This document shows, in pieces, positions 1-64,000 of a DNA stretch of 64,000 nucleotides (within the stretch, counting starts at the first letter, position 1; each line of letters starts with the position of its first letter). Under the pieces are notes generated by a model. The model searched no databases, was not told where the DNA came from, and saw only the letters and a program-made list of their open reading frames with translations. The DNA is from Fibrobacter sp. (GTDB taxonomy: Bacteria; Fibrobacterota; Fibrobacteria; Fibrobacterales; Fibrobacteraceae), in contig JAKSIB010000001.1 in assembly GCA_024399065.1 (NCBI GenBank), positions 186,001 to 250,000 on the forward strand, in the 5' to 3' direction. The position numbers and the translations under genes were made by a program.

Positions 1-992
1 AGAAGAATGACTATGCAAACCAGATTCCGTTCATGTGGGAAACCCCGTGGATCGGCGGTATCACCATCTGGGGCTACATCAATGGTGCCACCTGGGCTGC
101 AAATACCGGTATCATGGAAAAGGACGGCAGAAAGCGTCCGGCAATGGTTTGGCTTGAAGAATATTTCGCAAATAACCTGGACAAGGGTAAGAACGAAACT
201 GCTACTCCTATTGAACCCGTTCCGCAGGAACCGTTCAAGGGTGCTCCTATTGCAATTCCGGGCAAGGTTGAAGTGGAAGACTTCGATAAGTCTGGCGTAG
301 GTAAAGATGAAGCTGGCAACAGCAACATTTCCTACAGCGAAAAGGATTCCGAAAACCACGGTGATGTAAAGGACTACCGTGCAGACGCTGCTGGCGTTGA
401 CCTTTACAAGAAGGCTACCGGCATTATCCTCGGTTACACCCAGGCTGGCGAATGGCTGGAATACACCGTAAACGTGGCTGAAACCGGTACCTACACCATG
501 TTTGCCGCTGTGGCTTCTGCTGGTGGCTCCGCATTCTCCCTCTCCATGGATGGCGAAGCTATCACCAAGACCATCGAGGTCCCCAAGGCTGCTGAAGGTG
601 AAGACAACTACGATGACTACAACAAGGTCACCGCAAACGTGAACCTCACCGCAGGTAAGCACGTCCTCCGCCTCAACATCGAAAAGGACTGGATGGATAT
701 CGACTACATCACCTTCAAGGCCGGCGAAAATGCCGAAGATGATGAGCCCATCACCAAGGACCCCTCCGCAGCCATCAAGCCTGTTGTGCAGAATGCCCAG
801 CTTAACACGGTCGCCCGCGATGACTACGACCTGTTCACCATGGATGGTGCTTTTGTAAGCCGTCTTACCGCCTACGGTATGGATGCCGCTGTTGAAACGG
901 TCAAGCAGAATGGTGCTGGTGTGGCCAAGGGTGTTTACTTCCTCCGCTCCAAGGCCACGGGCAATCTTCAGACCGTCCGTATCGCAAAGTAA
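1..992 (+). CDS. GH10 endo-1,4-beta-xylanase with CBM6, C-terminal part (5' end outside window)
   Basis: The reading frame is already open at base 3, so the start and most of the catalytic domain lie upstream. The first visible residues (FMWETPWIGGITIWGY, then WLEEYF) match the last strand and helix of a GH10 barrel and align by eye with the same part of the next gene. A CBM6 carbohydrate-binding module follows (from IPGKVEVEDF to DIDYITFK, about 150 residues). A final segment of about 55 residues (FTMDGAFVSRLTAYG to VRIAK) is shared with the neighbouring xylanase and resembles a secretion or cell-attachment tail. Xylan is the expected substrate and the protein is probably exported. Unlike its neighbour it has no Ser-rich linker between CBM6 and the tail. 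Family assignment is strong; substrate is inferred from family. Confidence 0.9.
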   Translation, partial: KNDYANQIPFMWETPWIGGITIWGYINGATWAANTGIMEKDGRKRPAMVWLEEYFANNLDKGKNETATPIEPVPQEPFKGAPIAIPGKVEVEDFDKSGVGKDEAGNSNISYSEKDSENHGDVKDYRADAAGVDLYKKATGIILGYTQAGEWLEYTVNVAETGTYTMFAAVASAGGSAFSLSMDGEAITKTIEVPKAAEGEDNYDDYNKVTANVNLTAGKHVLRLNIEKDWMDIDYITFKAGENAEDDEPITKDPSAAIKPVVQNAQLNTVARDDYDLFTMDGAFVSRLTAYGMDAAVETVKQNGAGVAKGVYFLRSKATGNLQTVRIAK

Positions 993-1014
993 GCGAAAAG
1001 CTTGAAAAACCATA

Positions 1015-1054
1015 AAATATGGCTCCTTTCGGTAGAAAGGGGTCGTTTTTTTAT
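1015..1054 (+). terminator. Rho-independent terminator after first xylanase gene
   Basis: A hairpin with arms GGCTCCTTTC and GAAAGGGGTC (two G-T pairs) around a GGTA loop is followed by a run of seven T. It separates the two xylanase genes into distinct transcripts. Confidence 0.75.
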
Positions 1055-1276
1055 GGATAGACGTAGATAAATTGTGTGGAAAAAACTTTTTACTGTTGTC
1101 TAGAAATGACTGAAAATGCCTGAATTTATGTAAAAAACGATGATTTTGCCTGTTTCTTTGCGGTATGGACAATTTGTCCATAGAACCATGGCGCAGATGG
1201 GGTCCGATATTCCATTTTGGAGGATAGATTTGAATTCAGGTGTATGGGTAAAACCCATAAAAAGGATGGATGTAGT

Positions 1277-3196
1277 ATGAAAAAACAAATTTCTCTTGCT
1301 GCGATTGGGTTGGCTACAGCTATGGCTGTGCCGGCTTTTGCTGGTCCGGGTCTCGCCGATGGAGCTGCAAAGTTCGTCGGTAACATTACACAGTCTAACA
1401 CCGCTCCTGGTCCTAACGATACGTACACCAAGCTGTGGAACCAGGCTACTGCTGAAAACGGCTGTAAGTGGGGCTCTATCGAAGGCACCCGCGGCCGCTA
1501 CAACTGGGCTGGTTGCGATGCAGCCTATAACTGGGCAAAGAACAACGGCGGTCACTTCAAGTTCCATGCTCTTCTCTGGGGTTCTCAGTATCCTGGCTGG
1601 CTCGAAAGCTTGAGCGTCGATGATACCAAGAAGGCCATTACCGCATGGTTTGATGCTGTAAAGCAGCATTATCCCGATCTTGAAATGATTGACGTGGCAA
1701 ACGAAGCTATTCGTACTGGCAATGGTCAGTATCATTCCAACTATACCAAGACCAAGATTATCCAGGCTATGGGTGGCGATAACAATGGTGACTACGCCTT
1801 CCTTACCACAGCTTTCAAGATGGCTCGTGAACGTTGGCCCAAGGCAATCTTGATCTATAACGACTATAACACCATTCAGTGGAACGTGGACCAGGGTATC
1901 AACCTGATCAACACCATCAGAAAGAATGGCGCTCCTGTTGACGGTTACGGCCTCCAGGCTCACGACTTGATGAGCCAGGGTGGTGGCGCCAACGGTACTG
2001 GTGGCGGTGGCGCTTGCCTTGCTTACAGCACCTTCAAGTCCACCATGGAAAAGATCCATAGCCAGACTAACAACTTCCCGATTTTCATTTCTGAATACGA
2101 CATTCCTACCACGGATGATAACGTTCAGGAACAGTGCATTAAGGAACAGTTCTCCTACTGGTTTGAAGATCCTTATGTAGCCGGCATTACTTTCTGGGGC
2201 TACATCTATGGTCAGACCTGGCTCAACTGTAACAATACTGCAAATGGTTGCTCCGGTCTCATCAAGAATGGTCAGGACCGTAAGGCTATGACCTGGTTGA
2301 GAAACTATCTCAAGTCCAACAAGGGTGTGAACACCACTGGTCTCGCAGGTGGCACCGTGGTTGATCCTGAACCGCAGACCCCGTATGGCGGCAAGGCTGC
2401 TGCAATTCCGGGCAAGATTGAAGCCGAAAACTTCGACGTTCCGGGTAAGGGCGTTAACGCAGACGGTACTTCTAACCAGTCTTACAGTGTTGCAAACAGC
2501 GGTAACGGCAACTCCGACTACCGTAAGAACGAATCCCCCAACCTCTATAAGGGTGCTACTGGCGTCGTCATTGGTTACAACAACAACGACAACTGGTACG
2601 AATACACTGTAGAAGTTGCTGAAACTGGTACTTACACCATGTACGCAGCTGTTGCTTCTGGTGCAGGTGGCGCATTCACCCTCTCCATGGATGGCAAGGC
2701 TATCACCGAAAGCATTAGCGTTCCTGCAGCAGTTGGTGGTACCGACGTGTTCACCGAATACAACAAGGTCTCTGCTGATGTGAACCTCACCGCAGGCAAG
2801 CACATCCTCCGCCTCACTGTTGCCAAGGAATATTTCGATATCGACTACATGACCTTCGTCAAGAAGGGTGAGGCTGATCCGGAACCGCTTTCCAGCTCCT
2901 CTAACGACGTTCCGACTACCACTACTTCTAGCTCTTCTGGAACAACTCCGGGCGTTGCTGGCTCTAGCTCCTCTGCTGTCATGGCAATTGGTGTAAGCCT
3001 CGACTATGAGTTCGAAACTCTCCAGGCCTTCGACGTGTTCGATGTGAACGGCATGTTCATGGGTCGCCTCAGAGCTTACAGCTTCAACCAGGCTATCGAA
3101 ACTGTCAAGTACAGCGACGTGAAGTTTGCTAACGGTACGTACTACGTCCGTAATAAGGATACCAAGCAGATGCAGTCCTTCCGCATCGCTAAGTAA
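1277..3196 (+). CDS. GH10 endo-1,4-beta-xylanase with CBM6
   Basis: Secreted xylanase of 639 residues. The start at 1277 is chosen because AAAAAGGATGG lies just upstream and it gives a clean signal peptide ending AMAVPAFA; the upstream in-frame start at 1217 would bury it. The GH10 domain spans about residues 25-365. The acid/base glutamate is E143 in DVANEA and the nucleophile is E273 in FISEYDI. CBM6 covers about 375-527, followed by a Ser/Thr linker with SSSS runs and a C-terminal domain of about 65 residues ending FRIAK. That tail has the pattern of a beta-sandwich sorting domain (DVNGMFMGRL, then GTYYVRN), also seen in the preceding gene. Together the pair forms a xylanase cluster. Activity on xylan is known for the family; the role of the tail is inference. 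Confidence 0.95.
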   Translation: MKKQISLAAIGLATAMAVPAFAGPGLADGAAKFVGNITQSNTAPGPNDTYTKLWNQATAENGCKWGSIEGTRGRYNWAGCDAAYNWAKNNGGHFKFHALLWGSQYPGWLESLSVDDTKKAITAWFDAVKQHYPDLEMIDVANEAIRTGNGQYHSNYTKTKIIQAMGGDNNGDYAFLTTAFKMARERWPKAILIYNDYNTIQWNVDQGINLINTIRKNGAPVDGYGLQAHDLMSQGGGANGTGGGGACLAYSTFKSTMEKIHSQTNNFPIFISEYDIPTTDDNVQEQCIKEQFSYWFEDPYVAGITFWGYIYGQTWLNCNNTANGCSGLIKNGQDRKAMTWLRNYLKSNKGVNTTGLAGGTVVDPEPQTPYGGKAAAIPGKIEAENFDVPGKGVNADGTSNQSYSVANSGNGNSDYRKNESPNLYKGATGVVIGYNNNDNWYEYTVEVAETGTYTMYAAVASGAGGAFTLSMDGKAITESISVPAAVGGTDVFTEYNKVSADVNLTAGKHILRLTVAKEYFDIDYMTFVKKGEADPEPLSSSSNDVPTTTTSSSSGTTPGVAGSSSSAVMAIGVSLDYEFETLQAFDVFDVNGMFMGRLRAYSFNQAIETVKYSDVKFANGTYYVRNKDTKQMQSFRIAK

Positions 3197-3243
3197 AGTT
3201 TAGGACCAGTTCCTTCAAGAACCTAATCCAAAACACCAAACAA

Positions 3244-3283
3244 AATGTCCTAAGGCGAATGTCTTAGGGCATTTGTTTTTTTA
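3244..3283 (+). terminator. Terminator after second xylanase gene
   Basis: Arms TGTCCTAAG and CTTAGGGCA form a hairpin around GCGAATGT, followed by a T-rich run (TTTGTTTTTTT). Confidence 0.8.
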
Positions 3284-3493
3284 TGCGTGGGGAGTGCCTT
3301 TGCGCTGCTCTCGGCTTGCATGTCATGGACACTATGCGCCAGTCGTCCTGGAGCGTAGCGATCGGAACTCAATAGGGGCCAATAGATGGTTAAATAGCGT
3401 ATTTTGCTATGTTAATTATTATAACTATATCAATTAATAGAACTAAAAACCCATAAACTACGGACTTTTTTCAAAAAATAAACTTTTTTATCC
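3284..3493. other. Intergenic stretch without a visible gene
   Basis: About 210 bases between the xylanase terminator and the rplM promoter. No convincing reading frame, tRNA or repeat was seen. The second half is very AT-rich, as expected upstream of a strong ribosomal-protein promoter. Confidence 0.5.
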
Positions 3494-3522
3494 TTGCAAC
3501 CCTTGGAAAAACCTACTACATT
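3494..3522 (+). promoter_or_regulatory. Probable rplM-rpsI promoter
   Basis: TTGCAA (3494-3499) and TACATT (3517-3522) are separated by 17 bases. An AT-rich tract precedes it. This would give a leader of about 50 nt before rplM. Confidence 0.5.
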
Positions 3523-3537
3523 TGTCCAAGCATTTCA

Positions 3538-3554
3538 CGGGGCAGGGTGCCCCG
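3538..3554 (+). promoter_or_regulatory. GC-rich hairpin in the rplM leader
   Basis: CGGGGCA and TGCCCCG form a perfect 7-bp stem around GGG, about 23 bases before the rplM ATG in otherwise AT-rich sequence. L13 operons in other phyla are controlled through leader RNAs, so autoregulation is possible, but that is inference. Confidence 0.45.
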
Positions 3555-3577
3555 GAATAACTAACAAAAGGATTTAC

Positions 3578-4006
3578 ATGAAGACCATTACGGTAAACCC
3601 GAAGAACGTCGAACGCAAGTGGAAGCTTGTGGACGCCGCTAACAAGCCGATGGGTCGCGTGGCAACTGAAGTTGCTCGTCTCCTCATGGGTAAGCATAAG
3701 GCCATCTTCTCCCCGAACGTCGATACTGGCGATTTCGTGGTTGTGATCAACGCTGAAAAGGTTGCTGTGTCTGGCAACAAGAACCTGCAGAAGGAATACT
3801 TCCACTACACTGGCCACATCGCTGGTGAACGCTGGATCAACTTCGCAGATCTCTTGGCTAAGCACCCGACCGCACCGCTCGAAGCCGCTATCTGGGGCAT
3901 GCTCCCGCACAGCGCTCTCGGTCACAAGATGATCAAGAAACTCAAAATCTATGCCGGTGCAGAACATCCGCACGCAGCACAGAATCCTGAAGTCGTAGAC
4001 TTGTAA
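3578..4006 (+). CDS. rplM: 50S ribosomal protein L13
   Basis: 142 residues, the usual length for L13. The start at 3578 has an AAAAGG ribosome-binding site and begins MKTITVNPKN. Conserved L13 segments are present: WKLVDAANKPMGRVATEVA near the N-terminus, GDFVVVINAEKVAVSG, the YHTGH-like FHYTGHIAGER and WGMLPHSALGHKMIKKLKIYAG towards the C-terminus. L13 is an early assembly protein of the large subunit. It is followed after 16 bases by rpsI, the almost universal bacterial pairing, so the two are cotranscribed from the promoter near 3500. Confidence 0.98.
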   Translation: MKTITVNPKNVERKWKLVDAANKPMGRVATEVARLLMGKHKAIFSPNVDTGDFVVVINAEKVAVSGNKNLQKEYFHYTGHIAGERWINFADLLAKHPTAPLEAAIWGMLPHSALGHKMIKKLKIYAGAEHPHAAQNPEVVDL

Positions 4007-4022
4007 AACGGAGGATACCTAT

Positions 4023-4427
4023 ATCGCTACCGCAAAGAATAAGAAGATCTACCGTGGCACTGGCCGTCGTAAGAACGCTATCGCTGCTGTGATTTTGAAG
4101 CCGGGTACCGGCAAGCGCACTATCAATGGTCGTGATTTCAAGGATTACTTCCACTCTGAAGTGCAGAACATGATTGCAAATCTTCCGTTCGCCATCCTCG
4201 GCAACGCAGAAGAATGGGACGTCGAAGTTACCGCTCGTGGCGGTGGCATCGCTGGCCAGATGGGCGCTGTCCGTCTCGGCATCTCCCGCGCACTGGTTGC
4301 TAACGACGCAGAAGTGAAGCCGGCTCTCAAGAAGGAAGGCCTCATGACTCGCGACGCTCGTGCTGTTGAACGTAAGAAGTTCGGCCGCAAGAAGGCTCGT
4401 AAGCACTTCCAGTTCTCCAAGCGCTAA
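4023..4427 (+). CDS. rpsI: 30S ribosomal protein S9, apparent ATC start
   Basis: The protein is clearly S9: IYRGTGRRKNAIAAV near the N-terminus, GGGIAGQMGAVRLGISRAL in the middle and the basic tail KKFGRKKARKHFQFSKR that reaches the decoding site. There is no ATG, GTG or TTG before the conserved N-terminus. A good Shine-Dalgarno sequence GGAGG (4010-4014) sits 8 bases before ATC at 4023, where translation would give (M)ATAKNKKIYRG, the normal S9 N-terminus, and a 134-residue protein. The internal GTG at 4089 would delete the conserved YRGTGRRKNA block and is not credible. So either AUC is used for initiation or one base is wrong in the assembly (ATG read as ATC). Function is certain; the start is inferred. 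Confidence 0.93.
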   Translation: MATAKNKKIYRGTGRRKNAIAAVILKPGTGKRTINGRDFKDYFHSEVQNMIANLPFAILGNAEEWDVEVTARGGGIAGQMGAVRLGISRALVANDAEVKPALKKEGLMTRDARAVERKKFGRKKARKHFQFSKR

Positions 4428-4466
4428 TCTTTACGATTTCGTTTGGAAAAGCGAATGCTTTTCAAA

Positions 4467-4498
4467 AGACGCTCTGCTCACGCAGGGCGTTTTTTTTG
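4467..4498 (+). terminator. Terminator of rplM-rpsI
   Basis: ACGCTCTGC and GCAGGGCGT form a 9-bp stem around TCAC, followed by eight T. A weaker G/C-rich hairpin with a T run follows at about 4528-4560 and may act as a backup. Confidence 0.85.
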
Positions 4499-4655
4499 TC
4501 AAAGGCCTTTTCATCAGCGAATTTCAGGGAAGCTCCCGCATTGTGGGGGGTTCTTTTTTTTGTGATTTTGAACAAAGTACTGTTAGTTTAGATGTAGTCA
4601 AATTGTATCCCAAAAATTATATTTGTAAAAATTTTTTAAGAAGGGAAAATTTGGA

Positions 4656-7283
4656 ATGAAAGGTTTGGAAAAATTCTTGCCGGCATTGGCTTTTTTGCCG
4701 CTCTTGATGCTTGTTGCCTGTGGCGATGACGATACCGGTGACTCATCCAATAAGGACAAGGAACCTTCCGCAGATTTTGGCTATTACGAATCCGTTGATG
4801 ACTTGCCGGAATGTACAGATAGCTTGTCGGGCGATTTCGCAAAAGTGGAGGAAGACTACTACGCATGTTCCGAGGGCTCCTGGAAGAAGGTTTCCGCCTT
4901 TGCCAATGGTGTCTGCAATGTCCAGGAATGCGATGATTCCATGGATGGCAAATACGCCTACGTGAAATACAATCGTAAGACTTACCAGTGCGTTGCCGGC
5001 GAATGGCTTGATCACGAAAGCAAGAGCTTTACGGAGAAGGAATACGTGGCTTGCTATATCGATGCCATTGTTAGCGATTCTGCCGATTCCATGGAAGACT
5101 TGCCCACTTGCGACGAGTCCCTGGAGAATAGCATCGCAAAGGTTTCCGAAAAACTCTACGCCTGTTCCTTCGAGAAATGGATGGAACTTTTGGATGAAGT
5201 GGTGGCTGAATCCGACTTGCCCGCTTGCGAAAAGGATGGCTCCAGCGTGTTTGTCCTTGGCAAGATGAAGAACTATATCTGCAAGGATGATGCCTGGTAC
5301 GTTGATGGCAAGGCTCTTGTTTCCAAGGACACAACCTCCAAGGATACGGTCCCTGTCGTAACGGACAGCACGAAGGTCCGTGGTATCTGTATGCCTTCCG
5401 TAAGCAACGCAGAAAAAAATGAAGAAGTGAAATGGCGCTTTATCAACATGGGCGGCACCGTTGGCACATACCTCTGGCTGCTTGACGAAGATTCCGTCAG
5501 CACGAAGGCCTCTCCCAAGATGTCCTACAGTAAAGCTGGTGTGAAGAGGGCAAGACTTCTTGTGAATGACGGCATGCCTTCCCAAAGTGATGAAATTGTC
5601 TGCTCCAGCTTGAATGTTATTGCAACCCCGATTGCAAGCTGCGTTTGCTCTGTTTCCAAGTCGAAGACAAGGGTTGTTTCCGAGGAGGCTCCTGATACAG
5701 TATCCTGGTCGATCCAGGGTTGTGAAGGTGGTGATGAATTTTTCTACAAGTGGAAAAACGTCCGCGGCTCCGGTGCAGAAGTTTCCGTAATTGCCATTAA
5801 TTCGGGTACCTATTCCCCGAAGGTTGAAGTTCGAAATAATGACGGCTCCTTGATGAACGTGACTTGTCCGTCCGTGTCTTTCAGCGGTGTATTGTCTGCT
5901 CAATGCAGTATCTCTAAAATGAAGGACGGTGCCTGGACATTCTCGTTTGATGATGTTGCGAATGGCAGTAGCAGCATGAAGTTTACGCTTGTCGGCGATA
6001 ATTTTGAAAGCGAACCCATTACGTATTCTTACTATTCCAATAACAGTTATGTTGTGAAGTCTGCTTATCCTGAGTCCAGCTCCAGTGAAGTTGTCGTTCC
6101 TGAATCCAGCAGCTCTGAAGAGCCCGTTGTTGAATCCAGTTCCAGCGAAGAAATCGTGGTGCCTGAATCCAGCAGCTCCGAAGAGGAAATTGAATCCAGC
6201 TCCAGCGAAGAAACTGAACCGGAGTCCAGCAGTTCTGAAGAAGAGGCTGAATCCAGCTCCAGCGAAGAAGCTGAACCGGAATCCAGCAGCTCCGAAGAAG
6301 AAATTGAATCTAGCTCCAGCGAAGAAGTCGCGGTAGCCGAGTCCAGCTCTAGCGAAGAATTTGAACCTTTCGATCTGCCTGTGTTAACCCCGGCTCCTCT
6401 CACCATGGACATTGAGGATGAAAACGCCAAGGTGTACTCTTATGCCCTGCTTTATAATTCTGATACGCTCTGCGTAGCTGCCACAACCTCTTGCGGCCCC
6501 TACTATGAATCCTCCATTCCGAAGGGCGGTAGCATTAGATGGTACTCCAGCAGCATGAACGGCTTTACTCCCAAGACCTATTCCTGGATGTTCAGCGATG
6601 GTCAGACATCTACCGCGGAACAGCCCCGCATGACGTTTGACAAGTCCGGTCTTATTAAGGCTAAGCTTCTTGTGGACAAGGGCCTGCCTACAGAAAAACT
6701 GATTACCTGTTCTTCCCTGAATGTGGAAAAGGCTGCCATTGAGGGCTGCTCTTGTGGAGCCCCCGCGCTGGTTTCCCGTTCTGATGACCTGGCTGTCAAT
6801 ACGGTTCAGTACAAGTGGAACATTGAAGGTTGCCAAAGCGCTGGCGCAGAACCGTTGAGTTACGTCTGGAATGAATTCGGAAAGGATAACGAAACCTCTG
6901 CAGTGGGATCCTTCGCCGCTCGAGGAACTTATGGGCCTACGGTCTATGTTACCAATGCAGACGGCAGAACCGTGGATGTCAACTGTGAATCTGTCAAGGT
7001 GGAAGACAGTGATAATCCGGTGGAGGAATTGGTTGATTTCCGTTCAGGCTCCTTGACTGCGGGAAAGTATGAACTGAAGAATTGTTATTACTCTAGCCGA
7101 AATCAGGTACAAATCCTGGTTCGTTCCAACACCGTGGGCTGCGAAAGCTGGTTCAAGACTTCTTATCAAAGTTTTTCCAATTTCTCATCCTACCGTTGCG
7201 AAGGCTATTTGAATGGCGTCGAATTGCCTGCTACAATCATGGTGCCCCAGGGCGACACTTTGATGATTCAGAATTGTAACTAG
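4656..7283 (+). CDS. Large Ser/Glu-rich surface lipoprotein with Cys modules and PKD-like domains
   Basis: 875 residues. A lipoprotein signal ends at LVAC with the lipidated Cys at 22, so the protein is anchored in a membrane. Residues of about 45-225 contain four related modules of the type DLPxC, about 20 residues, YxC, xxxW, probably each closed by a disulfide. Two longer repeats (about 245-330 and 600-690) look like PKD-type folds: both contain a Y-W-(L/M) strand, an AxPxM(S/T) motif and a (V/I)KARLLVxxGxP strand, each followed by a Cys-rich segment. Between them lies a linker (about 470-570) of repeated ESSSSEE units, acidic and extended. No enzyme motif is visible. It lies 14 bases before a CotH-type lipoprotein gene and is probably cotranscribed with it. 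A role in surface binding or adhesion is inference; it could equally be a structural partner of the CotH protein. Confidence 0.8.
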   Translation: MKGLEKFLPALAFLPLLMLVACGDDDTGDSSNKDKEPSADFGYYESVDDLPECTDSLSGDFAKVEEDYYACSEGSWKKVSAFANGVCNVQECDDSMDGKYAYVKYNRKTYQCVAGEWLDHESKSFTEKEYVACYIDAIVSDSADSMEDLPTCDESLENSIAKVSEKLYACSFEKWMELLDEVVAESDLPACEKDGSSVFVLGKMKNYICKDDAWYVDGKALVSKDTTSKDTVPVVTDSTKVRGICMPSVSNAEKNEEVKWRFINMGGTVGTYLWLLDEDSVSTKASPKMSYSKAGVKRARLLVNDGMPSQSDEIVCSSLNVIATPIASCVCSVSKSKTRVVSEEAPDTVSWSIQGCEGGDEFFYKWKNVRGSGAEVSVIAINSGTYSPKVEVRNNDGSLMNVTCPSVSFSGVLSAQCSISKMKDGAWTFSFDDVANGSSSMKFTLVGDNFESEPITYSYYSNNSYVVKSAYPESSSSEVVVPESSSSEEPVVESSSSEEIVVPESSSSEEEIESSSSEETEPESSSSEEEAESSSSEEAEPESSSSEEEIESSSSEEVAVAESSSSEEFEPFDLPVLTPAPLTMDIEDENAKVYSYALLYNSDTLCVAATTSCGPYYESSIPKGGSIRWYSSSMNGFTPKTYSWMFSDGQTSTAEQPRMTFDKSGLIKAKLLVDKGLPTEKLITCSSLNVEKAAIEGCSCGAPALVSRSDDLAVNTVQYKWNIEGCQSAGAEPLSYVWNEFGKDNETSAVGSFAARGTYGPTVYVTNADGRTVDVNCESVKVEDSDNPVEELVDFRSGSLTAGKYELKNCYYSSRNQVQILVRSNTVGCESWFKTSYQSFSNFSSYRCEGYLNGVELPATIMVPQGDTLMIQNCN

Positions 7284-7297
7284 CAGAGGGCGACAAT

Positions 7298-9244
7298 ATG
7301 AAGATGCTTGAAAATATGAAGTATGCACTGTTCGCCTTTAGCACCATGCTGGTTCTTTCTGGCTGTGGTGATGACGAACCGTCCCGCTCCAATAATGACG
7401 ATGCTGATATTTCCGTTGTAGATAGTATCGCCTATCAGGATTCTCTCTATTCCTGGTTTATGGACAACAAGGTGAACCGTGAAGATTCCGGTGAAAACGA
7501 TAGTGACTTGCCGGATGCTGGTGACGATGAAGATGAAGCTATCGTTGATTCAGCTGTTTTGCTTCCCCCTGCAGGTTTCTATGAGCCATTCAAGATTCCC
7601 GTTCCGGCGCCGAAGTTTGGCGGAGAAATTCGCTGTGGCGGTTATGGTGAAACGGTTCAGAGGTATGAGAATTCTTGGCCTTTCGAAGAACCTCAGGAAA
7701 TCAATGAAACAATGGAGTTACGTTGTTCCGAATTCGTGGATGGAGAGCCGGTAAGAACATCTACCCAGACATATTTTGTGAGTGAAGAAGTTTCCATGCC
7801 GGTGGTGGCCATCAGCGTTGATTACCGTAGCATGTTCGACGAAACAGTCGGCTATTACCGACAGGGAGCTGAACGCTGCTACGAAGAACCTTGCCGCAAT
7901 GCGAACTACTGGCAGGACAGGGAACTTCCTGTTCATGTGGAATTCTTCGAGAACGGCAGCCGTTCCGCAGGAAAGGCTTGGGAAATCGATGCAGGTCTTT
8001 CCATTATGGGTGCCTGGAGCCGTATGGAAGACAAGAAGTCTGTCTCTATTTCCATGCGCAAACAGTATCAGGACGGCCGACTGAAGTATCCGATTTTCAA
8101 GACCCGTCCCAAGGACAAGAAGTTCAAGGGATTCAACCTGCGTAATAATGGAAACCGTTTCGTGGGAGACTACATAGAAGATGCCATGCTCTCCAGTCTT
8201 CTGGAAGGCAGCGGCGTGGATTACCAGCGCAGCCGTCAGGTAGTGGTTTTCTACGATGGCAAGTATTACGGAATCCACGATTTGCGTGAACGTATCAATG
8301 AACACTTTATCGAAACCAATTACGGTATTGATTCAAAGGTTGTGGATATGGTCAAGCACGTGAAGGACACCCTCTCTGTTAGTGGGGGCTCTGCTGATGA
8401 ATATGCGAAACTTCTTGTTAAGATTCATGCAAACGATTTCAGTGGGGTGAACAATAAAAGCTATGCAGAAATCCGTGAAATCATGGACGTCGCAAATTAT
8501 GCCGACTACATGACTGCCGAGATATACTACCATAATGGCGACTGGCCCGATAACAATGTTCGTGCATGGCGAGCACCAGGCGTTCCCTTCAAGTTCATCA
8601 TCTTTGACTTGGACCACGGCTTTGGCTGGGACTGGCATGTTAATGGTTTTGAATATATTGACCACAACATGTTCAGTTGGATCAAACAGGGTGGACACAA
8701 TGAATGCAACGGTATAGGTTGCTTTGCCGAAATTTATATCAAGCTGTCTGAGAATCCTGACTTCAGACGTCTGTTTGCAAACCATGGCGCAGTGATGCTG
8801 AGCCATTACTTGACTTACGATCGTGTGGTTGAAGCGACCAACTCCATGACAGCTACGATTCCTTCTGCTGACATGGAAAGGGATCAGGCCCACTACAAGA
8901 ATGGCCGTCGATCTTATCATGCCTTTGACAAAACTGGTGCAACTTTAATCTCCTATGCGAAAAAACGCACGGAAATTGTCCGTGACGAATTCCGCGAAGA
9001 ATTTGGCTTGGGACCGGACATCGAGGTGACTATTACCGCCGACGGTAAAGGCGAAGTTCGACTGGATGACATGAAACTGCCCAGTTCCAATTTCACGGGA
9101 ACGTTCTTCCAGGGTAACGACATGCTTCTGGAAGCAGTCCCTGTAGATGGAGCCGAGTTCAAGGAATGGGAGGATGGCTCTACCAAGAATCCCCGTCTGG
9201 TCTCCCCGAAGGATGGCTCATCTTACAAGGCTATTTTCAAGTAA
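7298..9244 (+). CDS. CotH-family lipoprotein (atypical kinase fold)
   Basis: 648 residues with a lipoprotein signal ending LSGC (Cys 23). A GAGGG ribosome-binding site lies 7 bases before the chosen ATG. An acidic linker (residues 30-80) precedes the CotH region (about 165-560). CotH-type signatures are DYQRSRQVVVFYDGKYYG followed by IHDLRERINEHF, HNGDWPDNNVRAWR and the FDLDHGFGW segment, which in CotH kinases carries metal-binding acidic residues. The last 75 residues (VTITADGKGEVRLDD to YKAIFK) match the divergent InlB-type beta repeat. CotH of Bacillus phosphorylates spore-coat proteins; in anaerobic fibre degraders the family also appears on surface assemblies. The target here is unknown. 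A paralogue lies at 61129-63600 with the same C-terminal layout. Confidence 0.88.
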   Translation: MKMLENMKYALFAFSTMLVLSGCGDDEPSRSNNDDADISVVDSIAYQDSLYSWFMDNKVNREDSGENDSDLPDAGDDEDEAIVDSAVLLPPAGFYEPFKIPVPAPKFGGEIRCGGYGETVQRYENSWPFEEPQEINETMELRCSEFVDGEPVRTSTQTYFVSEEVSMPVVAISVDYRSMFDETVGYYRQGAERCYEEPCRNANYWQDRELPVHVEFFENGSRSAGKAWEIDAGLSIMGAWSRMEDKKSVSISMRKQYQDGRLKYPIFKTRPKDKKFKGFNLRNNGNRFVGDYIEDAMLSSLLEGSGVDYQRSRQVVVFYDGKYYGIHDLRERINEHFIETNYGIDSKVVDMVKHVKDTLSVSGGSADEYAKLLVKIHANDFSGVNNKSYAEIREIMDVANYADYMTAEIYYHNGDWPDNNVRAWRAPGVPFKFIIFDLDHGFGWDWHVNGFEYIDHNMFSWIKQGGHNECNGIGCFAEIYIKLSENPDFRRLFANHGAVMLSHYLTYDRVVEATNSMTATIPSADMERDQAHYKNGRRSYHAFDKTGATLISYAKKRTEIVRDEFREEFGLGPDIEVTITADGKGEVRLDDMKLPSSNFTGTFFQGNDMLLEAVPVDGAEFKEWEDGSTKNPRLVSPKDGSSYKAIFK

Positions 9245-9263
9245 CCCCCGGATTTTGACTAAA

Positions 9264-9293
9264 CGGCCCCCTTCAAAGGGGGCTTTCTTTATG
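9264..9293 (+). terminator. Terminator after CotH gene
   Basis: GCCCCC and GGGGGC form a hairpin around TTCAAA, followed by a T-rich tract (TTTCTTT). Confidence 0.8.
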
Positions 9294-9348
9294 TTGAATC
9301 CTTTGACCCTAGCCCTGTTTTTACTAAATTTACCGCCAACCTGGGCAA

Positions 9349-9364
9349 TTACGCCTGGGCGTAA
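9349..9364 (+). promoter_or_regulatory. Small perfect hairpin in the region before rpsB
   Basis: TTACGCC and GGCGTAA form a perfect 7-bp stem around TG, about 100 bases before rpsB. S2 operons in other bacteria carry regulatory leaders; whether this hairpin is transcribed is not known. No gene is visible in 9294-9463. Confidence 0.35.
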
Positions 9365-9463
9365 ATCAAATCACCGGTTTGTGAGAGTTGCTTCGGTGGC
9401 ACACTGTGCTTTGCAACTTAGTCGCACTCCGGGTAGTAACAACCGAAAAAAAGGAATAATACT

Positions 9464-10198
9464 ATGGCAAATCTGCCTTCCGTTGAAGATCTGCTCGCTG
9501 CAGGTTCCCACTTTGGTCACCAGACTCAGCGCTGGAATCCGAAAATGAAGCCCTACATCTTGGCTGAAAAGAACGGCATCTACGTTCTCAACCTGTCCAA
9601 GACCCGCGACCTCCTCGAAGCCGCTGCTGCAGCTGCAAAGAAGATCTCCGAATCCGGTAAGACCGTTCTCTTCGTTGGCACCAAGCCGACTGCTCGTCAG
9701 TGCGTTCTCGACGCTGCTGCTTCCTGCAATCAGTTCTCCGTGACCAACCGTTGGCTCGGTGGTATGATGACCAACTTCCAGACCGTCCGTAAGTCCATCA
9801 AGAAGATCGACAAGATCGACACCATGGAACAGGATGGTACTTTCCAGGCTCTCTCCAAGAAGGAAGTTCTGGACAAGACCCGTGAACGCGCTAAGCTCCT
9901 CGACGTTTTCGGTGGCATCCGTGAAATGGTGAACCTTCCGGGCCTCCTGGTCGTGACCGACCTCGCTCACGAAAAGATCGCCGTTGCTGAAGCTCGTCGT
10001 CTTCACATTCCTATCATCGGCATTTGCGATACTAACGTTGACCCGACCCTCGTCGATTTCCCGATTCCGGCAAACGACGACGCAGTGAAGTCCATCAAGC
10101 TCATTGTTGACTACATTGCCGCTAACGTTGCTCCGCGCTCCGCTGACAAGAAGTCCAAGGAAGAAGTTAAGAAGTTTGATAACGGTGAGGATAAGTAA
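9464..10198 (+). CDS. rpsB: 30S ribosomal protein S2
   Basis: 244 residues, normal for S2, starting MANLPSVEDLLAAGSHFGHQTQRWNPKMKPYI, the standard N-terminal signature. The central GTNRWLGGMMTN-like block appears as VTNRWLGGMMTNFQTVRKSI, and the C-terminal part has the conserved PIIGICDTNVDP and IPANDDAVKSI. S2 joins the small subunit late in assembly and helps anchor S1. The start follows an AGGAATAATACT ribosome-binding region. The stop is 2 bases before tsf, giving the classic rpsB-tsf pair. Confidence 0.98.
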   Translation: MANLPSVEDLLAAGSHFGHQTQRWNPKMKPYILAEKNGIYVLNLSKTRDLLEAAAAAAKKISESGKTVLFVGTKPTARQCVLDAAASCNQFSVTNRWLGGMMTNFQTVRKSIKKIDKIDTMEQDGTFQALSKKEVLDKTRERAKLLDVFGGIREMVNLPGLLVVTDLAHEKIAVAEARRLHIPIIGICDTNVDPTLVDFPIPANDDAVKSIKLIVDYIAANVAPRSADKKSKEEVKKFDNGEDK

Positions 10199-10200
10199 TC

Positions 10201-11097
10201 ATGGCCGCTATTACCGCTTCTCTCGTTAACGAACTCCGTCAGAAGACTGGCGTGGGCATGATGCAGTGCAAGAAGGCCCTCACCGAAACTGATGGCGACA
10301 TGGACAAGGCTGTAGAACTCCTCCGTAAGCAGGGTGCTGCTGTTGCTGCAAAGCGCGCAGACAAGGCTGCTAAGGAAGGCCGTATCTACCTCATCGAAAC
10401 TGCAGACAAGGCTGCTGCTTTCGAACTTTCCTGCGAAACTGAACCGGTTTCCAACAACGAAGACTTCGTTGCTCTCGCTGACCTCGCTGTTAAGGCTGTC
10501 GAAACTCAGGCTATCGCTTCTGTCGAAGACCTGAAGAACGCAGTTGTTGACGGCAAGAAGATCAACGACGTGCTCCAGGACGTTCTCGTGAAGATCCAGG
10601 AAAACATCGACTTCCGTAAGTTTGCTGAACTCAAGAAGTCTGCAAACTCTGTCTTCGGTGTTTACAGCCACATGAAGGGCAAGATCGGCGTTATCACCGA
10701 ACTCGCTTACGAAGGCTCTGCCGACGAAGCTGCTCTCAAGGCTGCTGCTAAGGACATCGCTATGCAGGCCGCTGCTTTCGCTCCGGTTGCATTGAACGAC
10801 GCTGCAGTTCCTGCTGAAACCATCGAAAAGGAACGCGAAATCGCTCGCGCCCAGATCGAACTCCAGGCTCAGCAGACTGGTAAGGCTACCAAGCCGGAAT
10901 TCGTTGAACGTCAGCTTGACGGCCGCGTTGCTAAGGTCCTCAAGGAAATCGTTCTCGAAGACCAGGAATTCTTCATGTCTGAAAAGAACCCGAAGAAGCT
11001 CGCTGTCAAGGACTACCTCCAGGAAGTCGTTGCTAAGCAGCTCGGTCTCTCCAGCCTGAAGGTTGTGAACTTCATCCGCTTCGAACGCGGTAACTAA
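10201..11097 (+). CDS. tsf: Elongation factor Ts
   Basis: 298 residues. EF-Ts recycles EF-Tu by exchanging GDP for GTP. The N-terminal UBA-like domain is plain (VNELRQKTGVGMMQCKKALTETDGDMDKAVELLRKQGAAVAAKRADK) and the nucleotide-exchange core contains FELSCETEPVSNNEDF. The dimerisation region and C-terminal module (MSEKNPKKLAVKDYLQEVVAKQLG) are complete. It is cotranscribed with rpsB, separated by 2 bases, and closed by a strong terminator. Confidence 0.98.
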   Translation: MAAITASLVNELRQKTGVGMMQCKKALTETDGDMDKAVELLRKQGAAVAAKRADKAAKEGRIYLIETADKAAAFELSCETEPVSNNEDFVALADLAVKAVETQAIASVEDLKNAVVDGKKINDVLQDVLVKIQENIDFRKFAELKKSANSVFGVYSHMKGKIGVITELAYEGSADEAALKAAAKDIAMQAAAFAPVALNDAAVPAETIEKEREIARAQIELQAQQTGKATKPEFVERQLDGRVAKVLKEIVLEDQEFFMSEKNPKKLAVKDYLQEVVAKQLGLSSLKVVNFIRFERGN

Positions 11098-11131
11098 GAA
11101 GTAGAGAGAAATCTCTAGTCCTTTTAGAAAA

Positions 11132-11165
11132 GGACCGTTCCCTTGGGAGCGGTCTTTTTTTTTGA
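11132..11165 (+). terminator. Terminator of rpsB-tsf
   Basis: GACCGTTCCC pairs with GGGAGCGGTC around a short TT loop, followed by eight or more T. Confidence 0.9.
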
Positions 11166-11207
11166 GTTTAATCTTTACTATATTGAGTTCCAATACGGAG
11201 TTTTATT

Positions 11208-11915
11208 ATGGCGAAGTTTAATAGAGTTTTGCTCAAGTTGAGCGGTGAAGCTTTGGCCGGAGCCAAGGGTCATGGAATTGACAACGACATCCTGAACGAA
11301 ATGGCATCTGAAATTGCCGACGTCGTTCGTAAGGGTGTAGGTGTTGCCCTGGTCATTGGTGGTGGTAACATGATTCGTGGCGTAAGCGCCAGCGCAGGTG
11401 GCATGAACCGTGCCCAGGGTGATGCCATGGGTATGCTTGGTACCGTGATGAACGGCCTTGCCATGCAGGACGCCCTGGACAAGCAGGGTATCAATTCTGT
11501 GGTCATGAGCGCAATTCGTATGGAACCCATTTGCGAATTCTTCAACCGTCGCCGCGCAATTGAACTTCTTGCCAATGGCTCTGTGGTTATTTTCTCCGCA
11601 GGCACCGGCAATCCTTTCTTCACCACCGATAGCTGTGCAGCACTTCGCGCCATTGAAAGCGAATGCGACGTGATCATGAAGGTGACCAAGGTGGATGGCA
11701 TCTATTCCGCCGACCCCATGAAGGATCCTACTGCAACCCGCTTCGACGACATTACCTACCAGGAAGTCATCGCCCGCGGACTTAAGGTGATGGACACCGC
11801 TGCAGTTGCACTGTGCATGGAACACAATATGCCCATTTTTGTGTTCAAAATGGAAAAGGGCTGCTTGACTCAGGCTGCCGTTGAAGGTAATTTAGGAACA
11901 CTGGTACATTGTTAA
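11208..11915 (+). CDS. pyrH: Uridylate kinase
   Basis: 235 residues of the amino-acid kinase fold. It phosphorylates UMP to UDP with ATP in pyrimidine nucleotide synthesis in the cytoplasm. Signatures are RVLLKLSGEALAG at the N-terminus, the GGGNMIRG phosphate loop, FSAGTGNPFFTTDSCAALRA and KVDGIYSADPMKDPTATRFD for the UMP and ATP sites. A GGAG ribosome-binding site lies before the ATG. It precedes frr as in most bacteria, but the gap between them is occupied by an inverted pair of heptamer repeat blocks. Confidence 0.97.
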   Translation: MAKFNRVLLKLSGEALAGAKGHGIDNDILNEMASEIADVVRKGVGVALVIGGGNMIRGVSASAGGMNRAQGDAMGMLGTVMNGLAMQDALDKQGINSVVMSAIRMEPICEFFNRRRAIELLANGSVVIFSAGTGNPFFTTDSCAALRAIESECDVIMKVTKVDGIYSADPMKDPTATRFDDITYQEVIARGLKVMDTAAVALCMEHNMPIFVFKMEKGCLTQAAVEGNLGTLVHC

Positions 11916-11926
11916 TGGAGTAAGAA

Positions 11927-12012
11927 GTGGTTAGTGTTTAGTGGTTAGCTTTGAGGGAAGATGAAACCTCCTGAACCACTGTTTACTAACCACTGTTTAC
12001 TAACCACTAACT
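11927..12012. repeat. Heptamer repeat array between pyrH and frr (two inverted blocks)
   Basis: The left block reads GTGGTTA GTGTTTA GTGGTTA (11927-11947). The right block (11971-12012) repeats the complementary heptamers ACTAACC and ACTGTTT. The two blocks are inverted relative to each other across about 24 bases, so an RNA from here could fold into a long stem with a 4-base internal mismatch. This is one of five period-7 arrays in the window. Confidence 0.85.
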
Positions 12013-12045
12013 GCATTTCATATCTTTATTCTAAAAGGTTTTATT

Positions 12046-12579
12046 ATGGCAGATTATTCTGAAAAGATGGCTAAGGCTGTTGAAGCTACCGAACGTGAAT
12101 TCACCAAGATCCGTGCTGGTCAGGCTTCTCCCGCAATCCTTAACGACATCCGCATCGACTACTACGGCACTCCGACCCCGATTTCTCAGGTTGCCAAGGT
12201 TTCCGTTCCGGAACCGCGCATGCTTCTCGTCGCACCGTGGGAAAAGTCTCTCGTGGACCTCATCGAAAAGGCTATCTACGCCGCTAACATCGGTCTTACC
12301 CCCATGAAGGACGGTAACTCCATCCGCGTCAGCCTCCCGATCCTCACCACCGAACGTCGTCAGGAACTGGCTAAGATCGCTCGCAAGCATGCAGAAGACG
12401 GCCGCGTTGCAATCCGCAACATCCGCCGCGATGCTAACGACGCCATCAAGAAGGACAAGGAAATGCCGGAAGACGAAGCCAAGAAGCAGCAGGACGAAAT
12501 CCAGAAGGCTACTGACAAGGCTATCGCTCAGATCGACGCTCTCCTTGCCGCTAAGGAAGCAGACATTCTTAAGGTTTAA
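12046..12579 (+). CDS. frr: Ribosome recycling factor
   Basis: 177 residues, slightly shorter than the usual 185. RRF splits post-termination ribosomes together with EF-G. Core motifs are REFTKIRAGQASPAILNDI, YYGTPTPISQVAKVSVPEPR and the helix-bundle segment PILTTERRQELAKIARKHAEDGRVAIRNIRRDAN. A AAAGG ribosome-binding site lies before the ATG. The gene follows pyrH, the usual order, and precedes uppS by 14 bases. Confidence 0.97.
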   Translation: MADYSEKMAKAVEATEREFTKIRAGQASPAILNDIRIDYYGTPTPISQVAKVSVPEPRMLLVAPWEKSLVDLIEKAIYAANIGLTPMKDGNSIRVSLPILTTERRQELAKIARKHAEDGRVAIRNIRRDANDAIKKDKEMPEDEAKKQQDEIQKATDKAIAQIDALLAAKEADILKV

Positions 12580-12593
12580 TTAGGGCGAATCGC

Positions 12594-13304
12594 GTGGCTA
12601 ATGAACTGAGACATGTTGCCATTATCATGGACGGTAATGGCCGCTGGGCCAAGAGCCGAGGCCTCGAACGTTTCCTGGGACACCGCAAAGGTACCCAGGC
12701 TACTATCGATGCTGTTGAAGTTGGTGTGAACCTGAACTTGGAACACATGACTTTGTATGTGTTCAGCTCCGAGAACTGGGGCCGCCCCACCAAGGAAGTG
12801 GAATATTTGATGGGCCTTCTCATCGAGATGGTCATCAAGGAAATTCCCGACCTGATGGAAAAGAACGTGAAACTCAAGGTCATCGGCAACATGGATCGCA
12901 TTCCTGAAAAGCCTCGCGCAAAACTCCAGGAAGCCATTGACGTTACGGCAAACAATACTGGCATGCAGTTGAACCTGGCCATCTCCTACGGTGCCCGTCA
13001 GGAAATTGTCGCTGCAGTCAAGTCCATTGCCGCTCAGGTCGCCGCCGGTGAAGTCAAGATCGACGACATCGATGAAAACCTGTTTGCAAACAATCTTTAT
13101 CTGAAGGGCGCTCCCGATCCGGATCTCATTATCCGTACCGGCGGCGAATTCAGACTTTCCAACTATCTTCTTTGGCAGGCCGCCTATAGCGAATTCTACG
13201 TAACGGATACGTTGTGGCCCGACTTCACCAAGGAAGAATTCTTAAAGGCGGTGGAGTTCTTCAAGACTCGCGAACGCCGCTTTGGGAAGGTTCTCCATGA
13301 GTAA
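12594..13304 (+). CDS. uppS: Undecaprenyl diphosphate synthase (cis-prenyltransferase)
   Basis: 236 residues. It condenses isopentenyl diphosphates into the C55 lipid carrier for peptidoglycan and surface glycans. The signature HVAIIMDGNGRWAKSRG with the catalytic Asp lies at the N-terminus, followed by RFLGHRKGTQATIDAV; the C-terminal substrate motifs are PDLIIRTGGEFRLSNYLLWQAAYSEF. The start is GTG at 12594, preceded by AGGG; this places the conserved motif at the usual distance. The end overlaps cdsA by 8 bases, so the two are translationally coupled. Confidence 0.97.
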   Translation: MANELRHVAIIMDGNGRWAKSRGLERFLGHRKGTQATIDAVEVGVNLNLEHMTLYVFSSENWGRPTKEVEYLMGLLIEMVIKEIPDLMEKNVKLKVIGNMDRIPEKPRAKLQEAIDVTANNTGMQLNLAISYGARQEIVAAVKSIAAQVAAGEVKIDDIDENLFANNLYLKGAPDPDLIIRTGGEFRLSNYLLWQAAYSEFYVTDTLWPDFTKEEFLKAVEFFKTRERRFGKVLHE

Positions 13305-14181
13305 TTTAGCACAGCGTTTGATTACCGCAGTCATCGCCATTCCTTTGGTGTTTGGCCTCCTGTGGTTTAATGATATTTCACGTATTGCACTGATGTGCTT
13401 CCTGGGTGGCGTTGGCGCCTGGGAATGGGCTGGTATGGCTCGCAAGATGTACCAGGGCCCGGATATGCGCGCCTATTCCTTTGTCGCATCCTTTGCATTG
13501 ACCCTCGCATGGGCTCTTTCCAAGGGGGGCTTCTTTGGCTTGCCCGCAGTTCCCGGCGTTGTGGGTATGGCTTGCGTTATTATCCTGGCAGGCTATATTG
13601 CCATGGCCTACTCCAAGGTGGATATCGAAACTCTTTTCCCTTGGCTCGTGATGCACATCAGCGCTCCGCTGTATGTGGGTCTCTGGGGCGGTATGAACGT
13701 CCTTATGATGGGCAATGGTTCCCAGGGTCTGGAAAACTGCTATCCCTTTATTCTCGTGATGACCTCCATGTGGCTTTGCGATACCGTGGCCTACTTCTTC
13801 GGTAAGTTCGCTGCTGGCAAGGGCCCCTTTGGCCGTCATCTCTTTGCTCCCAGCATCAGCCCCAAGAAGACTTGGGAAGGCTCTGTTGCAGGTACCATCG
13901 CCACTGTTGCATGGGTAGCCTACTGGGCATCCTGTTCTTCCGCCTTGTCTGCATTCCATGTGGATATCAGTCTCGCCCAGGGTATTGTCCTTGGCATCCT
14001 GATTGCTGTTGCTGGCCAGGCAGGTGATCTCCTGATGAGTGCTCTCAAACGTTGGAGCGGTACCAAGGATTCCGGCAATCTTTTCGTGGGCCATGGTGGT
14101 GTTTTGGATCGTTGCGACTCCTTCCTCCTGGCTGCACCGATGCTCTACATCTTGCTGGATGTGATGGAAAAGGTATTGTAA
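13297..14181 (+). CDS. cdsA: Phosphatidate cytidylyltransferase
   Basis: 294 residues, an integral membrane enzyme that makes CDP-diacylglycerol from phosphatidate and CTP. ATG at 13297 (MSNLAQRLITA) is preferred to the TTG at 13282 because it lies inside the uppS end with the usual short overlap. Several hydrophobic segments are followed by the family signature at the C-terminus: SALKRWSGTKDSGNLFVGHGG, then VLDRCDS. The usual Pro before HGG is replaced by Val-Gly, a mild variation. Coupled to uppS in one operon of envelope precursor synthesis. Confidence 0.95.
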   Translation: MSNLAQRLITAVIAIPLVFGLLWFNDISRIALMCFLGGVGAWEWAGMARKMYQGPDMRAYSFVASFALTLAWALSKGGFFGLPAVPGVVGMACVIILAGYIAMAYSKVDIETLFPWLVMHISAPLYVGLWGGMNVLMMGNGSQGLENCYPFILVMTSMWLCDTVAYFFGKFAAGKGPFGRHLFAPSISPKKTWEGSVAGTIATVAWVAYWASCSSALSAFHVDISLAQGIVLGILIAVAGQAGDLLMSALKRWSGTKDSGNLFVGHGGVLDRCDSFLLAAPMLYILLDVMEKVL

Positions 14182-14222
14182 GATCTGGATTGGATACCAC
14201 GTCTGAACCATAGACTTTAAAT

Positions 14223-14248
14223 GAGGAGGCGCTTTGCCTCCTTTTTTA
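14223..14248 (+). terminator. Terminator after cdsA
   Basis: GGAGGC and GCCTCC form a hairpin around GCTTT, followed by six T. Confidence 0.85.
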
Positions 14249-14285
14249 TATATATTGGTTATAAGTTAAAGTTTCGGGAAAGCTT

Positions 14286-15410
14286 ATGGAATCACCGGTT
14301 GATATTCGAATGGCGCTTGGAACCGATATTATCGGCATGACTCTTGTGGTCGTGATGATTATCGGTAACGTCTGGCGTTTGCGCCTGAAAAACAAGGAAA
14401 GCCTGCTGCTTATCGCAATGCTTGGAACATGCTTTTCCTGCTGCTTGTCGGATCTTCTCGCTTTTGCTGCAGATGGTAGCAAGCATGAATACGCAAGGCA
14501 ATTTGTCTATTTCACCAACACATGGCTCTACGCCTCCAATTACCTTTGCGCCTACAGCTGGCTTCTTTTCCTGAGGGAACATTTCAAGATTGAAATGACC
14601 CATACCCAGAAGTGGAGCCTCCGTGTGATGAAGGTTGTATTGATTCTCATGTTGGTCATAAACCTTTTCGTGCCCTTCATCTTTAGTGTCAACGAATACA
14701 ATATTTATAGCCGCGAATTTGGTTACTGGATATACATTGCCTTTAACTACGGCATCGTGGTGAATTCCATTACGTTGTACTACAAGAACTACCGTCGCGA
14801 CGGTTCCATACGTTTCTTCCCCATTTGGCTGTACATTGTACCCATTGTCATCGCGACGGTTATTCAGTCGCTCTGGTATGGTGTTTCCCTGATGGCTCCC
14901 TGCTTTGCAGTGGCTATCGCAGGTGCGTTCAACAGCCTTCAGAACGAACGCGTCTTCAGAGACAATCTGACGGGGCTGTTCAACCGTTCCTTTCTGGATT
15001 ATGTGCTGTTCCTTTATTCCCAGCAGGGGCGTAAGGCTAGCGGCATTATGATTAGCCTTTGCGGATTTGAAAAAATCAACGAGCAATTCGGCCACGATGT
15101 TGGTGACAAGGCCCTGTGCCAGACAGCAGAAATCCTTAGGGAATCTGTGGGTAGCTGGGGTTCCATCCTCCGTTATTCCGGTGATGAATTTATTGTCATG
15201 GTGGATTCCCAACAGGATAACAACATCAGCAACTGCATTGAAAAGTTGAAAATGAACTTCGATAGGTTTAATCGTGAGGAAACGGGTGGTTATAAGCTTA
15301 TTCCTGCAATCGGTGTGAAAAAACATAGCGGTGAAAAAGAAAATGCGAACCAGTTCCTGAATGGCCTTAAGGCTAGCGTGAAAACTGATAAGCAAAGAAT
15401 TTCCCCTTGA
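14286..15410 (+). CDS. Membrane-bound GGDEF protein (probable diguanylate cyclase)
   Basis: 374 residues. The N-terminal half (about 10-225) has six or seven hydrophobic segments, like a 7TM sensor. The GGDEF domain begins at NLTGLFNRSFLDYVL (about 240) and carries the signature S298-GDEF in RYSGDEFIVMV; Ser in place of the first Gly is common in active enzymes. The expected reaction is two GTP to cyclic di-GMP. No clear RxxD inhibitory site is visible. It lies just upstream of the MerR-type gene (20 bases) and could be cotranscribed with it. The matching type of hydrolase, an HD-GYP protein, is at 59585-60739. Signal and activity are not shown by the sequence. Confidence 0.88.
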   Translation: MESPVDIRMALGTDIIGMTLVVVMIIGNVWRLRLKNKESLLLIAMLGTCFSCCLSDLLAFAADGSKHEYARQFVYFTNTWLYASNYLCAYSWLLFLREHFKIEMTHTQKWSLRVMKVVLILMLVINLFVPFIFSVNEYNIYSREFGYWIYIAFNYGIVVNSITLYYKNYRRDGSIRFFPIWLYIVPIVIATVIQSLWYGVSLMAPCFAVAIAGAFNSLQNERVFRDNLTGLFNRSFLDYVLFLYSQQGRKASGIMISLCGFEKINEQFGHDVGDKALCQTAEILRESVGSWGSILRYSGDEFIVMVDSQQDNNISNCIEKLKMNFDRFNREETGGYKLIPAIGVKKHSGEKENANQFLNGLKASVKTDKQRISP

Positions 15411-15429
15411 CCTAGAGAAAAGGGATACC

Positions 15430-15684
15430 ATAACAAATAACGCTCGTGATGAAAAAAGCAAGGGTTTTAGCATTGGCGAAGTTGTAAAGCAAACCGGACT
15501 TTCTGCCCACACTCTGTGCTATTACGAAAAGGAAGGCCTGCTTCCTTTTGTCACCAAGAACAGTTCGGGACTTCGTGTTTATACTACAACCGATTTGCGA
15601 TGGCTCAGCATGATTGAATGCCTCAAGAAAAAGCTCTTCGACTCTCCCGACGACTTTGACAAGAAGGTTCAAGAAGTGGGTTAG
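15430..15684 (+). CDS. Short MerR-family regulator, apparent ATA start
   Basis: Only 84 residues. The DNA-binding half of a MerR protein is clear: FSIGEVVKQTGLSAHTLCYY, EKEGLLPFVTKNSSGLRVY and DLRWLSMIECLKK. The family's long dimerisation helix and effector domain are missing; the protein stops after FDSPDDFDKKVQEVG. No ATG/GTG/TTG precedes the motif in frame; ATA at 15430 follows AAAAGGG by 5 bases and gives MTNNARDEKSKGFSIGE. It may be a natural minimal regulator, or a decayed gene that lost its ATG. The stop overlaps the convergent SUMF1-flavodoxin gene by 4 bases. Two MerR-type promoters at the nearby flavodoxin genes make it the likely regulator of this island (inference). Confidence 0.75.
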   Translation: MTNNARDEKSKGFSIGEVVKQTGLSAHTLCYYEKEGLLPFVTKNSSGLRVYTTTDLRWLSMIECLKKKLFDSPDDFDKKVQEVG

Positions 15685-17105
15685 AGACCGTTTCTTTTAA
15701 GCCAGTTATCTATACGAGAATTCAAATCTCTTCCGCCGCTGTAGTAAAATTCAAAGGGAAATCCCACATAGCTTTTCTGCAGTTTCTTGTTCAGATCAGA
15801 AACGCTGTCGCCGTAACGGGTGCCTCCATGGCTTGAAAAACTGGCCACGGTCTTGCCTTTGAAATCGTAACTTTCCAGGAAAGTGAATACAGGCATGGGA
15901 ATGGTCGCCCACCAGGTAGGATACCCCAGCAGGACAACATCGTACTTGGACATGTCCTTGATTTTAGTCTTGAGGGGCGGGCGGGCATCGCTGTTCAAAT
16001 CCTTCTGGGTAACTTCGTAAATGCCACCGCGGTAAGGCTTCGCCATTTCGATTTCCACAAGGTCAACATTTCCGTCGCCGTACTTCTTTTTCATCTGCTT
16101 TGAAATGTATTCCGCGGCACTCTGGGTGTTGCCGGAATAACTGAAGTAGGCTACGAGAATTTTCGGATTTTTCGGAATGCTGATGACGTTGATTTCGGAA
16201 TTGAATTTTGTTTCGATGATCTCGGCGGAATTCGCGGTGCCCTTGGTGTTGTCTGCGTTGCGTGCAATTCTGAAGCCCAGGTTCTGGTCGCTATCCAACG
16301 GGTTGGTGGCAGAACGGTAGGCACTTCTCAAGTGCTTTCCGAAATCGTTGTAGGCACCGCCGCGGTTCACTCGATAAATTCCAATGCGTGGCCCTGTAGG
16401 GTTCTGCTTTTCAGCTTCGTTATATTCGCCGTAATAGTCAAAGACCCATTCGCTGACGTTGCCGTGCATATTGTACAAACCAAATGCATTGGGCTTGTAG
16501 GAATTGACTGCGACGGGCTCGTCAATGACGGAGCCGGGCACCACATTCTTGTTGGTGTGATGCATGTAGTTTTCTTCAATCAGATACGGATAGCTTCCGT
16601 AATAGTTGGCGTCTTCAACGCGGTTCCATTTTCCCGTGCTGAAAACAGTTGTAGTTCCTGCGCGGTTGGCGTATTCCCATTCCGTCTCGGTAAGTAGGCG
16701 GTAGCCATTGGCGCTGCGATTCCAGGTGACGGTTATGTCGCGGGTTTTGCCAGATTCACCACGACTGACCTTATAGGCTTCCTGCAATCCTTCGGCACGA
16801 CTTTTGACGTTGCAAAATTCAATGGCGTCGTAGTAGGTGACGTTTTGAACAGGGAGGTTTCCGCCCTTGAATGTGCTGGGATTCTTACCAGTGATTTTCT
16901 CGTAATCCTTCTGCTGGACTTCGTAGGCGTCCACATAAAAATCGCCGAGGGTAACTTGATGTTGCTTTTCGTCCAGTTGACGTTGGCGCTCCGTGGCGGG
17001 GCTTCCCATGGTAAATGTTCCGCCCTTTACAAGTACCATCTTGCTTTCTGCGAAAACAGAGATTGCAAGGCTTAAAATGCCCAAGGAAATGATTTGTCTT
17101 TTCAT
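15681..17105 (-). CDS. Exported SUMF1-like domain fused to flavodoxin
   Basis: 474 residues with a signal peptide (MKRQIISLGILSLAISVFA). Residues 24-285 form a SUMF1/FGE-type domain: MVLVKGGTFTMGS, PVQNVTYYDAIEFCN, YRLLTETEWEYANRAG, NMHGNVSEWVFDYYG and YRVNRGGAYNDFGKHLRSAY. The Cys that formylglycine-generating enzymes use near this last motif is absent (HLRSAYRS), so oxidase activity is unlikely. Residues 312-474 are a flavodoxin: VAYFSYSGNTQSA for FMN phosphate, GYPTWWATIPMPVFTFL and SFSSHGG for the isoalloxazine loops. A flavodoxin exported from the cytoplasm is unusual. It faces the MerR gene and shares the island with two other exported flavodoxins and a DUF4405 protein. Domain calls are strong; an electron-transfer role in the periplasm is inference. 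Confidence 0.9.
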   Translation of the reverse strand: MKRQIISLGILSLAISVFAESKMVLVKGGTFTMGSPATERQRQLDEKQHQVTLGDFYVDAYEVQQKDYEKITGKNPSTFKGGNLPVQNVTYYDAIEFCNVKSRAEGLQEAYKVSRGESGKTRDITVTWNRSANGYRLLTETEWEYANRAGTTTVFSTGKWNRVEDANYYGSYPYLIEENYMHHTNKNVVPGSVIDEPVAVNSYKPNAFGLYNMHGNVSEWVFDYYGEYNEAEKQNPTGPRIGIYRVNRGGAYNDFGKHLRSAYRSATNPLDSDQNLGFRIARNADNTKGTANSAEIIETKFNSEINVISIPKNPKILVAYFSYSGNTQSAAEYISKQMKKKYGDGNVDLVEIEMAKPYRGGIYEVTQKDLNSDARPPLKTKIKDMSKYDVVLLGYPTWWATIPMPVFTFLESYDFKGKTVASFSSHGGTRYGDSVSDLNKKLQKSYVGFPFEFYYSGGRDLNSRIDNWLKRNGL

Positions 17106-17209
17106 AAAACGACCTTTGTGAAATTTTAAAGATATGCGTATTTTTTTAGGTCCGTGAATTCAGTGAATGATTCTTATTCATGTTCCTCATGGATTTTTGT
17201 TTCTTGCGC

Positions 17210-17231
17210 TTGTTAACCAAATCGTTAACAA
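17210..17231. promoter_or_regulatory. Dyad repeat copy 1 upstream of the SUMF1-flavodoxin gene
   Basis: Inverted arms TTGTTAAC and GTTAACAA separated by CAAATC. A second identical copy lies 55 bases away. It is about 105 bases upstream of the start of the leftward SUMF1-flavodoxin gene, so a paired operator for a dimeric regulator is likely. The regulator is unknown. Confidence 0.6.
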
Positions 17232-17264
17232 ACAACCTCGAAAAAAACGCATTTTTGCAGTTCT

Positions 17265-17286
17265 TTGTTAACCAAATCGTTAACAA
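17265..17286. promoter_or_regulatory. Dyad repeat copy 2
   Basis: Same 22-base dyad as at 17210-17231, separated from it by 33 bases. The rest of 17106-17396 (AT-rich) holds no convincing gene. Confidence 0.6.
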
Positions 17287-17396
17287 GTACTATACACATT
17301 GTTGCATGTCCTTACCTAATCAGACGTCTTTATTAAATAACAAACTCGGAGCATTTCGAAAATTTTTCCTCCGAAATTTTATGGATCGCGGATCGG

Positions 17397-18044
17397 TTAG
17401 GATCTCTTTAGAAGTTTCATTCCTAGATGGGTAACGACGCACATGCCTGCCGAAATTCCAAGCAACTGCAGTACAGCCGCGGTGACGCTTTCTGCGGCCA
17501 TTTTCCAGCCGCCAGTCACGAACATGTACACGTAAAGTTCAGACTGTATAAATCCATAGACGCCTGCTGCAATCAGCAGCCCGTAGGCGATGTATAGCAA
17601 CACCGTTTTCCAGGCACGACTACGGCAGAGATTTTCCAGCTTGTCCAGTTTTGTATCAAGATGGAATCCCAAATGGAAAAGCATCACCATAAAGCCCCAG
17701 CAGCAACTGGCCAAGTGAACCTCTCGGGCTGTCTGCGTCGCTTTCATAGGAGACCATTCAAAAACAAGTCCGGTCATAAAGATGGAGCTAATCGCCATGG
17801 TGATCATTAGGGCGAACAAAAGCCAGTCTGTTACGTTCATGGCGATACGTCGGGCGTTCCATTTGCCCTTGCTGATGGTTCTATAGAACCAGAAGTTCAT
17901 CACGTGATGGACAATGAATAAAACGAAAAGCGAAATGCCTACGTAGCCATGACGGGTCAAGTCATGGATGGCGCCATAGCTCATGAGGTACAGAAAGCAA
18001 CTGTACATCAGAACATCAATGACAATTTTCGCAATTCGTTTCAT
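17397..18044 (-). CDS. DUF4405 membrane protein (probable b-type cytochrome)
   Basis: 215 residues with about six hydrophobic helices. The N-terminal part has DLTRHGYVGISLFVLFIVHH followed by VMNFWFY, typical of DUF4405, with His 32 and His 46/47; later helices carry REVHLASCCWGF and LFHLGFHLD. Paired His residues on neighbouring helices suggest haem binding, and published surveys associate DUF4405 with extracytosolic flavin-based electron transfer. It is encoded 24 bases downstream of the flavodoxin gene at 18069-18590 on the same strand, so it is probably cotranscribed from the MerR-type promoter. It could pass electrons between quinol and the exported flavodoxins; that link is inference. 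Confidence 0.8.
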   Translation of the reverse strand: MKRIAKIVIDVLMYSCFLYLMSYGAIHDLTRHGYVGISLFVLFIVHHVMNFWFYRTISKGKWNARRIAMNVTDWLLFALMITMAISSIFMTGLVFEWSPMKATQTAREVHLASCCWGFMVMLFHLGFHLDTKLDKLENLCRSRAWKTVLLYIAYGLLIAAGVYGFIQSELYVYMFVTGGWKMAAESVTAAVLQLLGISAGMCVVTHLGMKLLKRS

Positions 18045-18068
18045 GGATGGCGCGACCCCAGACCAGAA

Positions 18069-18590
18069 TTACTTCAAGTCTCCATCTACAAACTTCTTGA
18101 TGTTCGCTTCGGAACCGTAATTGAACTCCTTTCCACCCTTGAAGATGGAACCCTTGGCAGCCTTTGCAATATCCTTACCACTGGGACCAAGTCCGCTTCC
18201 GCCACTGGTGCAGAGAGTAATCAGGTTCTTCTTTTCGAAGCTCTGGCTTTCTACAAAGGTGTACATGATCTTGGGTGCGTATCCCCACCAGATGGGGTAG
18301 GCGAGGATGACTGTATCGTAATCCTTCACGTCAATTTTGTTCTTGATGGCGGGGCGGCTCTTGGGATCGTTGCTCTCGATGGTGGAACGGGATTTCTTGT
18401 CGTGCCAATTCAAGTCTGCAGAAGTGTATGCCTGCGCAGGAACAATTTTGAACAGGTCGGCGCCAACAGCCTTGGCTGCTTTTTCGGCCATTTGCTTAGT
18501 GGTCCCGGTGGCGCTGAAATATACCACTGCGGTTTTTGCGTTTGCCATGCAGAATACTCCTAAGACAAGGGCTAAAATGACTTTTTTCAT
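18069..18590 (-). CDS. Flavodoxin with signal peptide
   Basis: 173 residues. The start at 18590 (MKKVILALVLGVFCMANA) is preferred to 18608 because AGGAT lies 8 bases upstream and it opens directly into a signal peptide. The mature part begins KTAVVYFSATGTTKQMAEKAA, with the FMN phosphate loop SATGTT; LAYPIWWGYAPKIMYTFV and LCTSGGSGLG supply the flavin-facing loops. Flavodoxins carry one or two electrons on FMN and normally stay in the cytoplasm; here export is predicted. If exported by Sec, FMN must be added outside; no Tat twin Arg is visible. It is first in a leftward unit with the DUF4405 gene and is expressed from a MerR-type promoter with a perfect 16-bp palindrome. Confidence 0.88.
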   Translation of the reverse strand: MKKVILALVLGVFCMANAKTAVVYFSATGTTKQMAEKAAKAVGADLFKIVPAQAYTSADLNWHDKKSRSTIESNDPKSRPAIKNKIDVKDYDTVILAYPIWWGYAPKIMYTFVESQSFEKKNLITLCTSGGSGLGPSGKDIAKAAKGSIFKGGKEFNYGSEANIKKFVDGDLK

Positions 18591-18637
18591 TTGAATGATC
18601 CTGACCATCGCACGGTCTAATAAATATGTCTACATAA

Positions 18638-18668
18638 AATATAAAATCTAGAGCTAGCTCTAGGTCAA
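18638..18668 (-). promoter_or_regulatory. MerR-type promoter with 16-bp palindrome, leftward flavodoxin unit
   Basis: On the minus strand TTGACC (18668-18663) and TATATT (18643-18638) are separated by 19 bases, the stretched spacing that MerR proteins correct by twisting DNA. The perfect palindrome CTAGAGCTAGCTCTAG (18648-18663) is centred 7.5 bases after the last base of the -35 box. Confidence 0.75.
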
Positions 18669-18700
18669 GGGACTGATGAAATTTTTTGAAAATAAAACTC

Positions 18701-18731
18701 TTGACTTCAAGTTCACTCTAAGTGTTATATT
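18701..18731 (+). promoter_or_regulatory. MerR-type promoter, rightward flavodoxin
   Basis: TTGACT (18701-18706) and TATATT (18726-18731) are separated by 19 bases. An imperfect dyad of arms ACTTCAAGT and ACTCTAAGT lies at 18704-18723. Its centre is 7.5 bases from the -35 box, exactly as in the divergent partner promoter. Confidence 0.75.
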
Positions 18732-18750
18732 GTATCAAAAAGAGGTTTCA

Positions 18751-19311
18751 ATGAAAAGGTTTATCCTCATCCTTCTAACAATCCTTATGGGGGCTGCCAT
18801 GGCTGCTGAATCCAAGAAACTGGTCATCTATTATTCTCGTGCCGACGAAAATTATAGCGTGGGCTATATCAAGAAGGGCAACACTGAAATCGTTGCTGAA
18901 ATCATCGCCGCAAAAACAGGCGCAACGTTATTGAAGGTGGAACCCGCCAAGGAATACCCGAAGGTTTACGATGAGTGCATTGCGGTTGCAAAAAAGGAAT
19001 TGGCAAATGACGCCCGTCCGGAAATCAAACCGGTCAGCATCAACCCCGAAGAATTCGATGAAATCTACGTCGGCTATCCGGTGTGGTGGGGCGAGATGCC
19101 TATGCCTATGTTTACCTTCTTTGAAAAGTACAATTTGAAGGGGAAGACCATCCATCCCTTCGTCACTCATGAAGGCAGCGGCCTCAGCGGTGTCACCCGA
19201 CTTAAGAAAGTGACCGGCGCCAAAGTGACTATGGGTCTTGCCATTTATGGTCATGAAGCTCAAAACGAAAAAGCAAAGGCGGAAAAAGACGTGGAAAAGT
19301 GGTTGAAGTGA
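18751..19311 (+). CDS. Flavodoxin-4-type protein with signal peptide
   Basis: 186 residues. ATG at 18751 is chosen because AGAGG lies just upstream and the preceding -10 box ends at 18731, leaving a leader of about 13 nt; an upstream start at 18676 would lie within the promoter. The signal peptide is MKRFILILLTILMGAAMA. The mature protein begins ESKKLVIYYSRADENY, with GNTEIVAEIIA closing the FMN phosphate site, then VGYPVWWGEMPMPMFTFFEKY and FVTHEGSGLSG. It is transcribed away from the other flavodoxin unit, and both promoters have the same MerR geometry, so the two are probably induced together. Confidence 0.88.
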   Translation: MKRFILILLTILMGAAMAAESKKLVIYYSRADENYSVGYIKKGNTEIVAEIIAAKTGATLLKVEPAKEYPKVYDECIAVAKKELANDARPEIKPVSINPEEFDEIYVGYPVWWGEMPMPMFTFFEKYNLKGKTIHPFVTHEGSGLSGVTRLKKVTGAKVTMGLAIYGHEAQNEKAKAEKDVEKWLK

Positions 19312-19340
19312 TTTTCTCCCATTAGATTATTGCTTTTTTT

Positions 19341-19378
19341 ACAAAAGAGACTCGATTTCTGTTTCGGGTCTCTTTTAA
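19341..19378 (+). terminator. Terminator after flavodoxin gene
   Basis: AAAAGAGACTCG pairs with CGGGTCTCTTTT around a loop of about 10 bases, with the T run at the end of the stem. Confidence 0.8.
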
Positions 19379-19430
19379 AAATTGTAATTATCTAAATTTT
19401 GAAAGGAAAAAAGAAAAGAAGGAAATTGAA

Positions 19431-20441
19431 ATGAATATTCTTCTCACCGGTGGTGCGGGCTATATCGGCAGCCATACTATCATTGAATTGGACAAGGCGG
19501 GTCATTCTGTTGTTGTTGTTGACAATCTCGTAAATTCCAGTGAGGAATCCCTTCGTCGTGTTTCCCAGATTATTGGAAAGCCGGTTCCCTTTGTAAAGGC
19601 AGATGTCCGCAATGCTGTTGCCATGAACGATGTGTTCAACGAATATTCCATTGATGCCTGTATCCACTTTGCAGGCCTCAAGGCTGTGGGTGAATCTGTT
19701 GCCAAGCCTCTGGAATATTACGAGAACAACATGAACGCTACTTTCGTTCTGCTGGACGTGATGCGTAAGCACAACTGCAAGAATTTTATCTTCTCTTCTT
19801 CTGCCACAGTTTATGGTGACCCAGCTATCATTCCCATTACAGAGGAATGCCCCAAGGGACAGTGCACCAATCCTTACGGCAAGACCAAGTCTATGCTTGA
19901 AGAAGTGCTCATGGATTTGCAGAAGGCCGACCCGGAATGGAATGTGGTTCTGCTTCGCTATTTCAATCCCATTGGCGCCCATCAGAGCGGTCTCATTGGC
20001 GAAAATCCCAATGGCATTCCTAACAACCTGATGCCCTACATCACCCAGACGGCTGTGGGCCGCCGCGCAGAACTTGGGGTGTTCGGTAACGATTACGATA
20101 CGCCGGATGGAACCGGTGTTCGCGACTACATTCACGTTTGCGACCTGGCTAACGGTCACGTTTGCGCTTTGCAGGCCATTGAACGTAAATGCGGTCTCGC
20201 CATTTACAACCTGGGTACAGGCCACGGCTATTCTGTGCTGGATGTTGTCCACGCCTTTGAAAAGGCAAACAACCTGAAGGTTCCCTATAGCATCAAGCCC
20301 CGCCGTCCGGGCGATATTGCTACCTGCTACTGCAACCCTGCAAAGGCCAAGGCTGAACTGGGTTGGGAGGCGAAGTACGGTATCGAGGATATGTGCCGCG
20401 ATTCCTGGAACTTCCAGAAGAATAATCCCGAGGGATATTAA
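19431..20441 (+). CDS. galE: UDP-glucose 4-epimerase
   Basis: 336 residues, the normal length. A short-chain dehydrogenase-type enzyme that interconverts UDP-glucose and UDP-galactose with bound NAD. The NAD site is MNILLTGGAGYIGSHT, the active-site Ser lies in FIFSSSATVYG and the Tyr/Lys pair in NPYGKTKSMLEE. The C-terminal substrate part (LGTGHGYSVLDVV, KPRRPGDIATCYC) is complete. It supplies galactose for surface glycans. No operon partner: the gap to dxr is filled by a heptamer array that starts right after the stop codon. Confidence 0.97.
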   Translation: MNILLTGGAGYIGSHTIIELDKAGHSVVVVDNLVNSSEESLRRVSQIIGKPVPFVKADVRNAVAMNDVFNEYSIDACIHFAGLKAVGESVAKPLEYYENNMNATFVLLDVMRKHNCKNFIFSSSATVYGDPAIIPITEECPKGQCTNPYGKTKSMLEEVLMDLQKADPEWNVVLLRYFNPIGAHQSGLIGENPNGIPNNLMPYITQTAVGRRAELGVFGNDYDTPDGTGVRDYIHVCDLANGHVCALQAIERKCGLAIYNLGTGHGYSVLDVVHAFEKANNLKVPYSIKPRRPGDIATCYCNPAKAKAELGWEAKYGIEDMCRDSWNFQKNNPEGY

Positions 20442-20444
20442 GAA

Positions 20445-20532
20445 GTGGTTAGTAAACAGTGGCTAGTAAACAGGAATCACTAACCACTAACCACCAACCA
20501 CTAATCACTAACCACTAACCACTAATCACTAT
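20445..20532. repeat. Heptamer repeat array between galE and dxr (two inverted blocks)
   Basis: The left block contains GTGGTTA AGTAAAC-type units, the right block many copies of CACTAAC or close variants (CACTAAT, CACCAAC). The period is 7 bases. The blocks are inverted relative to each other, as between pyrH and frr, and share the AGAAGTGGTTAGT opening with that array. The array ends four bases before the dxr ATG, leaving no Shine-Dalgarno sequence. Confidence 0.85.
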
Positions 20533-20536
20533 CATT

Positions 20537-21682
20537 ATGAAAAATGTCGTTCTTCTCGGTGCTACCGGTTCCATCGGAACTTCTACTGTAGACGTTTGCC
20601 TTCAGCATTCTGATCTCTTTAAGGTTTATGCTGTTGCGGCCAATTCCAGCGTGGAAAAGGTCGCTGAAATTGTCCGCAAGTTCAAGGTGGAACGAGTCTG
20701 CATGTTCAAGCCCGAAGCTGCCAAGGAACTGAGTGCTATCCTCAACATGCCGGTGCTCTCCGGTATGGAAGGCCTCTGCGAACTTGCTGCCGACCCCAAG
20801 GCCGACATTATCATTAACGCCTTGATGGGTGCTGTGGGTTGTCTTCCCACCATTACTGCCATTGAACACGGTAAGCATGTGGCTCTCGCCAACAAGGAAA
20901 CCATGGTGATGGCAGGCCCCGTTATCTGGGACAAGCTGGCTGAAAATCCCAAGGCATTCATCACTCCCATCGACTCCGAACACAGCGCTATTTTCCAGTG
21001 CCTGGCAGACCGTCCCAACAAGGAAGTGGAATGCCTGGAAATCACTGCTTCCGGTGGCCCGTTCCGCACTTGGCCCATTGAAAAGTTTGAAAACATCACC
21101 GTGGCCGACGCCCTCAACCATCCGGTATGGAGCATGGGCCGTAAGATCACCATCGACTCCGCTTCCATGATGAACAAGGGTCTTGAAGTTCTTGAAGCCC
21201 ACTTCCTGTTCCACATTCCGTATGAACAGATCAAGGTGGTGGTTCACCCCCAGTCCATGGTGCATTCCCTGGTGCAGTTCCGCGATGGTTCCTTGATGGC
21301 TCAGCTGGGCGCTCCCGACATGCGCATTCCTATTCAGGTGGCCCTCACCTGGCCGGAACGCCTGCCCCTCGAAACCAAGCGTCTTGATCTGCCCACCCTT
21401 GGTCAGCTCACCTTCTTCGAACCGGACTTCAACAAGTTCCGTTGCCTGGCTCTCGCTTTCGAAGCAGGCCGTCGCGGCGGTATCGTGCCCGCCATGATGA
21501 ACGCTGCCAACGAAGTCTTGGTGGACCGCTTCCTGGATGGCAAGCTGAAGTTCACCGACATTCCCCGTCACGTGGAAACCATCATCAATGGCGCACCCAA
21601 CTTGACAGGTCATTTGACTCTCGACCAGGTTCTGGAAGCCGACGCCGAAGCTCGTCGCTTGACTCTCGACTTGATCAAGTAA
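20537..21682 (+). CDS. dxr: 1-deoxy-D-xylulose 5-phosphate reductoisomerase
   Basis: 381 residues. Second step of the methylerythritol phosphate route to isoprenoids, NADPH dependent; its product feeds UppS encoded earlier in the window and the menaquinone side chain. The NADPH site is KNVVLLGATGSIGTSTV, followed by ANKETMVMAG and the metal and substrate segments PIDSEHSAIFQCL, ITASGGPFRTW, HPVWSMGRKITIDSASMMNKGLE and HPQSMVHSLVQF. The ATG at 20537 has no Shine-Dalgarno sequence: the region before it is the A/C/T-rich heptamer array. Confidence 0.97.
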   Translation: MKNVVLLGATGSIGTSTVDVCLQHSDLFKVYAVAANSSVEKVAEIVRKFKVERVCMFKPEAAKELSAILNMPVLSGMEGLCELAADPKADIIINALMGAVGCLPTITAIEHGKHVALANKETMVMAGPVIWDKLAENPKAFITPIDSEHSAIFQCLADRPNKEVECLEITASGGPFRTWPIEKFENITVADALNHPVWSMGRKITIDSASMMNKGLEVLEAHFLFHIPYEQIKVVVHPQSMVHSLVQFRDGSLMAQLGAPDMRIPIQVALTWPERLPLETKRLDLPTLGQLTFFEPDFNKFRCLALAFEAGRRGGIVPAMMNAANEVLVDRFLDGKLKFTDIPRHVETIINGAPNLTGHLTLDQVLEADAEARRLTLDLIK

Positions 21683-21732
21683 TACCGAACATTGTCTTCT
21701 GGAAGCTCAAAGAGCTGATAGAATCCTCGTTT

Positions 21733-21768
21733 TTAAGTCCCCTGAGTGTGAACTTGGGGGCTTTTTTG
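21733..21768 (+). terminator. Terminator after dxr
   Basis: AAGTCCCC pairs with GGGGGCTT around a loop of about 16 bases that itself could pair partly; six T follow. Confidence 0.75.
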
Positions 21769-21901
21769 TGATTGTCGCCCTGTTACTCTTGCGTAATATC
21801 ACAGTGGGTACAGTTGTAAACGGCAACAGCCCAAAAAAACGAGAATTGTTGTAAATTTGAGGTATATTAAATTTGTGAAAATTTAACTAGGGAGTATGAG
21901 A

Positions 21902-23743
21902 ATGTTTTCCAAATTTGGTCTTAAGCAATTTGCCCCTCTGGCAATTTCTGCCTTGACTCTTGTTAGCTCTGCCTTTGCAGCTAACGCTTATATTAACCAG
22001 ATTGGCTATCGCCCTGCCGACAACAAGGAATTTGTTGTTGATGGCGTCAACGGCGGCAATGTTGAAATTGTGGACCAGACTGGTCAAACGGTTCTTATGG
22101 TTACCCCGTCGGCAGCCACTTCTTGGGATGCTTTCAATCAGCAGGTGCAGTTGGTTGACTTCTCTGACCTCAAGACTCCGGGAACATACTCTATCAAGGT
22201 CGGTGGCCAGGTTGTCCGTAACGACTTGAAGATTGCTGACAAGACTTTTGAAGATGTGGCAAAGGCTTCTCTTAAGTGGTTCTACTACCAGCGTGCCTCC
22301 ATGGCTTTGGACCAGACTTATGCAGGTCAGTGGAAGCGTTCTGCTGGTCATACCAATGGAACCGTGGAAAAACATCAGTCCGCAGGTTCGGGCACTATTA
22401 CTTCTACCAAGGGTTGGTACGATGCCGGTGACTATGGCCGTTATATCGTAAACTCCGGTATTACCACCTACACCTTGCTTTCCCTGTATGAACATTATCC
22501 GGATTACTTCAACGCCCTCAAGTGGAACATTCCTGCAGAAGGCGCCCTTCCGGATCTTTTGGCCGAAATCAAGTACAATCTTGATTGGATGCTTACCATG
22601 CAGGATACCGATGGTGGTGTTTTCCATAAGTTGACCACTCTCGGCTTCCCGGGTGACGTTATGCCTGCCGGTGATAAGGATAAGCTTTATGTCATTGGTA
22701 AGGGCACTGCTGCTACCTTCGACTTCGCTGCAGTCATGGCAACAGCCGCTCGTGTCTACAAGCCTTTCGATGCAACCTTTGCTGCAACATGCTTGTCTGC
22801 TGCAAGGAACGCCTACACTTGGGGTTCCAAGAATCCCAACATAACCTTTAGCAATCCGAATGGTGTGTCTACTGGTGAATATGGTGACTCCTGGCTTGTG
22901 GATGAAAAGGCTTTTGCAAGTACCGAATTGTTCATTACCACTGGCGAAGCTACCTATAAGTCTGGCGAACCGACCATGAATATTCCTAGCTGGGCAGACG
23001 TATCTGGTCTCGCTACTTATGACATGGCCATTCATGCTACAGAATTTGGTGATGTTGGCCATGCTGCCCATGATAGCGTTGTTTGGGTTGCCGATGATTT
23101 CGTCAATCGCACCGCTTCTGGTTTCGGTGTTGTTATGCAGAAGAGCGACTTCGTCTGGGGTTCCAACGCAGTGGCTGCAAACCAGGGCGTATGGCTTCTC
23201 CACGCATATTACCTGACTGGCGAAGAAATGTACTACACCGCTGCTAAGAAGGTTCTTGACTACCTCCTCGGTAAGAACCCGCTGAATATGTCCTTCTTGA
23301 CTGGTTACGGTACAAAGTCTCCCAGAATGCCTCATCATCGTCCCAGTACCGCAGACAACATTTCTGATCCGGTGCCGGGTATGCTAGTTGGTGGCCCTCA
23401 GCCCGGTGGTGAAGACATCGGTTCTGAAACTTGGGAATGCAAGGACTACAGAACTGGTCAGGCAGCAACCTCCTATACCGACAACCGTTGCAGCTACGCA
23501 ACCAACGAAGTTGCTATTAACTGGAATGCTCCCCTTGCATACCTCGCTGGTGCCTTGGAAGCTTTGAACGCAGGCCATAAGCCGTCCTTTGCAATCGCAA
23601 GCCATGGTGACGCCATCAAGCCCAGCTTTGCAACTCGCAGGGCTTCTTCCGAAAATCAGGTCCGCCTCCGCTTTGCAGATCAGAAGGTCTACATTGAAAA
23701 GGCTGGCAAGCGTTTCGACTTGAAGGGCAACCACCTCAAGTAA
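21902..23743 (+). CDS. GH9 endoglucanase (cellulase)
   Basis: 613 residues from the second of two near ATGs: GGGAG (21890-21894) is 7 bases from 21902 but only 1 from 21896. The signal peptide ends LVSSAFA. Residues 27-110 form the N-terminal Ig-like domain found before GH9 modules (NAYINQIGYRPADNKEFVV). The GH9 barrel follows, with the catalytic base pair in D174-AGD177, the His motif RMPHHRPS (His 478/479) and the proton donor E536 in NEVAINWNAP. All key residues are present, so an active beta-1,4-glucanase is expected. No CBM is seen. The last 30 residues are basic (VRLRFADQKVYIEKAGKRFDL), again like a surface or secretion tail. Transcribed alone between two terminators. Confidence 0.95.
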   Translation: MFSKFGLKQFAPLAISALTLVSSAFAANAYINQIGYRPADNKEFVVDGVNGGNVEIVDQTGQTVLMVTPSAATSWDAFNQQVQLVDFSDLKTPGTYSIKVGGQVVRNDLKIADKTFEDVAKASLKWFYYQRASMALDQTYAGQWKRSAGHTNGTVEKHQSAGSGTITSTKGWYDAGDYGRYIVNSGITTYTLLSLYEHYPDYFNALKWNIPAEGALPDLLAEIKYNLDWMLTMQDTDGGVFHKLTTLGFPGDVMPAGDKDKLYVIGKGTAATFDFAAVMATAARVYKPFDATFAATCLSAARNAYTWGSKNPNITFSNPNGVSTGEYGDSWLVDEKAFASTELFITTGEATYKSGEPTMNIPSWADVSGLATYDMAIHATEFGDVGHAAHDSVVWVADDFVNRTASGFGVVMQKSDFVWGSNAVAANQGVWLLHAYYLTGEEMYYTAAKKVLDYLLGKNPLNMSFLTGYGTKSPRMPHHRPSTADNISDPVPGMLVGGPQPGGEDIGSETWECKDYRTGQAATSYTDNRCSYATNEVAINWNAPLAYLAGALEALNAGHKPSFAIASHGDAIKPSFATRRASSENQVRLRFADQKVYIEKAGKRFDLKGNHLK

Positions 23744-23761
23744 TCGCGATTTACCCCTATT

Positions 23762-23791
23762 CAAGGCGGCCCTTTGGGGTCGCCTTTTTTG
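23762..23791 (+). terminator. Terminator after GH9 gene
   Basis: AGGCGGCCC pairs with GGGGTCGCCT around TTT, with one bulge, followed by six T. Confidence 0.85.
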
Positions 23792-23818
23792 GCTTAGAGG
23801 CTCGCCTTTTTCTATATT
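23789..23818 (+). promoter_or_regulatory. rseP promoter, probably leaderless
   Basis: TTGGCT (23789-23794) and TATATT (23813-23818) are 18 bases apart. The ATG of rseP follows only 8 bases after the -10 box, so transcription should begin at or next to the start codon. No Shine-Dalgarno sequence is present. Confidence 0.6.
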
Positions 23819-23826
23819 ACCCCATA

Positions 23827-25206
23827 ATGAGTTCTATTCTTGACAATGTTTTGATGTTCATTCTTGGCCTTATCGGCCTTAGTTTCCTGGTGACTATCCA
23901 TGAACTGGGTCATTTCTTGGTGGCCAAGTGGAATAACGTGAAAGTGAACACGTTCAGTGTGGGCTTCGGCAAGAAATTGTTCAGGTTTAGAAAAGGCGAA
24001 ACTGAATATTGCATCTCTGCCATTCCCTTTGGTGGCTATGTGGCCATGGCTGGCGAAAATCCCGATTCCTTCAAGGATGGCCAGGTTCCGGGCGAACGTG
24101 ACTTTACGGGAAAGTCCGTAGGTGCTCGCGCAGCAATCGCCTTTGCCGGTCCCTTCATCAATATCGTCTTTGCATTTATTCTCTTGATGATCCTCTACAT
24201 GGTGGGTGTGCAGGAACCTGCCAATAAGGAACTGATTATCGGCTTCGTGGGCAAGGGTTCTCCTGCCGAGGTTGCTGGCATTCTCCCTGGCGATACCATT
24301 ACCGCTATGAACGGTAAGGAAACCCAAGGCTGGGATGATTTCCGTGAACAGATTGGTGTGAGCCTTGGTGCCAATGTGGAACTGGAAATCCATCGTGGTG
24401 GTGCTCCGGTAATGATTACCGTGGTCCCCGAAGAACTGGTGATTCCTGCCAAGGATTCTACGGAATCCGAAACAAAGATGGGTATCGGTGATATCGGCAT
24501 TTATCCCCAGAACCGCGTTATTGTCCGCCTGCCGCCTATGGCGGGTTCTGCCGCCGAAAAGGCCGGCATCCTCCAGAACGATACTGTCTTTGAAATCAAC
24601 GGCAACCATATTGGCCGTTACGAAGACGTGGTCCGCCATATCGATGGTTCCAAGGGTGAAGAAGTCAAGGTCACCGTGATCCGCGGTGGCGATACCTTGA
24701 CCCTTCCCATGACTCCCGTCTATAGCGAAGATACCAAACGTTATATGATCGGTGTCCAGATGGGCTACGTTCTTTTCCGTGAAACGAAGTTTGTTCGGCG
24801 CGGTCCTATTGAAGCCTTGCAAAAGACCTGCGCTACAAGCCTGAAAATGACCACCAGTATTTTCCGTTACTTTGGCCGCCTTTTCAAGGGTCAGGTCAAG
24901 ATGGATGCTTTCTCTGGTCCGGTGTCTATCGTCGCTGTGATGGGTAATGTCTGGATGAGCGGCTTCCAGGAATTCCTGATGCTTCTCGCTCTCATCAGCA
25001 TCAACCTTGGCGTTATGAATTTGCTTCCGCTGGCAATTACCGATGGTGGTCTCTTGATGTTCCTCGGTATCGAAAAGCTTCGTGGCAAGCCTCTTTCTAC
25101 AAAGACCCAGACTGTTATTCAGAACGTTGCTGCAGCCTTCTTCATTTCCTTCTTTGTGTTCATCACAATCCTCGATTTCGGAAAGCTGTCTCTGTTCTTG
25201 CGTTGA
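23827..25206 (+). CDS. rseP: Site-2 intramembrane metalloprotease RseP
   Basis: 459 residues. Cuts membrane-anchored anti-sigma factors and signal peptide remnants. The zinc site H25-ELGH29 lies in the first transmembrane helix, and the second zinc motif in the C-terminal part is NLLPLAITDGGLL, where the usual LDG is TDG. Two PDZ domains lie between (GFVGKGSPAEVAGILPGD and PPMAGSAAEKAGILQNDTVFEI). Membrane segments at both ends fit the family. Probably read from a leaderless mRNA. purD follows 26 bases later with its own ribosome-binding site and may share the transcript. Confidence 0.95.
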   Translation: MSSILDNVLMFILGLIGLSFLVTIHELGHFLVAKWNNVKVNTFSVGFGKKLFRFRKGETEYCISAIPFGGYVAMAGENPDSFKDGQVPGERDFTGKSVGARAAIAFAGPFINIVFAFILLMILYMVGVQEPANKELIIGFVGKGSPAEVAGILPGDTITAMNGKETQGWDDFREQIGVSLGANVELEIHRGGAPVMITVVPEELVIPAKDSTESETKMGIGDIGIYPQNRVIVRLPPMAGSAAEKAGILQNDTVFEINGNHIGRYEDVVRHIDGSKGEEVKVTVIRGGDTLTLPMTPVYSEDTKRYMIGVQMGYVLFRETKFVRRGPIEALQKTCATSLKMTTSIFRYFGRLFKGQVKMDAFSGPVSIVAVMGNVWMSGFQEFLMLLALISINLGVMNLLPLAITDGGLLMFLGIEKLRGKPLSTKTQTVIQNVAAAFFISFFVFITILDFGKLSLFLR

Positions 25207-25232
25207 TTTTTAAATAAAAAAGGAAACACAGT

Positions 25233-26513
25233 ATGAATATTCTCGTTGTCGGTAGCGGTGGCCGTGAACACGCCATTGCCCTCGCTGTAAAGAAGTCTCC
25301 CATGTGCGACTCCCTCATTTGCGCTCCGGGTAACCCGGGTATGGCAAACCTCGGCAAGTGCATCCCCGTAGATGTGGCCGACCCCAAGGCTATTGCCGAC
25401 CTCGCTGTTGCCAACAACATTGACCTGGCCATCATTGGACCGGAAATTCCGCTGGTGGCTGGCGTGGTTGACGAATTCCGTGCTCGCGGTCTCCGTGCCT
25501 TCGGTCCTACCGCAGGCGCTGCAGCTCTTGAAGGCTCCAAGGCTTTCAGCAAGGACATCATGAAGAAGTACAATGTCCCCACCGCTGCATTTGAAACCTT
25601 TACTGACCTGGCTTCTGCAAAGAAGTTCCTGGCCGAACATCCCGCTCCCATCGTGGTGAAGGCTTCTGGCCTTGCCGCTGGTAAGGGCGCCATCGTCTGC
25701 ATGACCGACAAGGAAGCAAACGACGCCGTCGAAGAAATGCTGGGCGAAAAGGCAGTCTTTGGCGAATCCGGCAAGACTGTGGTGATTGAAGAATTCATGG
25801 ATGGCGAAGAAGCCTCCATCTTTGTCGTTTCCGACGGTAAGGATTACACCATCCTCTCTTCCGCTCAGGACCACAAGCGCGTCTTCGACGACGACAAGGG
25901 CCCCAACACCGGTGGAATGGGTGCATACTCTCCGGCTCCGGTTGTTACCGACGCTCTGCTGGATGAAGTCAAGAAGACTATTATCGAACCGACCCTCAAG
26001 GGTATGGCTGCCGAAGGCAAACCCTATACTGGCGTTCTCTACGTCGGTATCATGGTGACCTCCAAGGGCCCCAAGGTTGTGGAATACAACTGCCGTCTCG
26101 GTGACCCGGAATGCCAGATTGTGCTTCCGCTTTACGACGGTGACGTTCTTGCTTTGTTCGATGCTGCTGAAAAGGGCGAACTGGCAAAGCTGGGCGCTCC
26201 CAAGGCTCCTAAGGGTTCCGCTGCAATCGTGGTTCTCGCAAGTGCCGGCTATCCGGGCTCCTATGAAAAGGGCAAGGTGGTTACCGGTATTGAAGAAGCC
26301 GAAAAGAATGGCGCTCAGGTTCTCCACGCCGGTACCAAGATGGCCGATGGCAAGCTGGTCACCAACGGTGGTCGCGTGTTCGGCGTCGTAGGTCATGGCG
26401 CAACTCTTCGCGAAGCTCTGGACGTTGCATACGCCGCTTGCGAAAAGGTTGAATTCGAAGGTAAGTTCTATCGTAAGGACATTGGTAAGAAGGGTCTCGC
26501 AAGATGCAAGTAG
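25233..26513 (+). CDS. purD: Phosphoribosylamine-glycine ligase
   Basis: 426 residues, ATP-grasp enzyme of purine synthesis that joins phosphoribosylamine and glycine. N-terminal MNILVVGSGGREHAIALAV, then IIGPEIPLVAGVVDEF, the ATP-grasp loop VVKASGLAAGKGAIVC and the metal-binding end GVLYVGIMVTSKGPKVVEYNCRLGDPE are all standard. An AAAGG ribosome-binding site lies before the ATG. The stop overlaps the purE start by 10 bases, so the two are translationally coupled. Confidence 0.98.
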   Translation: MNILVVGSGGREHAIALAVKKSPMCDSLICAPGNPGMANLGKCIPVDVADPKAIADLAVANNIDLAIIGPEIPLVAGVVDEFRARGLRAFGPTAGAAALEGSKAFSKDIMKKYNVPTAAFETFTDLASAKKFLAEHPAPIVVKASGLAAGKGAIVCMTDKEANDAVEEMLGEKAVFGESGKTVVIEEFMDGEEASIFVVSDGKDYTILSSAQDHKRVFDDDKGPNTGGMGAYSPAPVVTDALLDEVKKTIIEPTLKGMAAEGKPYTGVLYVGIMVTSKGPKVVEYNCRLGDPECQIVLPLYDGDVLALFDAAEKGELAKLGAPKAPKGSAAIVVLASAGYPGSYEKGKVVTGIEEAEKNGAQVLHAGTKMADGKLVTNGGRVFGVVGHGATLREALDVAYAACEKVEFEGKFYRKDIGKKGLARCK

Positions 26514-26974
26514 AAAATGCAAAAGTTGGTATTGTCGCTGGTAGCAAGAGCGACCAGGAAGTTGTAGATAAGATCACCGCTGTGCTGGATAGCTTCGGCA
26601 TCAAGTGGGAATTCAATATCTATTCCGCACACCGCACTCCTAACGCAACTGCAAAGTATGCCAAGGAAGCTGCCGATCGCGGTCTTCAGGTCATCATCGG
26701 TGTTGCAGGTCTCGCTGCCGCTCTTCCGGGCGTGCTGGCTGCGCACACCATCCTTCCGGTAATCGGTCTGCCCTGCGCAGGTGGCCCGCTGAACGGTGTG
26801 GATGCTCTCCACTCCATCGTCCAGATGCCGGGTGGCATTCCGGTGGCAACCGTGGGTATCGGTAACGGCAAGAACGCAGGCTATCTGGCTGCTCACATTG
26901 TTGCACTCTCCGATCCGGAAGTCAAGGCTAAGCTCATCAAGTACCGCAAGGACTTGGGCGACATCGAAGGATAA
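26504..26974 (+). CDS. purE: 5-(carboxyamino)imidazole ribonucleotide mutase
   Basis: 156 residues. Moves the carboxyl group in purine synthesis (N5-CAIR to CAIR) or, in class II enzymes, adds CO2 to AIR directly. Motifs are GIVAGSKSDQEVVDKI, the SAHRTPN loop, IGVAGLAAALPGVLAAHT and PVIGLPCAGGPLNGVDALHSIVQMPGG. Conserved Ser, Asp and His of the active site are present. No purK is seen nearby, so the class cannot be decided here. Its coding start lies inside purD. Confidence 0.96.
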   Translation: MQVENAKVGIVAGSKSDQEVVDKITAVLDSFGIKWEFNIYSAHRTPNATAKYAKEAADRGLQVIIGVAGLAAALPGVLAAHTILPVIGLPCAGGPLNGVDALHSIVQMPGGIPVATVGIGNGKNAGYLAAHIVALSDPEVKAKLIKYRKDLGDIEG

Positions 26975-26978
26975 ATCC

Positions 26979-27045
26979 AATTATGAATTATGATTTATGA
27001 ATTATGAGTTTTTTTCTCGTACTTCGTACTTCATAATTCGTAGAT
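26979..27045. repeat. Heptamer repeat array after purE (two inverted blocks)
   Basis: The left block reads AATTATG AATTATG ATTTATG AATTATG. After a T run the right block reads CGTACTT CGTACTT CATAATT CG (27018-27045). Period 7 throughout, and the right block carries the reverse complement of the left unit (CATAATT). Different heptamer from the galE array but the same architecture. Confidence 0.8.
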
Positions 27046-27069
27046 TACGGCGCGTCACTCTCCGCTAAT

Positions 27070-27879
27070 ATGTCAATTTTCTCTCGGTTCACGTTTCATC
27101 GCTTGCTTGCCGCAGTCCTTGCGGCGGTTTTTTTGACTATGGTGCTGCCGGTAAACGTACTGGCAGGTGAGCCTAATCTTCCTGTGGTGGAAGCGCCATG
27201 GATGAAAGGGGAACGCCTTGAGTTCAAATTGAGCTGGGGTCCCATAACGGCTGGCACCGCCACCTTGGAAGTGAAGCAGGCTCCCGACGGAAAAACGGAA
27301 TTCTACACCATGGCCCATGACCAGGGAACCTTCAAAAGGATTTACCCGGTGGCTGACACGATTTATACCCGAGTCCGCAACAAGGGCCTGATGACCGAAG
27401 TTTTCCGAAAGACCCTTCACGAGGGTAGCTACCACAACAAGTCTGTCATCCGTTTTGATCGAAAGGGCGAAAAGGCCTGGCTTTCCGATACGGTGTTTAC
27501 CGATCCGGTGAAACGCAAGGTAAAGCGTTCTGCAGATACGGTGGTCGCCATCAATGGCATGGAACATAGTATCATGTCCGCCTTCTACCTGGTGCGAACC
27601 ATGCCTCTGACTGTGGGGGAGACTTCCAAGTTCTCCGCAGTCAGTGGGAAAAAGCGTTATGAACTGAAAGTCGTTACCCACGGCCGTGAAAAATTGAAGA
27701 CGGTGCTGGGGGAGGTGAATACGGTGAAGGTGGAACCGGTACTGGATGGCGATGGAATTTTCGTGTCCAAGGGCCGAATTTTCATCTGGTTGACCGACGA
27801 TGAACGTAGAATCCCTGTGCTCATGGAGTGTGAAATTGCCCTCGGTTCCATCAAAGCCAAGCTAATTTCCGCAAAATAA
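27070..27879 (+). CDS. DUF3108 exported protein
   Basis: 269 residues with an N-terminal signal (RLLAAVLAAVFLTMVLPVNVLA). The mature part begins PWMKGERLEFKLSWGPITAG, then TATLEV, which is the typical opening of DUF3108 proteins, predicted beta-rich periplasmic proteins of unknown function. The rest (YTRVRNKGLMTEVFRKTL, FDRKGEKAWLSDTVF, YLVRTMPLTVGET, EVNTVKVEPVLDG, WLTDDERRIPVLMECE) covers the whole domain. No ribosome-binding site is visible. It follows the purE heptamer array and is alone. Function not known. Confidence 0.82.
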   Translation: MSIFSRFTFHRLLAAVLAAVFLTMVLPVNVLAGEPNLPVVEAPWMKGERLEFKLSWGPITAGTATLEVKQAPDGKTEFYTMAHDQGTFKRIYPVADTIYTRVRNKGLMTEVFRKTLHEGSYHNKSVIRFDRKGEKAWLSDTVFTDPVKRKVKRSADTVVAINGMEHSIMSAFYLVRTMPLTVGETSKFSAVSGKKRYELKVVTHGREKLKTVLGEVNTVKVEPVLDGDGIFVSKGRIFIWLTDDERRIPVLMECEIALGSIKAKLISAK

Positions 27880-27980
27880 CGTGAAATTCGTTATAAACCA
27901 ACATTTTACAAGAACTTTTTGTTAAAAAATCCCATAAATAAGTTATATTCCGTAAGTGATTATATAATCTGAGGCTTTTG

Positions 27981-29003
27981 ATGATTAAAAAATTGCTTTT
28001 GACAGTTTGCTTGACCGCTTTTTTGGCCTGGGCTCAGGATGATGAAGATGATGATGAAGGCTTCATTTCTGCTCCGGCTGCAGCTGAACAATCCGCTGAC
28101 GAAGACGACGAATGGGCTTCTGCTCCGTCCGGTGGTTCTAGAGCTTCCATTGATGACGAAGAAAACGTTGATGAACGCGCTGAAGAATTTGCTAGCGAAA
28201 CCGGCTTGAGCGCTGCACAGCGTAAGGAACAGCTGGAACGTAAGAAGTTTGAAGAAGAACAGCGTCAGGATGAATACGCAAACTCTCTGCGTCGTCGTGA
28301 CTGGCTCCGTAACCGTCTCATGCTCCAGGTGGGTATGGGTTCCCGTTACTCCTTCATGGGTGAATCCGGTATGGGTATGAGCTTCGGTATCGGTGCCGAA
28401 TACATCTTCCCGGAAATCCTGATCCCGGTTCATTTCGGTGTTTATGGTTCCGTGGGCTTCCTCCCCAAGGGTACCGACAACGAACTTCCCACTGGTTCCG
28501 AAGACTCCTTTAAGAACTTTACCTTCGAAGGTGGTTCCGGTTACAAGGTCGGTTTGAACATGTACCTCTTCCCGAAGAACCCGCTCCACCTGGGCCTCTC
28601 CCTTTCCTATGGTACTGTCTACTTTGACCATGACATCGTACCGGACAAGGCTACCGGTGTCCGTCCCTTGATTGCAATCAATGGCTACCAGGCAGACCTC
28701 TTGATTTCTTACCTCACCAATGAATGGTACTACCTGCAGTTCTCCATCGGTATGTACTATGCTCCGATTCTCAAAAAGACTGGTGCTGAAAATCCCAGCT
28801 TCAAGGAAAAGCCTAACTCTGAAACTGATGTCCGGGTTGAATACATTTCCCGCGTCGTGAATCCGGAAGGCATGAGCCCGACTGGCATTGTCTTCGGTAT
28901 CGCTATCGGTTACGCTTTGCCGGAACTCTTCCCGGATGATACCGAAAAGCGTCGTCGTGAACGTGAAAAGGCAAGAGCCCGTTCTGGCGCTGCTGGTCGC
29001 TAA
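27981..29003 (+). CDS. Acidic-N-terminal outer-membrane beta-barrel protein
   Basis: 340 residues. ATG at 27981 has TGAGG 6 bases upstream. A signal peptide (KKLLLTVCLTAFLAWA) is followed by a very acidic segment (DDEDDDEGF), a charged, likely coiled segment with GLSAAQRKEQLERKKFEEEQ, and from about residue 105 a series of alternating amphipathic strands (LMLQVGMGSRYSFMGESGMG, VHFGVYGSVGFL, GYKVGLNMYLFP, HLGLSLSYGTVYF, YYLQFSIGMYYAP, TGIVFGIAIGYALPEL) typical of an eight- to twelve-stranded barrel. The C-terminus is basic (EKRRREREKARARSGAAGR), which is unusual for a barrel end. Function unknown; abundance is suggested by strong codon bias. Confidence 0.72.
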   Translation: MIKKLLLTVCLTAFLAWAQDDEDDDEGFISAPAAAEQSADEDDEWASAPSGGSRASIDDEENVDERAEEFASETGLSAAQRKEQLERKKFEEEQRQDEYANSLRRRDWLRNRLMLQVGMGSRYSFMGESGMGMSFGIGAEYIFPEILIPVHFGVYGSVGFLPKGTDNELPTGSEDSFKNFTFEGGSGYKVGLNMYLFPKNPLHLGLSLSYGTVYFDHDIVPDKATGVRPLIAINGYQADLLISYLTNEWYYLQFSIGMYYAPILKKTGAENPSFKEKPNSETDVRVEYISRVVNPEGMSPTGIVFGIAIGYALPELFPDDTEKRRREREKARARSGAAGR

Positions 29004-29035
29004 TTTCTTGAGTTTGCGAAAAGTTTAAAACAAAA

Positions 29036-29066
29036 AAGGCCGCTTTAACAGCGGTCTTTTTTTATT
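29036..29066 (+). terminator. Terminator after barrel gene
   Basis: GGCCGC and GCGGTC pair around TTTAACA, followed by eight T. It lies tail to tail with the tRNA-Arg gene. Confidence 0.85.
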
Positions 29067-29073
29067 CGATTCA

Positions 29074-29145
29074 TACCCATGTCCGGAATCGAACCGGAAT
29101 AACTCCCTTCGGAGGGGAGGACACTATCCATTGTGATACACGGGC
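29074..29145 (-). tRNA. tRNA-Arg (CCG)
   Basis: On the minus strand the acceptor arms GCCCGTG and CATGGGT pair over 7 bp with two G-T pairs. The anticodon arm is CTCCC-CTCCGAA-GGGAG with anticodon CCG, reading CGG. The T arm is TCCGG-TTCGATT-CCGGA. The D stem has one weak pair. The discriminator is A; CCA is not encoded. A TATATT box (29161-29156) lies upstream of the 5' end. Confidence 0.93.
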
Positions 29146-29161
29146 GGATGCTGGCAATATA

Positions 29162-29197
29162 GCAAAAAAGCGAACCATAGGGTTCGCTCTTTTTTGC
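29162..29197. terminator. Bidirectional terminator between rimO and tRNA-Arg
   Basis: AGCGAACC and GGTTCGCT form a stem around ATAG, flanked by A and T runs on both sides. It ends the leftward rimO transcript just before the tRNA promoter. Confidence 0.85.
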
Positions 29198-29213
29198 AGT
29201 GAAGTCCGGTCGC

Positions 29214-30527
29214 TTAAAGCAGGCGGACAATCAATTCGTGAGGTTCGGCATCGACAACCAGGGCCTTCCTGAATTCGCCCACTTCGCCGTCGCCTTCAAG
29301 GACTTTCACGATGTCGTCGGTATCCAGAGAGTTGCCTTCGGTACGACCATAGAAATGGTATTCGCTTTCTTCTGCCACTTCGTCCAGGATGACGGTAACA
29401 GTCTTGCCAATCATATCTTCGGCATACTGAGCAGCAAGTTCTTCCTGGAATTCAGTGATGGCGTCCAAGCGGGCACGGGCTTCGCTTTCGTCTACGGGGG
29501 CCAGTTTCTTCATGGACATTACGGGAGTGCCTTCTTCGGGGCTGAACACAAAGCCGCCCAGATGTTCGAACTTGATTTCCTGAAGCAAGTCCATCAGGTC
29601 TTCGAAGTCTTCGTGGGTTTCACCGGGGAAACCTACCAGCACTGTGGTGCGGAGGGTAACGTCGGGCAGCTTGGTACGGATCCTGCGCAAAATGTCGACG
29701 AGTTCCTTGCGGGTGTACTTGCGGAGCATGTTCTTCAGAACGCTGTCGCTGCTGTGCTGGATGGGCATGTCGATGTACTTCACCAGACGGGGTTCCTTTG
29801 CCATCAGGTCCAGCAGTTCATCATCGATGAATGCGGGGTACCAGTACAGCATGCGGATCCAGGGAATATTGGTTTCGGCGAGAATGGCCTTCAGCAAGTT
29901 GGTGAGGGTCTCGCTCTTGTTCTTCTTTTCGCGGCCGAAGTAGGTGGTGTCCTGTGCAATCAAGGTCAGTTCCTTGATGCCCTGGGCTTCCAGTTCCTTG
30001 GCTTCCTTCACCAGGTCCTCGATGGGAGTGGATTTCTGGAGACCGCGGATATTGGGAATGGCGCAATAGGCGCAACGGCGGTTGCAACCTTCGGCAATCT
30101 TCAGGTAGGCATGGTGGGGAAGGCCGCCCAAGTTCAATCGGGGCAACTTATCCGGATTGCAACCTGCGGGCTGGTCAATGCCCATCTTCTTCAGGAGTTC
30201 ACCGGGCTTGTAGGTGCCAACCCAGTAATCTACTTCGGGAATTTCCTTTTCCAGTTCCTCGGCGTAGCGCTTGCTAAGGCAACCGGCCACGATAAGCTTC
30301 TGCTTGGCCTTCTTGCCCTTCACCTGGGCGAGAATCGCATTGATGGATTCTTCCTTGGCGGCTTCGATAAAGCCGCAGGTGTTTACCAGGATGAAGTCTG
30401 CCTTGGAGGCGGTTTCGGTGGTCTGGAAACCGGCGCTCAACATTTCTCCAACGAGGCGTTCTGCGTCGACCTGGTTCTTGGAGCAACCCAGGTGGACAAC
30501 GAAAATCTTAGGTTTTTTTGTAGCCAT
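29214..30527 (-). CDS. rimO: Ribosomal protein S12 methylthiotransferase
   Basis: 437 residues from ATG at 30527 (MATKKPKIFVVHLGCSKNQVDAERL). Radical SAM enzyme with two iron-sulfur clusters that adds a methylthio group to an Asp of S12. The first cluster Cys are in GCSKNQ, NTCGF and AGCLSKR; the radical SAM Cys are in CNRRCAYC. HLGCSKNxVD points to RimO rather than MiaB. A C-terminal TRAM domain (GKTVTVILDEVAEESEYHFYG) is present. An in-frame extension to 30629 is rejected because it shows no homology. A TATATT box (30540-30535) lies 7 bases before the ATG without a Shine-Dalgarno sequence, suggesting a leaderless mRNA. Confidence 0.95.
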   Translation of the reverse strand: MATKKPKIFVVHLGCSKNQVDAERLVGEMLSAGFQTTETASKADFILVNTCGFIEAAKEESINAILAQVKGKKAKQKLIVAGCLSKRYAEELEKEIPEVDYWVGTYKPGELLKKMGIDQPAGCNPDKLPRLNLGGLPHHAYLKIAEGCNRRCAYCAIPNIRGLQKSTPIEDLVKEAKELEAQGIKELTLIAQDTTYFGREKKNKSETLTNLLKAILAETNIPWIRMLYWYPAFIDDELLDLMAKEPRLVKYIDMPIQHSSDSVLKNMLRKYTRKELVDILRRIRTKLPDVTLRTTVLVGFPGETHEDFEDLMDLLQEIKFEHLGGFVFSPEEGTPVMSMKKLAPVDESEARARLDAITEFQEELAAQYAEDMIGKTVTVILDEVAEESEYHFYGRTEGNSLDTDDIVKVLEGDGEVGEFRKALVVDAEPHELIVRLL

Positions 30528-30598
30528 GCCGTCAAATATAGCAATTGATTTTCTAGCTTTAAATACCGATAAGTACAAGGAAAAAGGAGGCTTCTTCA

Positions 30599-31003
30599 AT
30601 GAATATGAAAATTGCTCTTTCTGCAGCAATGATGGTTATGGCTTTGGGCTTGGTAGCCTGTGGCGATAGCAGTACCGGAAGCAGCGACTCTAGTGGCAAT
30701 TACTGCAACGTGTCCTACACTTCTACTACCGTTACGATGAAGATGGGCTTGAACGGTGCTACCTACCAGGCTGATGGAACGCTCAAGGGAGACAGGATCT
30801 ATTACAGCTACAAGGAATACTACCCGTCCGCTTCCGATGCGTCTGAACAATGCGAAAAAAAGAAAAGAGGCAACTGGTATACCAATATCAACTGCACGAC
30901 CCATGACTTGACATACTCCGACTACGATGAAGTCTCCATTGAAGAAGCTGTGGAAGGCTGGGAAGATGTTTGCGATCAGTATGCTGAAAAGTATGGACTT
31001 TAA
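30599..31003 (+). CDS. Small Cys-containing lipoprotein
   Basis: 134 residues with AAGGAGG 8 bases before the ATG. The lipoprotein signal ends GLVACGDSS (Cys 21), followed by a Ser/Gly stretch. The mature part has four further Cys (NYCNVSY, EQCEKKK, NINCTTH, DVCDQYA) that could form two disulfides. No recognised domain. It is divergent from rimO and closed by a terminator shared with the convergent SPOR gene. Surface or periplasmic location is predicted; function unknown. Confidence 0.75.
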   Translation: MNMKIALSAAMMVMALGLVACGDSSTGSSDSSGNYCNVSYTSTTVTMKMGLNGATYQADGTLKGDRIYYSYKEYYPSASDASEQCEKKKRGNWYTNINCTTHDLTYSDYDEVSIEEAVEGWEDVCDQYAEKYGL

Positions 31004-31028
31004 CAGATAACTTCAGTTTATTCTCACA

Positions 31029-31067
31029 ATAAAAAAAGCCCCGTTCAAAAGAACGGAGCTTTTTTCG
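31029..31067. terminator. Bidirectional terminator between small lipoprotein and SPOR gene
   Basis: GCCCCGTTC and GAACGGAGC pair around AAAA, with A and T runs on either side serving both convergent genes. Confidence 0.85.
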
Positions 31068-31080
31068 TAGTCTTGATTCC

Positions 31081-31968
31081 TTATTCCCAATCGTCTTCGA
31101 AGTCTTCTGCGGGAGCCGGGGCAGCGGGTGCTGCCGGAGCTGCGGGAGCTGGCTTAGCTTCGGGAGCGGGGGCCGGAGCAGGTGCCGGTGCCGGGGCGGG
31201 CTCTGCCTTGGGTGCGGGAGCCGGTGCAGGTTCTGCCTTAGGTGCAGGAGCTGCTGCAGGTGCGGACTTGGAAGCCGGAATTTCTACGACTTCTTCTTCC
31301 TCTTCTTCGTCATCGTCCCAGCTACCGTTAGAAGCGGTGTTGCTGCTGTAGGATGCGCTGTTGCTATAGGAACTGCTTTCGCCACCACCAGGATTGCCGA
31401 CTTCGTCGTTCTTGGTCTTGTCCACCCACCAAGCGTAGTTCAGCGGGTTCAAAGTCTGCTTACCGTAGTTCTGGGCGTCTGCGGAGCTTGCGAAGTAGCC
31501 AACGCGGATACGGTAGTAGGTGCCTTCCAGTTCACCCGGGTTTTCTACGGATGCGATGTAGGCCTTCACGTTGTTTTCTGCCAATTTCTTCACGATAGCG
31601 TCTGCAGCCTTCTTGGAAGCCTGGATGCTAACCTGGATTACATAGTCGCCCTTGTCCAACTGACCGTCGCCATTTGCGATGGGAGCCTTGGCTGCCGGGA
31701 CTTCTTCCTTGACGGCTTCGTCCTTGGATGCGGAAAGAGACTGGATGGGAACCAGCTGCGGTTCGTCTGCTGCCTTTGCTTCTTCTGCTGCAGGAGCTGC
31801 TGCTTCGGCTGCGGGTGCGGGAGCCGGCTTTGCGGCGGGAGCTGCTGCCTGGGCGGCCGGTTTTGCAGGTTCCATCTGCGGAACCAGGTCTTCTTCTTCG
31901 TTACAGGCCATGAACAAGGAACAGGCCAGGGCGAGGGAGCCTAAAGATAAAGCTGAAAAGGATTTCAT
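31081..31968 (-). CDS. SPOR-domain lipoprotein with Ala/Pro-rich regions
   Basis: 295 residues from ATG at 31968, which has GGAG 6 bases upstream; an upstream ATG at 31998 is less likely. The lipoprotein signal ends FMAC (EEED follows). An Ala/Pro-rich linker leads to a SPOR domain (about residues 105-190: KGDYVIQVSIQASKKAADAI, ENNVKAYIASV, YYRIRVGYFASSADAQNYG). SPOR domains bind septal or denuded peptidoglycan. After it come a Ser/Asn stretch, an acidic run (DDEEEEEE) and about 60 residues of Pro-Ala-Glu-Lys repeats ending DFEDDWE. The layout suggests a lipid-anchored protein spanning the periplasm and binding the wall at division or repair sites. Confidence 0.85.
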   Translation of the reverse strand: MKSFSALSLGSLALACSLFMACNEEEDLVPQMEPAKPAAQAAAPAAKPAPAPAAEAAAPAAEEAKAADEPQLVPIQSLSASKDEAVKEEVPAAKAPIANGDGQLDKGDYVIQVSIQASKKAADAIVKKLAENNVKAYIASVENPGELEGTYYRIRVGYFASSADAQNYGKQTLNPLNYAWWVDKTKNDEVGNPGGGESSSYSNSASYSSNTASNGSWDDDEEEEEEVVEIPASKSAPAAAPAPKAEPAPAPAPKAEPAPAPAPAPAPAPEAKPAPAAPAAPAAPAPAEDFEDDWE

Positions 31969-32092
31969 CCCAATCTCCGTTTTTTGTTGAAAAATCAAGA
32001 TAAACTATGCTTTGTAAGTTTTTTAAAATATACATAAGTCTTTGATATTCCGCAAGTTATTACAATAAAAACCCGCTCTTTTTTTAAGACCC

Positions 32093-32121
32093 TTGACGGA
32101 ACTCACAGGAATGAATATATT
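32093..32121 (+). promoter_or_regulatory. rpsU promoter
   Basis: TTGACG (32093-32098) and TATATT (32116-32121) with a 17-base spacer, close to the ideal housekeeping promoter. The leader would be about 40 nt. Confidence 0.75.
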
Positions 32122-32166
32122 TGGCTATCCAAATTTGAATTTTTAATTATTAACCAAAGGATTATC

Positions 32167-32376
32167 GTGATCGGCGTTATTGTTAAGTCCAACGAACCTT
32201 TCGAACGCGCTCTCAAGCGTTTCACCAAGTCTTGCGAAAAGAACGGCATCATTTCCGATGTCAAGAAGCGTCAGCGCTTCGAAAAGCCTTCTGAAGAAAA
32301 GAAGCGCATCGAAACTGCTGCTCGTCGCAAGCGCTTGAAGGAAATTGCTGACCAGAACCGTAAGCGTCTGTACTAA
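32167..32376 (+). CDS. rpsU: 30S ribosomal protein S21
   Basis: 69 residues, starting at GTG (32167) after AAAGG. The sequence IGVIVKSNEPFERALKRFTKSCEKNGIISDVKKRQRFEKPSEEKKR is typical of S21, followed by a basic helix to the end. S21 sits near the anti-Shine-Dalgarno end of 16S rRNA and takes part in initiation on Shine-Dalgarno mRNAs. It precedes a yqeY-type gene, the common arrangement. Confidence 0.95.
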   Translation: MIGVIVKSNEPFERALKRFTKSCEKNGIISDVKKRQRFEKPSEEKKRIETAARRKRLKEIADQNRKRLY

Positions 32377-32417
32377 TTCGGTTGGCCCGTCCGGGTCTAT
32401 CCTGATTAGACATATGC

Positions 32418-32454
32418 AAGGTGGTCAAACCTAGCCTACGCGTAGCTGGGTGAT
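32418..32454 (+). other. Imperfect inverted repeat in the rpsU-yqeY gap
   Basis: GGTCAAACCTAGC and its near-complement ending GGGTGATC surround the perfect palindrome CTACGCGTAG. It lies in a 163-base gap with no gene. It could be a processing or attenuation hairpin between two genes that need different expression. No T run follows, so it is not a standard terminator. Confidence 0.35.
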
Positions 32455-32539
32455 CATTTCCAAGGCAAATGAAAATCTGTGAGTCGCTAACTGTCTGGTT
32501 GGTGGCTCATTAGGTGTTTATAGACAAAAGGAATAAAAT

Positions 32540-33010
32540 ATGGCAAGTGCACTGCTTACTCGTATTCTTGACGATGTCAAAGCCTCTATGAAGGCTCACG
32601 ATTCCGAAACCCTCAGCGTTCTTCGTACCCTTCATTCTGATATCAAGAACGAAGCTATGAAGTCCGGTGCAACCCCCGCCCAGATTACCGAATCCATCAC
32701 AGATGAAATGTGCGTGGATGTCTTGGCTAAGAGCGTGAAGCAAAAGCAGGAAGCTATCGAAATTCTCAAGAAGGGTGGCTTCATGGACAAGATTCCGGCT
32801 GAAGAAGCTGTCATCGCCATCTACAAGAAGTACATGCCTGCCGAAATGACCGAAGACGAAGTCAAGGCTTTGATTGCTGAAATCAAGGCTGCAACTGGCG
32901 CTACCTCTCCCAAGGACATGGGCAAGATCATGAAGGAACTTCAGCCCAAGGTGAAGGGTCGTTTCGATGGCAAGCGCGTCAGCGCCCTGGTCCAGGAAGC
33001 CCTCAAGTAA
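32540..33010 (+). CDS. GatB/YqeY domain protein
   Basis: 156 residues, matching the YqeY family: SALLTRILDDVKASMKAHDSETLSVLRTLHSDIKNEAM at the start, QAIEI-like KQKQEAIEILKKGGF, then YMPAEMTEDEVKALIAEI and the end MGKIMKELQPKVKGRFDGKRVSALVQEAL. The domain resembles the tRNA-binding tail of GatB and is thought to act in tRNA-dependent amidation or a related step, but its role alone is unclear. An AAAAGG site lies before the ATG. The NifA-like gene begins 2 bases after the stop. Confidence 0.92.
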   Translation: MASALLTRILDDVKASMKAHDSETLSVLRTLHSDIKNEAMKSGATPAQITESITDEMCVDVLAKSVKQKQEAIEILKKGGFMDKIPAEEAVIAIYKKYMPAEMTEDEVKALIAEIKAATGATSPKDMGKIMKELQPKVKGRFDGKRVSALVQEALK

Positions 33011-33012
33011 TA

Positions 33013-34545
<1,533 letters not shown>

Positions 34546-34579
34546 GATTGCGACGGTGAAAAATGTTTTGGAGGTCTCT

Positions 34580-35773
34580 ATGAATAAAATAACTACACTG
34601 TTGCTTTCTGCTTTTTTTGCCGTGGTTGTATGTGCCTGCTCTGACGAATCTTCCGACAGTTCCGACATTAATGGCCCCGACGCAAGGCTTTCATCTTCTT
34701 CGCAAGAACTGTCTTCTGGAGAGGATGCCGACATCTTCGTTGAGTATGTCGAACCGCCTACGCTATCCTGTGAAAATGTGGAAAGTATCCTAGTTGATTC
34801 GGAATTGGATTCGTCGTATTATTTTTCCAGCATCGGCTTTTATGGGGAAAATGTAATTGCCGTTCCATACTATTTCTCTAAGCGGTGGTTGGTTGGTCAT
34901 GAGGATGATCCGGATTCGGCGCCTATCTATATAAAAAAGAACGGAGATGATTCTTGGCAATCCGTATATGCATTGGAAAACGACAGCTACAATCCGACGG
35001 ATAACAAAATCTGTATTGTTGGAAATCATTTAGCATTTGTTCGATCTTCAGATAAGCGTTATGATGGATCTGAATATGAAATTTGCCATTCTGCGGATGC
35101 CGAAAAATGGGATTGCACGCCCTCCCAGGGGGAGACGTGGCTAACTTGTGACGATGAATATTTCTACAAGAGCGACGATGAAAAATTGTATTATTCTAAA
35201 AATGCAGAAGATTGGACCTTGATAAACTATAAGCTCGGCGACATGATTGAACCTATTTTTGATGCGTTCTCCAATGATTCTGCGCATTTTATTGTCGTTT
35301 CTTTTTTCACCTTTGCTGAGAATCGAGCAGACCGTTATACTGCGCTTCTTTATTCTAAGGACATGGATAATTGGGACACTAATCACGTTATGGGCGGTTT
35401 ATCCTATTCGCTCGTCCGCTTCAATGACCTATATATAATGTCGTTAGATAGAAGTTATCATGTAAACGGAAACCTTTATTATTCGAAAGATTTGAAGAAC
35501 TGGATTCCAATTAAGTCGGTGAACGATAAGTATAATTTTGCGGGGAGCACGTTGGCTGTCTCGAAAGGAGTCTTAGTGGTTGTAGGGGAAGGCGGGGGCT
35601 CTGACTCATGGTTTGTTCTTGCATCACGGAATGGTAAGGATTTTAAGGAACAGTGTGGCGGTGGTGCTGAATACGTCAGGGCCTTTTCAGATACTTTGGG
35701 GAATTTTTATGCCCTGCGTAGGAATGATTTCGGTTCGTATGGCAAATACGATGTTCTTCGCGTAGTTGAATAA
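34580..35773 (+). CDS. AT-rich lipoprotein with BNR-like repeats
   Basis: 397 residues from ATG at 34580, preceded by GGAGGT; the upstream GTG at 34556 is rejected. The lipoprotein signal ends VVCAC (SDESSDSSD follows). After a Ser-rich linker, the protein has recurring units of the type (L)YYSKxxxxW: LYYSKNAEDWTLI, LLYSKDMDNWDTN, LYYSKDLKNWIPI and LASRNGKDFKEQC. These look like blades of a BNR or sialidase-type beta-propeller, though no enzyme residues are apparent. Codon use (TAT, ATA, GAT, AAA) is looser than in neighbouring genes, fitting low expression or acquisition from elsewhere. Surface recognition is possible but not shown. Confidence 0.75.
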   Translation: MNKITTLLLSAFFAVVVCACSDESSDSSDINGPDARLSSSSQELSSGEDADIFVEYVEPPTLSCENVESILVDSELDSSYYFSSIGFYGENVIAVPYYFSKRWLVGHEDDPDSAPIYIKKNGDDSWQSVYALENDSYNPTDNKICIVGNHLAFVRSSDKRYDGSEYEICHSADAEKWDCTPSQGETWLTCDDEYFYKSDDEKLYYSKNAEDWTLINYKLGDMIEPIFDAFSNDSAHFIVVSFFTFAENRADRYTALLYSKDMDNWDTNHVMGGLSYSLVRFNDLYIMSLDRSYHVNGNLYYSKDLKNWIPIKSVNDKYNFAGSTLAVSKGVLVVVGEGGGSDSWFVLASRNGKDFKEQCGGGAEYVRAFSDTLGNFYALRRNDFGSYGKYDVLRVVE

Positions 35774-35802
35774 CTTGAATTCACTTTTTTAACCACAAAT
35801 CC

Positions 35803-35899
35803 CTTCTTACTTCAAACTTCCTACTTCCTACTAATTTCTATCTTTCCCTCCGAAAAGTAAACCTCTAACCCCTAGACCCTAGTCTCTAGACCCTAAATT
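35803..35899. repeat. Heptamer repeat region before tyrS
   Basis: The first part reads CTTACTT CAAACTT CCTACTT CCTACTA; the second (35872-35899) reads CCTCTAA CCCCTAG ACCCTAG and two more units. Both have period 7, with about 40 bases of pyrimidine-rich sequence between. The second block ends at the tyrS ATG, so no Shine-Dalgarno sequence exists. The rest of 35774-35802 holds no gene. Confidence 0.75.
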
Positions 35900-37117
35900 A
35901 TGCAATTCCGTCCTGTTAAAGAACAGCTTGATATTTTGATGCGCGGCGTGATCGACATTGTCCCGCAGGATGAACTCGAAAAGAAACTCCAGAAATCCTA
36001 CGAGACTGGCGTTCCCCTCCGTATCAAGATGGGTGTTGACCCCACTGCACCGGACGTTCATTTCGGCCATACCGTCGTCATGCGCAAGCTCCGCCAGTTC
36101 CAGGATCTGGGTCATACCGTCGTTCTGATCGTTGGTGACTACACCGCCCAGATTGGTGACCCCAGCGGCCGTAACAAGGCCCGTCCACGCCTCACCCACG
36201 AACAGGTTCTGGAAAACGCAAAGGAATACCAGGAACAGTTCTTCAAGGTTGTGCGCCGTGACCAGGTGGAAATCCACTACAATGGCGAATGGTTCTCCAA
36301 GCTGGACTTCAGCAAGGTTACCGAACTTATGGGTCAGTTCACTGTAGCCCAGATGCTGGAACGCGAAGACTTCCACAACCGCTACACTGCAAATACCCCC
36401 ATTAGCCTTCACGAATTCATGTACCCCATGATGCAGGGCTACGACTCCGTTGCCATCAAGTCCGACGTGGAACTTGGCGGTACCGACCAGAAGTTCAACG
36501 TGCTTCGCGGTCGCGACCTTCAGATTTTCGAAGGCATGGAACCCCAGATCGGCCTCTTCATGCCTATCCTCCTGGGTACCGACGGCAAGGTCAAGATGTC
36601 CAAGTCCATCGGTAACTACGTGGGCCTCAACGAGCCTGCCGACGTCATGTACCACAAGATCTACAGCCTGGCTGACAGCATCGTTGAAAACTGGTTCGAA
36701 CTCTTGACCGAAATCCCCATGGAAGAAATCAAGCAGATGATGGCTGACGTGGCTTCCGGCAAGATGAACCCCAACGAAGCAAAGCATCGTCTGGCTATGG
36801 ACATCGTGACTCAGTACTATGGCGCCGAAGCTGCAGAAGCAGCCGCTGCCAAGGAAAAGGAAATCCATAGCGGTAACGCAATTCCTAGCGATGCTGCCGA
36901 ATGCTCTGTTGCTGCCGGTTCCTACGGTGCCCTCGACCTCCTGGTGGAAGTCAAGGCTTTCGCCTCCAAGGGTGAAGCCCGCCGCATGGTCCAGAACGGT
37001 GGCGTCAAGATCGGTGGCGAAAAGCTGGCTGATCCTCAGGCCCAGATTGAAATCAAGGGCGGCGACCAGATGGTTATCCAGGTGGGTAAGCGTAAGTTCT
37101 ACAAGGTGAACTTCTAA
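35900..37117 (+). CDS. tyrS: Tyrosyl-tRNA synthetase
   Basis: 405 residues, class I synthetase that charges tRNA-Tyr. The HIGH-type motif is H54-FGH57 and the KMSKS loop is exact at 232-236 (KVKMSKSIGNYVGL). VGDYTAQIGDPSGRNKARP and GGTDQKFNVLRGRDLQ form the tyrosine pocket. A C-terminal S4-type RNA-binding domain (EARRMVQNGGVKIGGEKLADPQAQI) is complete. The form resembles the TyrS2/TyrZ branch. The ATG directly abuts the heptamer array, without a Shine-Dalgarno sequence, even though this is an essential gene. Confidence 0.97.
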   Translation: MQFRPVKEQLDILMRGVIDIVPQDELEKKLQKSYETGVPLRIKMGVDPTAPDVHFGHTVVMRKLRQFQDLGHTVVLIVGDYTAQIGDPSGRNKARPRLTHEQVLENAKEYQEQFFKVVRRDQVEIHYNGEWFSKLDFSKVTELMGQFTVAQMLEREDFHNRYTANTPISLHEFMYPMMQGYDSVAIKSDVELGGTDQKFNVLRGRDLQIFEGMEPQIGLFMPILLGTDGKVKMSKSIGNYVGLNEPADVMYHKIYSLADSIVENWFELLTEIPMEEIKQMMADVASGKMNPNEAKHRLAMDIVTQYYGAEAAEAAAAKEKEIHSGNAIPSDAAECSVAAGSYGALDLLVEVKAFASKGEARRMVQNGGVKIGGEKLADPQAQIEIKGGDQMVIQVGKRKFYKVNF

Positions 37118-37139
37118 GTTCATCAAGGATTGGGGAAAT

Positions 37140-38096
37140 ATGGCTCAGGAAATTCTCATTCTCGGTTTGAATCCGGCATGGCAGCGCTTGTTCTTCCTGG
37201 ACAAGTTCACGCTGGGCGAAGTCCACCGCATTAGCAAGGTGGAATCCTACGCCTCCGGTAAGGGCATCAACTGCGGCCGCGTGCTGCAGTTGCTTGGCGG
37301 TACTCCGCTCCTGATGCATTTCTTGGGTTCTGAGCACGGCTCCCGAATCTTTGACGAACTGTCTGCCTGCGGTATCCAGCAGGCTCCGGTGTGGATCAAG
37401 GAACCGACCCGCATCTGCACCACCATCGTCAGCGAAGGCGAATCTACAGAACTTATTGAACCGTCTCCGCTCCTTTCTGAAGTGGAAAACGAAGACTTCA
37501 TCCAGACCTTGAACCAGTACTGGGCTTCCACCCAGAGCGTTGCCCTTTGCGGTTCTTTCCCCAAGGGTTTTGACGTGGACCAGATCAACTCCCTGGACTT
37601 CACGGGCAAGAAGGTCTTTATCGACGCTATCGAAGGCATCGACGCCTGGCTCGCCAAGGGTGTGGAACTTCTCAAGATCAACCTCGACGAATACTGCAAG
37701 CTTTGCGAACGTATGGGCATTCCTCTGGTGATGAGCAGTCCCCAGTTCTGGAAGATGTCCGCTACCACGGTGCTGGAACGTCTCCCCATCAAGAATCTGG
37801 TGGTGACCGATGAAGATGCTCCGGTCCGCGCCTTTAGGCTTGTGGAAGGCAAGTTCCAGGGCATTCAGCTCCAACCGCCGACCATCCAGATGAAGAACGA
37901 TATCGGTGCAGGCGACTCCTTCTTTGCTGGCTGGCTCCTGGCTGATTCCCAGAACCTTTCCTTTGAGGAACGTCTAGTGAAGGCAACTGCAGTGGCTGTG
38001 GCCCGTTGCGAAGTGGAACGTCCCTGGAACCTCAAGCTGGATCGCGTAGACGAATTGGAAAAATCCCTTTCCGAAGCTGTCGAAAAGCTGGAGTAA
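37140..38096 (+). CDS. PfkB-family sugar kinase
   Basis: 318 residues. Resembles 1-phosphofructokinase or tagatose-6-phosphate kinase members: LGLNPAWQRLFFLDKFTLGEV at the N-terminus, the Gly-rich SGKGINCGRVLQLLGG, and the family signature NDIGAGDSFFAGWLLA with the catalytic Asp. AALCGSFPKGF replaces the usual SGSLPxG. A GGGG ribosome-binding site lies before the ATG, 22 bases after tyrS. The precise substrate cannot be told; the divergent sugar-binding loops leave open a non-fructose substrate. mqnB follows 6 bases later, so it may be in one operon with menaquinone genes. Confidence 0.88.
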   Translation: MAQEILILGLNPAWQRLFFLDKFTLGEVHRISKVESYASGKGINCGRVLQLLGGTPLLMHFLGSEHGSRIFDELSACGIQQAPVWIKEPTRICTTIVSEGESTELIEPSPLLSEVENEDFIQTLNQYWASTQSVALCGSFPKGFDVDQINSLDFTGKKVFIDAIEGIDAWLAKGVELLKINLDEYCKLCERMGIPLVMSSPQFWKMSATTVLERLPIKNLVVTDEDAPVRAFRLVEGKFQGIQLQPPTIQMKNDIGAGDSFFAGWLLADSQNLSFEERLVKATAVAVARCEVERPWNLKLDRVDELEKSLSEAVEKLE

Positions 38097-38102
38097 TTCC
38101 GA

Positions 38103-38774
38103 ATGACGTTGTTTGCTTTTGCGTCAACGTTGGAATTCTCAAAAATGTTTCCGGAAGTGTCTATTCCGGAAAATCCAAACAATATTACGGATAAAGTAAT
38201 TTCTCTTGCCGAGGGTGGCAAGAACCTAGGCTGCGCCGCAATCTTGGGCGTGGGACTTGTGGAGTTTTCTGCAAACCTTTCCGCCTTGCTTAATCGCAAA
38301 AATGAACTTGAAATTACGTCGGTTGTACTAGTGGGGATTTGTGGCGCCTTTAAGGACCGCGACCTGCAAGTGGGTGATGTCGTCCGCGTAGACTCTGAAA
38401 TGGTGGGCGACTTGGGTGTGGAAGAGGCTGATGGCTCCTTTACCGCCTGGTCTAAAATTTCCGGCGAAGTCAAGAAGTACGATGCCGCCGACCCGTCTTC
38501 CGCTCCCCTCTGGATTCGAAACCTGCGGGGCGCCTCGGGCATTTCCGTCAACTGCTGTACCGGAACCGAAGCCACCGCCCGTGTCCGCGCTCATTTGTTC
38601 AATGCCGACGTGGAATCCATGGAGGGCGCCGCCTGCTTCTCCATCTGCAATGCCTTTGCTGTTCCCGCCTACGAAATTCGCGCTGTCAGCAACTTTGTGG
38701 GGACCCGCGACAAATCCCAGTGGGAAATCGCCGAAGCCCTAGAAAAGCTCAGGGAGCTTTTCAATTACGAATAA
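38103..38774 (+). CDS. mqnB: Futalosine hydrolase
   Basis: 223 residues of the nucleoside phosphorylase fold. It releases hypoxanthine from futalosine to give dehypoxanthine futalosine in the alternative menaquinone route. The core GVGLVEFSANLSALL, VVLVGICGAFKDRDLQVGDVV and the end DVESMEGAACFSICNAFAVPAYEIRAVSNFVGTRD, with the ribose-binding MEG motif, are typical of MqnB rather than of MTA nucleosidase. The final residues FNYE and the stop are part of the following heptamer-like repeat. mqnD follows downstream, supporting the call. Confidence 0.93.
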   Translation: MTLFAFASTLEFSKMFPEVSIPENPNNITDKVISLAEGGKNLGCAAILGVGLVEFSANLSALLNRKNELEITSVVLVGICGAFKDRDLQVGDVVRVDSEMVGDLGVEEADGSFTAWSKISGEVKKYDAADPSSAPLWIRNLRGASGISVNCCTGTEATARVRAHLFNADVESMEGAACFSICNAFAVPAYEIRAVSNFVGTRDKSQWEIAEALEKLRELFNYE

Positions 38775-38911
38775 CCAATTACGAATTACTAGAATTGCAG
38801 TCCTAGGCCGCAACAATAAATCGCCCCAAATTTTTCATACTTCATACTTCATACCTCACACCTCGTACCTCGAACCTCGTACCTCGAACCTCGAACCTCG
38901 TAACTAGAACC
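38762..38911. repeat. Heptamer arrays between mqnB and mqnD
   Basis: A first block (38762-38792) repeats CAATTAC GAATAAC and CAATTAC GAATTAC and covers the mqnB stop codon. The second (38834-38911) consists of eleven heptamers: three TTCATAC, then CTCACAC and variants CTCGTAC/CTCGAAC, ending one base before the mqnD ATG. The second block has very few G, and no Shine-Dalgarno sequence is present. Confidence 0.88.
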
Positions 38912-39706
38912 ATGCGCTTGTCTCTCGGAATCTCCACCTGTCCCAACGACACCTACATTTACGAAGCCCTCGTTCATGGCCTCGAAAATTCTCCCTTTGA
39001 ATGGGATGTCCATTTTGCTGATGTCCAGACCCTGAACGAATGGATCATGGCGGGAAAGCTGGATGTGGCAAAGGTTAGTGCCCAGGTATATCCCGAAATT
39101 GAGAAGGATTACCGTTGCCTCGGCTGTGGCGGAGCTATTGGCTATGGGTGCGGCCCGTTGCTTCTTTCCTCTAGCGCCGATTCCTTTGACGGAAACGCCC
39201 CTACGGTTCTGCCGGGCGCAAACACCACTGCCGCCTTGTTGTTCAAGTTTTGGTATCAGAAGAAGTTTGGTGGAAAACCTGACCTCCAGTTCGCTTTGTT
39301 CAATCAGGTCTACGAAGGTCTCCTCTCCAAGGATTACGTACAAGGTGTGACCATCCACGAACATCGCTTCACCTGGAAGCGGGACTGCCTCCATTTGCTA
39401 CAGGACCTTGGCGCCTTCTGGGAACAGGAAACGGGAACTCCCATACCCCTTGGCATTTCTGTTGCCCGCCGTTCCCTTGGCGACGAAACCATTGCGCTGG
39501 TGGAAAATGAAATTCGTGAAAGTCTGAAAATTGCTCGCGGTCGTTCTGAACTTGTCACACCTTTCATTGATGAAAAGGCTCAAATCGAGGACAAAAAGGT
39601 GATGGAAGATCACATCAATATGTTCGTCAATGACTTCTCCGAAAACGTGGGGGAGAGGGGTTGGGCCGCTCTAGAAAACCTGTGGCGGTTATCACATTGT
39701 GAATAA
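38912..39706 (+). CDS. mqnD: 1,4-dihydroxy-6-naphthoate synthase
   Basis: 264 residues, a periplasmic-binding-protein-like fold. It converts cyclic dehypoxanthine futalosine to 1,4-dihydroxy-6-naphthoate in menaquinone synthesis. The opening LSLGISTCPNDTYIYEALVHGL and DVQTLNEWIMAGKLDVAKVSAQVYPEI are diagnostic; GCGPLLLSS, LPGANTTAALLFKFW and GVTIHEHRFTW complete the substrate cleft. The ATG follows the heptamer array with no Shine-Dalgarno sequence. With mqnB upstream and a ubiE/menG start at 63696, it shows that the organism makes menaquinone by the futalosine route. Confidence 0.96.
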   Translation: MRLSLGISTCPNDTYIYEALVHGLENSPFEWDVHFADVQTLNEWIMAGKLDVAKVSAQVYPEIEKDYRCLGCGGAIGYGCGPLLLSSSADSFDGNAPTVLPGANTTAALLFKFWYQKKFGGKPDLQFALFNQVYEGLLSKDYVQGVTIHEHRFTWKRDCLHLLQDLGAFWEQETGTPIPLGISVARRSLGDETIALVENEIRESLKIARGRSELVTPFIDEKAQIEDKKVMEDHINMFVNDFSENVGERGWAALENLWRLSHCE

Positions 39707-39830
39707 ACTGTGAATTTGTACATTTTTATTGTAATATTATGGAAATGTAAACGTTGTTTTACAAAATGGCGAATTTTTTCAAAAAACTTTATTTATTTTC
39801 CATACTGCATATTTTAAGTGGAGTTTACTT

Positions 39831-40031
39831 ATGAGCTTAGTGAACGATCTGGACCAAGAAGTCGAAAATTTCAAGCGCGAATACGACAAGTTCTCTCGCG
39901 GCAACAAGTCTGCCGGAACTCGTGCTCGCAAGATCCTGCAGGACATCAAGAAGACCTGCCAGGAAATCCGTGTATCTATCCAAGGAGCTAAGAAAGAGGA
40001 CGAAAAGGCTGAACCGGCCTCCGAAGATTAA
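39831..40031 (+). CDS. Histone-H1-like protein (HC1 type)
   Basis: 66 residues with GTGGAG before the ATG. The helix pair VNDLDQEVENFKREYDKFSRG, then NKSAGTRARKILQDIKKTCQEIR, fits the small HC1/H1-like nucleoid proteins found in Chlamydia and Bacteroidota, whose core is GNKAAGTRARKA. The C-terminal part is mixed (GAKKEDEKAEPASED), more acidic than the Lys/Ala-rich tails of typical members. DNA compaction or binding is inferred from the family. It is alone between mqnD and the envelope operon. Confidence 0.75.
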   Translation: MSLVNDLDQEVENFKREYDKFSRGNKSAGTRARKILQDIKKTCQEIRVSIQGAKKEDEKAEPASED

Positions 40032-40094
40032 CCTTCGGGTACCTCCCAAAGTGCTAAAATCACAACATTTTTTGCCCGTTTTTGCGAAAATCGT

Positions 40095-40123
40095 TTGACT
40101 AAAGCCCTTTTTGAAGGTATATT
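40095..40123 (+). promoter_or_regulatory. Promoter of the envelope gene cluster
   Basis: TTGACT (40095-40100) and TATATT (40118-40123) with a 17-base spacer. The leader of about 80 nt contains a small hairpin, CGCC and GGCG around 40142-40160, before the ATG at 40209. Confidence 0.75.
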
Positions 40124-40208
40124 CCCATTTGGATTTTATGTCGCCCGAACTGGGTGGCGTATAAGTTGAAGAATTTAAAGTGTTCTATGATTGGAGAAAC
40201 GTAGCAGT

Positions 40209-41726
40209 ATGACCCTAAAGAAACTGGTCTTAATTACGGCCGGGGCAATGCTTCTTACCGGAACCGCCATGGCCAAGAATATCAATGTGCCTGGTGATTA
40301 CAGCAAGATTGCAGACGCTCTCGGTAACGCCGACGCCGGAGATACCATCTTCGTTAAGCGCGGTACTTATAACGAAAACATCACCTTGATCATGGGTGTT
40401 GTACTTAAGGGCGAAGATCCGCTCACTACCATCATCGATGGTGGCCGTCGCGGTCCGACCGTCATGGGTACTTCTGGCGCCGAAATGTCTCACTTCACTG
40501 TGAGAAACGGTCTTGAAGGTATTCTTTGCGAAAACGCTGCTCCCTACATCCACCACACCTACGTGATGGACAACCATGCAACTGGTATCGGCGCATTCAT
40601 TTCTCTGCCTCACCTCCGCAACAACGTGGTGTACGGCAACCGCTGGTCCGGCATCCTCGCATGGGGCGCTAAGTCTCTCGATGCTTACATTGAACAGAAC
40701 GTTGTCCTTCGCAACGGCTACTCTGGCCTTGCTTTGAAGGGACCGACCAACGTGGTCGCCCGTAACAACATCTTCATGGAAAACCACTACTACGGTGTGT
40801 TTGCTGACCCGGCTGCCGGTCAGACGAAGGTGGAATACAACAACATCTACAAGAACTATTATCCGTTCAACCAGTTCATCAAGGTTAACCGTACGAACGT
40901 TTCCTTGGATCCGAAGTTCATGAATGCTTCTCTTTCCAAGCCGAACTTCTACTGCCAGTCTACCTCTCCGATGCTCAAGCGCGGTAAGGGTAAGATGGAC
41001 ATCGGTTTGACTGCTACCGAACTGGTGAAGGAAGATGAAGCTGTTGAAGAAACCCGTAATCCGGATACCGATGGCGACGGCCTTTGCGATCCTTGGGTTT
41101 CTGAAGAAGGCGTTGCAGACAAGTACGCATCCATTTGTACCGGTCTCGACAACTGCCCGGAAGAAGCTGAAGACTTCGATGGCTATCAGGACGACGATGG
41201 TTGCCCGGATGCCGATAACGACCGTGACGGTCTCTGCGATCCTTGGGTAGAAGCCAAGGGCATGCTCTCCAATTTCGCTCACATCTGTAAGGGTGTTGAC
41301 CTCTGCCCGGAACAGGCAGAAACCCAGAACGAATATAAGGACGATGATGGTTGCCCGGATGAAGTTCCGCAGCCGCCGAAGAAGCGCTTCGTTCTTGAAG
41401 GTGTGAACTTTGAATCTGGTAAGGCAACCATTACTCCGGACTCCTACATCTCTCTTATGAAGGTTGTGGACATCATGGAAACCTTTACCGATGCTACCTT
41501 CCAGATTGTCGGCCATACCGATAACGTTGGTAACAAGGACAAGAATAAGCAGCTTTCCGCTGACCGCGCTGCCGCAGTGAAGAACTTCCTCGTCGAAAAG
41601 GGTATCGACGAAAGCCGAATTGTCACTGACGGTATGGGTGATTCTCAGCCGGTTGCTTCTAACAAAACCCCTGAAGGTCGTGCTCAGAACCGTCGTATCG
41701 AGTTCATCCGCACGGATATGAAGTAA
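40209..41726 (+). CDS. OmpA-family protein with beta-helix and Ca-binding repeats
   Basis: 505 residues from ATG at 40209, chosen for its signal peptide (KLVLITAGAMLLTGTAMA). Residues 20-285 look like a right-handed parallel beta-helix of the pectate-lyase type (INVPGDYSKIADALGNADAGD, GTYNENITLIMGVVLKGEDP, NNVVYGNRWSGILAWG, NVVARNNIFMENHYYGVFA). Two thrombospondin-3-like repeats follow (DTDGDGLCDPW, DNDRDGLCDPW), with Asp and Cys for calcium and disulfide. The C-terminal 110 residues are an OmpA peptidoglycan-binding domain (VNFESGKATITPDS, IVGHTDNVGNKDKNKQLSADRA, GRAQNRRIEF). So the protein probably ties a surface or periplasmic helix to the wall. It heads the envelope cluster; the next gene starts 11 bases later. 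Confidence 0.9.
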   Translation: MTLKKLVLITAGAMLLTGTAMAKNINVPGDYSKIADALGNADAGDTIFVKRGTYNENITLIMGVVLKGEDPLTTIIDGGRRGPTVMGTSGAEMSHFTVRNGLEGILCENAAPYIHHTYVMDNHATGIGAFISLPHLRNNVVYGNRWSGILAWGAKSLDAYIEQNVVLRNGYSGLALKGPTNVVARNNIFMENHYYGVFADPAAGQTKVEYNNIYKNYYPFNQFIKVNRTNVSLDPKFMNASLSKPNFYCQSTSPMLKRGKGKMDIGLTATELVKEDEAVEETRNPDTDGDGLCDPWVSEEGVADKYASICTGLDNCPEEAEDFDGYQDDDGCPDADNDRDGLCDPWVEAKGMLSNFAHICKGVDLCPEQAETQNEYKDDDGCPDEVPQPPKKRFVLEGVNFESGKATITPDSYISLMKVVDIMETFTDATFQIVGHTDNVGNKDKNKQLSADRAAAVKNFLVEKGIDESRIVTDGMGDSQPVASNKTPEGRAQNRRIEFIRTDMK

Positions 41727-41737
41727 AGGAGTAGGTG

Positions 41738-43987
41738 ATGCGTTCTAATTTTATTAAAACCGCAGTTCTCGGACTCTCCGTCGCTAGCACTTCCTTGTTT
41801 GCTGATGCAACTTATTCTCCCCATAAGTATCAGCAGAACGACTGGTTTGCAGAATTTGGTGGCAACACCGCTATGTACGTCAACCCGGCAGGCATCGCTG
41901 AAACCGAACAGCTCGAAGTCAGCGCTGCATTCTTCAGCTCCATTAGTGGTGAAGCTAGCCAGGAATATGTCAGTGTAACTTATCCTTGGGATTACAAGCA
42001 CACTTTGGGCGTGTCTCTTTTCGAAAACGGTGCATCCATCGAAGGTGGCAAGTCCTACGGCGAATACTCTATCTTGGTTGGCTATGCTTACAACATGATG
42101 CAGTTCGTCTCCCTTGGTGTTGACCTCTCTATCCTTTACATCAACCAGTTCGATGAAACCACTCAGCTGACCTTCGGTGCAGACCTCGGTGTTACCGTCA
42201 ATGCACTCTCTTCTTCCAAGTACGGCTACCTCTTGATCGGCCTTGCTTTGCAGAACGTTGCTCAGCCGGGTATCAGCACTGCTGATGTTGATGGCTTTAC
42301 TTTTGTTGTTCCGGGTTTCTTCGGTAGTGGTAGCAGCGATGCTTACAACATCCCGAGTAACCTCAACGTCTCCTTCTTCTACCGCGGCCTCAACCGTACT
42401 CTCGAAGCCAAGGCAGAAATCTCCCTCATCGACATCTTCCATGCTGATGAAGAAGGTGGTAGCGGCGTTAATCCGGAATTCAGCCTTACCTTGACCTACT
42501 TCCTCTCCCCGCACCTTGGTGTCCGTCTCCGCTTCACAAAGGAAGGCTACCCGGTTGCTGGTGCTACTGTGAACGTCAAGGATGTTAGCATCTTCCGTTA
42601 CCTCGCTCTCGATCTCGAAATGTCTCACGATGACCTCTATGCTAAGAAGAATCGTGGCTTCATCTGGGCTGTGAAGATTACTTCCCGCTTCGGTGACACT
42701 CGTGAAGAAAAGATCGGTGAAGAACGTTATCGTCGCTTGAAGATCGAACCTGAAAACGACTACCGTGCTGCAATGCGTCTCTACTTGAACCGTCAGTTCC
42801 TCGAAGCAGCTTATGCTTTCGGTAAGGTTCAGACCAAGTACCCCGCATTCCACCTTGTTGACCAGGCTGCTTTCTATAAGGCAAAGTCCTTCGAAAACCT
42901 CCGTATGCACAAGGCTGCAAAGTCTGTCTACGAAGACGCTATCAAGCGCTATCCGCAGAGTGACCAGCGTGCTAAGTACCACTTCCAGTTGATGAACATC
43001 GACTACAAGGAAGGCAAGTACACTGAAGCTATGTCCAAGTACCAGAACATTGCTCAGAAGTTCGGTGAAAGCGACGTTAAGGCTGACGCTGACTACGTTG
43101 CTGGTCAGATCAAGTTTGAACAGGGCCTCTACCAGGAAGCAGTTGACCTGCTCGCAGCAATCCTTCCGGGTAACGCAAACTACTTCTATGCTCGCTATAC
43201 CATGGGCATCGCTTATAGCCGCCTTGGTAAGTGGGACGAAGCTGAAAACAGCTTCCGCGACATTACCGAACAGCCGGTTTCCAACCAGTCTGAACGTGAC
43301 TTGCAGGATGCCGCTAAGGTCAAGCTCGGTCATATCTTCTTCTCTGGTGAAAAGGCTGACATCAGTGCTGCAGCTCAGATGTACGCACAGGTTCAGGCTG
43401 GCTCTCCGGTCTACGATGAAGCTATGCTCGGTATTGCATGGTCCTTCCTCAAGGTTAACAAGCCGGACGATGCTATGAAGCCGGCTCAGTGGATCATCAA
43501 GAACCTTCCGGAATCCTTCCTGGTTTCTGAAGCTTACTTGGTGGTTGGTTACTGCCACTTCATGAAGAAGGATTACAACGGTGCTGTCAAGGCTCTTGAA
43601 CAGGCTGAAAAGCGCACCGAACAGCCGGTTGTCTCTGTTGCTGCTCGTGACAGTGCTCGCCAGGCATACGACTCCATGCAGGATGAATTTGATTCTGTCC
43701 AGACTAAGGCTTTGGATCTCGCTCGTCAGCTCCCCACTCCGCGTGTGCAGAGCAAGCGTGAAGCTTTGAAGCCGTCCTTTGATAAGGCTAACGCCGCTAT
43801 CGAAAGTTACGCTGCCTTCAACCTCAAGGCAATTCAGAGTGACCGCTTTGAATCCAACCGTAAGCGTATCCTTGATGACGCAGGCTTTACCTTGGCAACC
43901 GTTAAGACCAAGATGGGTCAGGGCGCTGGTAGTTCTCAGGCTGCTGAAGAACTCGACGCTTTGGATGACGACTTAGATCTGGAATAA
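41738..43987 (+). CDS. Outer-membrane barrel fused to TPR domain
   Basis: 749 residues from ATG at 41738 with AAAGGAG upstream. After a signal peptide (KTAVLGLSVASTSLFA), residues 25-330 look like a PorV/UPF0164-type barrel: WFAEFGGNTAMYVNPAGIAETE, LEVSAAFFSSISGEASQ, LGVSLFENGASIEGG, VSLGVDLSILYINQFDE. Residues 345-700 are tetratricopeptide repeats of the BamD/YbgF kind (YLNRQFLEAAYAFGKVQTKYP, YKAKSFENLRMHKAAKSVYEDAIKRYP, QSDQRAKYHFQLMNIDYKEGKYTEAMSKYQNIAQKF). A last acidic tail follows. The barrel would lie in the outer membrane and the TPR part in the periplasm, a fusion that suggests a fixed assembly platform. Its partners are probably the following TPR and Tol/Agl-like proteins. Confidence 0.83.
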   Translation: MRSNFIKTAVLGLSVASTSLFADATYSPHKYQQNDWFAEFGGNTAMYVNPAGIAETEQLEVSAAFFSSISGEASQEYVSVTYPWDYKHTLGVSLFENGASIEGGKSYGEYSILVGYAYNMMQFVSLGVDLSILYINQFDETTQLTFGADLGVTVNALSSSKYGYLLIGLALQNVAQPGISTADVDGFTFVVPGFFGSGSSDAYNIPSNLNVSFFYRGLNRTLEAKAEISLIDIFHADEEGGSGVNPEFSLTLTYFLSPHLGVRLRFTKEGYPVAGATVNVKDVSIFRYLALDLEMSHDDLYAKKNRGFIWAVKITSRFGDTREEKIGEERYRRLKIEPENDYRAAMRLYLNRQFLEAAYAFGKVQTKYPAFHLVDQAAFYKAKSFENLRMHKAAKSVYEDAIKRYPQSDQRAKYHFQLMNIDYKEGKYTEAMSKYQNIAQKFGESDVKADADYVAGQIKFEQGLYQEAVDLLAAILPGNANYFYARYTMGIAYSRLGKWDEAENSFRDITEQPVSNQSERDLQDAAKVKLGHIFFSGEKADISAAAQMYAQVQAGSPVYDEAMLGIAWSFLKVNKPDDAMKPAQWIIKNLPESFLVSEAYLVVGYCHFMKKDYNGAVKALEQAEKRTEQPVVSVAARDSARQAYDSMQDEFDSVQTKALDLARQLPTPRVQSKREALKPSFDKANAAIESYAAFNLKAIQSDRFESNRKRILDDAGFTLATVKTKMGQGAGSSQAAEELDALDDDLDLE

Positions 43988-44001
43988 TAAAAGAATGAAG
44001 C

Positions 44002-44046
44002 TTAGACCTGGAGAACTTAGTTCTCTAGGTCTTCCCCTTTTTTTAA
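44002..44046 (+). terminator. Hairpin and terminator after barrel-TPR gene
   Basis: AGACCTGGAGAAC and GTTCTCTAGGTCT form a long stem around TTA. The T run follows after CCCC, so termination may be partial. Confidence 0.6.
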
Positions 44047-44068
44047 ATTATTAGGTGGAAAGAGAAAG

Positions 44069-47000
44069 ATGAAAAAATTAATGCTTGTTGGTGCAATCGT
44101 TTGCTCGCTGATTGGTAATTCCTTTGCAGCGTCCGACCCTTGTAAAGACAAAGTAGCCGAAGCCAAGAAGTTGGCTGCAAAATGTAAGGCTATGCCTAAG
44201 GGCCCCGAAAAGACCCAGTGTGCTGGCTCCTATAAAGTTTTGAAGAACCAGGCCGAACAGGCTTGCCGTTCTGGTGGTCTTGACGAAGATGGTATGCGTC
44301 AGGCTATCGCCCAGTGGGAAAAGCAGGTGAACAACTGTAAGGGTAAGCAGAACGCACGTTGCGCTTCCGCTCTCCAGCAGCTCGGTCACTATCAGTTCCA
44401 GTTGGAAGAAAAGCAGTTCTTGGACAAGAACGCTCAGTACGAAGAAGACGTAGCATGGTGCGCAGACCGTGATAACAAGCCGGCAAAGTGCGCTAACATT
44501 GACCAGCTCCCGAAGGCTGACCATAAGAAGTCTCTCGGCTACTTCCTCGAATACATCGATAAGTATCCGAAGGAATCCAAGACTCCGACCGTTATTTACC
44601 AGGCTGCTGCTGTGCAGGAAGCTTCCGGTGAAGACGAAAAGGCATTCAAGCTTCGTGATCGCCTCGTCAAGAACTTCCCGGACAACGGCCTTGTCCCGAA
44701 GGCTTGGCTCCGTATTGCTGAATACCACTTCATGAACCGTAAGTTCCGCGATGCTATCGCCGCCTATAAGAAGGTGACTGGCTTCGAAAGCTTGACCGGT
44801 AAGGAAGCTGCCTTGGCAATGTACCACTTGGCAGAATCCTACTATAACATTGCAGAATACGAAACCGCTGCAATTAAGTACTACGAATATATCATTGGTG
44901 CAGACAAGGGTAAATACCCTGCTGACTTGCGCGCAGAAGCTATGGACTTCATGGCTGCATCCTTCTCTGACTTGGAAGGTGGTGGTGTCCAGGAAGCTGA
45001 AGCATTCTTGAAGGATAAGAAGGTTCCGTTCAAGGATTCCGTCTACTACCGTATCGGTATGAAGAACAAGGACCATGACCGTAACGAAGAAGCTGTCCAG
45101 TCCTTCAAGCGTTTGATGAATATCAACCCGGACTACATCGATGCTCCGTTGGCTGATATCGCTATGATCGAAATTTTGATCGTCCAGCAGAAGTTCGAAG
45201 ATGCTCAGGCTCATCGTTACACTGTTGTGAAGCGTTATGACCGTAACTCTTCCTGGTACAAGAAGAACCAGAAGTATCCGGAATCTGTGAAGAATGCTGA
45301 AACTGCTATCCGTGGCGCTATGCTCGACATCCCGCAGTACCACCACGCACGCGCTGCTAAGCTCACCAAGGAAGGTGACTTGGAAGCCGGTAAGAAGCAG
45401 TATGCAGAAGCTATCAAGGCTTACGAAAAGTTCTTGGAACGTTACAAGAAGGAACCGACCTGGGACGAATACAAGGTTCACATCAACCTCGCTCTCGTCT
45501 ATCAGGAAATGGGCCAGTATGCTAACGCTGCAAAGATGTTCAACTGGATCGTCGACACCGATACTACCCGTTACGGCCGTCGTCCCATGGGTTCTGATGC
45601 TCTCCTGAAGAAGGAAGAAGCTGCTTATAACGCTGTGCTTGCTATGGACCAGTCTCGCGAAAACGCAAAGAAGAACAAGGCTGGCGACGACAATGTTAAG
45701 GCTTACTCTCTCCCGGAAACCAAGGCCTACTTCGAACAGGTTAAGAAGTACATGGCTAAGTACGGTCAGAACAAGGAAGCTGCAGAACTTGCATACAACG
45801 CTGCTATCGTTCACTACGATGCAAAGCAGTTCAAGGTTGCTGTTGGCGTGCTCCGCGACTTGAAGCAGAAGTTCCCCAACCATCAGTACATCTTGCTCAT
45901 CAGCCGTATGCTCGCTCAGTCCCTCTTGGAATCTAGCCAGCTCGACGAAGCTCTTACTGAATTTAGATGGCTCTACAAGCAGTATCATGATGTCAAGGCT
46001 ACCAGAAACGACTCCATGGCTGCTGAAATCGAAAAGGCTATTGCTTACGTTCTCTTCCAGCAGGCTGAACAGTCTGTTAAGAACGGCCAGAACGAAAAGG
46101 GTGCTGGCGCTTACTTGGAACTCGTGAAGCTCTACCCGAAGATCGACATTGCTGACAAGGCTGTGTTCGAAGCTGCAGTTGCTTATGAAAATGCAAAGCA
46201 GTTCGTGAAGGCTGCTGAAACCTTCATGATGTTGCCGAAGCAGTACGCTGCATCTCCGCTCACCATCAAGGGTATCCTCCGTGCTGCATCCGACTACAAG
46301 AAGGAAGCAGAAGCTAACAAGAATAATAAGAAGGTGTTCGAACAGCGTAACCGCGAAGCCGCACAGACCTTCTTGTTCATCACCAACAACTTCCCGCAGG
46401 ACTCCATGGCCTTCCAGGCTATCGGTTTCGCTGCTCAGGTCTACGACTCCATCCCGGATAAGAAGACCGCTGCAACCACTTACGAAATCGCTTACAAGCG
46501 TTACCCGAAGAACGAAAAGACTCCGTCCTTCCTCTATAGCGCATGCTTGAGCTATGACGAAGCTAAGATGGTTGACGAAGCTATCCGTTGTAACAAGGAC
46601 CTCGTTCGTGACTATCCGAAGAGCACCTACGCTCTCGACGCTGCATTCTCCATCCCGATGGCTTATGCAAACGGCAAGAAGTGGGACCTCGCTGCTAAGG
46701 AATACCACAACTTCATCAAGAGCTACAACGAAGACAAGGAAAAGCTGATCGCTGCCTACATCGGTGCTGCTCGTGCTTACATGGAACTTAAGGACGAAGA
46801 CAAGGCTATCGCCGATTACGACGCAACCTTGAAGAACTACGATAAGTTCGGTCTTCAGATCAAGAATGCAGACCCGGCTGTCCCGGCAGAAGCTGCTTAC
46901 TACCTCGGTGAACGTGAATACAATAAGATGGCACCGATCGTGATCAAGGGTAAGGACAAGGATAAGGCTAAGATCATCAAGCAGTTGGTCGAAATCCTCC

Positions 47001-47881
47001 AGAAGGCTATGGGTCATTACTCCAAGTCTGCTACCTACGCATCTGAAAAGTGGACCTTCCGCGCTACCAACCGTATGGGTATGTTGTTCGTTACCATGGC
47101 TGCTAAGATCCGTGAACAGGAACTTAACGGTAAGAAGGAAGACGAACGCTTCGCAGAACGTATCGGTATCGTCCAGCAGCTCCCGAGCTACTACGAACAG
47201 GCTCGTCCGATCTTCCAGAAGAACATCGACCTTGCTCGTGACCAGGGCTTCTACAATAAGGACGTGGTCGAAGCTGAAGAAGGCTATATCGAAATGTACT
47301 ACCAGGGTTGTGCAGTGTTCGTCGAAGTTGCTGACGCATTCGCTAACTCTCCGCTTCCGGACTCCGCTGCCATCGTAAAGGAATACGTCGAATACGAAGG
47401 CGCTGTTAAGGAAGACGCTATCGAAATGGCTCACGAAGACCTCGAAGCTTATCGTGAAGAATTGAACACTCGTTCTGAAGGTGCTAAGGAACTGGCTAAG
47501 CCGCAGTGCGCAACCGGTATCAAGGCATCCGCTCACTACGGTATCGATAACCAGTGGACTGCAAAGCTCTTCGAATTGCTCAAGACTCTCGACGAAAACG
47601 ACGAAACCTTGAACACCAAGATCGAAAAGTTTGACCCGTCTACCTTGTTCTCCGACCCGGCATACTTCAAGACCAAGGCTCGTATCGAACAGATCTCCAA
47701 GTCTGAAGTCATGACTCCGGAAGAACAGATCGCTACCTACCGCGATATCATTAAGGAAGGCAAGGCTGAAAACGAAAAGTTGAAGGCTGAACTCGCTGAC
47801 CTTAAGAAGCAGATGGCTCCGGCTGACGCTGGTGTCGGCGCTGGCATGGGTGCTGCAGACGACGCAGCAGGCATGAACTAG
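44069..47881 (+). CDS. Very large periplasmic TPR protein
   Basis: 1,270 residues with a signal peptide (KKLMLVGAIVCSLIGNSFA). GTGGAAAGAG lies before the ATG. The N-terminal 100 residues carry several Cys (DPCKDKV, AKCKAM, QCAGSY, QACRSGG, NNCKGKQNARC). From about 150 to 1,000 the protein is a chain of TPR repeats (YFLEYIDKYPKESKTPTVIY, AWLRIAEYHFMNRKFRDAIAAYKKVTG, YNIAEYETAAIKYYEYII, YEKFLERYKKEPTWDEYKVHINLALVYQEM, YEIAYKRYPKNEKTPSFLY). A coiled-coil end (KAENEKLKAELADLKKQMAP) and a Gly/Ala/Met tail finish it. Strong codon bias suggests high expression. Its place just before TolQ/TolR-like genes recalls the large TPR proteins of the Myxococcus gliding machine, but direct homology is not established. 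Confidence 0.85.
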   Translation: MKKLMLVGAIVCSLIGNSFAASDPCKDKVAEAKKLAAKCKAMPKGPEKTQCAGSYKVLKNQAEQACRSGGLDEDGMRQAIAQWEKQVNNCKGKQNARCASALQQLGHYQFQLEEKQFLDKNAQYEEDVAWCADRDNKPAKCANIDQLPKADHKKSLGYFLEYIDKYPKESKTPTVIYQAAAVQEASGEDEKAFKLRDRLVKNFPDNGLVPKAWLRIAEYHFMNRKFRDAIAAYKKVTGFESLTGKEAALAMYHLAESYYNIAEYETAAIKYYEYIIGADKGKYPADLRAEAMDFMAASFSDLEGGGVQEAEAFLKDKKVPFKDSVYYRIGMKNKDHDRNEEAVQSFKRLMNINPDYIDAPLADIAMIEILIVQQKFEDAQAHRYTVVKRYDRNSSWYKKNQKYPESVKNAETAIRGAMLDIPQYHHARAAKLTKEGDLEAGKKQYAEAIKAYEKFLERYKKEPTWDEYKVHINLALVYQEMGQYANAAKMFNWIVDTDTTRYGRRPMGSDALLKKEEAAYNAVLAMDQSRENAKKNKAGDDNVKAYSLPETKAYFEQVKKYMAKYGQNKEAAELAYNAAIVHYDAKQFKVAVGVLRDLKQKFPNHQYILLISRMLAQSLLESSQLDEALTEFRWLYKQYHDVKATRNDSMAAEIEKAIAYVLFQQAEQSVKNGQNEKGAGAYLELVKLYPKIDIADKAVFEAAVAYENAKQFVKAAETFMMLPKQYAASPLTIKGILRAASDYKKEAEANKNNKKVFEQRNREAAQTFLFITNNFPQDSMAFQAIGFAAQVYDSIPDKKTAATTYEIAYKRYPKNEKTPSFLYSACLSYDEAKMVDEAIRCNKDLVRDYPKSTYALDAAFSIPMAYANGKKWDLAAKEYHNFIKSYNEDKEKLIAAYIGAARAYMELKDEDKAIADYDATLKNYDKFGLQIKNADPAVPAEAAYYLGEREYNKMAPIVIKGKDKDKAKIIKQLVEILQKAMGHYSKSATYASEKWTFRATNRMGMLFVTMAAKIREQELNGKKEDERFAERIGIVQQLPSYYEQARPIFQKNIDLARDQGFYNKDVVEAEEGYIEMYYQGCAVFVEVADAFANSPLPDSAAIVKEYVEYEGAVKEDAIEMAHEDLEAYREELNTRSEGAKELAKPQCATGIKASAHYGIDNQWTAKLFELLKTLDENDETLNTKIEKFDPSTLFSDPAYFKTKARIEQISKSEVMTPEEQIATYRDIIKEGKAENEKLKAELADLKKQMAPADAGVGAGMGAADDAAGMN

Positions 47882-47896
47882 CGGTAAAAACAAATT

Positions 47897-47933
47897 TACG
47901 GGGGACCTAGTTCATAGGGTTCCCCTATTTATT
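47897..47933 (+). terminator. Weak terminator after large TPR gene
   Basis: GGGGGACCTA and TAGGGTTCCCCT form a stem around GTTCA, followed by only a short T-rich stretch (ATTTATT). Readthrough into the TolQ-like gene is plausible. Confidence 0.6.
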
Positions 47934-47949
47934 CAGGCAAAAAAAGGCA

Positions 47950-47986
47950 CTTGGGATTTTGTAAAACAAGTTTTACATGTCCCGAG
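47950..47986 (+). other. Long inverted repeat before the TolQ-like gene
   Basis: CTTGGGA and TCCCGAG flank inner arms GTAAAAC and GTTTTAC, giving a two-part stem with AA at the tip. No T run follows. It may stabilise or separate the mRNA of the motor genes from the TPR part. Confidence 0.5.
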
Positions 47987-48069
47987 CCCCTAATTTGCCC
48001 AAAAAAAAATAAATATGAACGAAGATTATCAAAAACAACAAAAAAACACTCAATGAAAGGAGTACTCTA

Positions 48070-48690
48070 ATGTCTAAAATGCTTCAATCCTTCAGCCCTG
48101 AATCCGATGGTTGGCAGTTCATGTGGATCATCTTGGTCGTCTTCCTGATCGGCCTTGGCTTCTCCATCGAACGTTTTGTCTACATCATGCTCAAGAGCGG
48201 TAAGGGTCGTGCAAAGTTCCTCGCTGACTTCGGTAAGCTCATCTCTTCTCAGCAGTACGATCAGGCTCTCAACCTGGCTAACTCTGCAAAGCTCCCGGTT
48301 GCTCGCGTTATGGCTGCTATCGTTGCCGCTCGTAACGGTGGTCGCGAAACCATGACTGCTGCTTGCGATGCAGTTTTCCTTACTGAAGCTCCCCGTCTGA
48401 CTCGCTACATTTCCATCATTCAGGTTATGGCATCCATCTCTACCTTGCTCGGCCTTATGGGTACCATTTACGGTCTGATCTTCACCTTCGACGCTGTTGC
48501 TAACAAGCCGGCTTCCGAACGTGCTAAGGCTCTTTCTGACGGTATTGCTATCGCTATGGGTACCACCCTCCTCGGCCTTCTCTCTGCAGTGCCTCTTCTG
48601 GTCATCGTTGGCCTCCTCAACATGAACTCTGAACGCCTCATCCAGGAAATGGAAGAAAAGGGCCTCAAGATCATCAACTCCTTGGCATAA
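48070..48690 (+). CDS. TolQ/ExbB/AglR-type proton channel protein
   Basis: 206 residues with AAAGGAG before the ATG. Three hydrophobic helices fit the MotA/TolQ/ExbB family: FMWIILVVFLIGLGFSIERF near the N-terminus, and ISIIQVMASISTLLGLMGTIYGLIFTF plus GIAIAMGTTLLGLLSAVPLLVIVGLLN in the C-terminal part. The family signature LLGLMGTIYGLIFTF with the conserved Thr/Gly positions is clear. With the TolR-like subunits it should form a proton-driven rotary complex in the inner membrane that works on a periplasmic partner. It is followed by two TolR-like genes and an AgmX-type protein, as in Tol, Ton or gliding motors. Which of these it powers is not decided by sequence. Confidence 0.9.
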   Translation: MSKMLQSFSPESDGWQFMWIILVVFLIGLGFSIERFVYIMLKSGKGRAKFLADFGKLISSQQYDQALNLANSAKLPVARVMAAIVAARNGGRETMTAACDAVFLTEAPRLTRYISIIQVMASISTLLGLMGTIYGLIFTFDAVANKPASERAKALSDGIAIAMGTTLLGLLSAVPLLVIVGLLNMNSERLIQEMEEKGLKIINSLA

Positions 48691-48728
48691 TTGTTTAGGT
48701 AATTACAATTAACTGGAGTTTATAAAAT

Positions 48729-49625
48729 ATGTCAAGACAACTTAAGAAACCAGCAAAGCCTGAAGAACCGGACCTGTTGCCGGCAATGGGCTTGTTCACA
48801 ATCCTGATTCCTATGCTGTTGTCTATGGCTGCCTTCTCCAAGCTGGCTATCGTTGAAGTCAATCTGCCGGAACGTTCCATGATGCAGATGGACAACGATA
48901 CCCCTCCGGAACCGGACCAGCAGGCTCTGAACCTCTCCCTCGCTATCACCGGTGATTACCTGGTGATCGGTGCTCGTGGTGGTTTCCAGCCCAATGTCTA
49001 CTTCAAGGAAATGTGGACATTCCGTTGCAAGTCCGACGCTAAGTTGGTTACTTACTCTCCGGACGATGTGAAGGCTGCTGTTGATGGCGGTCATGGTCCC
49101 AAGTGCAAAGATGGCTCCGAAATGGATAAAGAAAAGTATCTTTATGAAATCGAAACCATTGAACTTTGGGCAATCAACAAAGAATCTGAAGAAGATCCGG
49201 GTCGCGTTCTTTGGGCAGTCTACACCAATGGTGGTACTGCTGAAGAAGCAATTGCTGACTCTGCATACGTAGATGGCAACAACAACTTCCTCATGGCTCC
49301 TGGTGAAGGCGCTATGGGTCTGAACCCGCCTTCTGCTCTCAAGAAGCCCAGCGCAGGTGCTGACTTGGCTACCCTTACTCCGAACTCTGCTCGTAAGCTG
49401 AAACCGGATGTAGCTGCCAAGAACCTCATTCACCCGCTCTCTGCTTATGACCTGATTGCTAAGGACCTCATCCAGATCCACACTCAGTTCATCGACCTTG
49501 ATGACGTTGATAACATCATCATCGTTGCAAACGACGATACTCAGTTCGACAAGATCATTCAACTTATGGACCGTGCTAAAGAAGCCGGTTTCAGCAAGAT
49601 CAATCTTGCTAAGCTGGGAGGTTAA
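48729..49625 (+). CDS. TolR/ExbD-like protein lacking the proton-carrying Asp
   Basis: 298 residues, much longer than usual TolR (about 140). Single N-terminal helix PAMGLFTILIPMLLSMAAFS, then a large periplasmic part with EVNLPERS and a C-terminal region (IKIDLD-like FIDLDDVDNIIIVANDD, then FDKIIQLMDRAKEAGFSKINLAKL), which matches the ExbD/TolR fold. The Asp that carries protons in the TolR/ExbD helix is missing: the helix has no acidic residue. An insertion of about 120 residues (YFKEMWTFRCKSDAK to NFLMAPGEGAMG) contains two Cys. It probably acts with the following TolR-like protein, which does carry Asp. The stop is 2 bases before that gene. Confidence 0.85.
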   Translation: MSRQLKKPAKPEEPDLLPAMGLFTILIPMLLSMAAFSKLAIVEVNLPERSMMQMDNDTPPEPDQQALNLSLAITGDYLVIGARGGFQPNVYFKEMWTFRCKSDAKLVTYSPDDVKAAVDGGHGPKCKDGSEMDKEKYLYEIETIELWAINKESEEDPGRVLWAVYTNGGTAEEAIADSAYVDGNNNFLMAPGEGAMGLNPPSALKKPSAGADLATLTPNSARKLKPDVAAKNLIHPLSAYDLIAKDLIQIHTQFIDLDDVDNIIIVANDDTQFDKIIQLMDRAKEAGFSKINLAKLGG

Positions 49626-49627
49626 TC

Positions 49628-50122
49628 ATGGCTAGAAGAAGTCGTAAATACGGTGAAGACGTCCCGTTCTCGATTACGTCCATGATGGACATGATGACCA
49701 TTATTCTGGTGTTCATGATTAAGAACATGGACGCAGAAGGTCAGCTCTTGACTCAGGCTGAAAACTTGATTCTGCCGGTTTCCACCTCTCGTGTGCAGCC
49801 GAAGGAAGTTTCCCTGGTGGTTATCGTTGATAACAATTACGTGCTCGTTGATAATGCTAAGGTTGTCCCGACCGAAGATGTCCTGAAGCAGGAAGATCTC
49901 CTTGTGACCAAGGTTGACTCTGTGCTGAAGGAACGTCGCGCAGTGGAACAGGAACATGCCCTTAAGGCAGGTCTCCCCGCTGACGAAGCCGGCCACATCG
50001 TTGTGCAGATCGACAAGAACATCCCTTACGATGCAATGTATAAGGTAATGGCTACTTGTGGCTTTGCCGGTTACACCAATATTGCATTCGCCGTGATGGA
50101 AAAGAACGGCGGGGAGGACTAA
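49628..50122 (+). CDS. TolR/ExbD-like protein with catalytic Asp
   Basis: 164 residues. The N-terminal helix FSITSMMDMMTIILVFMIKNM holds Asp 21, the conserved proton-relay residue of TolR, ExbD and AglQ/AglS. The periplasmic part (VSLVVIVDNNYVLVDNAKVVP, HIVVQIDKNIPYDAMYKVMATCGFAGYTNIAFAVME) fits the ExbD domain. The gene is tightly packed (2 bases after the preceding, 3 bases before the next). With the preceding Asp-less partner it could form a heterodimeric stator arm in the TolQ-like channel. Role in a proton-driven envelope motor follows from the family. Confidence 0.9.
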   Translation: MARRSRKYGEDVPFSITSMMDMMTIILVFMIKNMDAEGQLLTQAENLILPVSTSRVQPKEVSLVVIVDNNYVLVDNAKVVPTEDVLKQEDLLVTKVDSVLKERRAVEQEHALKAGLPADEAGHIVVQIDKNIPYDAMYKVMATCGFAGYTNIAFAVMEKNGGED

Positions 50123-50125
50123 TAT

Positions 50126-51070
50126 ATGGCAAAGACTAAAAAGCAAGCTCCTGTCGTAGACCCGTTAGTAGCATCTCTCATGCCGGAATCCGACAAGAAG
50201 ATGGGTGCTATCGCCGGTATCTCTCTCGTAGTAGCTTTGGCAATCTGCCTTTGGGCTTCCATGTACGAACAGGTTGTGGACGAAGTCGTGTTCGATGACT
50301 CTGCAGCTGCTGATCTGACTACTTCTATGTCCATCGAAGAAAAGAAGGAAGAGAAGAAGGAAGAAAAGAAGAAGGAAGAACCCAAGAAGCCTCGTAAGAA
50401 GGCTGGTGGTGGTGGCAAGCCGCGTGGTAAGGGTCAGCCCAACGCTCCCCAGACTCGTGGTGTGCTTAAGCTCCTCACAGCTCAGACCAAGAACGCAAGT
50501 GCCGGTGCATATGACCTCATGAAGAACCAGAAGTTCTCTAAGGACATCGACAAGGTGCTTAAGGACGTGGCTGGCCTCCAGACTACAGGTAAGACTGTTC
50601 TCGGTGGTCGTCGCGGTAAGGCTGATGGTGGCTTTAACGAAGGTTACGCTGAAGGCGGTTCCGGTGGTATCGGTGACGGTCTGGCTGGCCTCCTTGGCGG
50701 TGGTGGCGGTGGTATCGCTACTAAGGCTAAGGGCTCCATCAAGACCCCGTCTGAACGTGATATCGATATGGGCGCTGGTGGTGGTTCCCGTTCTGCTGCA
50801 GACATCATGAAGGTTGTCCGTCAGCGTACTCCGGGTCTCCGTCACATCTATAACAAGTTCCTGAAGAAGAAGCCGGGCTTCCAGGGTAAGGTTACCTTGA
50901 AGTTCACAATCGCTCCGGGTGGCGAAGTTATCAGCATCTCCATTGCTTCCTCTACCACTGGTTTCGGCGAATTTGATGGTGAAATCAAGACCGCTGTTAG
51001 CCGCTGGAAGTTCAGCAAGGTTAAGTCCGGTAACACAACTGTGACGATTCCGTTCACCTTCTCTGAATAA
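50126..51070 (+). CDS. TonB/AgmX-like protein (AgmX/PglI C-terminal domain)
   Basis: 314 residues. Cytoplasmic N-terminus, one membrane helix (about 27-46, GAIAGISLVVALAICLWASM), then a Lys/Glu-rich stretch (EEKKEEKKEEKKKEEPKKPRK), a Gly-rich segment (about 175-215) and a C-terminal domain of about 95 residues: IMKVVRQRTPGLRHIYNKFL, GKVTLKFTIAPGGEVISISIA, TAVSRWKFSKVKSGNTTVTI, PFTFSE. This is the TonB-like end found in Myxococcus AgmX and PglI proteins. It should transmit force from the TolQ/TolR-like motor to outer-membrane partners. Last gene of the compact motor set, closed by a terminator. Confidence 0.9.
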   Translation: MAKTKKQAPVVDPLVASLMPESDKKMGAIAGISLVVALAICLWASMYEQVVDEVVFDDSAAADLTTSMSIEEKKEEKKEEKKKEEPKKPRKKAGGGGKPRGKGQPNAPQTRGVLKLLTAQTKNASAGAYDLMKNQKFSKDIDKVLKDVAGLQTTGKTVLGGRRGKADGGFNEGYAEGGSGGIGDGLAGLLGGGGGGIATKAKGSIKTPSERDIDMGAGGGSRSAADIMKVVRQRTPGLRHIYNKFLKKKPGFQGKVTLKFTIAPGGEVISISIASSTTGFGEFDGEIKTAVSRWKFSKVKSGNTTVTIPFTFSE

Positions 51071-51086
51071 TTCTTTATTCGTGAAG

Positions 51087-51126
51087 CGAAAAAGAGCTAG
51101 ACTGCAAAGTCTGGCTCTTTTTTTGT
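51087..51126 (+). terminator. Terminator of the motor genes
   Basis: AAAGAGCTAGACT pairs with AGTCTGGCTCTTT around GCAA, with T run at the end. Confidence 0.85.
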
Positions 51127-51229
51127 GTACAGACAAATGTTTAAAAAAAAGAACAATTGTTTAAATTTTTATTGCGTTTAACATTTTTTTAAACTAACTT
51201 TATAACAGAATTTTTACTAGGAGTCTGAA

Positions 51230-52561
51230 ATGAATTTAAGAACAGCTGCTGCAGTTGGCGCCGCTATTGGTGTCTTTGGCGTTGGTTCCGCATTCGCTAC
51301 TTTTGCTCGTGTTGAATCTATGGGTAAGAACACTACTTACCTCATGGACGACGTCAGCATTTTCGATAATCCGGCAAATGCTAGTTTGTATTCCAACTAC
51401 TTGATCGGTGGCTTCGGTTCCTATACCGATGCACATCCGGCTGTTGGATCTAACCAGGACCCGATGCACCCGACTTTCGGTGGTATCTTCTCCCTTTCCT
51501 TGGGTGATGATAATAATCCGGATCCGCGCTTTACTATCGGTGGCTTGTTTGGCCGTTCTTCTGAACTTGCCAAGTACCTGCCGGACTATGTTCAGATTGA
51601 TGACAATACCAAGGTTGCAGTTCCCACTACCGTGACCAATTTCGATGGTTTCTTGGGAGGCACCTTCACTAGCGGTGACGCTTGGGGCTTGCACATCTAT
51701 ATCGCACACCAGGACGGCGGCGAACTTGATGAAAAGAGCGGTTCCTATCAGGTCAACAGCGATGCATTTGCTTCTATCGTTCAGCTTGATGGTGGTTTGA
51801 ATTTCCAGGTTGGTAGTGGTACTTCCTACGAACTGTCCATTGGTCTTGCCCGTATTCAGTACGGTCCGGAACATCACAGCTTCTTTGATGATGGCAACTT
51901 CTCCTTCTTGGCTAAGGCTCGCGCATTCTTCACTCTCGATGCTATCGACGGTGAATTGATTCCTGCAGCATCTGCTAAGTTCATCAACGCTCCGGGCATT
52001 GACGACAAGCATGCTCAGGCTGGTGTCGGTATCAATGTCGCTATGGATCGCGGCTTCTTCTGGATGGGTCTTGACTTCGTCTGGAACCACACCAAGTCTC
52101 ATGAATTGTATTTCGACACTGCAAAGAACGGCTGGCTCTATGACGCTCGTTTCGATGACGACGAAAACGACATCAGATGGGATATCCGTCAGGACATTGG
52201 CGGCAAGATCAGCTTCGGTATCGAACGTAACATCTGGTGGGACTGGTTCGTCATCCGCGTCGGTGGCCAGAAGTCCATTCTTTACACCAGCTGCGATGTT
52301 GACAGAAACAGCCATGGCATTGGTGCCGACGAAAAGTATCCGGAAAACCGCTACGGCAAGTGCAAGGCCGACGGCAACTTCTTCTCTACCAATCCCCTTG
52401 CTGACGGCACTAACGATGACCACGTTGGCTTCGGCTTCGGCATCAACATTGAAGAACGCTTGAAGATTGACGTTACCGTGGCAGAAGACCTCCTGTTCCG
52501 CAACCCGTTCCAGGGTGAAGGCAGAATCTTCTCTCGCCTCGACGCAACCTACAGCTTCTAG
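51230..52561 (+). CDS. Outer-membrane barrel protein
   Basis: 443 residues with AGGAG before the ATG and a signal peptide (AAAVGAAIGVFGVGSAFA). The mature protein opens ARVESMGKNTTYLMDDVSIFDNPAN, a segment that resembles the NPAG region of PorV-type barrels, followed by many alternating strands (TIGGLFGRSS, FLGGTFTSGDAWGLHIYIAHQ, YELSIGLARIQYG, FFWMGLDFVWNHTK, WFVIRVGGQKSILY) and the end FSRLDATYSF, whose final Phe is the typical C-terminal barrel residue. About 14-16 strands seem likely. The gene has its own transcript but directly follows the motor genes. It may be the outer-membrane partner of the AgmX-like protein; this is inference. Confidence 0.8.
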   Translation: MNLRTAAAVGAAIGVFGVGSAFATFARVESMGKNTTYLMDDVSIFDNPANASLYSNYLIGGFGSYTDAHPAVGSNQDPMHPTFGGIFSLSLGDDNNPDPRFTIGGLFGRSSELAKYLPDYVQIDDNTKVAVPTTVTNFDGFLGGTFTSGDAWGLHIYIAHQDGGELDEKSGSYQVNSDAFASIVQLDGGLNFQVGSGTSYELSIGLARIQYGPEHHSFFDDGNFSFLAKARAFFTLDAIDGELIPAASAKFINAPGIDDKHAQAGVGINVAMDRGFFWMGLDFVWNHTKSHELYFDTAKNGWLYDARFDDDENDIRWDIRQDIGGKISFGIERNIWWDWFVIRVGGQKSILYTSCDVDRNSHGIGADEKYPENRYGKCKADGNFFSTNPLADGTNDDHVGFGFGINIEERLKIDVTVAEDLLFRNPFQGEGRIFSRLDATYSF

Positions 52562-52580
52562 GATTAGAAAAAAAGATTCA

Positions 52581-52612
52581 AGGACGCTCCTTTGGGGCGT
52601 CTTTTTTTATGC
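52581..52612 (+). terminator. Terminator after outer-membrane barrel gene
   Basis: GACGCTCC and GGGGCGTC pair around TTT, followed by seven T. Confidence 0.85.
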
Positions 52613-52657
52613 AATAAATTTACGAAGTAGAGCTCATCATTTTTATATTTTTGAGGT

Positions 52658-53026
52658 ATGAAGAAATTTCTTTTGATTGCATTTTTGCTTGCCTTGATTG
52701 GTTGTTCCGAACCTACGGAACGTATTGAGAACAAATTAACTCCGTACCTTCAGGAAGACTTGAAGTTCATGGTGGCGGAAACCATGCGTACTTCCAACAA
52801 CGACAGAGAGGCCATTCTCGATACTCCTTACTACCGCGTGAAGGATTTTAGACTGTTTGAAGGTGCTGAAGCAAGAATCTATGCAGCCTATGCCGAGGTC
52901 GATTTCTTTATCTTCAAGAATATCGGTATGCATGAGAAACGCAAGTACCGTTACGACGTGCATACACGCAAATGGGACCGTTATTTGAAAACGTTAAAAT
53001 TCGGTAAAGATACGATTCCCGAGTAA
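52658..53026 (+). CDS. Small lipoprotein
   Basis: 122 residues. The lipoprotein signal ends LALIGC (Cys 16, followed by SEPTERIENKLTPYL). The rest is a single compact domain (YYRVKDFRLFEGAEARIYAAYAEVDFFIFKN, KYRYDVHTRKWDRYLKTLKF) that I do not recognise; it reads like an NTF2- or cystatin-like alpha/beta fold. A TATATT box ends 8 bases before the ATG, with GAGG between, so the mRNA may be leaderless. It lies 66 bases before mreB and could belong to the rod-shape transcript. Function unknown. Confidence 0.7.
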   Translation: MKKFLLIAFLLALIGCSEPTERIENKLTPYLQEDLKFMVAETMRTSNNDREAILDTPYYRVKDFRLFEGAEARIYAAYAEVDFFIFKNIGMHEKRKYRYDVHTRKWDRYLKTLKFGKDTIPE

Positions 53027-53092
53027 CACAAGTTTGTAGTAAATAGTTATATTTTTTGCGGTTAGTTTCATTTTCAAAAAAGGACGAGTCCC

Positions 53093-54115
53093 TTGTTTGG
53101 TCTTTTTTCTTGTGACATCGGTATTGATCTTGGCACTGCAAACACTTTGGTCCACGTTGCAGGTCAGGGCATTGTAATTAACGAACCTACGGTTATCGCT
53201 GTGGACAGCAAGAATAACCGTGTTTCCGCCATCGGTTTTGAAGCCAAGAAGATGCTTGGCCGTACCCCGGGCGAAAGCCGTGCCGTACGTCCCATGCGCG
53301 ATGGCGTGATTGCTGATTTTGAACTGGTTGAAAACCTCCTCCAGACCTTCATCAAGCGCGTTCAGAAGTATCCGCTGTGGATGGTGAAGCCCCGCGTTGT
53401 TGTGGGTGTTCCCTCCGGTATTACCGAAGTGGAAAAGCGTGCCGTGATCGACGCTGCCAAGCAGGCTGGCGCTAAGGAAGTCCACCTGGTTCACGAACCT
53501 ATGGCTGCTGCTATCGGCATGGGCATTCCTGTTGAAGACCCTGTCGGTAACATGATTGTTGATATTGGCGGCGGTACCTCCGATATCGCAGTAATTGCCT
53601 TGAACGGCTCCGTTTGCAACGCTTCCGTACGCGTTGGCGGCGATGAAATGGACGAAGCTATTGTCCGCTACCTCCGCACCATGTACAACCTCTGCGTTGG
53701 CGAAAGCACCGCAGAACAAATCAAGATGCAGATCGGTTCCGCAGTACCTCTGGAAGAAGAACTTTCCATGGAAGTGAAGGGTCACGACTTCATCGCTGGC
53801 ATGCCTCGCACCATGACCATCAATAGCGCTGAAATCCGTGAAGCCTTGAATGAACCTGTAACCGCTATCGTTGAAGCTGTTAAGCAGGCTTTGAGCATCA
53901 CTCCGCCGGAACTCTCTGCTGATATTTACGATAAGGGCATCATCATGACTGGTGGTGGTTCTCAGCTTCGTGGTTTCGACGAACGTATCCGTCAGGAAAC
54001 GGGTCTTTCTGTGAACGTTATCGACGAAGCCTTGATCAGCGTCTGTAAGGGTGCCGCACGCATCCTTGAAGACTTGGACAAGTACCGTCCGGTTTTGATC
54101 GCTTCCTCTAACTAA
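53093..54115 (+). CDS. mreB: Rod-shape actin homologue MreB
   Basis: 340 residues. TTG start at 53093 with AAGGACG upstream; it gives FGLFSCDIGIDLGTANTLVHV, the normal MreB opening with phosphate loop 1. VDIGGGTSDIAVI and GIIMTGGGSQLRGFDERIR are the second phosphate and adenosine motifs; HEPMAAAIGMGIP matches the connecting region. MreB filaments guide the elongation peptidoglycan machinery on the inner membrane. It heads mreB-mreC-mreD-mrdA-rodA, transcribed from a region with a TATATT box near 53048. Confidence 0.98.
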   Translation: MFGLFSCDIGIDLGTANTLVHVAGQGIVINEPTVIAVDSKNNRVSAIGFEAKKMLGRTPGESRAVRPMRDGVIADFELVENLLQTFIKRVQKYPLWMVKPRVVVGVPSGITEVEKRAVIDAAKQAGAKEVHLVHEPMAAAIGMGIPVEDPVGNMIVDIGGGTSDIAVIALNGSVCNASVRVGGDEMDEAIVRYLRTMYNLCVGESTAEQIKMQIGSAVPLEEELSMEVKGHDFIAGMPRTMTINSAEIREALNEPVTAIVEAVKQALSITPPELSADIYDKGIIMTGGGSQLRGFDERIRQETGLSVNVIDEALISVCKGAARILEDLDKYRPVLIASSN

Positions 54116-54132
54116 CCCACATTTGAAGTTCG

Positions 54133-54960
54133 ATGTTTAGGGCTTTCCGCTTTATAGTCGACTTGTTTACTCAAAGGCATGGCGTTGTCGCTTTTGCCTT
54201 TTTTCTGCTGTTGGGACTTCTGATGCGCCAGGCTCCTGGAACAATACGTCAAAGCATTGTTTCTACCGCCTTGGGCACTGTTTTCTATCCGGCTCAGCTT
54301 GTGGCTTCCTCGCTGAATTCCTTCCGCGAAGTGGCTGTTGAAAATGAACAGCTGAAGGAAGAAAATGCTCGCCTCCGTCAGGAAACCTACCATGCCCGCG
54401 AGGGTTTGCAGGAATTGGCTAGACTGCATACGCTGGTCCGTTTTGACGACAAGTGGGATTATCCCATTGTGACATCCCGCGTGGTTGGCCACAACCCCGG
54501 ACGATTCCTTACAACGCTCGTGATCAACCGCGGTACGCGTCATGGTGTCCATGAAAACATGCCCGTATTTTCCATGAACGGCCTTGTGGGCAAGATTACC
54601 AAGGCTGCCATGACCCATTCCCGCGTCCAACTCCTTGTGGATCCGAACTTGAAGCTTTCCGTGATGGAACGCAGAACTCGAGTGGTGGGCTTCCTTGAAT
54701 CCAAGGATGGCCACATGCTGACCGCCATGGTGCCTGCACACGCCGGTATCCAGGTGGGTGACACCTTGGTCACTTCCGGCCTTGGTGGCATTTTCCCCAA
54801 GGGCATTCCTGTGGGTACGGTAAATAACGTTCGTAAGGCAGACCTCGATGTGATGCGCTTGATGGATGTGGCTCCGTTCCAGGAGTTCGCCATTTTGGAA
54901 GAAGTATTTGTGATGGAAAAAGAACCTGACTGGGTCATTCAGGAGTTACTTGATGAGTAG
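54133..54960 (+). CDS. mreC: Rod-shape protein MreC
   Basis: 275 residues. One N-terminal helix (GVVAFAFFLLLGLLMRQAPG), a coiled coil (REVAVENEQLKEENARLRQETYHAREGLQELARL) and the two-barrel C-terminal domain with VTSRVVGHNPGRFLTTLVINRGTRHGV and VTSGLGGIFPKGIPVGTV. MreC is a periplasmic activator of PBP2 and RodA. It overlaps mreD by 8 bases. Length and all elements are normal. Confidence 0.96.
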   Translation: MFRAFRFIVDLFTQRHGVVAFAFFLLLGLLMRQAPGTIRQSIVSTALGTVFYPAQLVASSLNSFREVAVENEQLKEENARLRQETYHAREGLQELARLHTLVRFDDKWDYPIVTSRVVGHNPGRFLTTLVINRGTRHGVHENMPVFSMNGLVGKITKAAMTHSRVQLLVDPNLKLSVMERRTRVVGFLESKDGHMLTAMVPAHAGIQVGDTLVTSGLGGIFPKGIPVGTVNNVRKADLDVMRLMDVAPFQEFAILEEVFVMEKEPDWVIQELLDE

Positions 54961-55441
54961 TTTGAAATGGCTTAAGGTTTTGATTTTGTTCCTGGTGACT
55001 TTCGGCCTTCAGGTGACTGTTGCCGAATGGCTGCAGATTTTTGGCGTAGGTCCTGACTTCGTCATTATCTTCATCGTAGCCGTGGCTATCCGCCGTGGCC
55101 CTGCCGCAGGTTGCTTCTGGGGCTTTATGGCCGGCTTTGCCCAGGATGTCTATGCACCCATTGAATGGTTCGGCGCCAGCACGATTTCCATGACGATTCT
55201 TGGCTTTGTGGTAGGCCAGTTGGAAGAGCGTTTCTTGACATTGAACATGCCTGCAAAGGTTGGCGTTCTTGGTCTTGGTTTCTTTGTCTGTGATATGTTC
55301 TATTTCGGCATCACAGGCCTTTCCAAGGACGTGGTGACCAACATGTTCTTGACCCAGACTTTGCCGGAATGCATCTACACGATGTTCGTGGGTGCCATTG
55401 CGTTCTATCTGGATTTTGGCAAGAAGAAGAAACATGCTTGA
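54953..55441 (+). CDS. mreD: Rod-shape protein MreD
   Basis: 162 residues, integral membrane. ATG at 54953 overlaps the mreC end. Five or so helices: VLILFLVTFGLQVTVAEWLQ, DFVIIFIVAVAIRRG, AAGCFWGFMAGFAQDVYAP, STISMTILGFVVGQLEERF and VLGLGFFVCDMFYFGITGL. The segment GCFWGFMAGFAQDVYAP is typical for MreD. It overlaps mrdA by 8 bases. Acts with MreC in the elongation complex. Confidence 0.92.
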   Translation: MSSLKWLKVLILFLVTFGLQVTVAEWLQIFGVGPDFVIIFIVAVAIRRGPAAGCFWGFMAGFAQDVYAPIEWFGASTISMTILGFVVGQLEERFLTLNMPAKVGVLGLGFFVCDMFYFGITGLSKDVVTNMFLTQTLPECIYTMFVGAIAFYLDFGKKKKHA

Positions 55442-57341
55442 TTTCTCATCGGAAAACGAAATTCAGCAAAGAAAAAATTTGCATGTCCTGATTTTTCTTG
55501 CAGGCGTTGTTTTGCTGTTTGTCATTTTGCTGCTTCGACTTTTCTCGTTGCAGTATACCCATTACGATGAGAACCTTCAGCGTTCGGATAACAACCGAAT
55601 CCGTAAGGTGGAACTTGTGGCTGAACGTGGCTACATTTACGACCGTAATGGTGTCGTGCTGGTTCGCAATCGTCCGTCTTATCAGATTGCGCTTATGGCA
55701 TCTAGCCTCCCGCGAAAAAAAGATCAACGTGATTCTGTCTTTAGCAACTTGCTGAAAATCCGCGACAAGAGCGGTGCTCGTCTTTTCGATTCTCTTTCTG
55801 TGGATACTGCCTTCCAGCGTTCCCGTTGGATTAAGAACCGCCCCATTCGTATGCTGGAAGATGCGTCCCCGGAACAGGTGGCCATTGTTGAAGAACATTC
55901 TGCAGAACTTCCTGGCGTGGTGACTTTGATTGAATCCCGCCGTGACTATCCTTATGGAACTTTGGCTTCCCATGTCCTTGGCTATACAAGCGAAATTTCC
56001 GAAGAACAGCTGAAGCTTCCTGAGTTTGCGGACTATTCCCAAGGTGATCGTGTTGGCCAGAAGGGACTGGAACAAGGTTACGACAAGGAGTTCCGCGGCA
56101 AGAACGGTATGAAGCTTGTGGAAGTGAATGCTTCCGGTCGTGAAGTGGGCCAGGTCTCTGGCGTTGAAGGTACTGAACCGGAGCCGGGCTTGCATCTTGT
56201 TTCTACCATCGATTTGGCTTTGCAGAAAGTTGCGGAAGAAGCTATTCCTGACAGTGCCAAGGGTGCCCTGGTGGCCCTTGATCCTAACACGGGTGAAATA
56301 CTTGCCATGGTAAGTTCTCCCCGTTTGGACCCGAACATTTTCTCTCTGAAGCGTCGCGAACGTAATAAGGGTTGGGCCCAGGTTGCTCTTGATTCCATGC
56401 GTCCGTTGACGAACCGCGCAATTTCCGGTACCTATCCGCCGGCATCGATTTTCAAACTGGTCACGTCCGGCGCTGGTCTTGAAAGCGGAATCCTTTCTGA
56501 ATACAAGTATTACCCGAAGGCTTGTACTGGAGGCTATCAGTATGGCTCTCGTTATCAGAAGTGCTGGGGTGTTCACGGCAACTTGAACGTGGTGAACGCA
56601 ATCCGCCTTTCCTGTGACGTGTTCTTCTATCAGGCAGGCCTTGATATCGACATGGCTCGCATCAATGAATTCGGCCGTCGTTTTGGCCTTGGGGAACAGC
56701 CCCTCGGTATTGACATTCCCGGTGAAAAGGCGGGTTGGCTTCCGGATTCCGTTTCTTTCAACGCCCGCAACAAACGCCTTGGATGGCGTTGGGCACGTGG
56801 TCTGATTTTGAACTTGTCCATTGGCCAGGGCCAGATCGTGACTCCGCTCCAGCAGGCTGTCCTTGTGGGTTCCCTTGCTACAAACAAGGGTGTTTATCGT
56901 CCCCACTTCATGAAGGAACTTCGCGATTCCAAGGGCAACGTGGTTCGCCGCTATGAACCGGAAATTATCCGCCCGGGAAAAATGAAACCTTACACTCACC
57001 GCGTGCTGATGAATGCCATGGATTCCGTGGTTAACCATCCGGGTGGAACAGGTAAGCGTGGCGCCATTCCTGGAATTCGTGTAGGTGCAAAGACTGGTTC
57101 CGGCGAATGGAAGAAGGGCGAGAAGACCCATGCATGGTATGCTGCAGTTGCTCCTCTGGAGAAGCCTGAAATTGCCGTGGCTGTCATCATGGAAGCTGCA
57201 GGTGGTGGCGGTGCCGTTTCCGGCCCCATTGCCAAGAAGGTGATGATGGCTTTCTTTGAAGCCAAGAAGGAACTGGAACTTGCTAAGGAACAGGAGGAAG
57301 CTCCTGAGGTAGAAACAGAAGCTGAGGAGAATGGACAATGA
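55434..57341 (+). CDS. mrdA: Penicillin-binding protein 2
   Basis: 635 residues from ATG at 55434, where the reading frame leaves mreD. One N-terminal helix (LHVLIFLAGVVLLFVILLLRLF), a dimerisation part (VELVAERGYIYDRNGVVLVRNRPSYQIAL) and the transpeptidase domain. The serine motif is S338-IFK341 in TYPPASIFKLVTSG, the second motif is SCD and the third K553-TG in GAKTGSGEW. It crosslinks peptidoglycan in elongation, working with RodA. A Glu-rich tail (EEAPEVETEAEENGQ) ends the protein. Overlaps rodA by 4 bases (ATGA). Confidence 0.96.
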   Translation: MLDFSSENEIQQRKNLHVLIFLAGVVLLFVILLLRLFSLQYTHYDENLQRSDNNRIRKVELVAERGYIYDRNGVVLVRNRPSYQIALMASSLPRKKDQRDSVFSNLLKIRDKSGARLFDSLSVDTAFQRSRWIKNRPIRMLEDASPEQVAIVEEHSAELPGVVTLIESRRDYPYGTLASHVLGYTSEISEEQLKLPEFADYSQGDRVGQKGLEQGYDKEFRGKNGMKLVEVNASGREVGQVSGVEGTEPEPGLHLVSTIDLALQKVAEEAIPDSAKGALVALDPNTGEILAMVSSPRLDPNIFSLKRRERNKGWAQVALDSMRPLTNRAISGTYPPASIFKLVTSGAGLESGILSEYKYYPKACTGGYQYGSRYQKCWGVHGNLNVVNAIRLSCDVFFYQAGLDIDMARINEFGRRFGLGEQPLGIDIPGEKAGWLPDSVSFNARNKRLGWRWARGLILNLSIGQGQIVTPLQQAVLVGSLATNKGVYRPHFMKELRDSKGNVVRRYEPEIIRPGKMKPYTHRVLMNAMDSVVNHPGGTGKRGAIPGIRVGAKTGSGEWKKGEKTHAWYAAVAPLEKPEIAVAVIMEAAGGGGAVSGPIAKKVMMAFFEAKKELELAKEQEEAPEVETEAEENGQ

Positions 57342-58594
57342 GCTCGGGAAAGTTCGTAGCACATTCCTTGAAGTTTGACTGGTTCTTCATCTTGTTGGTG
57401 CTGACCTTGATGGCCTGTGGCGTTACCTTGGTGTACTCGGCTACGGTGTCCGATGAAATACCTGTGTTTGATACCTTCTGGTTCAAGCAGATTGTGTATT
57501 TCCTCTGCGGTCTGGGCATGGCTTTTGCCTTGATTTTTGTCCGTATCGATTGGTTGAAACGTGTGGCGGTTCCGTTTTATGCGGTATCTCTCGTGCTGCT
57601 TGTTGTTGTGCTGTTCTTTGCGGGCGATGTGGTGAAGGGTGCTGGCCGTTGGATTGACCTTGGTATATTCAAACTGCAGCCATCCGAATTTGCGAAGATT
57701 GCCTACTTGCTGGTGATTTCCTACTGGCTGTCCAGACATCCTGTCAGTTTGTTTAAAATAAAGACTTTTGCCGTACCCTTTGTTCTGTTCATTGTTCCCT
57801 TTGCCTTGGTGTTGAAGCAGCCTGACCTGAGTACCGCCTTGGTGTTCATTGCAGTGACCATGGTTGCCTTCTTCTTTGCAGGCCTGACTGTGGCCGATAT
57901 GTTCCTGATTGTGAGCCCGGTATGTTCCGTGTTGTTCTCCCATTCACAGTCACTGGAATATGAAGTGCTGTGGGGGCTTTTGATTTGTGCGGTGGTGTTC
58001 ACCTTGGTTCGACGCCATTTGCCGAAGTATCTCAATGCTATTTTCCTGTTTGCGAACATTCTTGCGGGATATGCCAGCTCCATGGTGTGGAATATGCTGG
58101 AGCCTCATCAGCAGAAGCGAGTGAACACCTTCCTTGATCCCATGAGCGACCCTCTGGGTGATGGCTATCAGGTGCTGCAGTCCATGACCGCAATTGGTAG
58201 CGGTGGCCTCCAGGGCAAGGGCTTTGGAAACGGAACCCAGACGAATCTTGCGTTCCTTCCGGAAGAACATACCGACTTTATTTTCAGCGTGCTTGGTGAA
58301 CAGTTTGGCTTTGCGGGCTGTGCCGTGGTTCTCGTACTTTACGCCTTGTTCCTGTGGCGTGCGACTTCCATCTGCAAGTTGACTAGCGATTCCTTCGTGA
58401 CCTTGATGGTCATGGGTGCATCTACGATTTTCCTGTTCCACATCCTGGTGAACATTGCCATGACTATCGGCCTTATGCCTGTGACAGGCTTGCCGCTGCC
58501 GTTCCTCTCTTACGGTGGATCGTTTGCCTTGACTTGTTCAGTGCTGGTGGGCTTCCTGTTCTGCTTGCGCTATCAGAGTAGTCGTCGCCTTTAA
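57338..58594 (+). CDS. rodA: Peptidoglycan glycosyltransferase RodA
   Basis: 418 residues of the SEDS family, about ten membrane helices. It polymerises lipid II to glycan strands with PBP2. Signatures are GAGRWIDLGIFKLQPSEFAKI, DPLGDGYQVLQSMTAIGSGGLQGKGFGNGTQ, LPEEHTDFIFSVLGEQFGF and TGLPLPFLSYGGSF, including the catalytic Asp region. Together with mrdA it forms the core elongase. A terminator follows, so it ends the mre/rod operon. Confidence 0.97.
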   Translation: MSSGKFVAHSLKFDWFFILLVLTLMACGVTLVYSATVSDEIPVFDTFWFKQIVYFLCGLGMAFALIFVRIDWLKRVAVPFYAVSLVLLVVVLFFAGDVVKGAGRWIDLGIFKLQPSEFAKIAYLLVISYWLSRHPVSLFKIKTFAVPFVLFIVPFALVLKQPDLSTALVFIAVTMVAFFFAGLTVADMFLIVSPVCSVLFSHSQSLEYEVLWGLLICAVVFTLVRRHLPKYLNAIFLFANILAGYASSMVWNMLEPHQQKRVNTFLDPMSDPLGDGYQVLQSMTAIGSGGLQGKGFGNGTQTNLAFLPEEHTDFIFSVLGEQFGFAGCAVVLVLYALFLWRATSICKLTSDSFVTLMVMGASTIFLFHILVNIAMTIGLMPVTGLPLPFLSYGGSFALTCSVLVGFLFCLRYQSSRRL

Positions 58595-58627
58595 TTTTTT
58601 TTCAAAAATTGCAGTACCCGATTCAAT

Positions 58628-58663
58628 GAAAAAAGCGTGTCTATAGAAAACACGTTTTTTTTG
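58628..58663 (+). terminator. Terminator of the mre/rod operon
   Basis: AAAAAGCGTGT and AACACGTTTTT pair around CTATAGAA, followed by T. The GTG inside this hairpin is an in-frame but unlikely start for comF. Confidence 0.85.
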
Positions 58664-58666
58664 ACT

Positions 58667-59383
58667 ATGGACCTGGTACAAACTTTTGAGAAATTTGTTT
58701 TTGGCATGGAGTGCCTCGGTTGCGGTGCTCCTAATGTTCGGCTTGATCCTTGGCTGTGCCCCGCCTGTATGGCTGAACTGGGCCGGCTTTCCAAGGCGTC
58801 GCAGTTTCCTGAAGCGGATGTGTACTGTCTGTTTCCGATGCGACAATTGACGCGTCGGTTGATTCATTGCCTGAAGTACAAAACCGTTCCGGGAATGGCC
58901 ATGTACCTGGTGCGGCGATCGTCGGCGGTAGAAGGCGGGGAAATTGGTCTTCTGTTTGCGGAACTTCCTCGTCCGTTGTTTTTCGTGCCGGTTCCTTTGC
59001 ACAGGGCCCGCTATCGTGAGCGTGGCTATAACCAGGCGGAGAAAATTGCTGCGGCCTTGGCGACGGTGACGGGCGGTAAGGTTTGCCGTTGGCTTAGACG
59101 AAGAAAGTTTGTCGTGTCGCAGACGAAGCTTTCCAGGGAAGAGCGCGAACTGAATGTGGCGGGAGCCTTTGCGGCGAACCTTCCAAAGGAACTGCCCCGG
59201 CATGGCACGGTTGTCGTGGTGGACGATGTATTTACCACGGGGGCGACCACCAAATCCTGTCTGGGGGCGTTTGGCTCGAATTTCCCATTGCCGTTGAGGG
59301 TATGTACCCTTTTGTTCGAGGAACCTGTGACTGCGGTGGTCGATTTTGCCGCAGATTGTCGTAAATCATGGGATGATTGCTAA
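58667..59383 (+). CDS. comF: ComF-family phosphoribosyltransferase-like protein
   Basis: 238 residues from ATG at 58667; the GTG at 58637 lies inside the terminator. An N-terminal zinc-ribbon-like motif (CLGCG, CPAC) precedes a phosphoribosyltransferase fold with VPVPLHRARYRERGYNQAEKIA and the PRPP loop VVVVDDVFTTGATTKSC. ComF proteins act in DNA uptake for transformation, though many bacteria have them without known competence. No ribosome-binding site is visible. It is followed by a terminator shared with the convergent tRNA-Ser gene. Confidence 0.93.
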   Translation: MDLVQTFEKFVFGMECLGCGAPNVRLDPWLCPACMAELGRLSKASQFPEADVYCLFPMRQLTRRLIHCLKYKTVPGMAMYLVRRSSAVEGGEIGLLFAELPRPLFFVPVPLHRARYRERGYNQAEKIAAALATVTGGKVCRWLRRRKFVVSQTKLSREERELNVAGAFAANLPKELPRHGTVVVVDDVFTTGATTKSCLGAFGSNFPLPLRVCTLLFEEPVTAVVDFAADCRKSWDDC

Positions 59384-59388
59384 AAAAC

Positions 59389-59420
59389 GCAAAAAAGGAC
59401 CCTTTTGAGGTCCTTTTAGC
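59389..59420. terminator. Bidirectional terminator between comF and tRNA-Ser
   Basis: AAAAGGACC and GGTCCTTTT pair around CTTTTGA, with A run on one side and T run on the other, ending both convergent transcripts. Confidence 0.8.
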
Positions 59421-59500
59421 GGAGGAAGAGGGACTCGAACCCCCAAGCCTTACGGCGGCGGTTTTCAAGACCGCTGACTTACCAATTAGCCTATTCCTCC
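59421..59500 (-). tRNA. tRNA-Ser (TGA)
   Basis: On the minus strand acceptor arms GGAGGAA and TTCCTCC pair perfectly. The anticodon arm is GCGGT-CTTGAAA-ACCGC with anticodon TGA, reading UCA. A long variable arm (GCC-GTAA-GGC) marks a class II tRNA, and the T arm is GGGGG-TTCGAGT-CCCTC. The discriminator is G; CCA is not encoded. Confidence 0.95.
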
Positions 59501-59546
59501 AAAAGTGGTCAAAGGTTAGAAAAATTACCCCATTTTTGTCAACCGA

Positions 59547-59576
59547 TTGTCTAAATAAAAAAGGTTTATCTAAATT
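59547..59576 (+). promoter_or_regulatory. Promoter of the GAF/HD-GYP gene, probably leaderless
   Basis: TTGTCT (59547-59552) and TAAATT (59571-59576) are 18 bases apart. The ATG follows 8 bases after the -10 box, the same geometry as rseP, and no Shine-Dalgarno sequence is present. Confidence 0.5.
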
Positions 59577-59584
59577 AATGGTGT

Positions 59585-60739
59585 ATGAACGTAAACACAA
59601 GTTCACAAGACATGGAATCCAGGAAGATCCTGGAGCTTCTGTTCTCTTACATGCCGAAAATTGCGGCAGAACGTAAGATGGACAACTTGCTGGTCCTGAT
59701 GGCAGATCTGGGCCGTTCCATCGTGTCTGCTGATCGCTGCTCCTTGTGGCTTGTGGACGAGGACGAAGGCGAACTATGGACCAAGGTCGCCCATGGTGTC
59801 GATGAACTCCGTATTCCTCTGACTGCCGGCTTTGTGGGTTATTCCGTAAAGACTGGCGAATCCCTTTTGATTGAAGACGCCTACCAAGACCCCAGGTTTG
59901 ACCGCCGTAGCGACGAGAAGACCTTGTACCGCACCACGTCCGTGATGACGGTGCCGTTGATGGACTCCCAGGGCCTGGTGATGGGTGTGTTTCAGGCGAT
60001 TAACAAGAAGGGCGACTCTGCCGTGTTCTCCAAGGAAGACTTGGAACGCCTGCGCCTTACTGCCGTGTATTCCGCAAAGACCGTGGAATCCGCCATGTTG
60101 ACCGCGGAACTTGAAGCTACCCAGCGTGAAATCATTCATATTCTCGGTGAAGTGTCTGAATACCGCAGCCAGGAGACTGGCGACCATATTCAGCGCGTGG
60201 CTGAAATTTCGTACAAACTAGCGAAATACCTCGGACTTCCTGCGGAGGACGTGGAGAATATCCGCCTCGCAACGCCGATGCACGACCTGGGCAAGATCGG
60301 TATTCCCGATGCTGTGCTTAACAAACCGGGCCGATTCACTGACCAGGAATATGCAATCATGAAGACCCATTCGGAATTGGGCTACAACATGCTTTGCAAT
60401 TCCAAACGCAAGTTGCTGCGCTTTGCCGCAAGTGTTGCCCGCTCCCATCATGAACGCTGGGACGGCAAGGGCTACCCGCTGGGCCTTAAGGGCGAGGATA
60501 TCCCGTACGCAGGCCGTATCTGCGCTGTGGCCGATGTGCTTGACGCCTTGGCCAGCCCGCGCTGCTACAAGCGTCCGTGGCCCGAAGCCCGCGTCAAGGA
60601 AGAATTCATCAATCAGCGCGGAGCCCAGTTCCAGCCGGAGATCGTGGACGTTCTCCTTGAACATTGGGATGAATTGTTTGCCTGCTACCGTGACATTCAC
60701 GAAGAAGACGCTTCATCATTGGATGAATTCCTTCGCTAG
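59585..60739 (+). CDS. GAF and HD-GYP protein (probable cyclic di-GMP phosphodiesterase)
   Basis: 384 residues. The GAF domain covers about 20-170 (LVLMADLGRSIVSADRCSLWLVD, AGFVGYSVKTGESLLIEDA, VMTVPLMDSQGLVMGVFQAINK). The HD-GYP domain (about 190-370) has the HD pair in ATPMHDLGKIGIPDAVLNKPG and the GYP motif in SHHERWDGKGYPLGLKGEDIP; further metal ligands are H in KTHSELGYNML and D in AVADVLDALAS. It should linearise cyclic di-GMP under control of a ligand of the GAF domain. The opposite activity, a GGDEF protein, lies at 14286-15410. No operon partner. Confidence 0.93.
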   Translation: MNVNTSSQDMESRKILELLFSYMPKIAAERKMDNLLVLMADLGRSIVSADRCSLWLVDEDEGELWTKVAHGVDELRIPLTAGFVGYSVKTGESLLIEDAYQDPRFDRRSDEKTLYRTTSVMTVPLMDSQGLVMGVFQAINKKGDSAVFSKEDLERLRLTAVYSAKTVESAMLTAELEATQREIIHILGEVSEYRSQETGDHIQRVAEISYKLAKYLGLPAEDVENIRLATPMHDLGKIGIPDAVLNKPGRFTDQEYAIMKTHSELGYNMLCNSKRKLLRFAASVARSHHERWDGKGYPLGLKGEDIPYAGRICAVADVLDALASPRCYKRPWPEARVKEEFINQRGAQFQPEIVDVLLEHWDELFACYRDIHEEDASSLDEFLR

Positions 60740-60850
60740 GATTTAAAAGAGGCGCCTTTTTCTATGCCCGCGGCGCTAGAACTTAAGTTGTGTTAGAGCT
60801 TAGTAATGGCGTGGGCCTGCCTCGATCTATTGCATATTGTCCTGGACAAC
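60740..60850. other. Intergenic stretch before the tRNA-Phe terminator
   Basis: No gene was seen. The beginning (AAAGAGGCGCCTTTTT) could form a short hairpin ending the HD-GYP transcript, but it has no real loop. Confidence 0.4.
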
Positions 60851-60882
60851 AAAAAAACCTCTAACTTGCGTTAGAGGTTTTC
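60850..60882 (-). terminator. Terminator of tRNA-Phe
   Basis: On the minus strand AAAACCTCTAAC and GTTAGAGGTTTT pair around GCAA, followed by a T run. Confidence 0.85.
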
Positions 60883-60883
60883 G

Positions 60884-60956
<73 letters not shown>

Positions 60957-61128
60957 GAAAGAGTGAACCAAATATAGTAGCCTATGTGCGGTTTGTCAAG
61001 GGTAAATAGAATATTACCGACATTTTTTCCTTTTTTTCTAATAATCTTCTAAATTTAGGGGTAGGGTGATGGTAAGAAGTGTCAAAAGGGTGGGACCTTT
61101 TGATTAACTAAATACTTTTGGAAGTTGC

Positions 61129-63600
61129 ATGTTTTTTAAGAAAATCGCTAATGTAGCAGCCCTTGGTTGTTTGGGACTGTGTTTGTTTGGTTTGGCAGGT
61201 TGTCTTATCGATGAAGAAGCCTCGATGAATTCGGGCTCTACTGGAAGTACGGATGCTCCGGTTGGTTCCGACGGCAAGCCTTTGCCTACATATACGGATA
61301 CCGTTACCACGATTGATACTATTACGGGTCAGGTCATTACAAAGATCGACACGTTCTACTTGCCTGAAGATACCACCCTTCGTTGGGTTGGCAACTCCGC
61401 TTTGAAGATCACCGAAATTGCTCCGGTGAACCTTGACTGGTTGGACGAAGATGGCGGTGATCCGGGTTGGGTCGAAATTTATAACGCAGGTTCTGATACT
61501 GCAAATCTCAAGAATTATACCCTTGTTGAAAATCGAGAAAATGCAAGAAAGTGGTTCTTTGGCAATGTGAAAATTGCTCCGAAGGGCTTTATCACTGTTT
61601 TCTGCGACAAGAAGAATGTGCAGGAAGTGCCTCCTGGTGACGACCACGGAAACATCCATTACCGTCCCCACACCAACTGGAAACTTGAAAAGGATGGTGG
61701 CATCCTTTACTTGATTGACCCGTATTATGGCATTCGCGACACTGTCGTTTATCCGGAACTTACTTCTGGTTTGAGCTGGGGTATCATGAATGGCGGTGTC
61801 TGGAAGTATTTTGACAAGCCCACGCCGGAAAAGCCCAACACTAGCTCCACCGCCTATGATGGCGTAGCTCCGGAATTCTCCTTTGCTGGTGCAGAAGGCG
61901 GCTTCTATAACGACGAAGTTACCTTGAAGGCTCCGACTGCTCCTGAGGGTATGAAGATCCGTTGCACCCGTAACGGTTCTGCTCCTACAAAGGACTCCCC
62001 GGAATTTAACCAGACGATCACCATTTCGGAAAATACCGTGCTTCGTTGCGCAGCTTTCAAGGATGGTCTCCTGACCAATAAGATTGTGACCAACACCTAC
62101 TTCATTGGCGAAATGGTGAAGATGCCTGTGGTGGCTGTGTCTGTGGATTCCGTATTCTTCAAGAAGCATTATGTACCTAGGTCTGCATGTGGTGGTGATA
62201 ATCCGAAAACCTGTCCTGCAGGTTTGATGGAGGATATTGAATTCCCTGTCCATGTGGAGTATTTTGCTGCTGGAAGCGATTCTAAGAGCAAAACCTGGGA
62301 AATTGATGCGGGTATTTCCTTGATGGGTGGTTGGAGCCGTGTTGCCGACAAGAAATCTGTGGCCATTGTGATGCGCGAAGAATACGAAGCAGGTTGGTTA
62401 AAACCACCTGCTGACGCACCGTTGTTTGAAACTCGAAAGGAGAAAAATAACAAGTTCAAGGGTTTCAATCTTCGCAATAATGGTAACCGTTTTGTTAGCG
62501 ACTATATTGAAGATGCTGTTGGCGGTGCCGCTCTGGAAGGCTCTGGTGTGGATTACCAGCGTAGTCGTCAGGTGGTTGTATTCTATAACGGCAAATATTG
62601 GGGTATTCATGATATGCGTGAACGTTACAACAAGAACTATGTTGAAACCAACTACGATATTGATGCCGGTTCTGTTGAGATGATTAAAATTCTTGGTAAG
62701 TATGACAGTTCCTTGACTGGTAACACTGTAAGTGCAGTGAGCAACTTTACCGCACTGCTTAACTTTGTGGGTGAAGCCGATTTTAGTGGTGAAAACAACG
62801 AAGCCTATGCTTTTGTGAAAACCTTGATGGATGTTGGTAACTTTGCCGACTATATGGCTGCAGAAATCTATTACAAAAATGGTGACTGGCCCAATAACAA
62901 CGTACGTGCATGGCGTGCTCCGGAACATCCCTGGAAGTTCATGATTTATGACCTTGACCATGGATTTGGATGGAAATGGGGCGTGAATGATGGTGAGTTC
63001 CAGGCTAGTTCCACCAATATGTTTGATTGGATTAAGAAGGGTGGTGGTAATAAACCGTGTAAAGAACAGGGATGCTTCGCAAACCTGTACATCAAACTTA
63101 TCAAAAATCCCGATTTTGTACGTTTGTTCCTAAATCGTGCTGCAATGCTGTTCCAGAATAACGTAAATGGTTCTAACATTGGTAAGATTGTGAACACCAT
63201 GGTTGCATCCATGAATTCCAATGAAATAGAACGTGACTTGGAAAAATTCAAACAGGAAGAAAAGTATTATCCGGGTGGATTCAGCAAGGATGGTAAGGTT
63301 CTTGTTGAATGGGCGGAAAGCCGCGATGAAAAAATTTATGATGAATTTGAAAAAGAGTTTGGCTTGAGTGGAACAGTGTCTGTGACTATTAGTGCCAATG
63401 GAAAGGGCTCTGTGGAAATCGAAGGAAGAAAAATTTCTGGTTCCACCTACAAGGGAAAGTTCTTTGCTGGCAATGGCATTATGCTTGAGGCCAAGGCCGG
63501 CGACGGAGCCATGTTCACAAACTGGTCTGACGGCTCCACAGACAATCCTCGCCTGGTTGAGGTTTCTGATGGTGCCTCCTTCACTGCAAACTTCAAGTAA
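61129..63600 (+). CDS. CotH-family lipoprotein with lamin-tail domain
   Basis: 823 residues. The lipoprotein signal ends FGLAGC (Cys 25). After a Thr/Ser-rich linker a lamin-tail domain covers about 90-230 (LKITEIAPVNLDWLDEDGGD, GWVEIYNAGSDTANLKNYTLVENRENARKWFF, APKGFITVFCDKK). Then a chitobiase-C-terminal-like beta sandwich (about 245-325: EGGFYNDEVTLKAPTAPEGMKIRCTRNGSAPT). The CotH region follows (about 335-735) with DYQRSRQVVVFYNGKYWG, IHDMRERYNKNYVETNYDI, NGDWPNNNVRAWRAP and YDLDHGFGWKW. The final 75 residues are the same InlB-type repeat as in the paralogue at 7298-9244. Surface-exposed kinase-like protein; targets unknown. The lamin-tail and chitobiase parts suggest binding to other surface structures. 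Confidence 0.9.
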   Translation: MFFKKIANVAALGCLGLCLFGLAGCLIDEEASMNSGSTGSTDAPVGSDGKPLPTYTDTVTTIDTITGQVITKIDTFYLPEDTTLRWVGNSALKITEIAPVNLDWLDEDGGDPGWVEIYNAGSDTANLKNYTLVENRENARKWFFGNVKIAPKGFITVFCDKKNVQEVPPGDDHGNIHYRPHTNWKLEKDGGILYLIDPYYGIRDTVVYPELTSGLSWGIMNGGVWKYFDKPTPEKPNTSSTAYDGVAPEFSFAGAEGGFYNDEVTLKAPTAPEGMKIRCTRNGSAPTKDSPEFNQTITISENTVLRCAAFKDGLLTNKIVTNTYFIGEMVKMPVVAVSVDSVFFKKHYVPRSACGGDNPKTCPAGLMEDIEFPVHVEYFAAGSDSKSKTWEIDAGISLMGGWSRVADKKSVAIVMREEYEAGWLKPPADAPLFETRKEKNNKFKGFNLRNNGNRFVSDYIEDAVGGAALEGSGVDYQRSRQVVVFYNGKYWGIHDMRERYNKNYVETNYDIDAGSVEMIKILGKYDSSLTGNTVSAVSNFTALLNFVGEADFSGENNEAYAFVKTLMDVGNFADYMAAEIYYKNGDWPNNNVRAWRAPEHPWKFMIYDLDHGFGWKWGVNDGEFQASSTNMFDWIKKGGGNKPCKEQGCFANLYIKLIKNPDFVRLFLNRAAMLFQNNVNGSNIGKIVNTMVASMNSNEIERDLEKFKQEEKYYPGGFSKDGKVLVEWAESRDEKIYDEFEKEFGLSGTVSVTISANGKGSVEIEGRKISGSTYKGKFFAGNGIMLEAKAGDGAMFTNWSDGSTDNPRLVEVSDGASFTANFK

Positions 63601-63618
63601 TTGAAATTACGGAACGTA

Positions 63619-63650
63619 TAAAGCACGGGCGAAAGTCCGTGCTTTTTTTG
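63619..63650 (+). terminator. Terminator after second CotH gene
   Basis: AGCACGGG and TCCGTGCT pair around CGAAAG, followed by seven T. Confidence 0.85.
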
Positions 63651-63695
63651 TGTCTGGGAAAAGACTGGAGTTTGACAATTTCTAAATTGCGGGTC

Positions 63696-64000
63696 ATGAG
63701 TTCCAAGAAGAAAGACCCGAATGATAAAAGCTATGTCCGTGCCATGTTCGATGAAATTTCCGGACGGTACGACTTCCTGAATCATTCATTGAGCTGTTGT
63801 CAGGATATTCTCTGGCGAAGGGCCTGCTGTAAGGAACTGAGAAAGGTAAAGCCGGGAAAGCGCCTGCTGGACTTGTGTGGTGGCACTGGGGATTTTGCGG
63901 TGACCTACGAAAAGTTTAACGGGACTCAGGACTTGGCTATCCTTGGGGATTTTTCCTTCGGGATGTTGAAGGGGGCGGAAGGCAAGAAAACTTCTGCGGT
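63696..64000 (+). CDS. ubiE: Demethylmenaquinone/ubiquinone methyltransferase, N-terminal part (3' end outside window)
   Basis: 101 residues are visible before the window ends. SYVRAMFDEISGRYDFLNHSLS is the diagnostic N-terminal motif of UbiE/MenG, and RLLDLCGGTGDFAV is the SAM-binding loop. It methylates the naphthoquinone ring in the last step of menaquinone synthesis. With mqnB and mqnD earlier in the window, this should be the menaquinone form (MenG). A TAAATT box lies 7 bases before the ATG and no proper ribosome-binding site is seen, so it may be leaderless. Confidence 0.92.
   Translation, partial: MSSKKKDPNDKSYVRAMFDEISGRYDFLNHSLSCCQDILWRRACCKELRKVKPGKRLLDLCGGTGDFAVTYEKFNGTQDLAILGDFSFGMLKGAEGKKTSA

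Follow-up and report, generated by a model that had tools for sequence, protein, structure and literature searches.

The window analyzed here, a 64,000-nucleotide stretch of Fibrobacter sp. DNA, carries genes for exported flavodoxins that are read away from each other from a short intergenic region. The left unit begins with a gene for an exported flavodoxin (Flavodoxin_4; 18069..18608, − strand), translation of which likely starts at 18590 with the ATG that opens the signal peptide MKKVILALVLGVFCMANA. It continues with a gene for a DUF4405 membrane protein (17397..18044, −) and, as a probable third member, with a gene whose product combines a SUMF1/FGE-like domain with an exported flavodoxin (15681..17105, −); the gap before this third gene is ~290 bp in this genome versus 42 bp in several relatives. 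Note that the joining of SUMF1/FGE-like and flavodoxin domains in one exported protein is itself kept in relatives. The gene of the right promoter encodes another exported flavodoxin (Flavodoxin_4; 18751..19311, +). Further along, an open reading frame at 21896-23743 (+) resembles, as judged by eye, an exported GH9-type cellulase glycoside hydrolase.

Both flavodoxin units are preceded by a promoter of MerR-type geometry. The left promoter (18638..18668, −) has its −35 box TTGACC at 18663-18668 and its −10 box TATATT at 18638-18643 with a 19-bp spacer between them, and reads TTGACC-TAGAGCTAGCTCTAGATTT-TATATT on the − strand, 5′ to 3′ from 18668. Its 20-bp dyad, ACCTAGAGCTAGCTCTAGAT (18646-18665, −; centre 18655.5), matches in 9 of 10 pairs and encloses the perfect palindrome CTAGAGCTAGCTCTAG. 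The right promoter (18701..18731, +) has the −35 box TTGACT (18701-18706), likewise a 19-bp spacer, and the −10 box TATATT (18726-18731), and reads TTGACT-TCAAGTTCACTCTAAGTGT-TATATT on the + strand, 5′ to 3′ from 18701; its dyad, ACTTCAAGTTCACTCTAAGT (18704-18723, +; centre 18713.5), matches in 7 of 10 pairs. In both promoters, the dyad centre falls between the 7th and 8th base past the −35 hexamer. A preliminary description of this DNA had claimed a 19-base distance between the boxes at both flavodoxin genes, a dyad centre “7.5” bases past the −35 box, and a palindrome that is perfect leftward and imperfect rightward, all of which were borne out. In classical MerR-type promoters (CueR, CadR, MerR, BmrR), the spacer measures 19-20 bp and the dyad centre lies 7 bp (CueR, CadR) or 8 bp (MerR) past the −35 box (PMC5045206, PMC9909328). 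The left and right promoters, each with a 19-bp spacer and a dyad inside it centred 7 bp past the −35 box, fall within this range, whereas the operator sequence differs (consensus here TTGACCTAGAGTTAACTCTAGGT).

Within the 64-kb window, TTGAC-N20-TATATT occurred at the left and right sites only, with a shuffled expectation of 0.01. When a dyad of at least 7 of 10 pairs was added to the pattern, there were 2 sites in the window, whereas 200 shuffles averaged 0.01 and none exceeded 1, confirming that both promoters stand far above chance expectation. A half-site scan of the window with the −10 box omitted returned background only besides these two sites. A consensus sigma-70 scan with 16-18-bp spacers missed both promoters and labelled the left palindrome as terminator-like, a candidate that was rejected on conservation.

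A pattern spanning the left and right sites matched six sites in the genome at 0-1 mismatch, followed by background only. Of the four further operators, two are on C11, one preceding LarE (C11:45439) and the other a small membrane protein gene that has two DUF362 genes after it (C11:44486); the remaining two, on C1, precede genes for an amidohydrolase (C1:124547) and for an aldo/keto reductase whose sequence carries a lipoprotein-like signal (C1:128601). Note that an initial, permissive pattern with TATAAT at its end had yielded background and one true site only. The genus consensus, taken from 38 distinct sites, is TTGACCTAGAGTTAACTCTAGGTGTTATATT, and across these sites symmetry peaks only at the centre 7 bp past the −35 box (7.9/10 pairs; at most 3.2 elsewhere). 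Since the differences between the left and right operators fall mainly at positions that vary across the whole set, the two are, by this comparison, variants of one motif.

The genes behind these operators have several features of their own. Operators drive LarE in this genome (L003:6558-7470), and a LarB-like gene, recognised by an AIRC domain and by its location near LarE, lies behind an operator in G008, G058, G030, G020 and G034 (L087:1501-2260), which would place nickel-pincer cofactor genes inside the NmlR-like regulon described below. In G009, an operator precedes a CMD-cupin gene. A TAT signal was found on DUF362 by Pfam, and export signals were seen on several products by eye or Pfam; part of the response would accordingly take place beyond the cytoplasm. 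The amidohydrolase is broken in this genome by a repeat-flanked internal deletion and a frameshift (L079:4088-5016; G000:C1 ~124590-125520), and in G009 by another internal deletion (L145:7147-7660). The ATG of the aldo/keto reductase abuts the −10 box (L079:8102-8140) and that of the amidohydrolase lies ~7 bp past it (L079:4048-4090), suggesting that these mRNAs are leaderless or nearly so.

Among relatives, mostly draft genomes, the left and right promoters of the flavodoxin locus are both kept in six (G025, G009, G011, G040, G024 and G054); in G054, the left promoter precedes the DUF4405 gene, and the left flavodoxin was not found there. The right promoter is additionally present in G057, with a weaker match in G001. 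In alignments of relatives, the −35 box, the half sites and the −10 box stand out as footprints on both flavodoxin sides. The motif at no more than one mismatch occurs in 27 of the 61 genus genomes, and a reversed control gave 4 matches in total. A search of 80 genomes that accepted any spacer between 15 and 23 bp yielded 34 strict matches, and without exception they had exactly 19 bp (control, 0). Spacing, dyad position and sequence are all conserved in related genomes, strongly supporting the MerR-type control proposed in the preliminary description. Absence of such conservation in close relatives, the outcome which that description had named as counting against it, was not seen. On the other hand, the tight back-to-back layout is not shared by most relatives. 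The two −35 boxes are separated by an AT-rich stretch of 32 bp in this genome (18669..18700) and by 31 bp in G025, with dyad centres 58 and 57 bp apart, respectively, whereas ~650-720 bp separates the promoters in G009, G011, G040, G024 and G054, and a nitroreductase gene sits between them in G040. Because most relatives have this wider spacing, the tight layout is best read as derived, being a deletion product rather than a built feature.

Exactly two MerR_1 matches are present in the genome, namely a remnant in the window and a full-length protein of 154 aa (C11:45526-45987, +), hereafter C11 MerR. Its gene and LarE diverge from an intergenic region that holds an operator, 57 bp away from the gene for C11 MerR, and residues 1-57 of the protein are 86% identical to the remnant. 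C11 MerR matches Pfam MerR_1, MerR and MerR-DNA-bind and no further domain; like members of the NmlR/AdhR clade, it has the MerR winged helix-turn-helix and dimerisation helix with no C-terminal sensor domain, and its Cys54 corresponds to the cysteine conserved at 52-54 in that clade. Cys54 is present in all aligned full-length Fibrobacter copies and is the sole cysteine conserved genus-wide. The best-scoring curated family is NmlR (NCBIfam NF041849), but the score of 91.8 bits is under the cut-off of 175, so we call the protein NmlR-like and not NmlR. The best PDB matches were 5d90, 5d8c (HiNmlR with DNA) and 5e01 (E 3.6e-28 to 1.4e-26). A search of genome contigs returned one close Fibrobacter and otherwise distant Bacillota and others. 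In two distant Bacillota relatives of the protein, from a Lachnospiraceae bacterium and Trichococcus, a 19-bp promoter lies ~70 bp before the regulator gene.

We consider it highly probable that the left and right sites are MerR operator-promoters of one small regulon of stress-type genes, with control in trans predicted to be exerted by C11 MerR. The preliminary description had noted that the two operators differ in sequence and had offered either two related regulators or one tolerant regulator. The difference is most marked at motif positions 8-9 of the right site, which are CA versus the usual AG (AA in the G025 counterpart), and a second regulator, either missing through gaps in the assembly or a member of another subfamily, could serve that site. 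Because the assembly consists of 118 contigs and is 99.1% complete, a second regulator could be missing. However, a single full-length MerR_1 gene was found at this completeness, the left and right operators fit one motif together with four further sites, and G009 has one MerR, yet carries both flavodoxin sites and six others. Two regulators are therefore improbable, and one tolerant regulator is the better alternative.

Across the genus, the NmlR-like gene and the site occurred together in 21 genomes, the gene alone in 4, the site alone in 6 and neither in 30 (Fisher p=2e-7, uncorrected for kinship); the four genomes carry the NmlR-like gene or pieces of it and no site at this stringency. In G004, which is 99% complete, a one-mismatch site lies before an aldo/keto reductase gene (L158:15026-15056, G004:C4) and no MerR_1 match was found. 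Judging from this genome, some sites are orphans or are served by something else. A site identical to that of G004 is also present in G031, G038 and G053. Such orphan sites, together with the loss of the local MerR described below, would fit a reading in which the operators are relics and the flavodoxin promoters drift unregulated. This too appears unlikely, since both boxes (TTGAC and TATATT), the 19 bp between them and the half sites are kept in this genome, G025 and G054 while the surrounding intergenic bases differ, and all three genomes have the same full-length MerR at LarE.

The remnant in the window (15430..15684, +) consists of residues 1-57 joined to residues 137-154 of full-length MerR. 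The MerR-type gene that the preliminary description placed 3 kb from the promoters does exist as a MerR_1 stretch (window 15466-15633; Pfam, 9.7e-15), but its reading as an 84-residue protein needs an ATA start. This fragment retains most of the helix-turn-helix and the wing in frame, and it could in principle be a functional regulator of reduced length, or a fragment that binds DNA and so keeps the operators blocked. Against this, ATA replaces ATG and no ATG, GTG or TTG start is available, Arg20 of the TLRYYE motif is changed to Cys, and the residues between 57 and 137, a region that holds the dimerisation helix in canonical MerR proteins, are absent; MerR proteins dimerise via the alpha-5 coiled coil (PMC9938897). 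Upstream of the remnant, only the half operator TTGACCTAGAG (15407..15417, +) is left; the other half has been lost along with the −10 box and the start codon. At the corresponding position of G025, a complete operator still stands with its −10 box and start codon, and the bases beyond them match those found here. Different breaks affect this gene in two relatives, leaving residues ~99-154 in G025 and ~51-138 in G054. An intact MerR lies beside the flavodoxin genes in G009, G011, G024, G036, G040 and G057; these proteins are 65-69% identical to C11 MerR, and each gene is preceded by the same operator. The “84-residue MerR” is, from the lesions in its reading frame and operator, a gene remnant, and a role for it as the regulator is very unlikely. 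Finally, it is scarcely credible that the left palindrome is a terminator or another hairpin with an incidental likeness to a promoter: CTAGAGCTAGCTCTAG with its T-rich tail looks terminator-like in a pattern scan, but no gene reads into it, its TTGAC, half sites, 19-bp spacing and TATATT are conserved in relatives, and many other operators are not perfect hairpins.

Returning to control by C11 MerR, we examined how the LarE-linked gene is distributed. In a tree, all other Fibrobacter copies, those linked to flavodoxin genes among them, group on one branch (96/100), which excludes the LarE-linked MerR of this genome, G025 and G054. DNA identity between this genome and G054 is 95-100% from inside LarE through MerR and beyond (L003:6701-9550 vs L081) and drops abruptly at ~L003:6700; the right flavodoxins of the two genomes are 92% identical as proteins. 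From this identity profile, the LarE-operator-MerR segment common to the two genomes is a product of recent transfer or recombination. In G009, the LarE operator is present with no adjoining MerR. The local MerR is broken in all three genomes with a LarE-linked MerR (n=3, drafts), with lesions that differ, and a LarE-linked MerR was not found in the six genomes whose local MerR is intact. On the simplest reading of these three draft genomes, the incoming gene, which has a near-identical DNA-binding domain, would have made the local gene dispensable, and the local operators stay intact despite the dead regulator, apparently because the paralogue covers them. We hold it about evenly balanced whether this fuller account is correct, that is, whether a recently spread LarE-linked NmlR-like gene of a separate branch now serves operators that evolved alongside a local MerR, the local gene having lost its function in three genomes through lesions that differ, and whether the regulon joins exported flavodoxins and LarE/LarB in one stress response of obligate anaerobes.

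In the proposed mechanism, a dimer of the 154-aa C11 MerR would bind the dyad between the −35 and −10 boxes, and the over-long 19-bp spacer would keep the promoter nearly silent. MerR activation kinks and untwists DNA, and the boxes then act as if they were 17 bp apart (PMC9909328); by analogy with the family, the activated regulator would untwist the DNA so that RNA polymerase could use both boxes. Cys54 is the most likely sensor. The regulator would act in trans on six promoters, namely those of the left flavodoxin unit, the right flavodoxin, the aldo/keto reductase, the amidohydrolase, LarE, and the small membrane protein with two DUF362 proteins. The local merR once present in the flavodoxin locus has decayed, and because of this decay the flavodoxin promoters are apparently run by a regulator elsewhere in the genome. 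Since the targets include an aldo/keto reductase, flavodoxins, a CMD-cupin protein (G009) and LarB-like proteins (G008 and others), we suggest that the signal may be a reactive carbonyl or electrophile, or redox stress.

The best solved relatives of C11 MerR are HiNmlR of Haemophilus influenzae (PDB 5D8C with DNA) and the related entries 5D90 and 5E01. HiNmlR controls adhC-estD (formaldehyde detoxification). HiNmlR and C11 MerR have in common the conserved Cys54 and a regulator gene divergent from the target operon, and C11 MerR, like HiNmlR-type regulators, is a MerR protein of small size in which no sensor region can be recognised (PMC9938897); it has no metal-binding or drug-binding domain, unlike CueR, CadR, MerR and BmrR. 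The formaldehyde response needs Cys54 of H. influenzae NmlR and Cys52 of Bacillus subtilis AdhR (YraB), which has a target of the carboxymuconolactone decarboxylase family (PMC4776306). AdhR resembles the present system in its conserved cysteine and in the CMD-cupin gene behind an operator in G009, but it belongs to another phylum. The targets found here, exported flavodoxins, aldo/keto reductase, LarE/LarB and DUF362, are unlike those of HiNmlR, and an adhC/adhA-type formaldehyde dehydrogenase is not among the six targets of this genome, in which respect the regulon differs from those of NmlR and AdhR. A literature search returned no MerR regulon for Fibrobacter and no report joining Fibrobacter succinogenes, MerR and flavodoxin.

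Fibrobacter are major fibre degraders of herbivore guts. The set of operators described here would provide a defined MerR regulon in this genus that is open to testing, and it suggests that the functional context of exported flavodoxins, DUF362 and LarE/LarB may be carbonyl, electrophile or redox stress that is sensed through a thiol. It would also offer a natural example of operators that stay intact after their local regulator has died, apparently under the cover of a paralogue.
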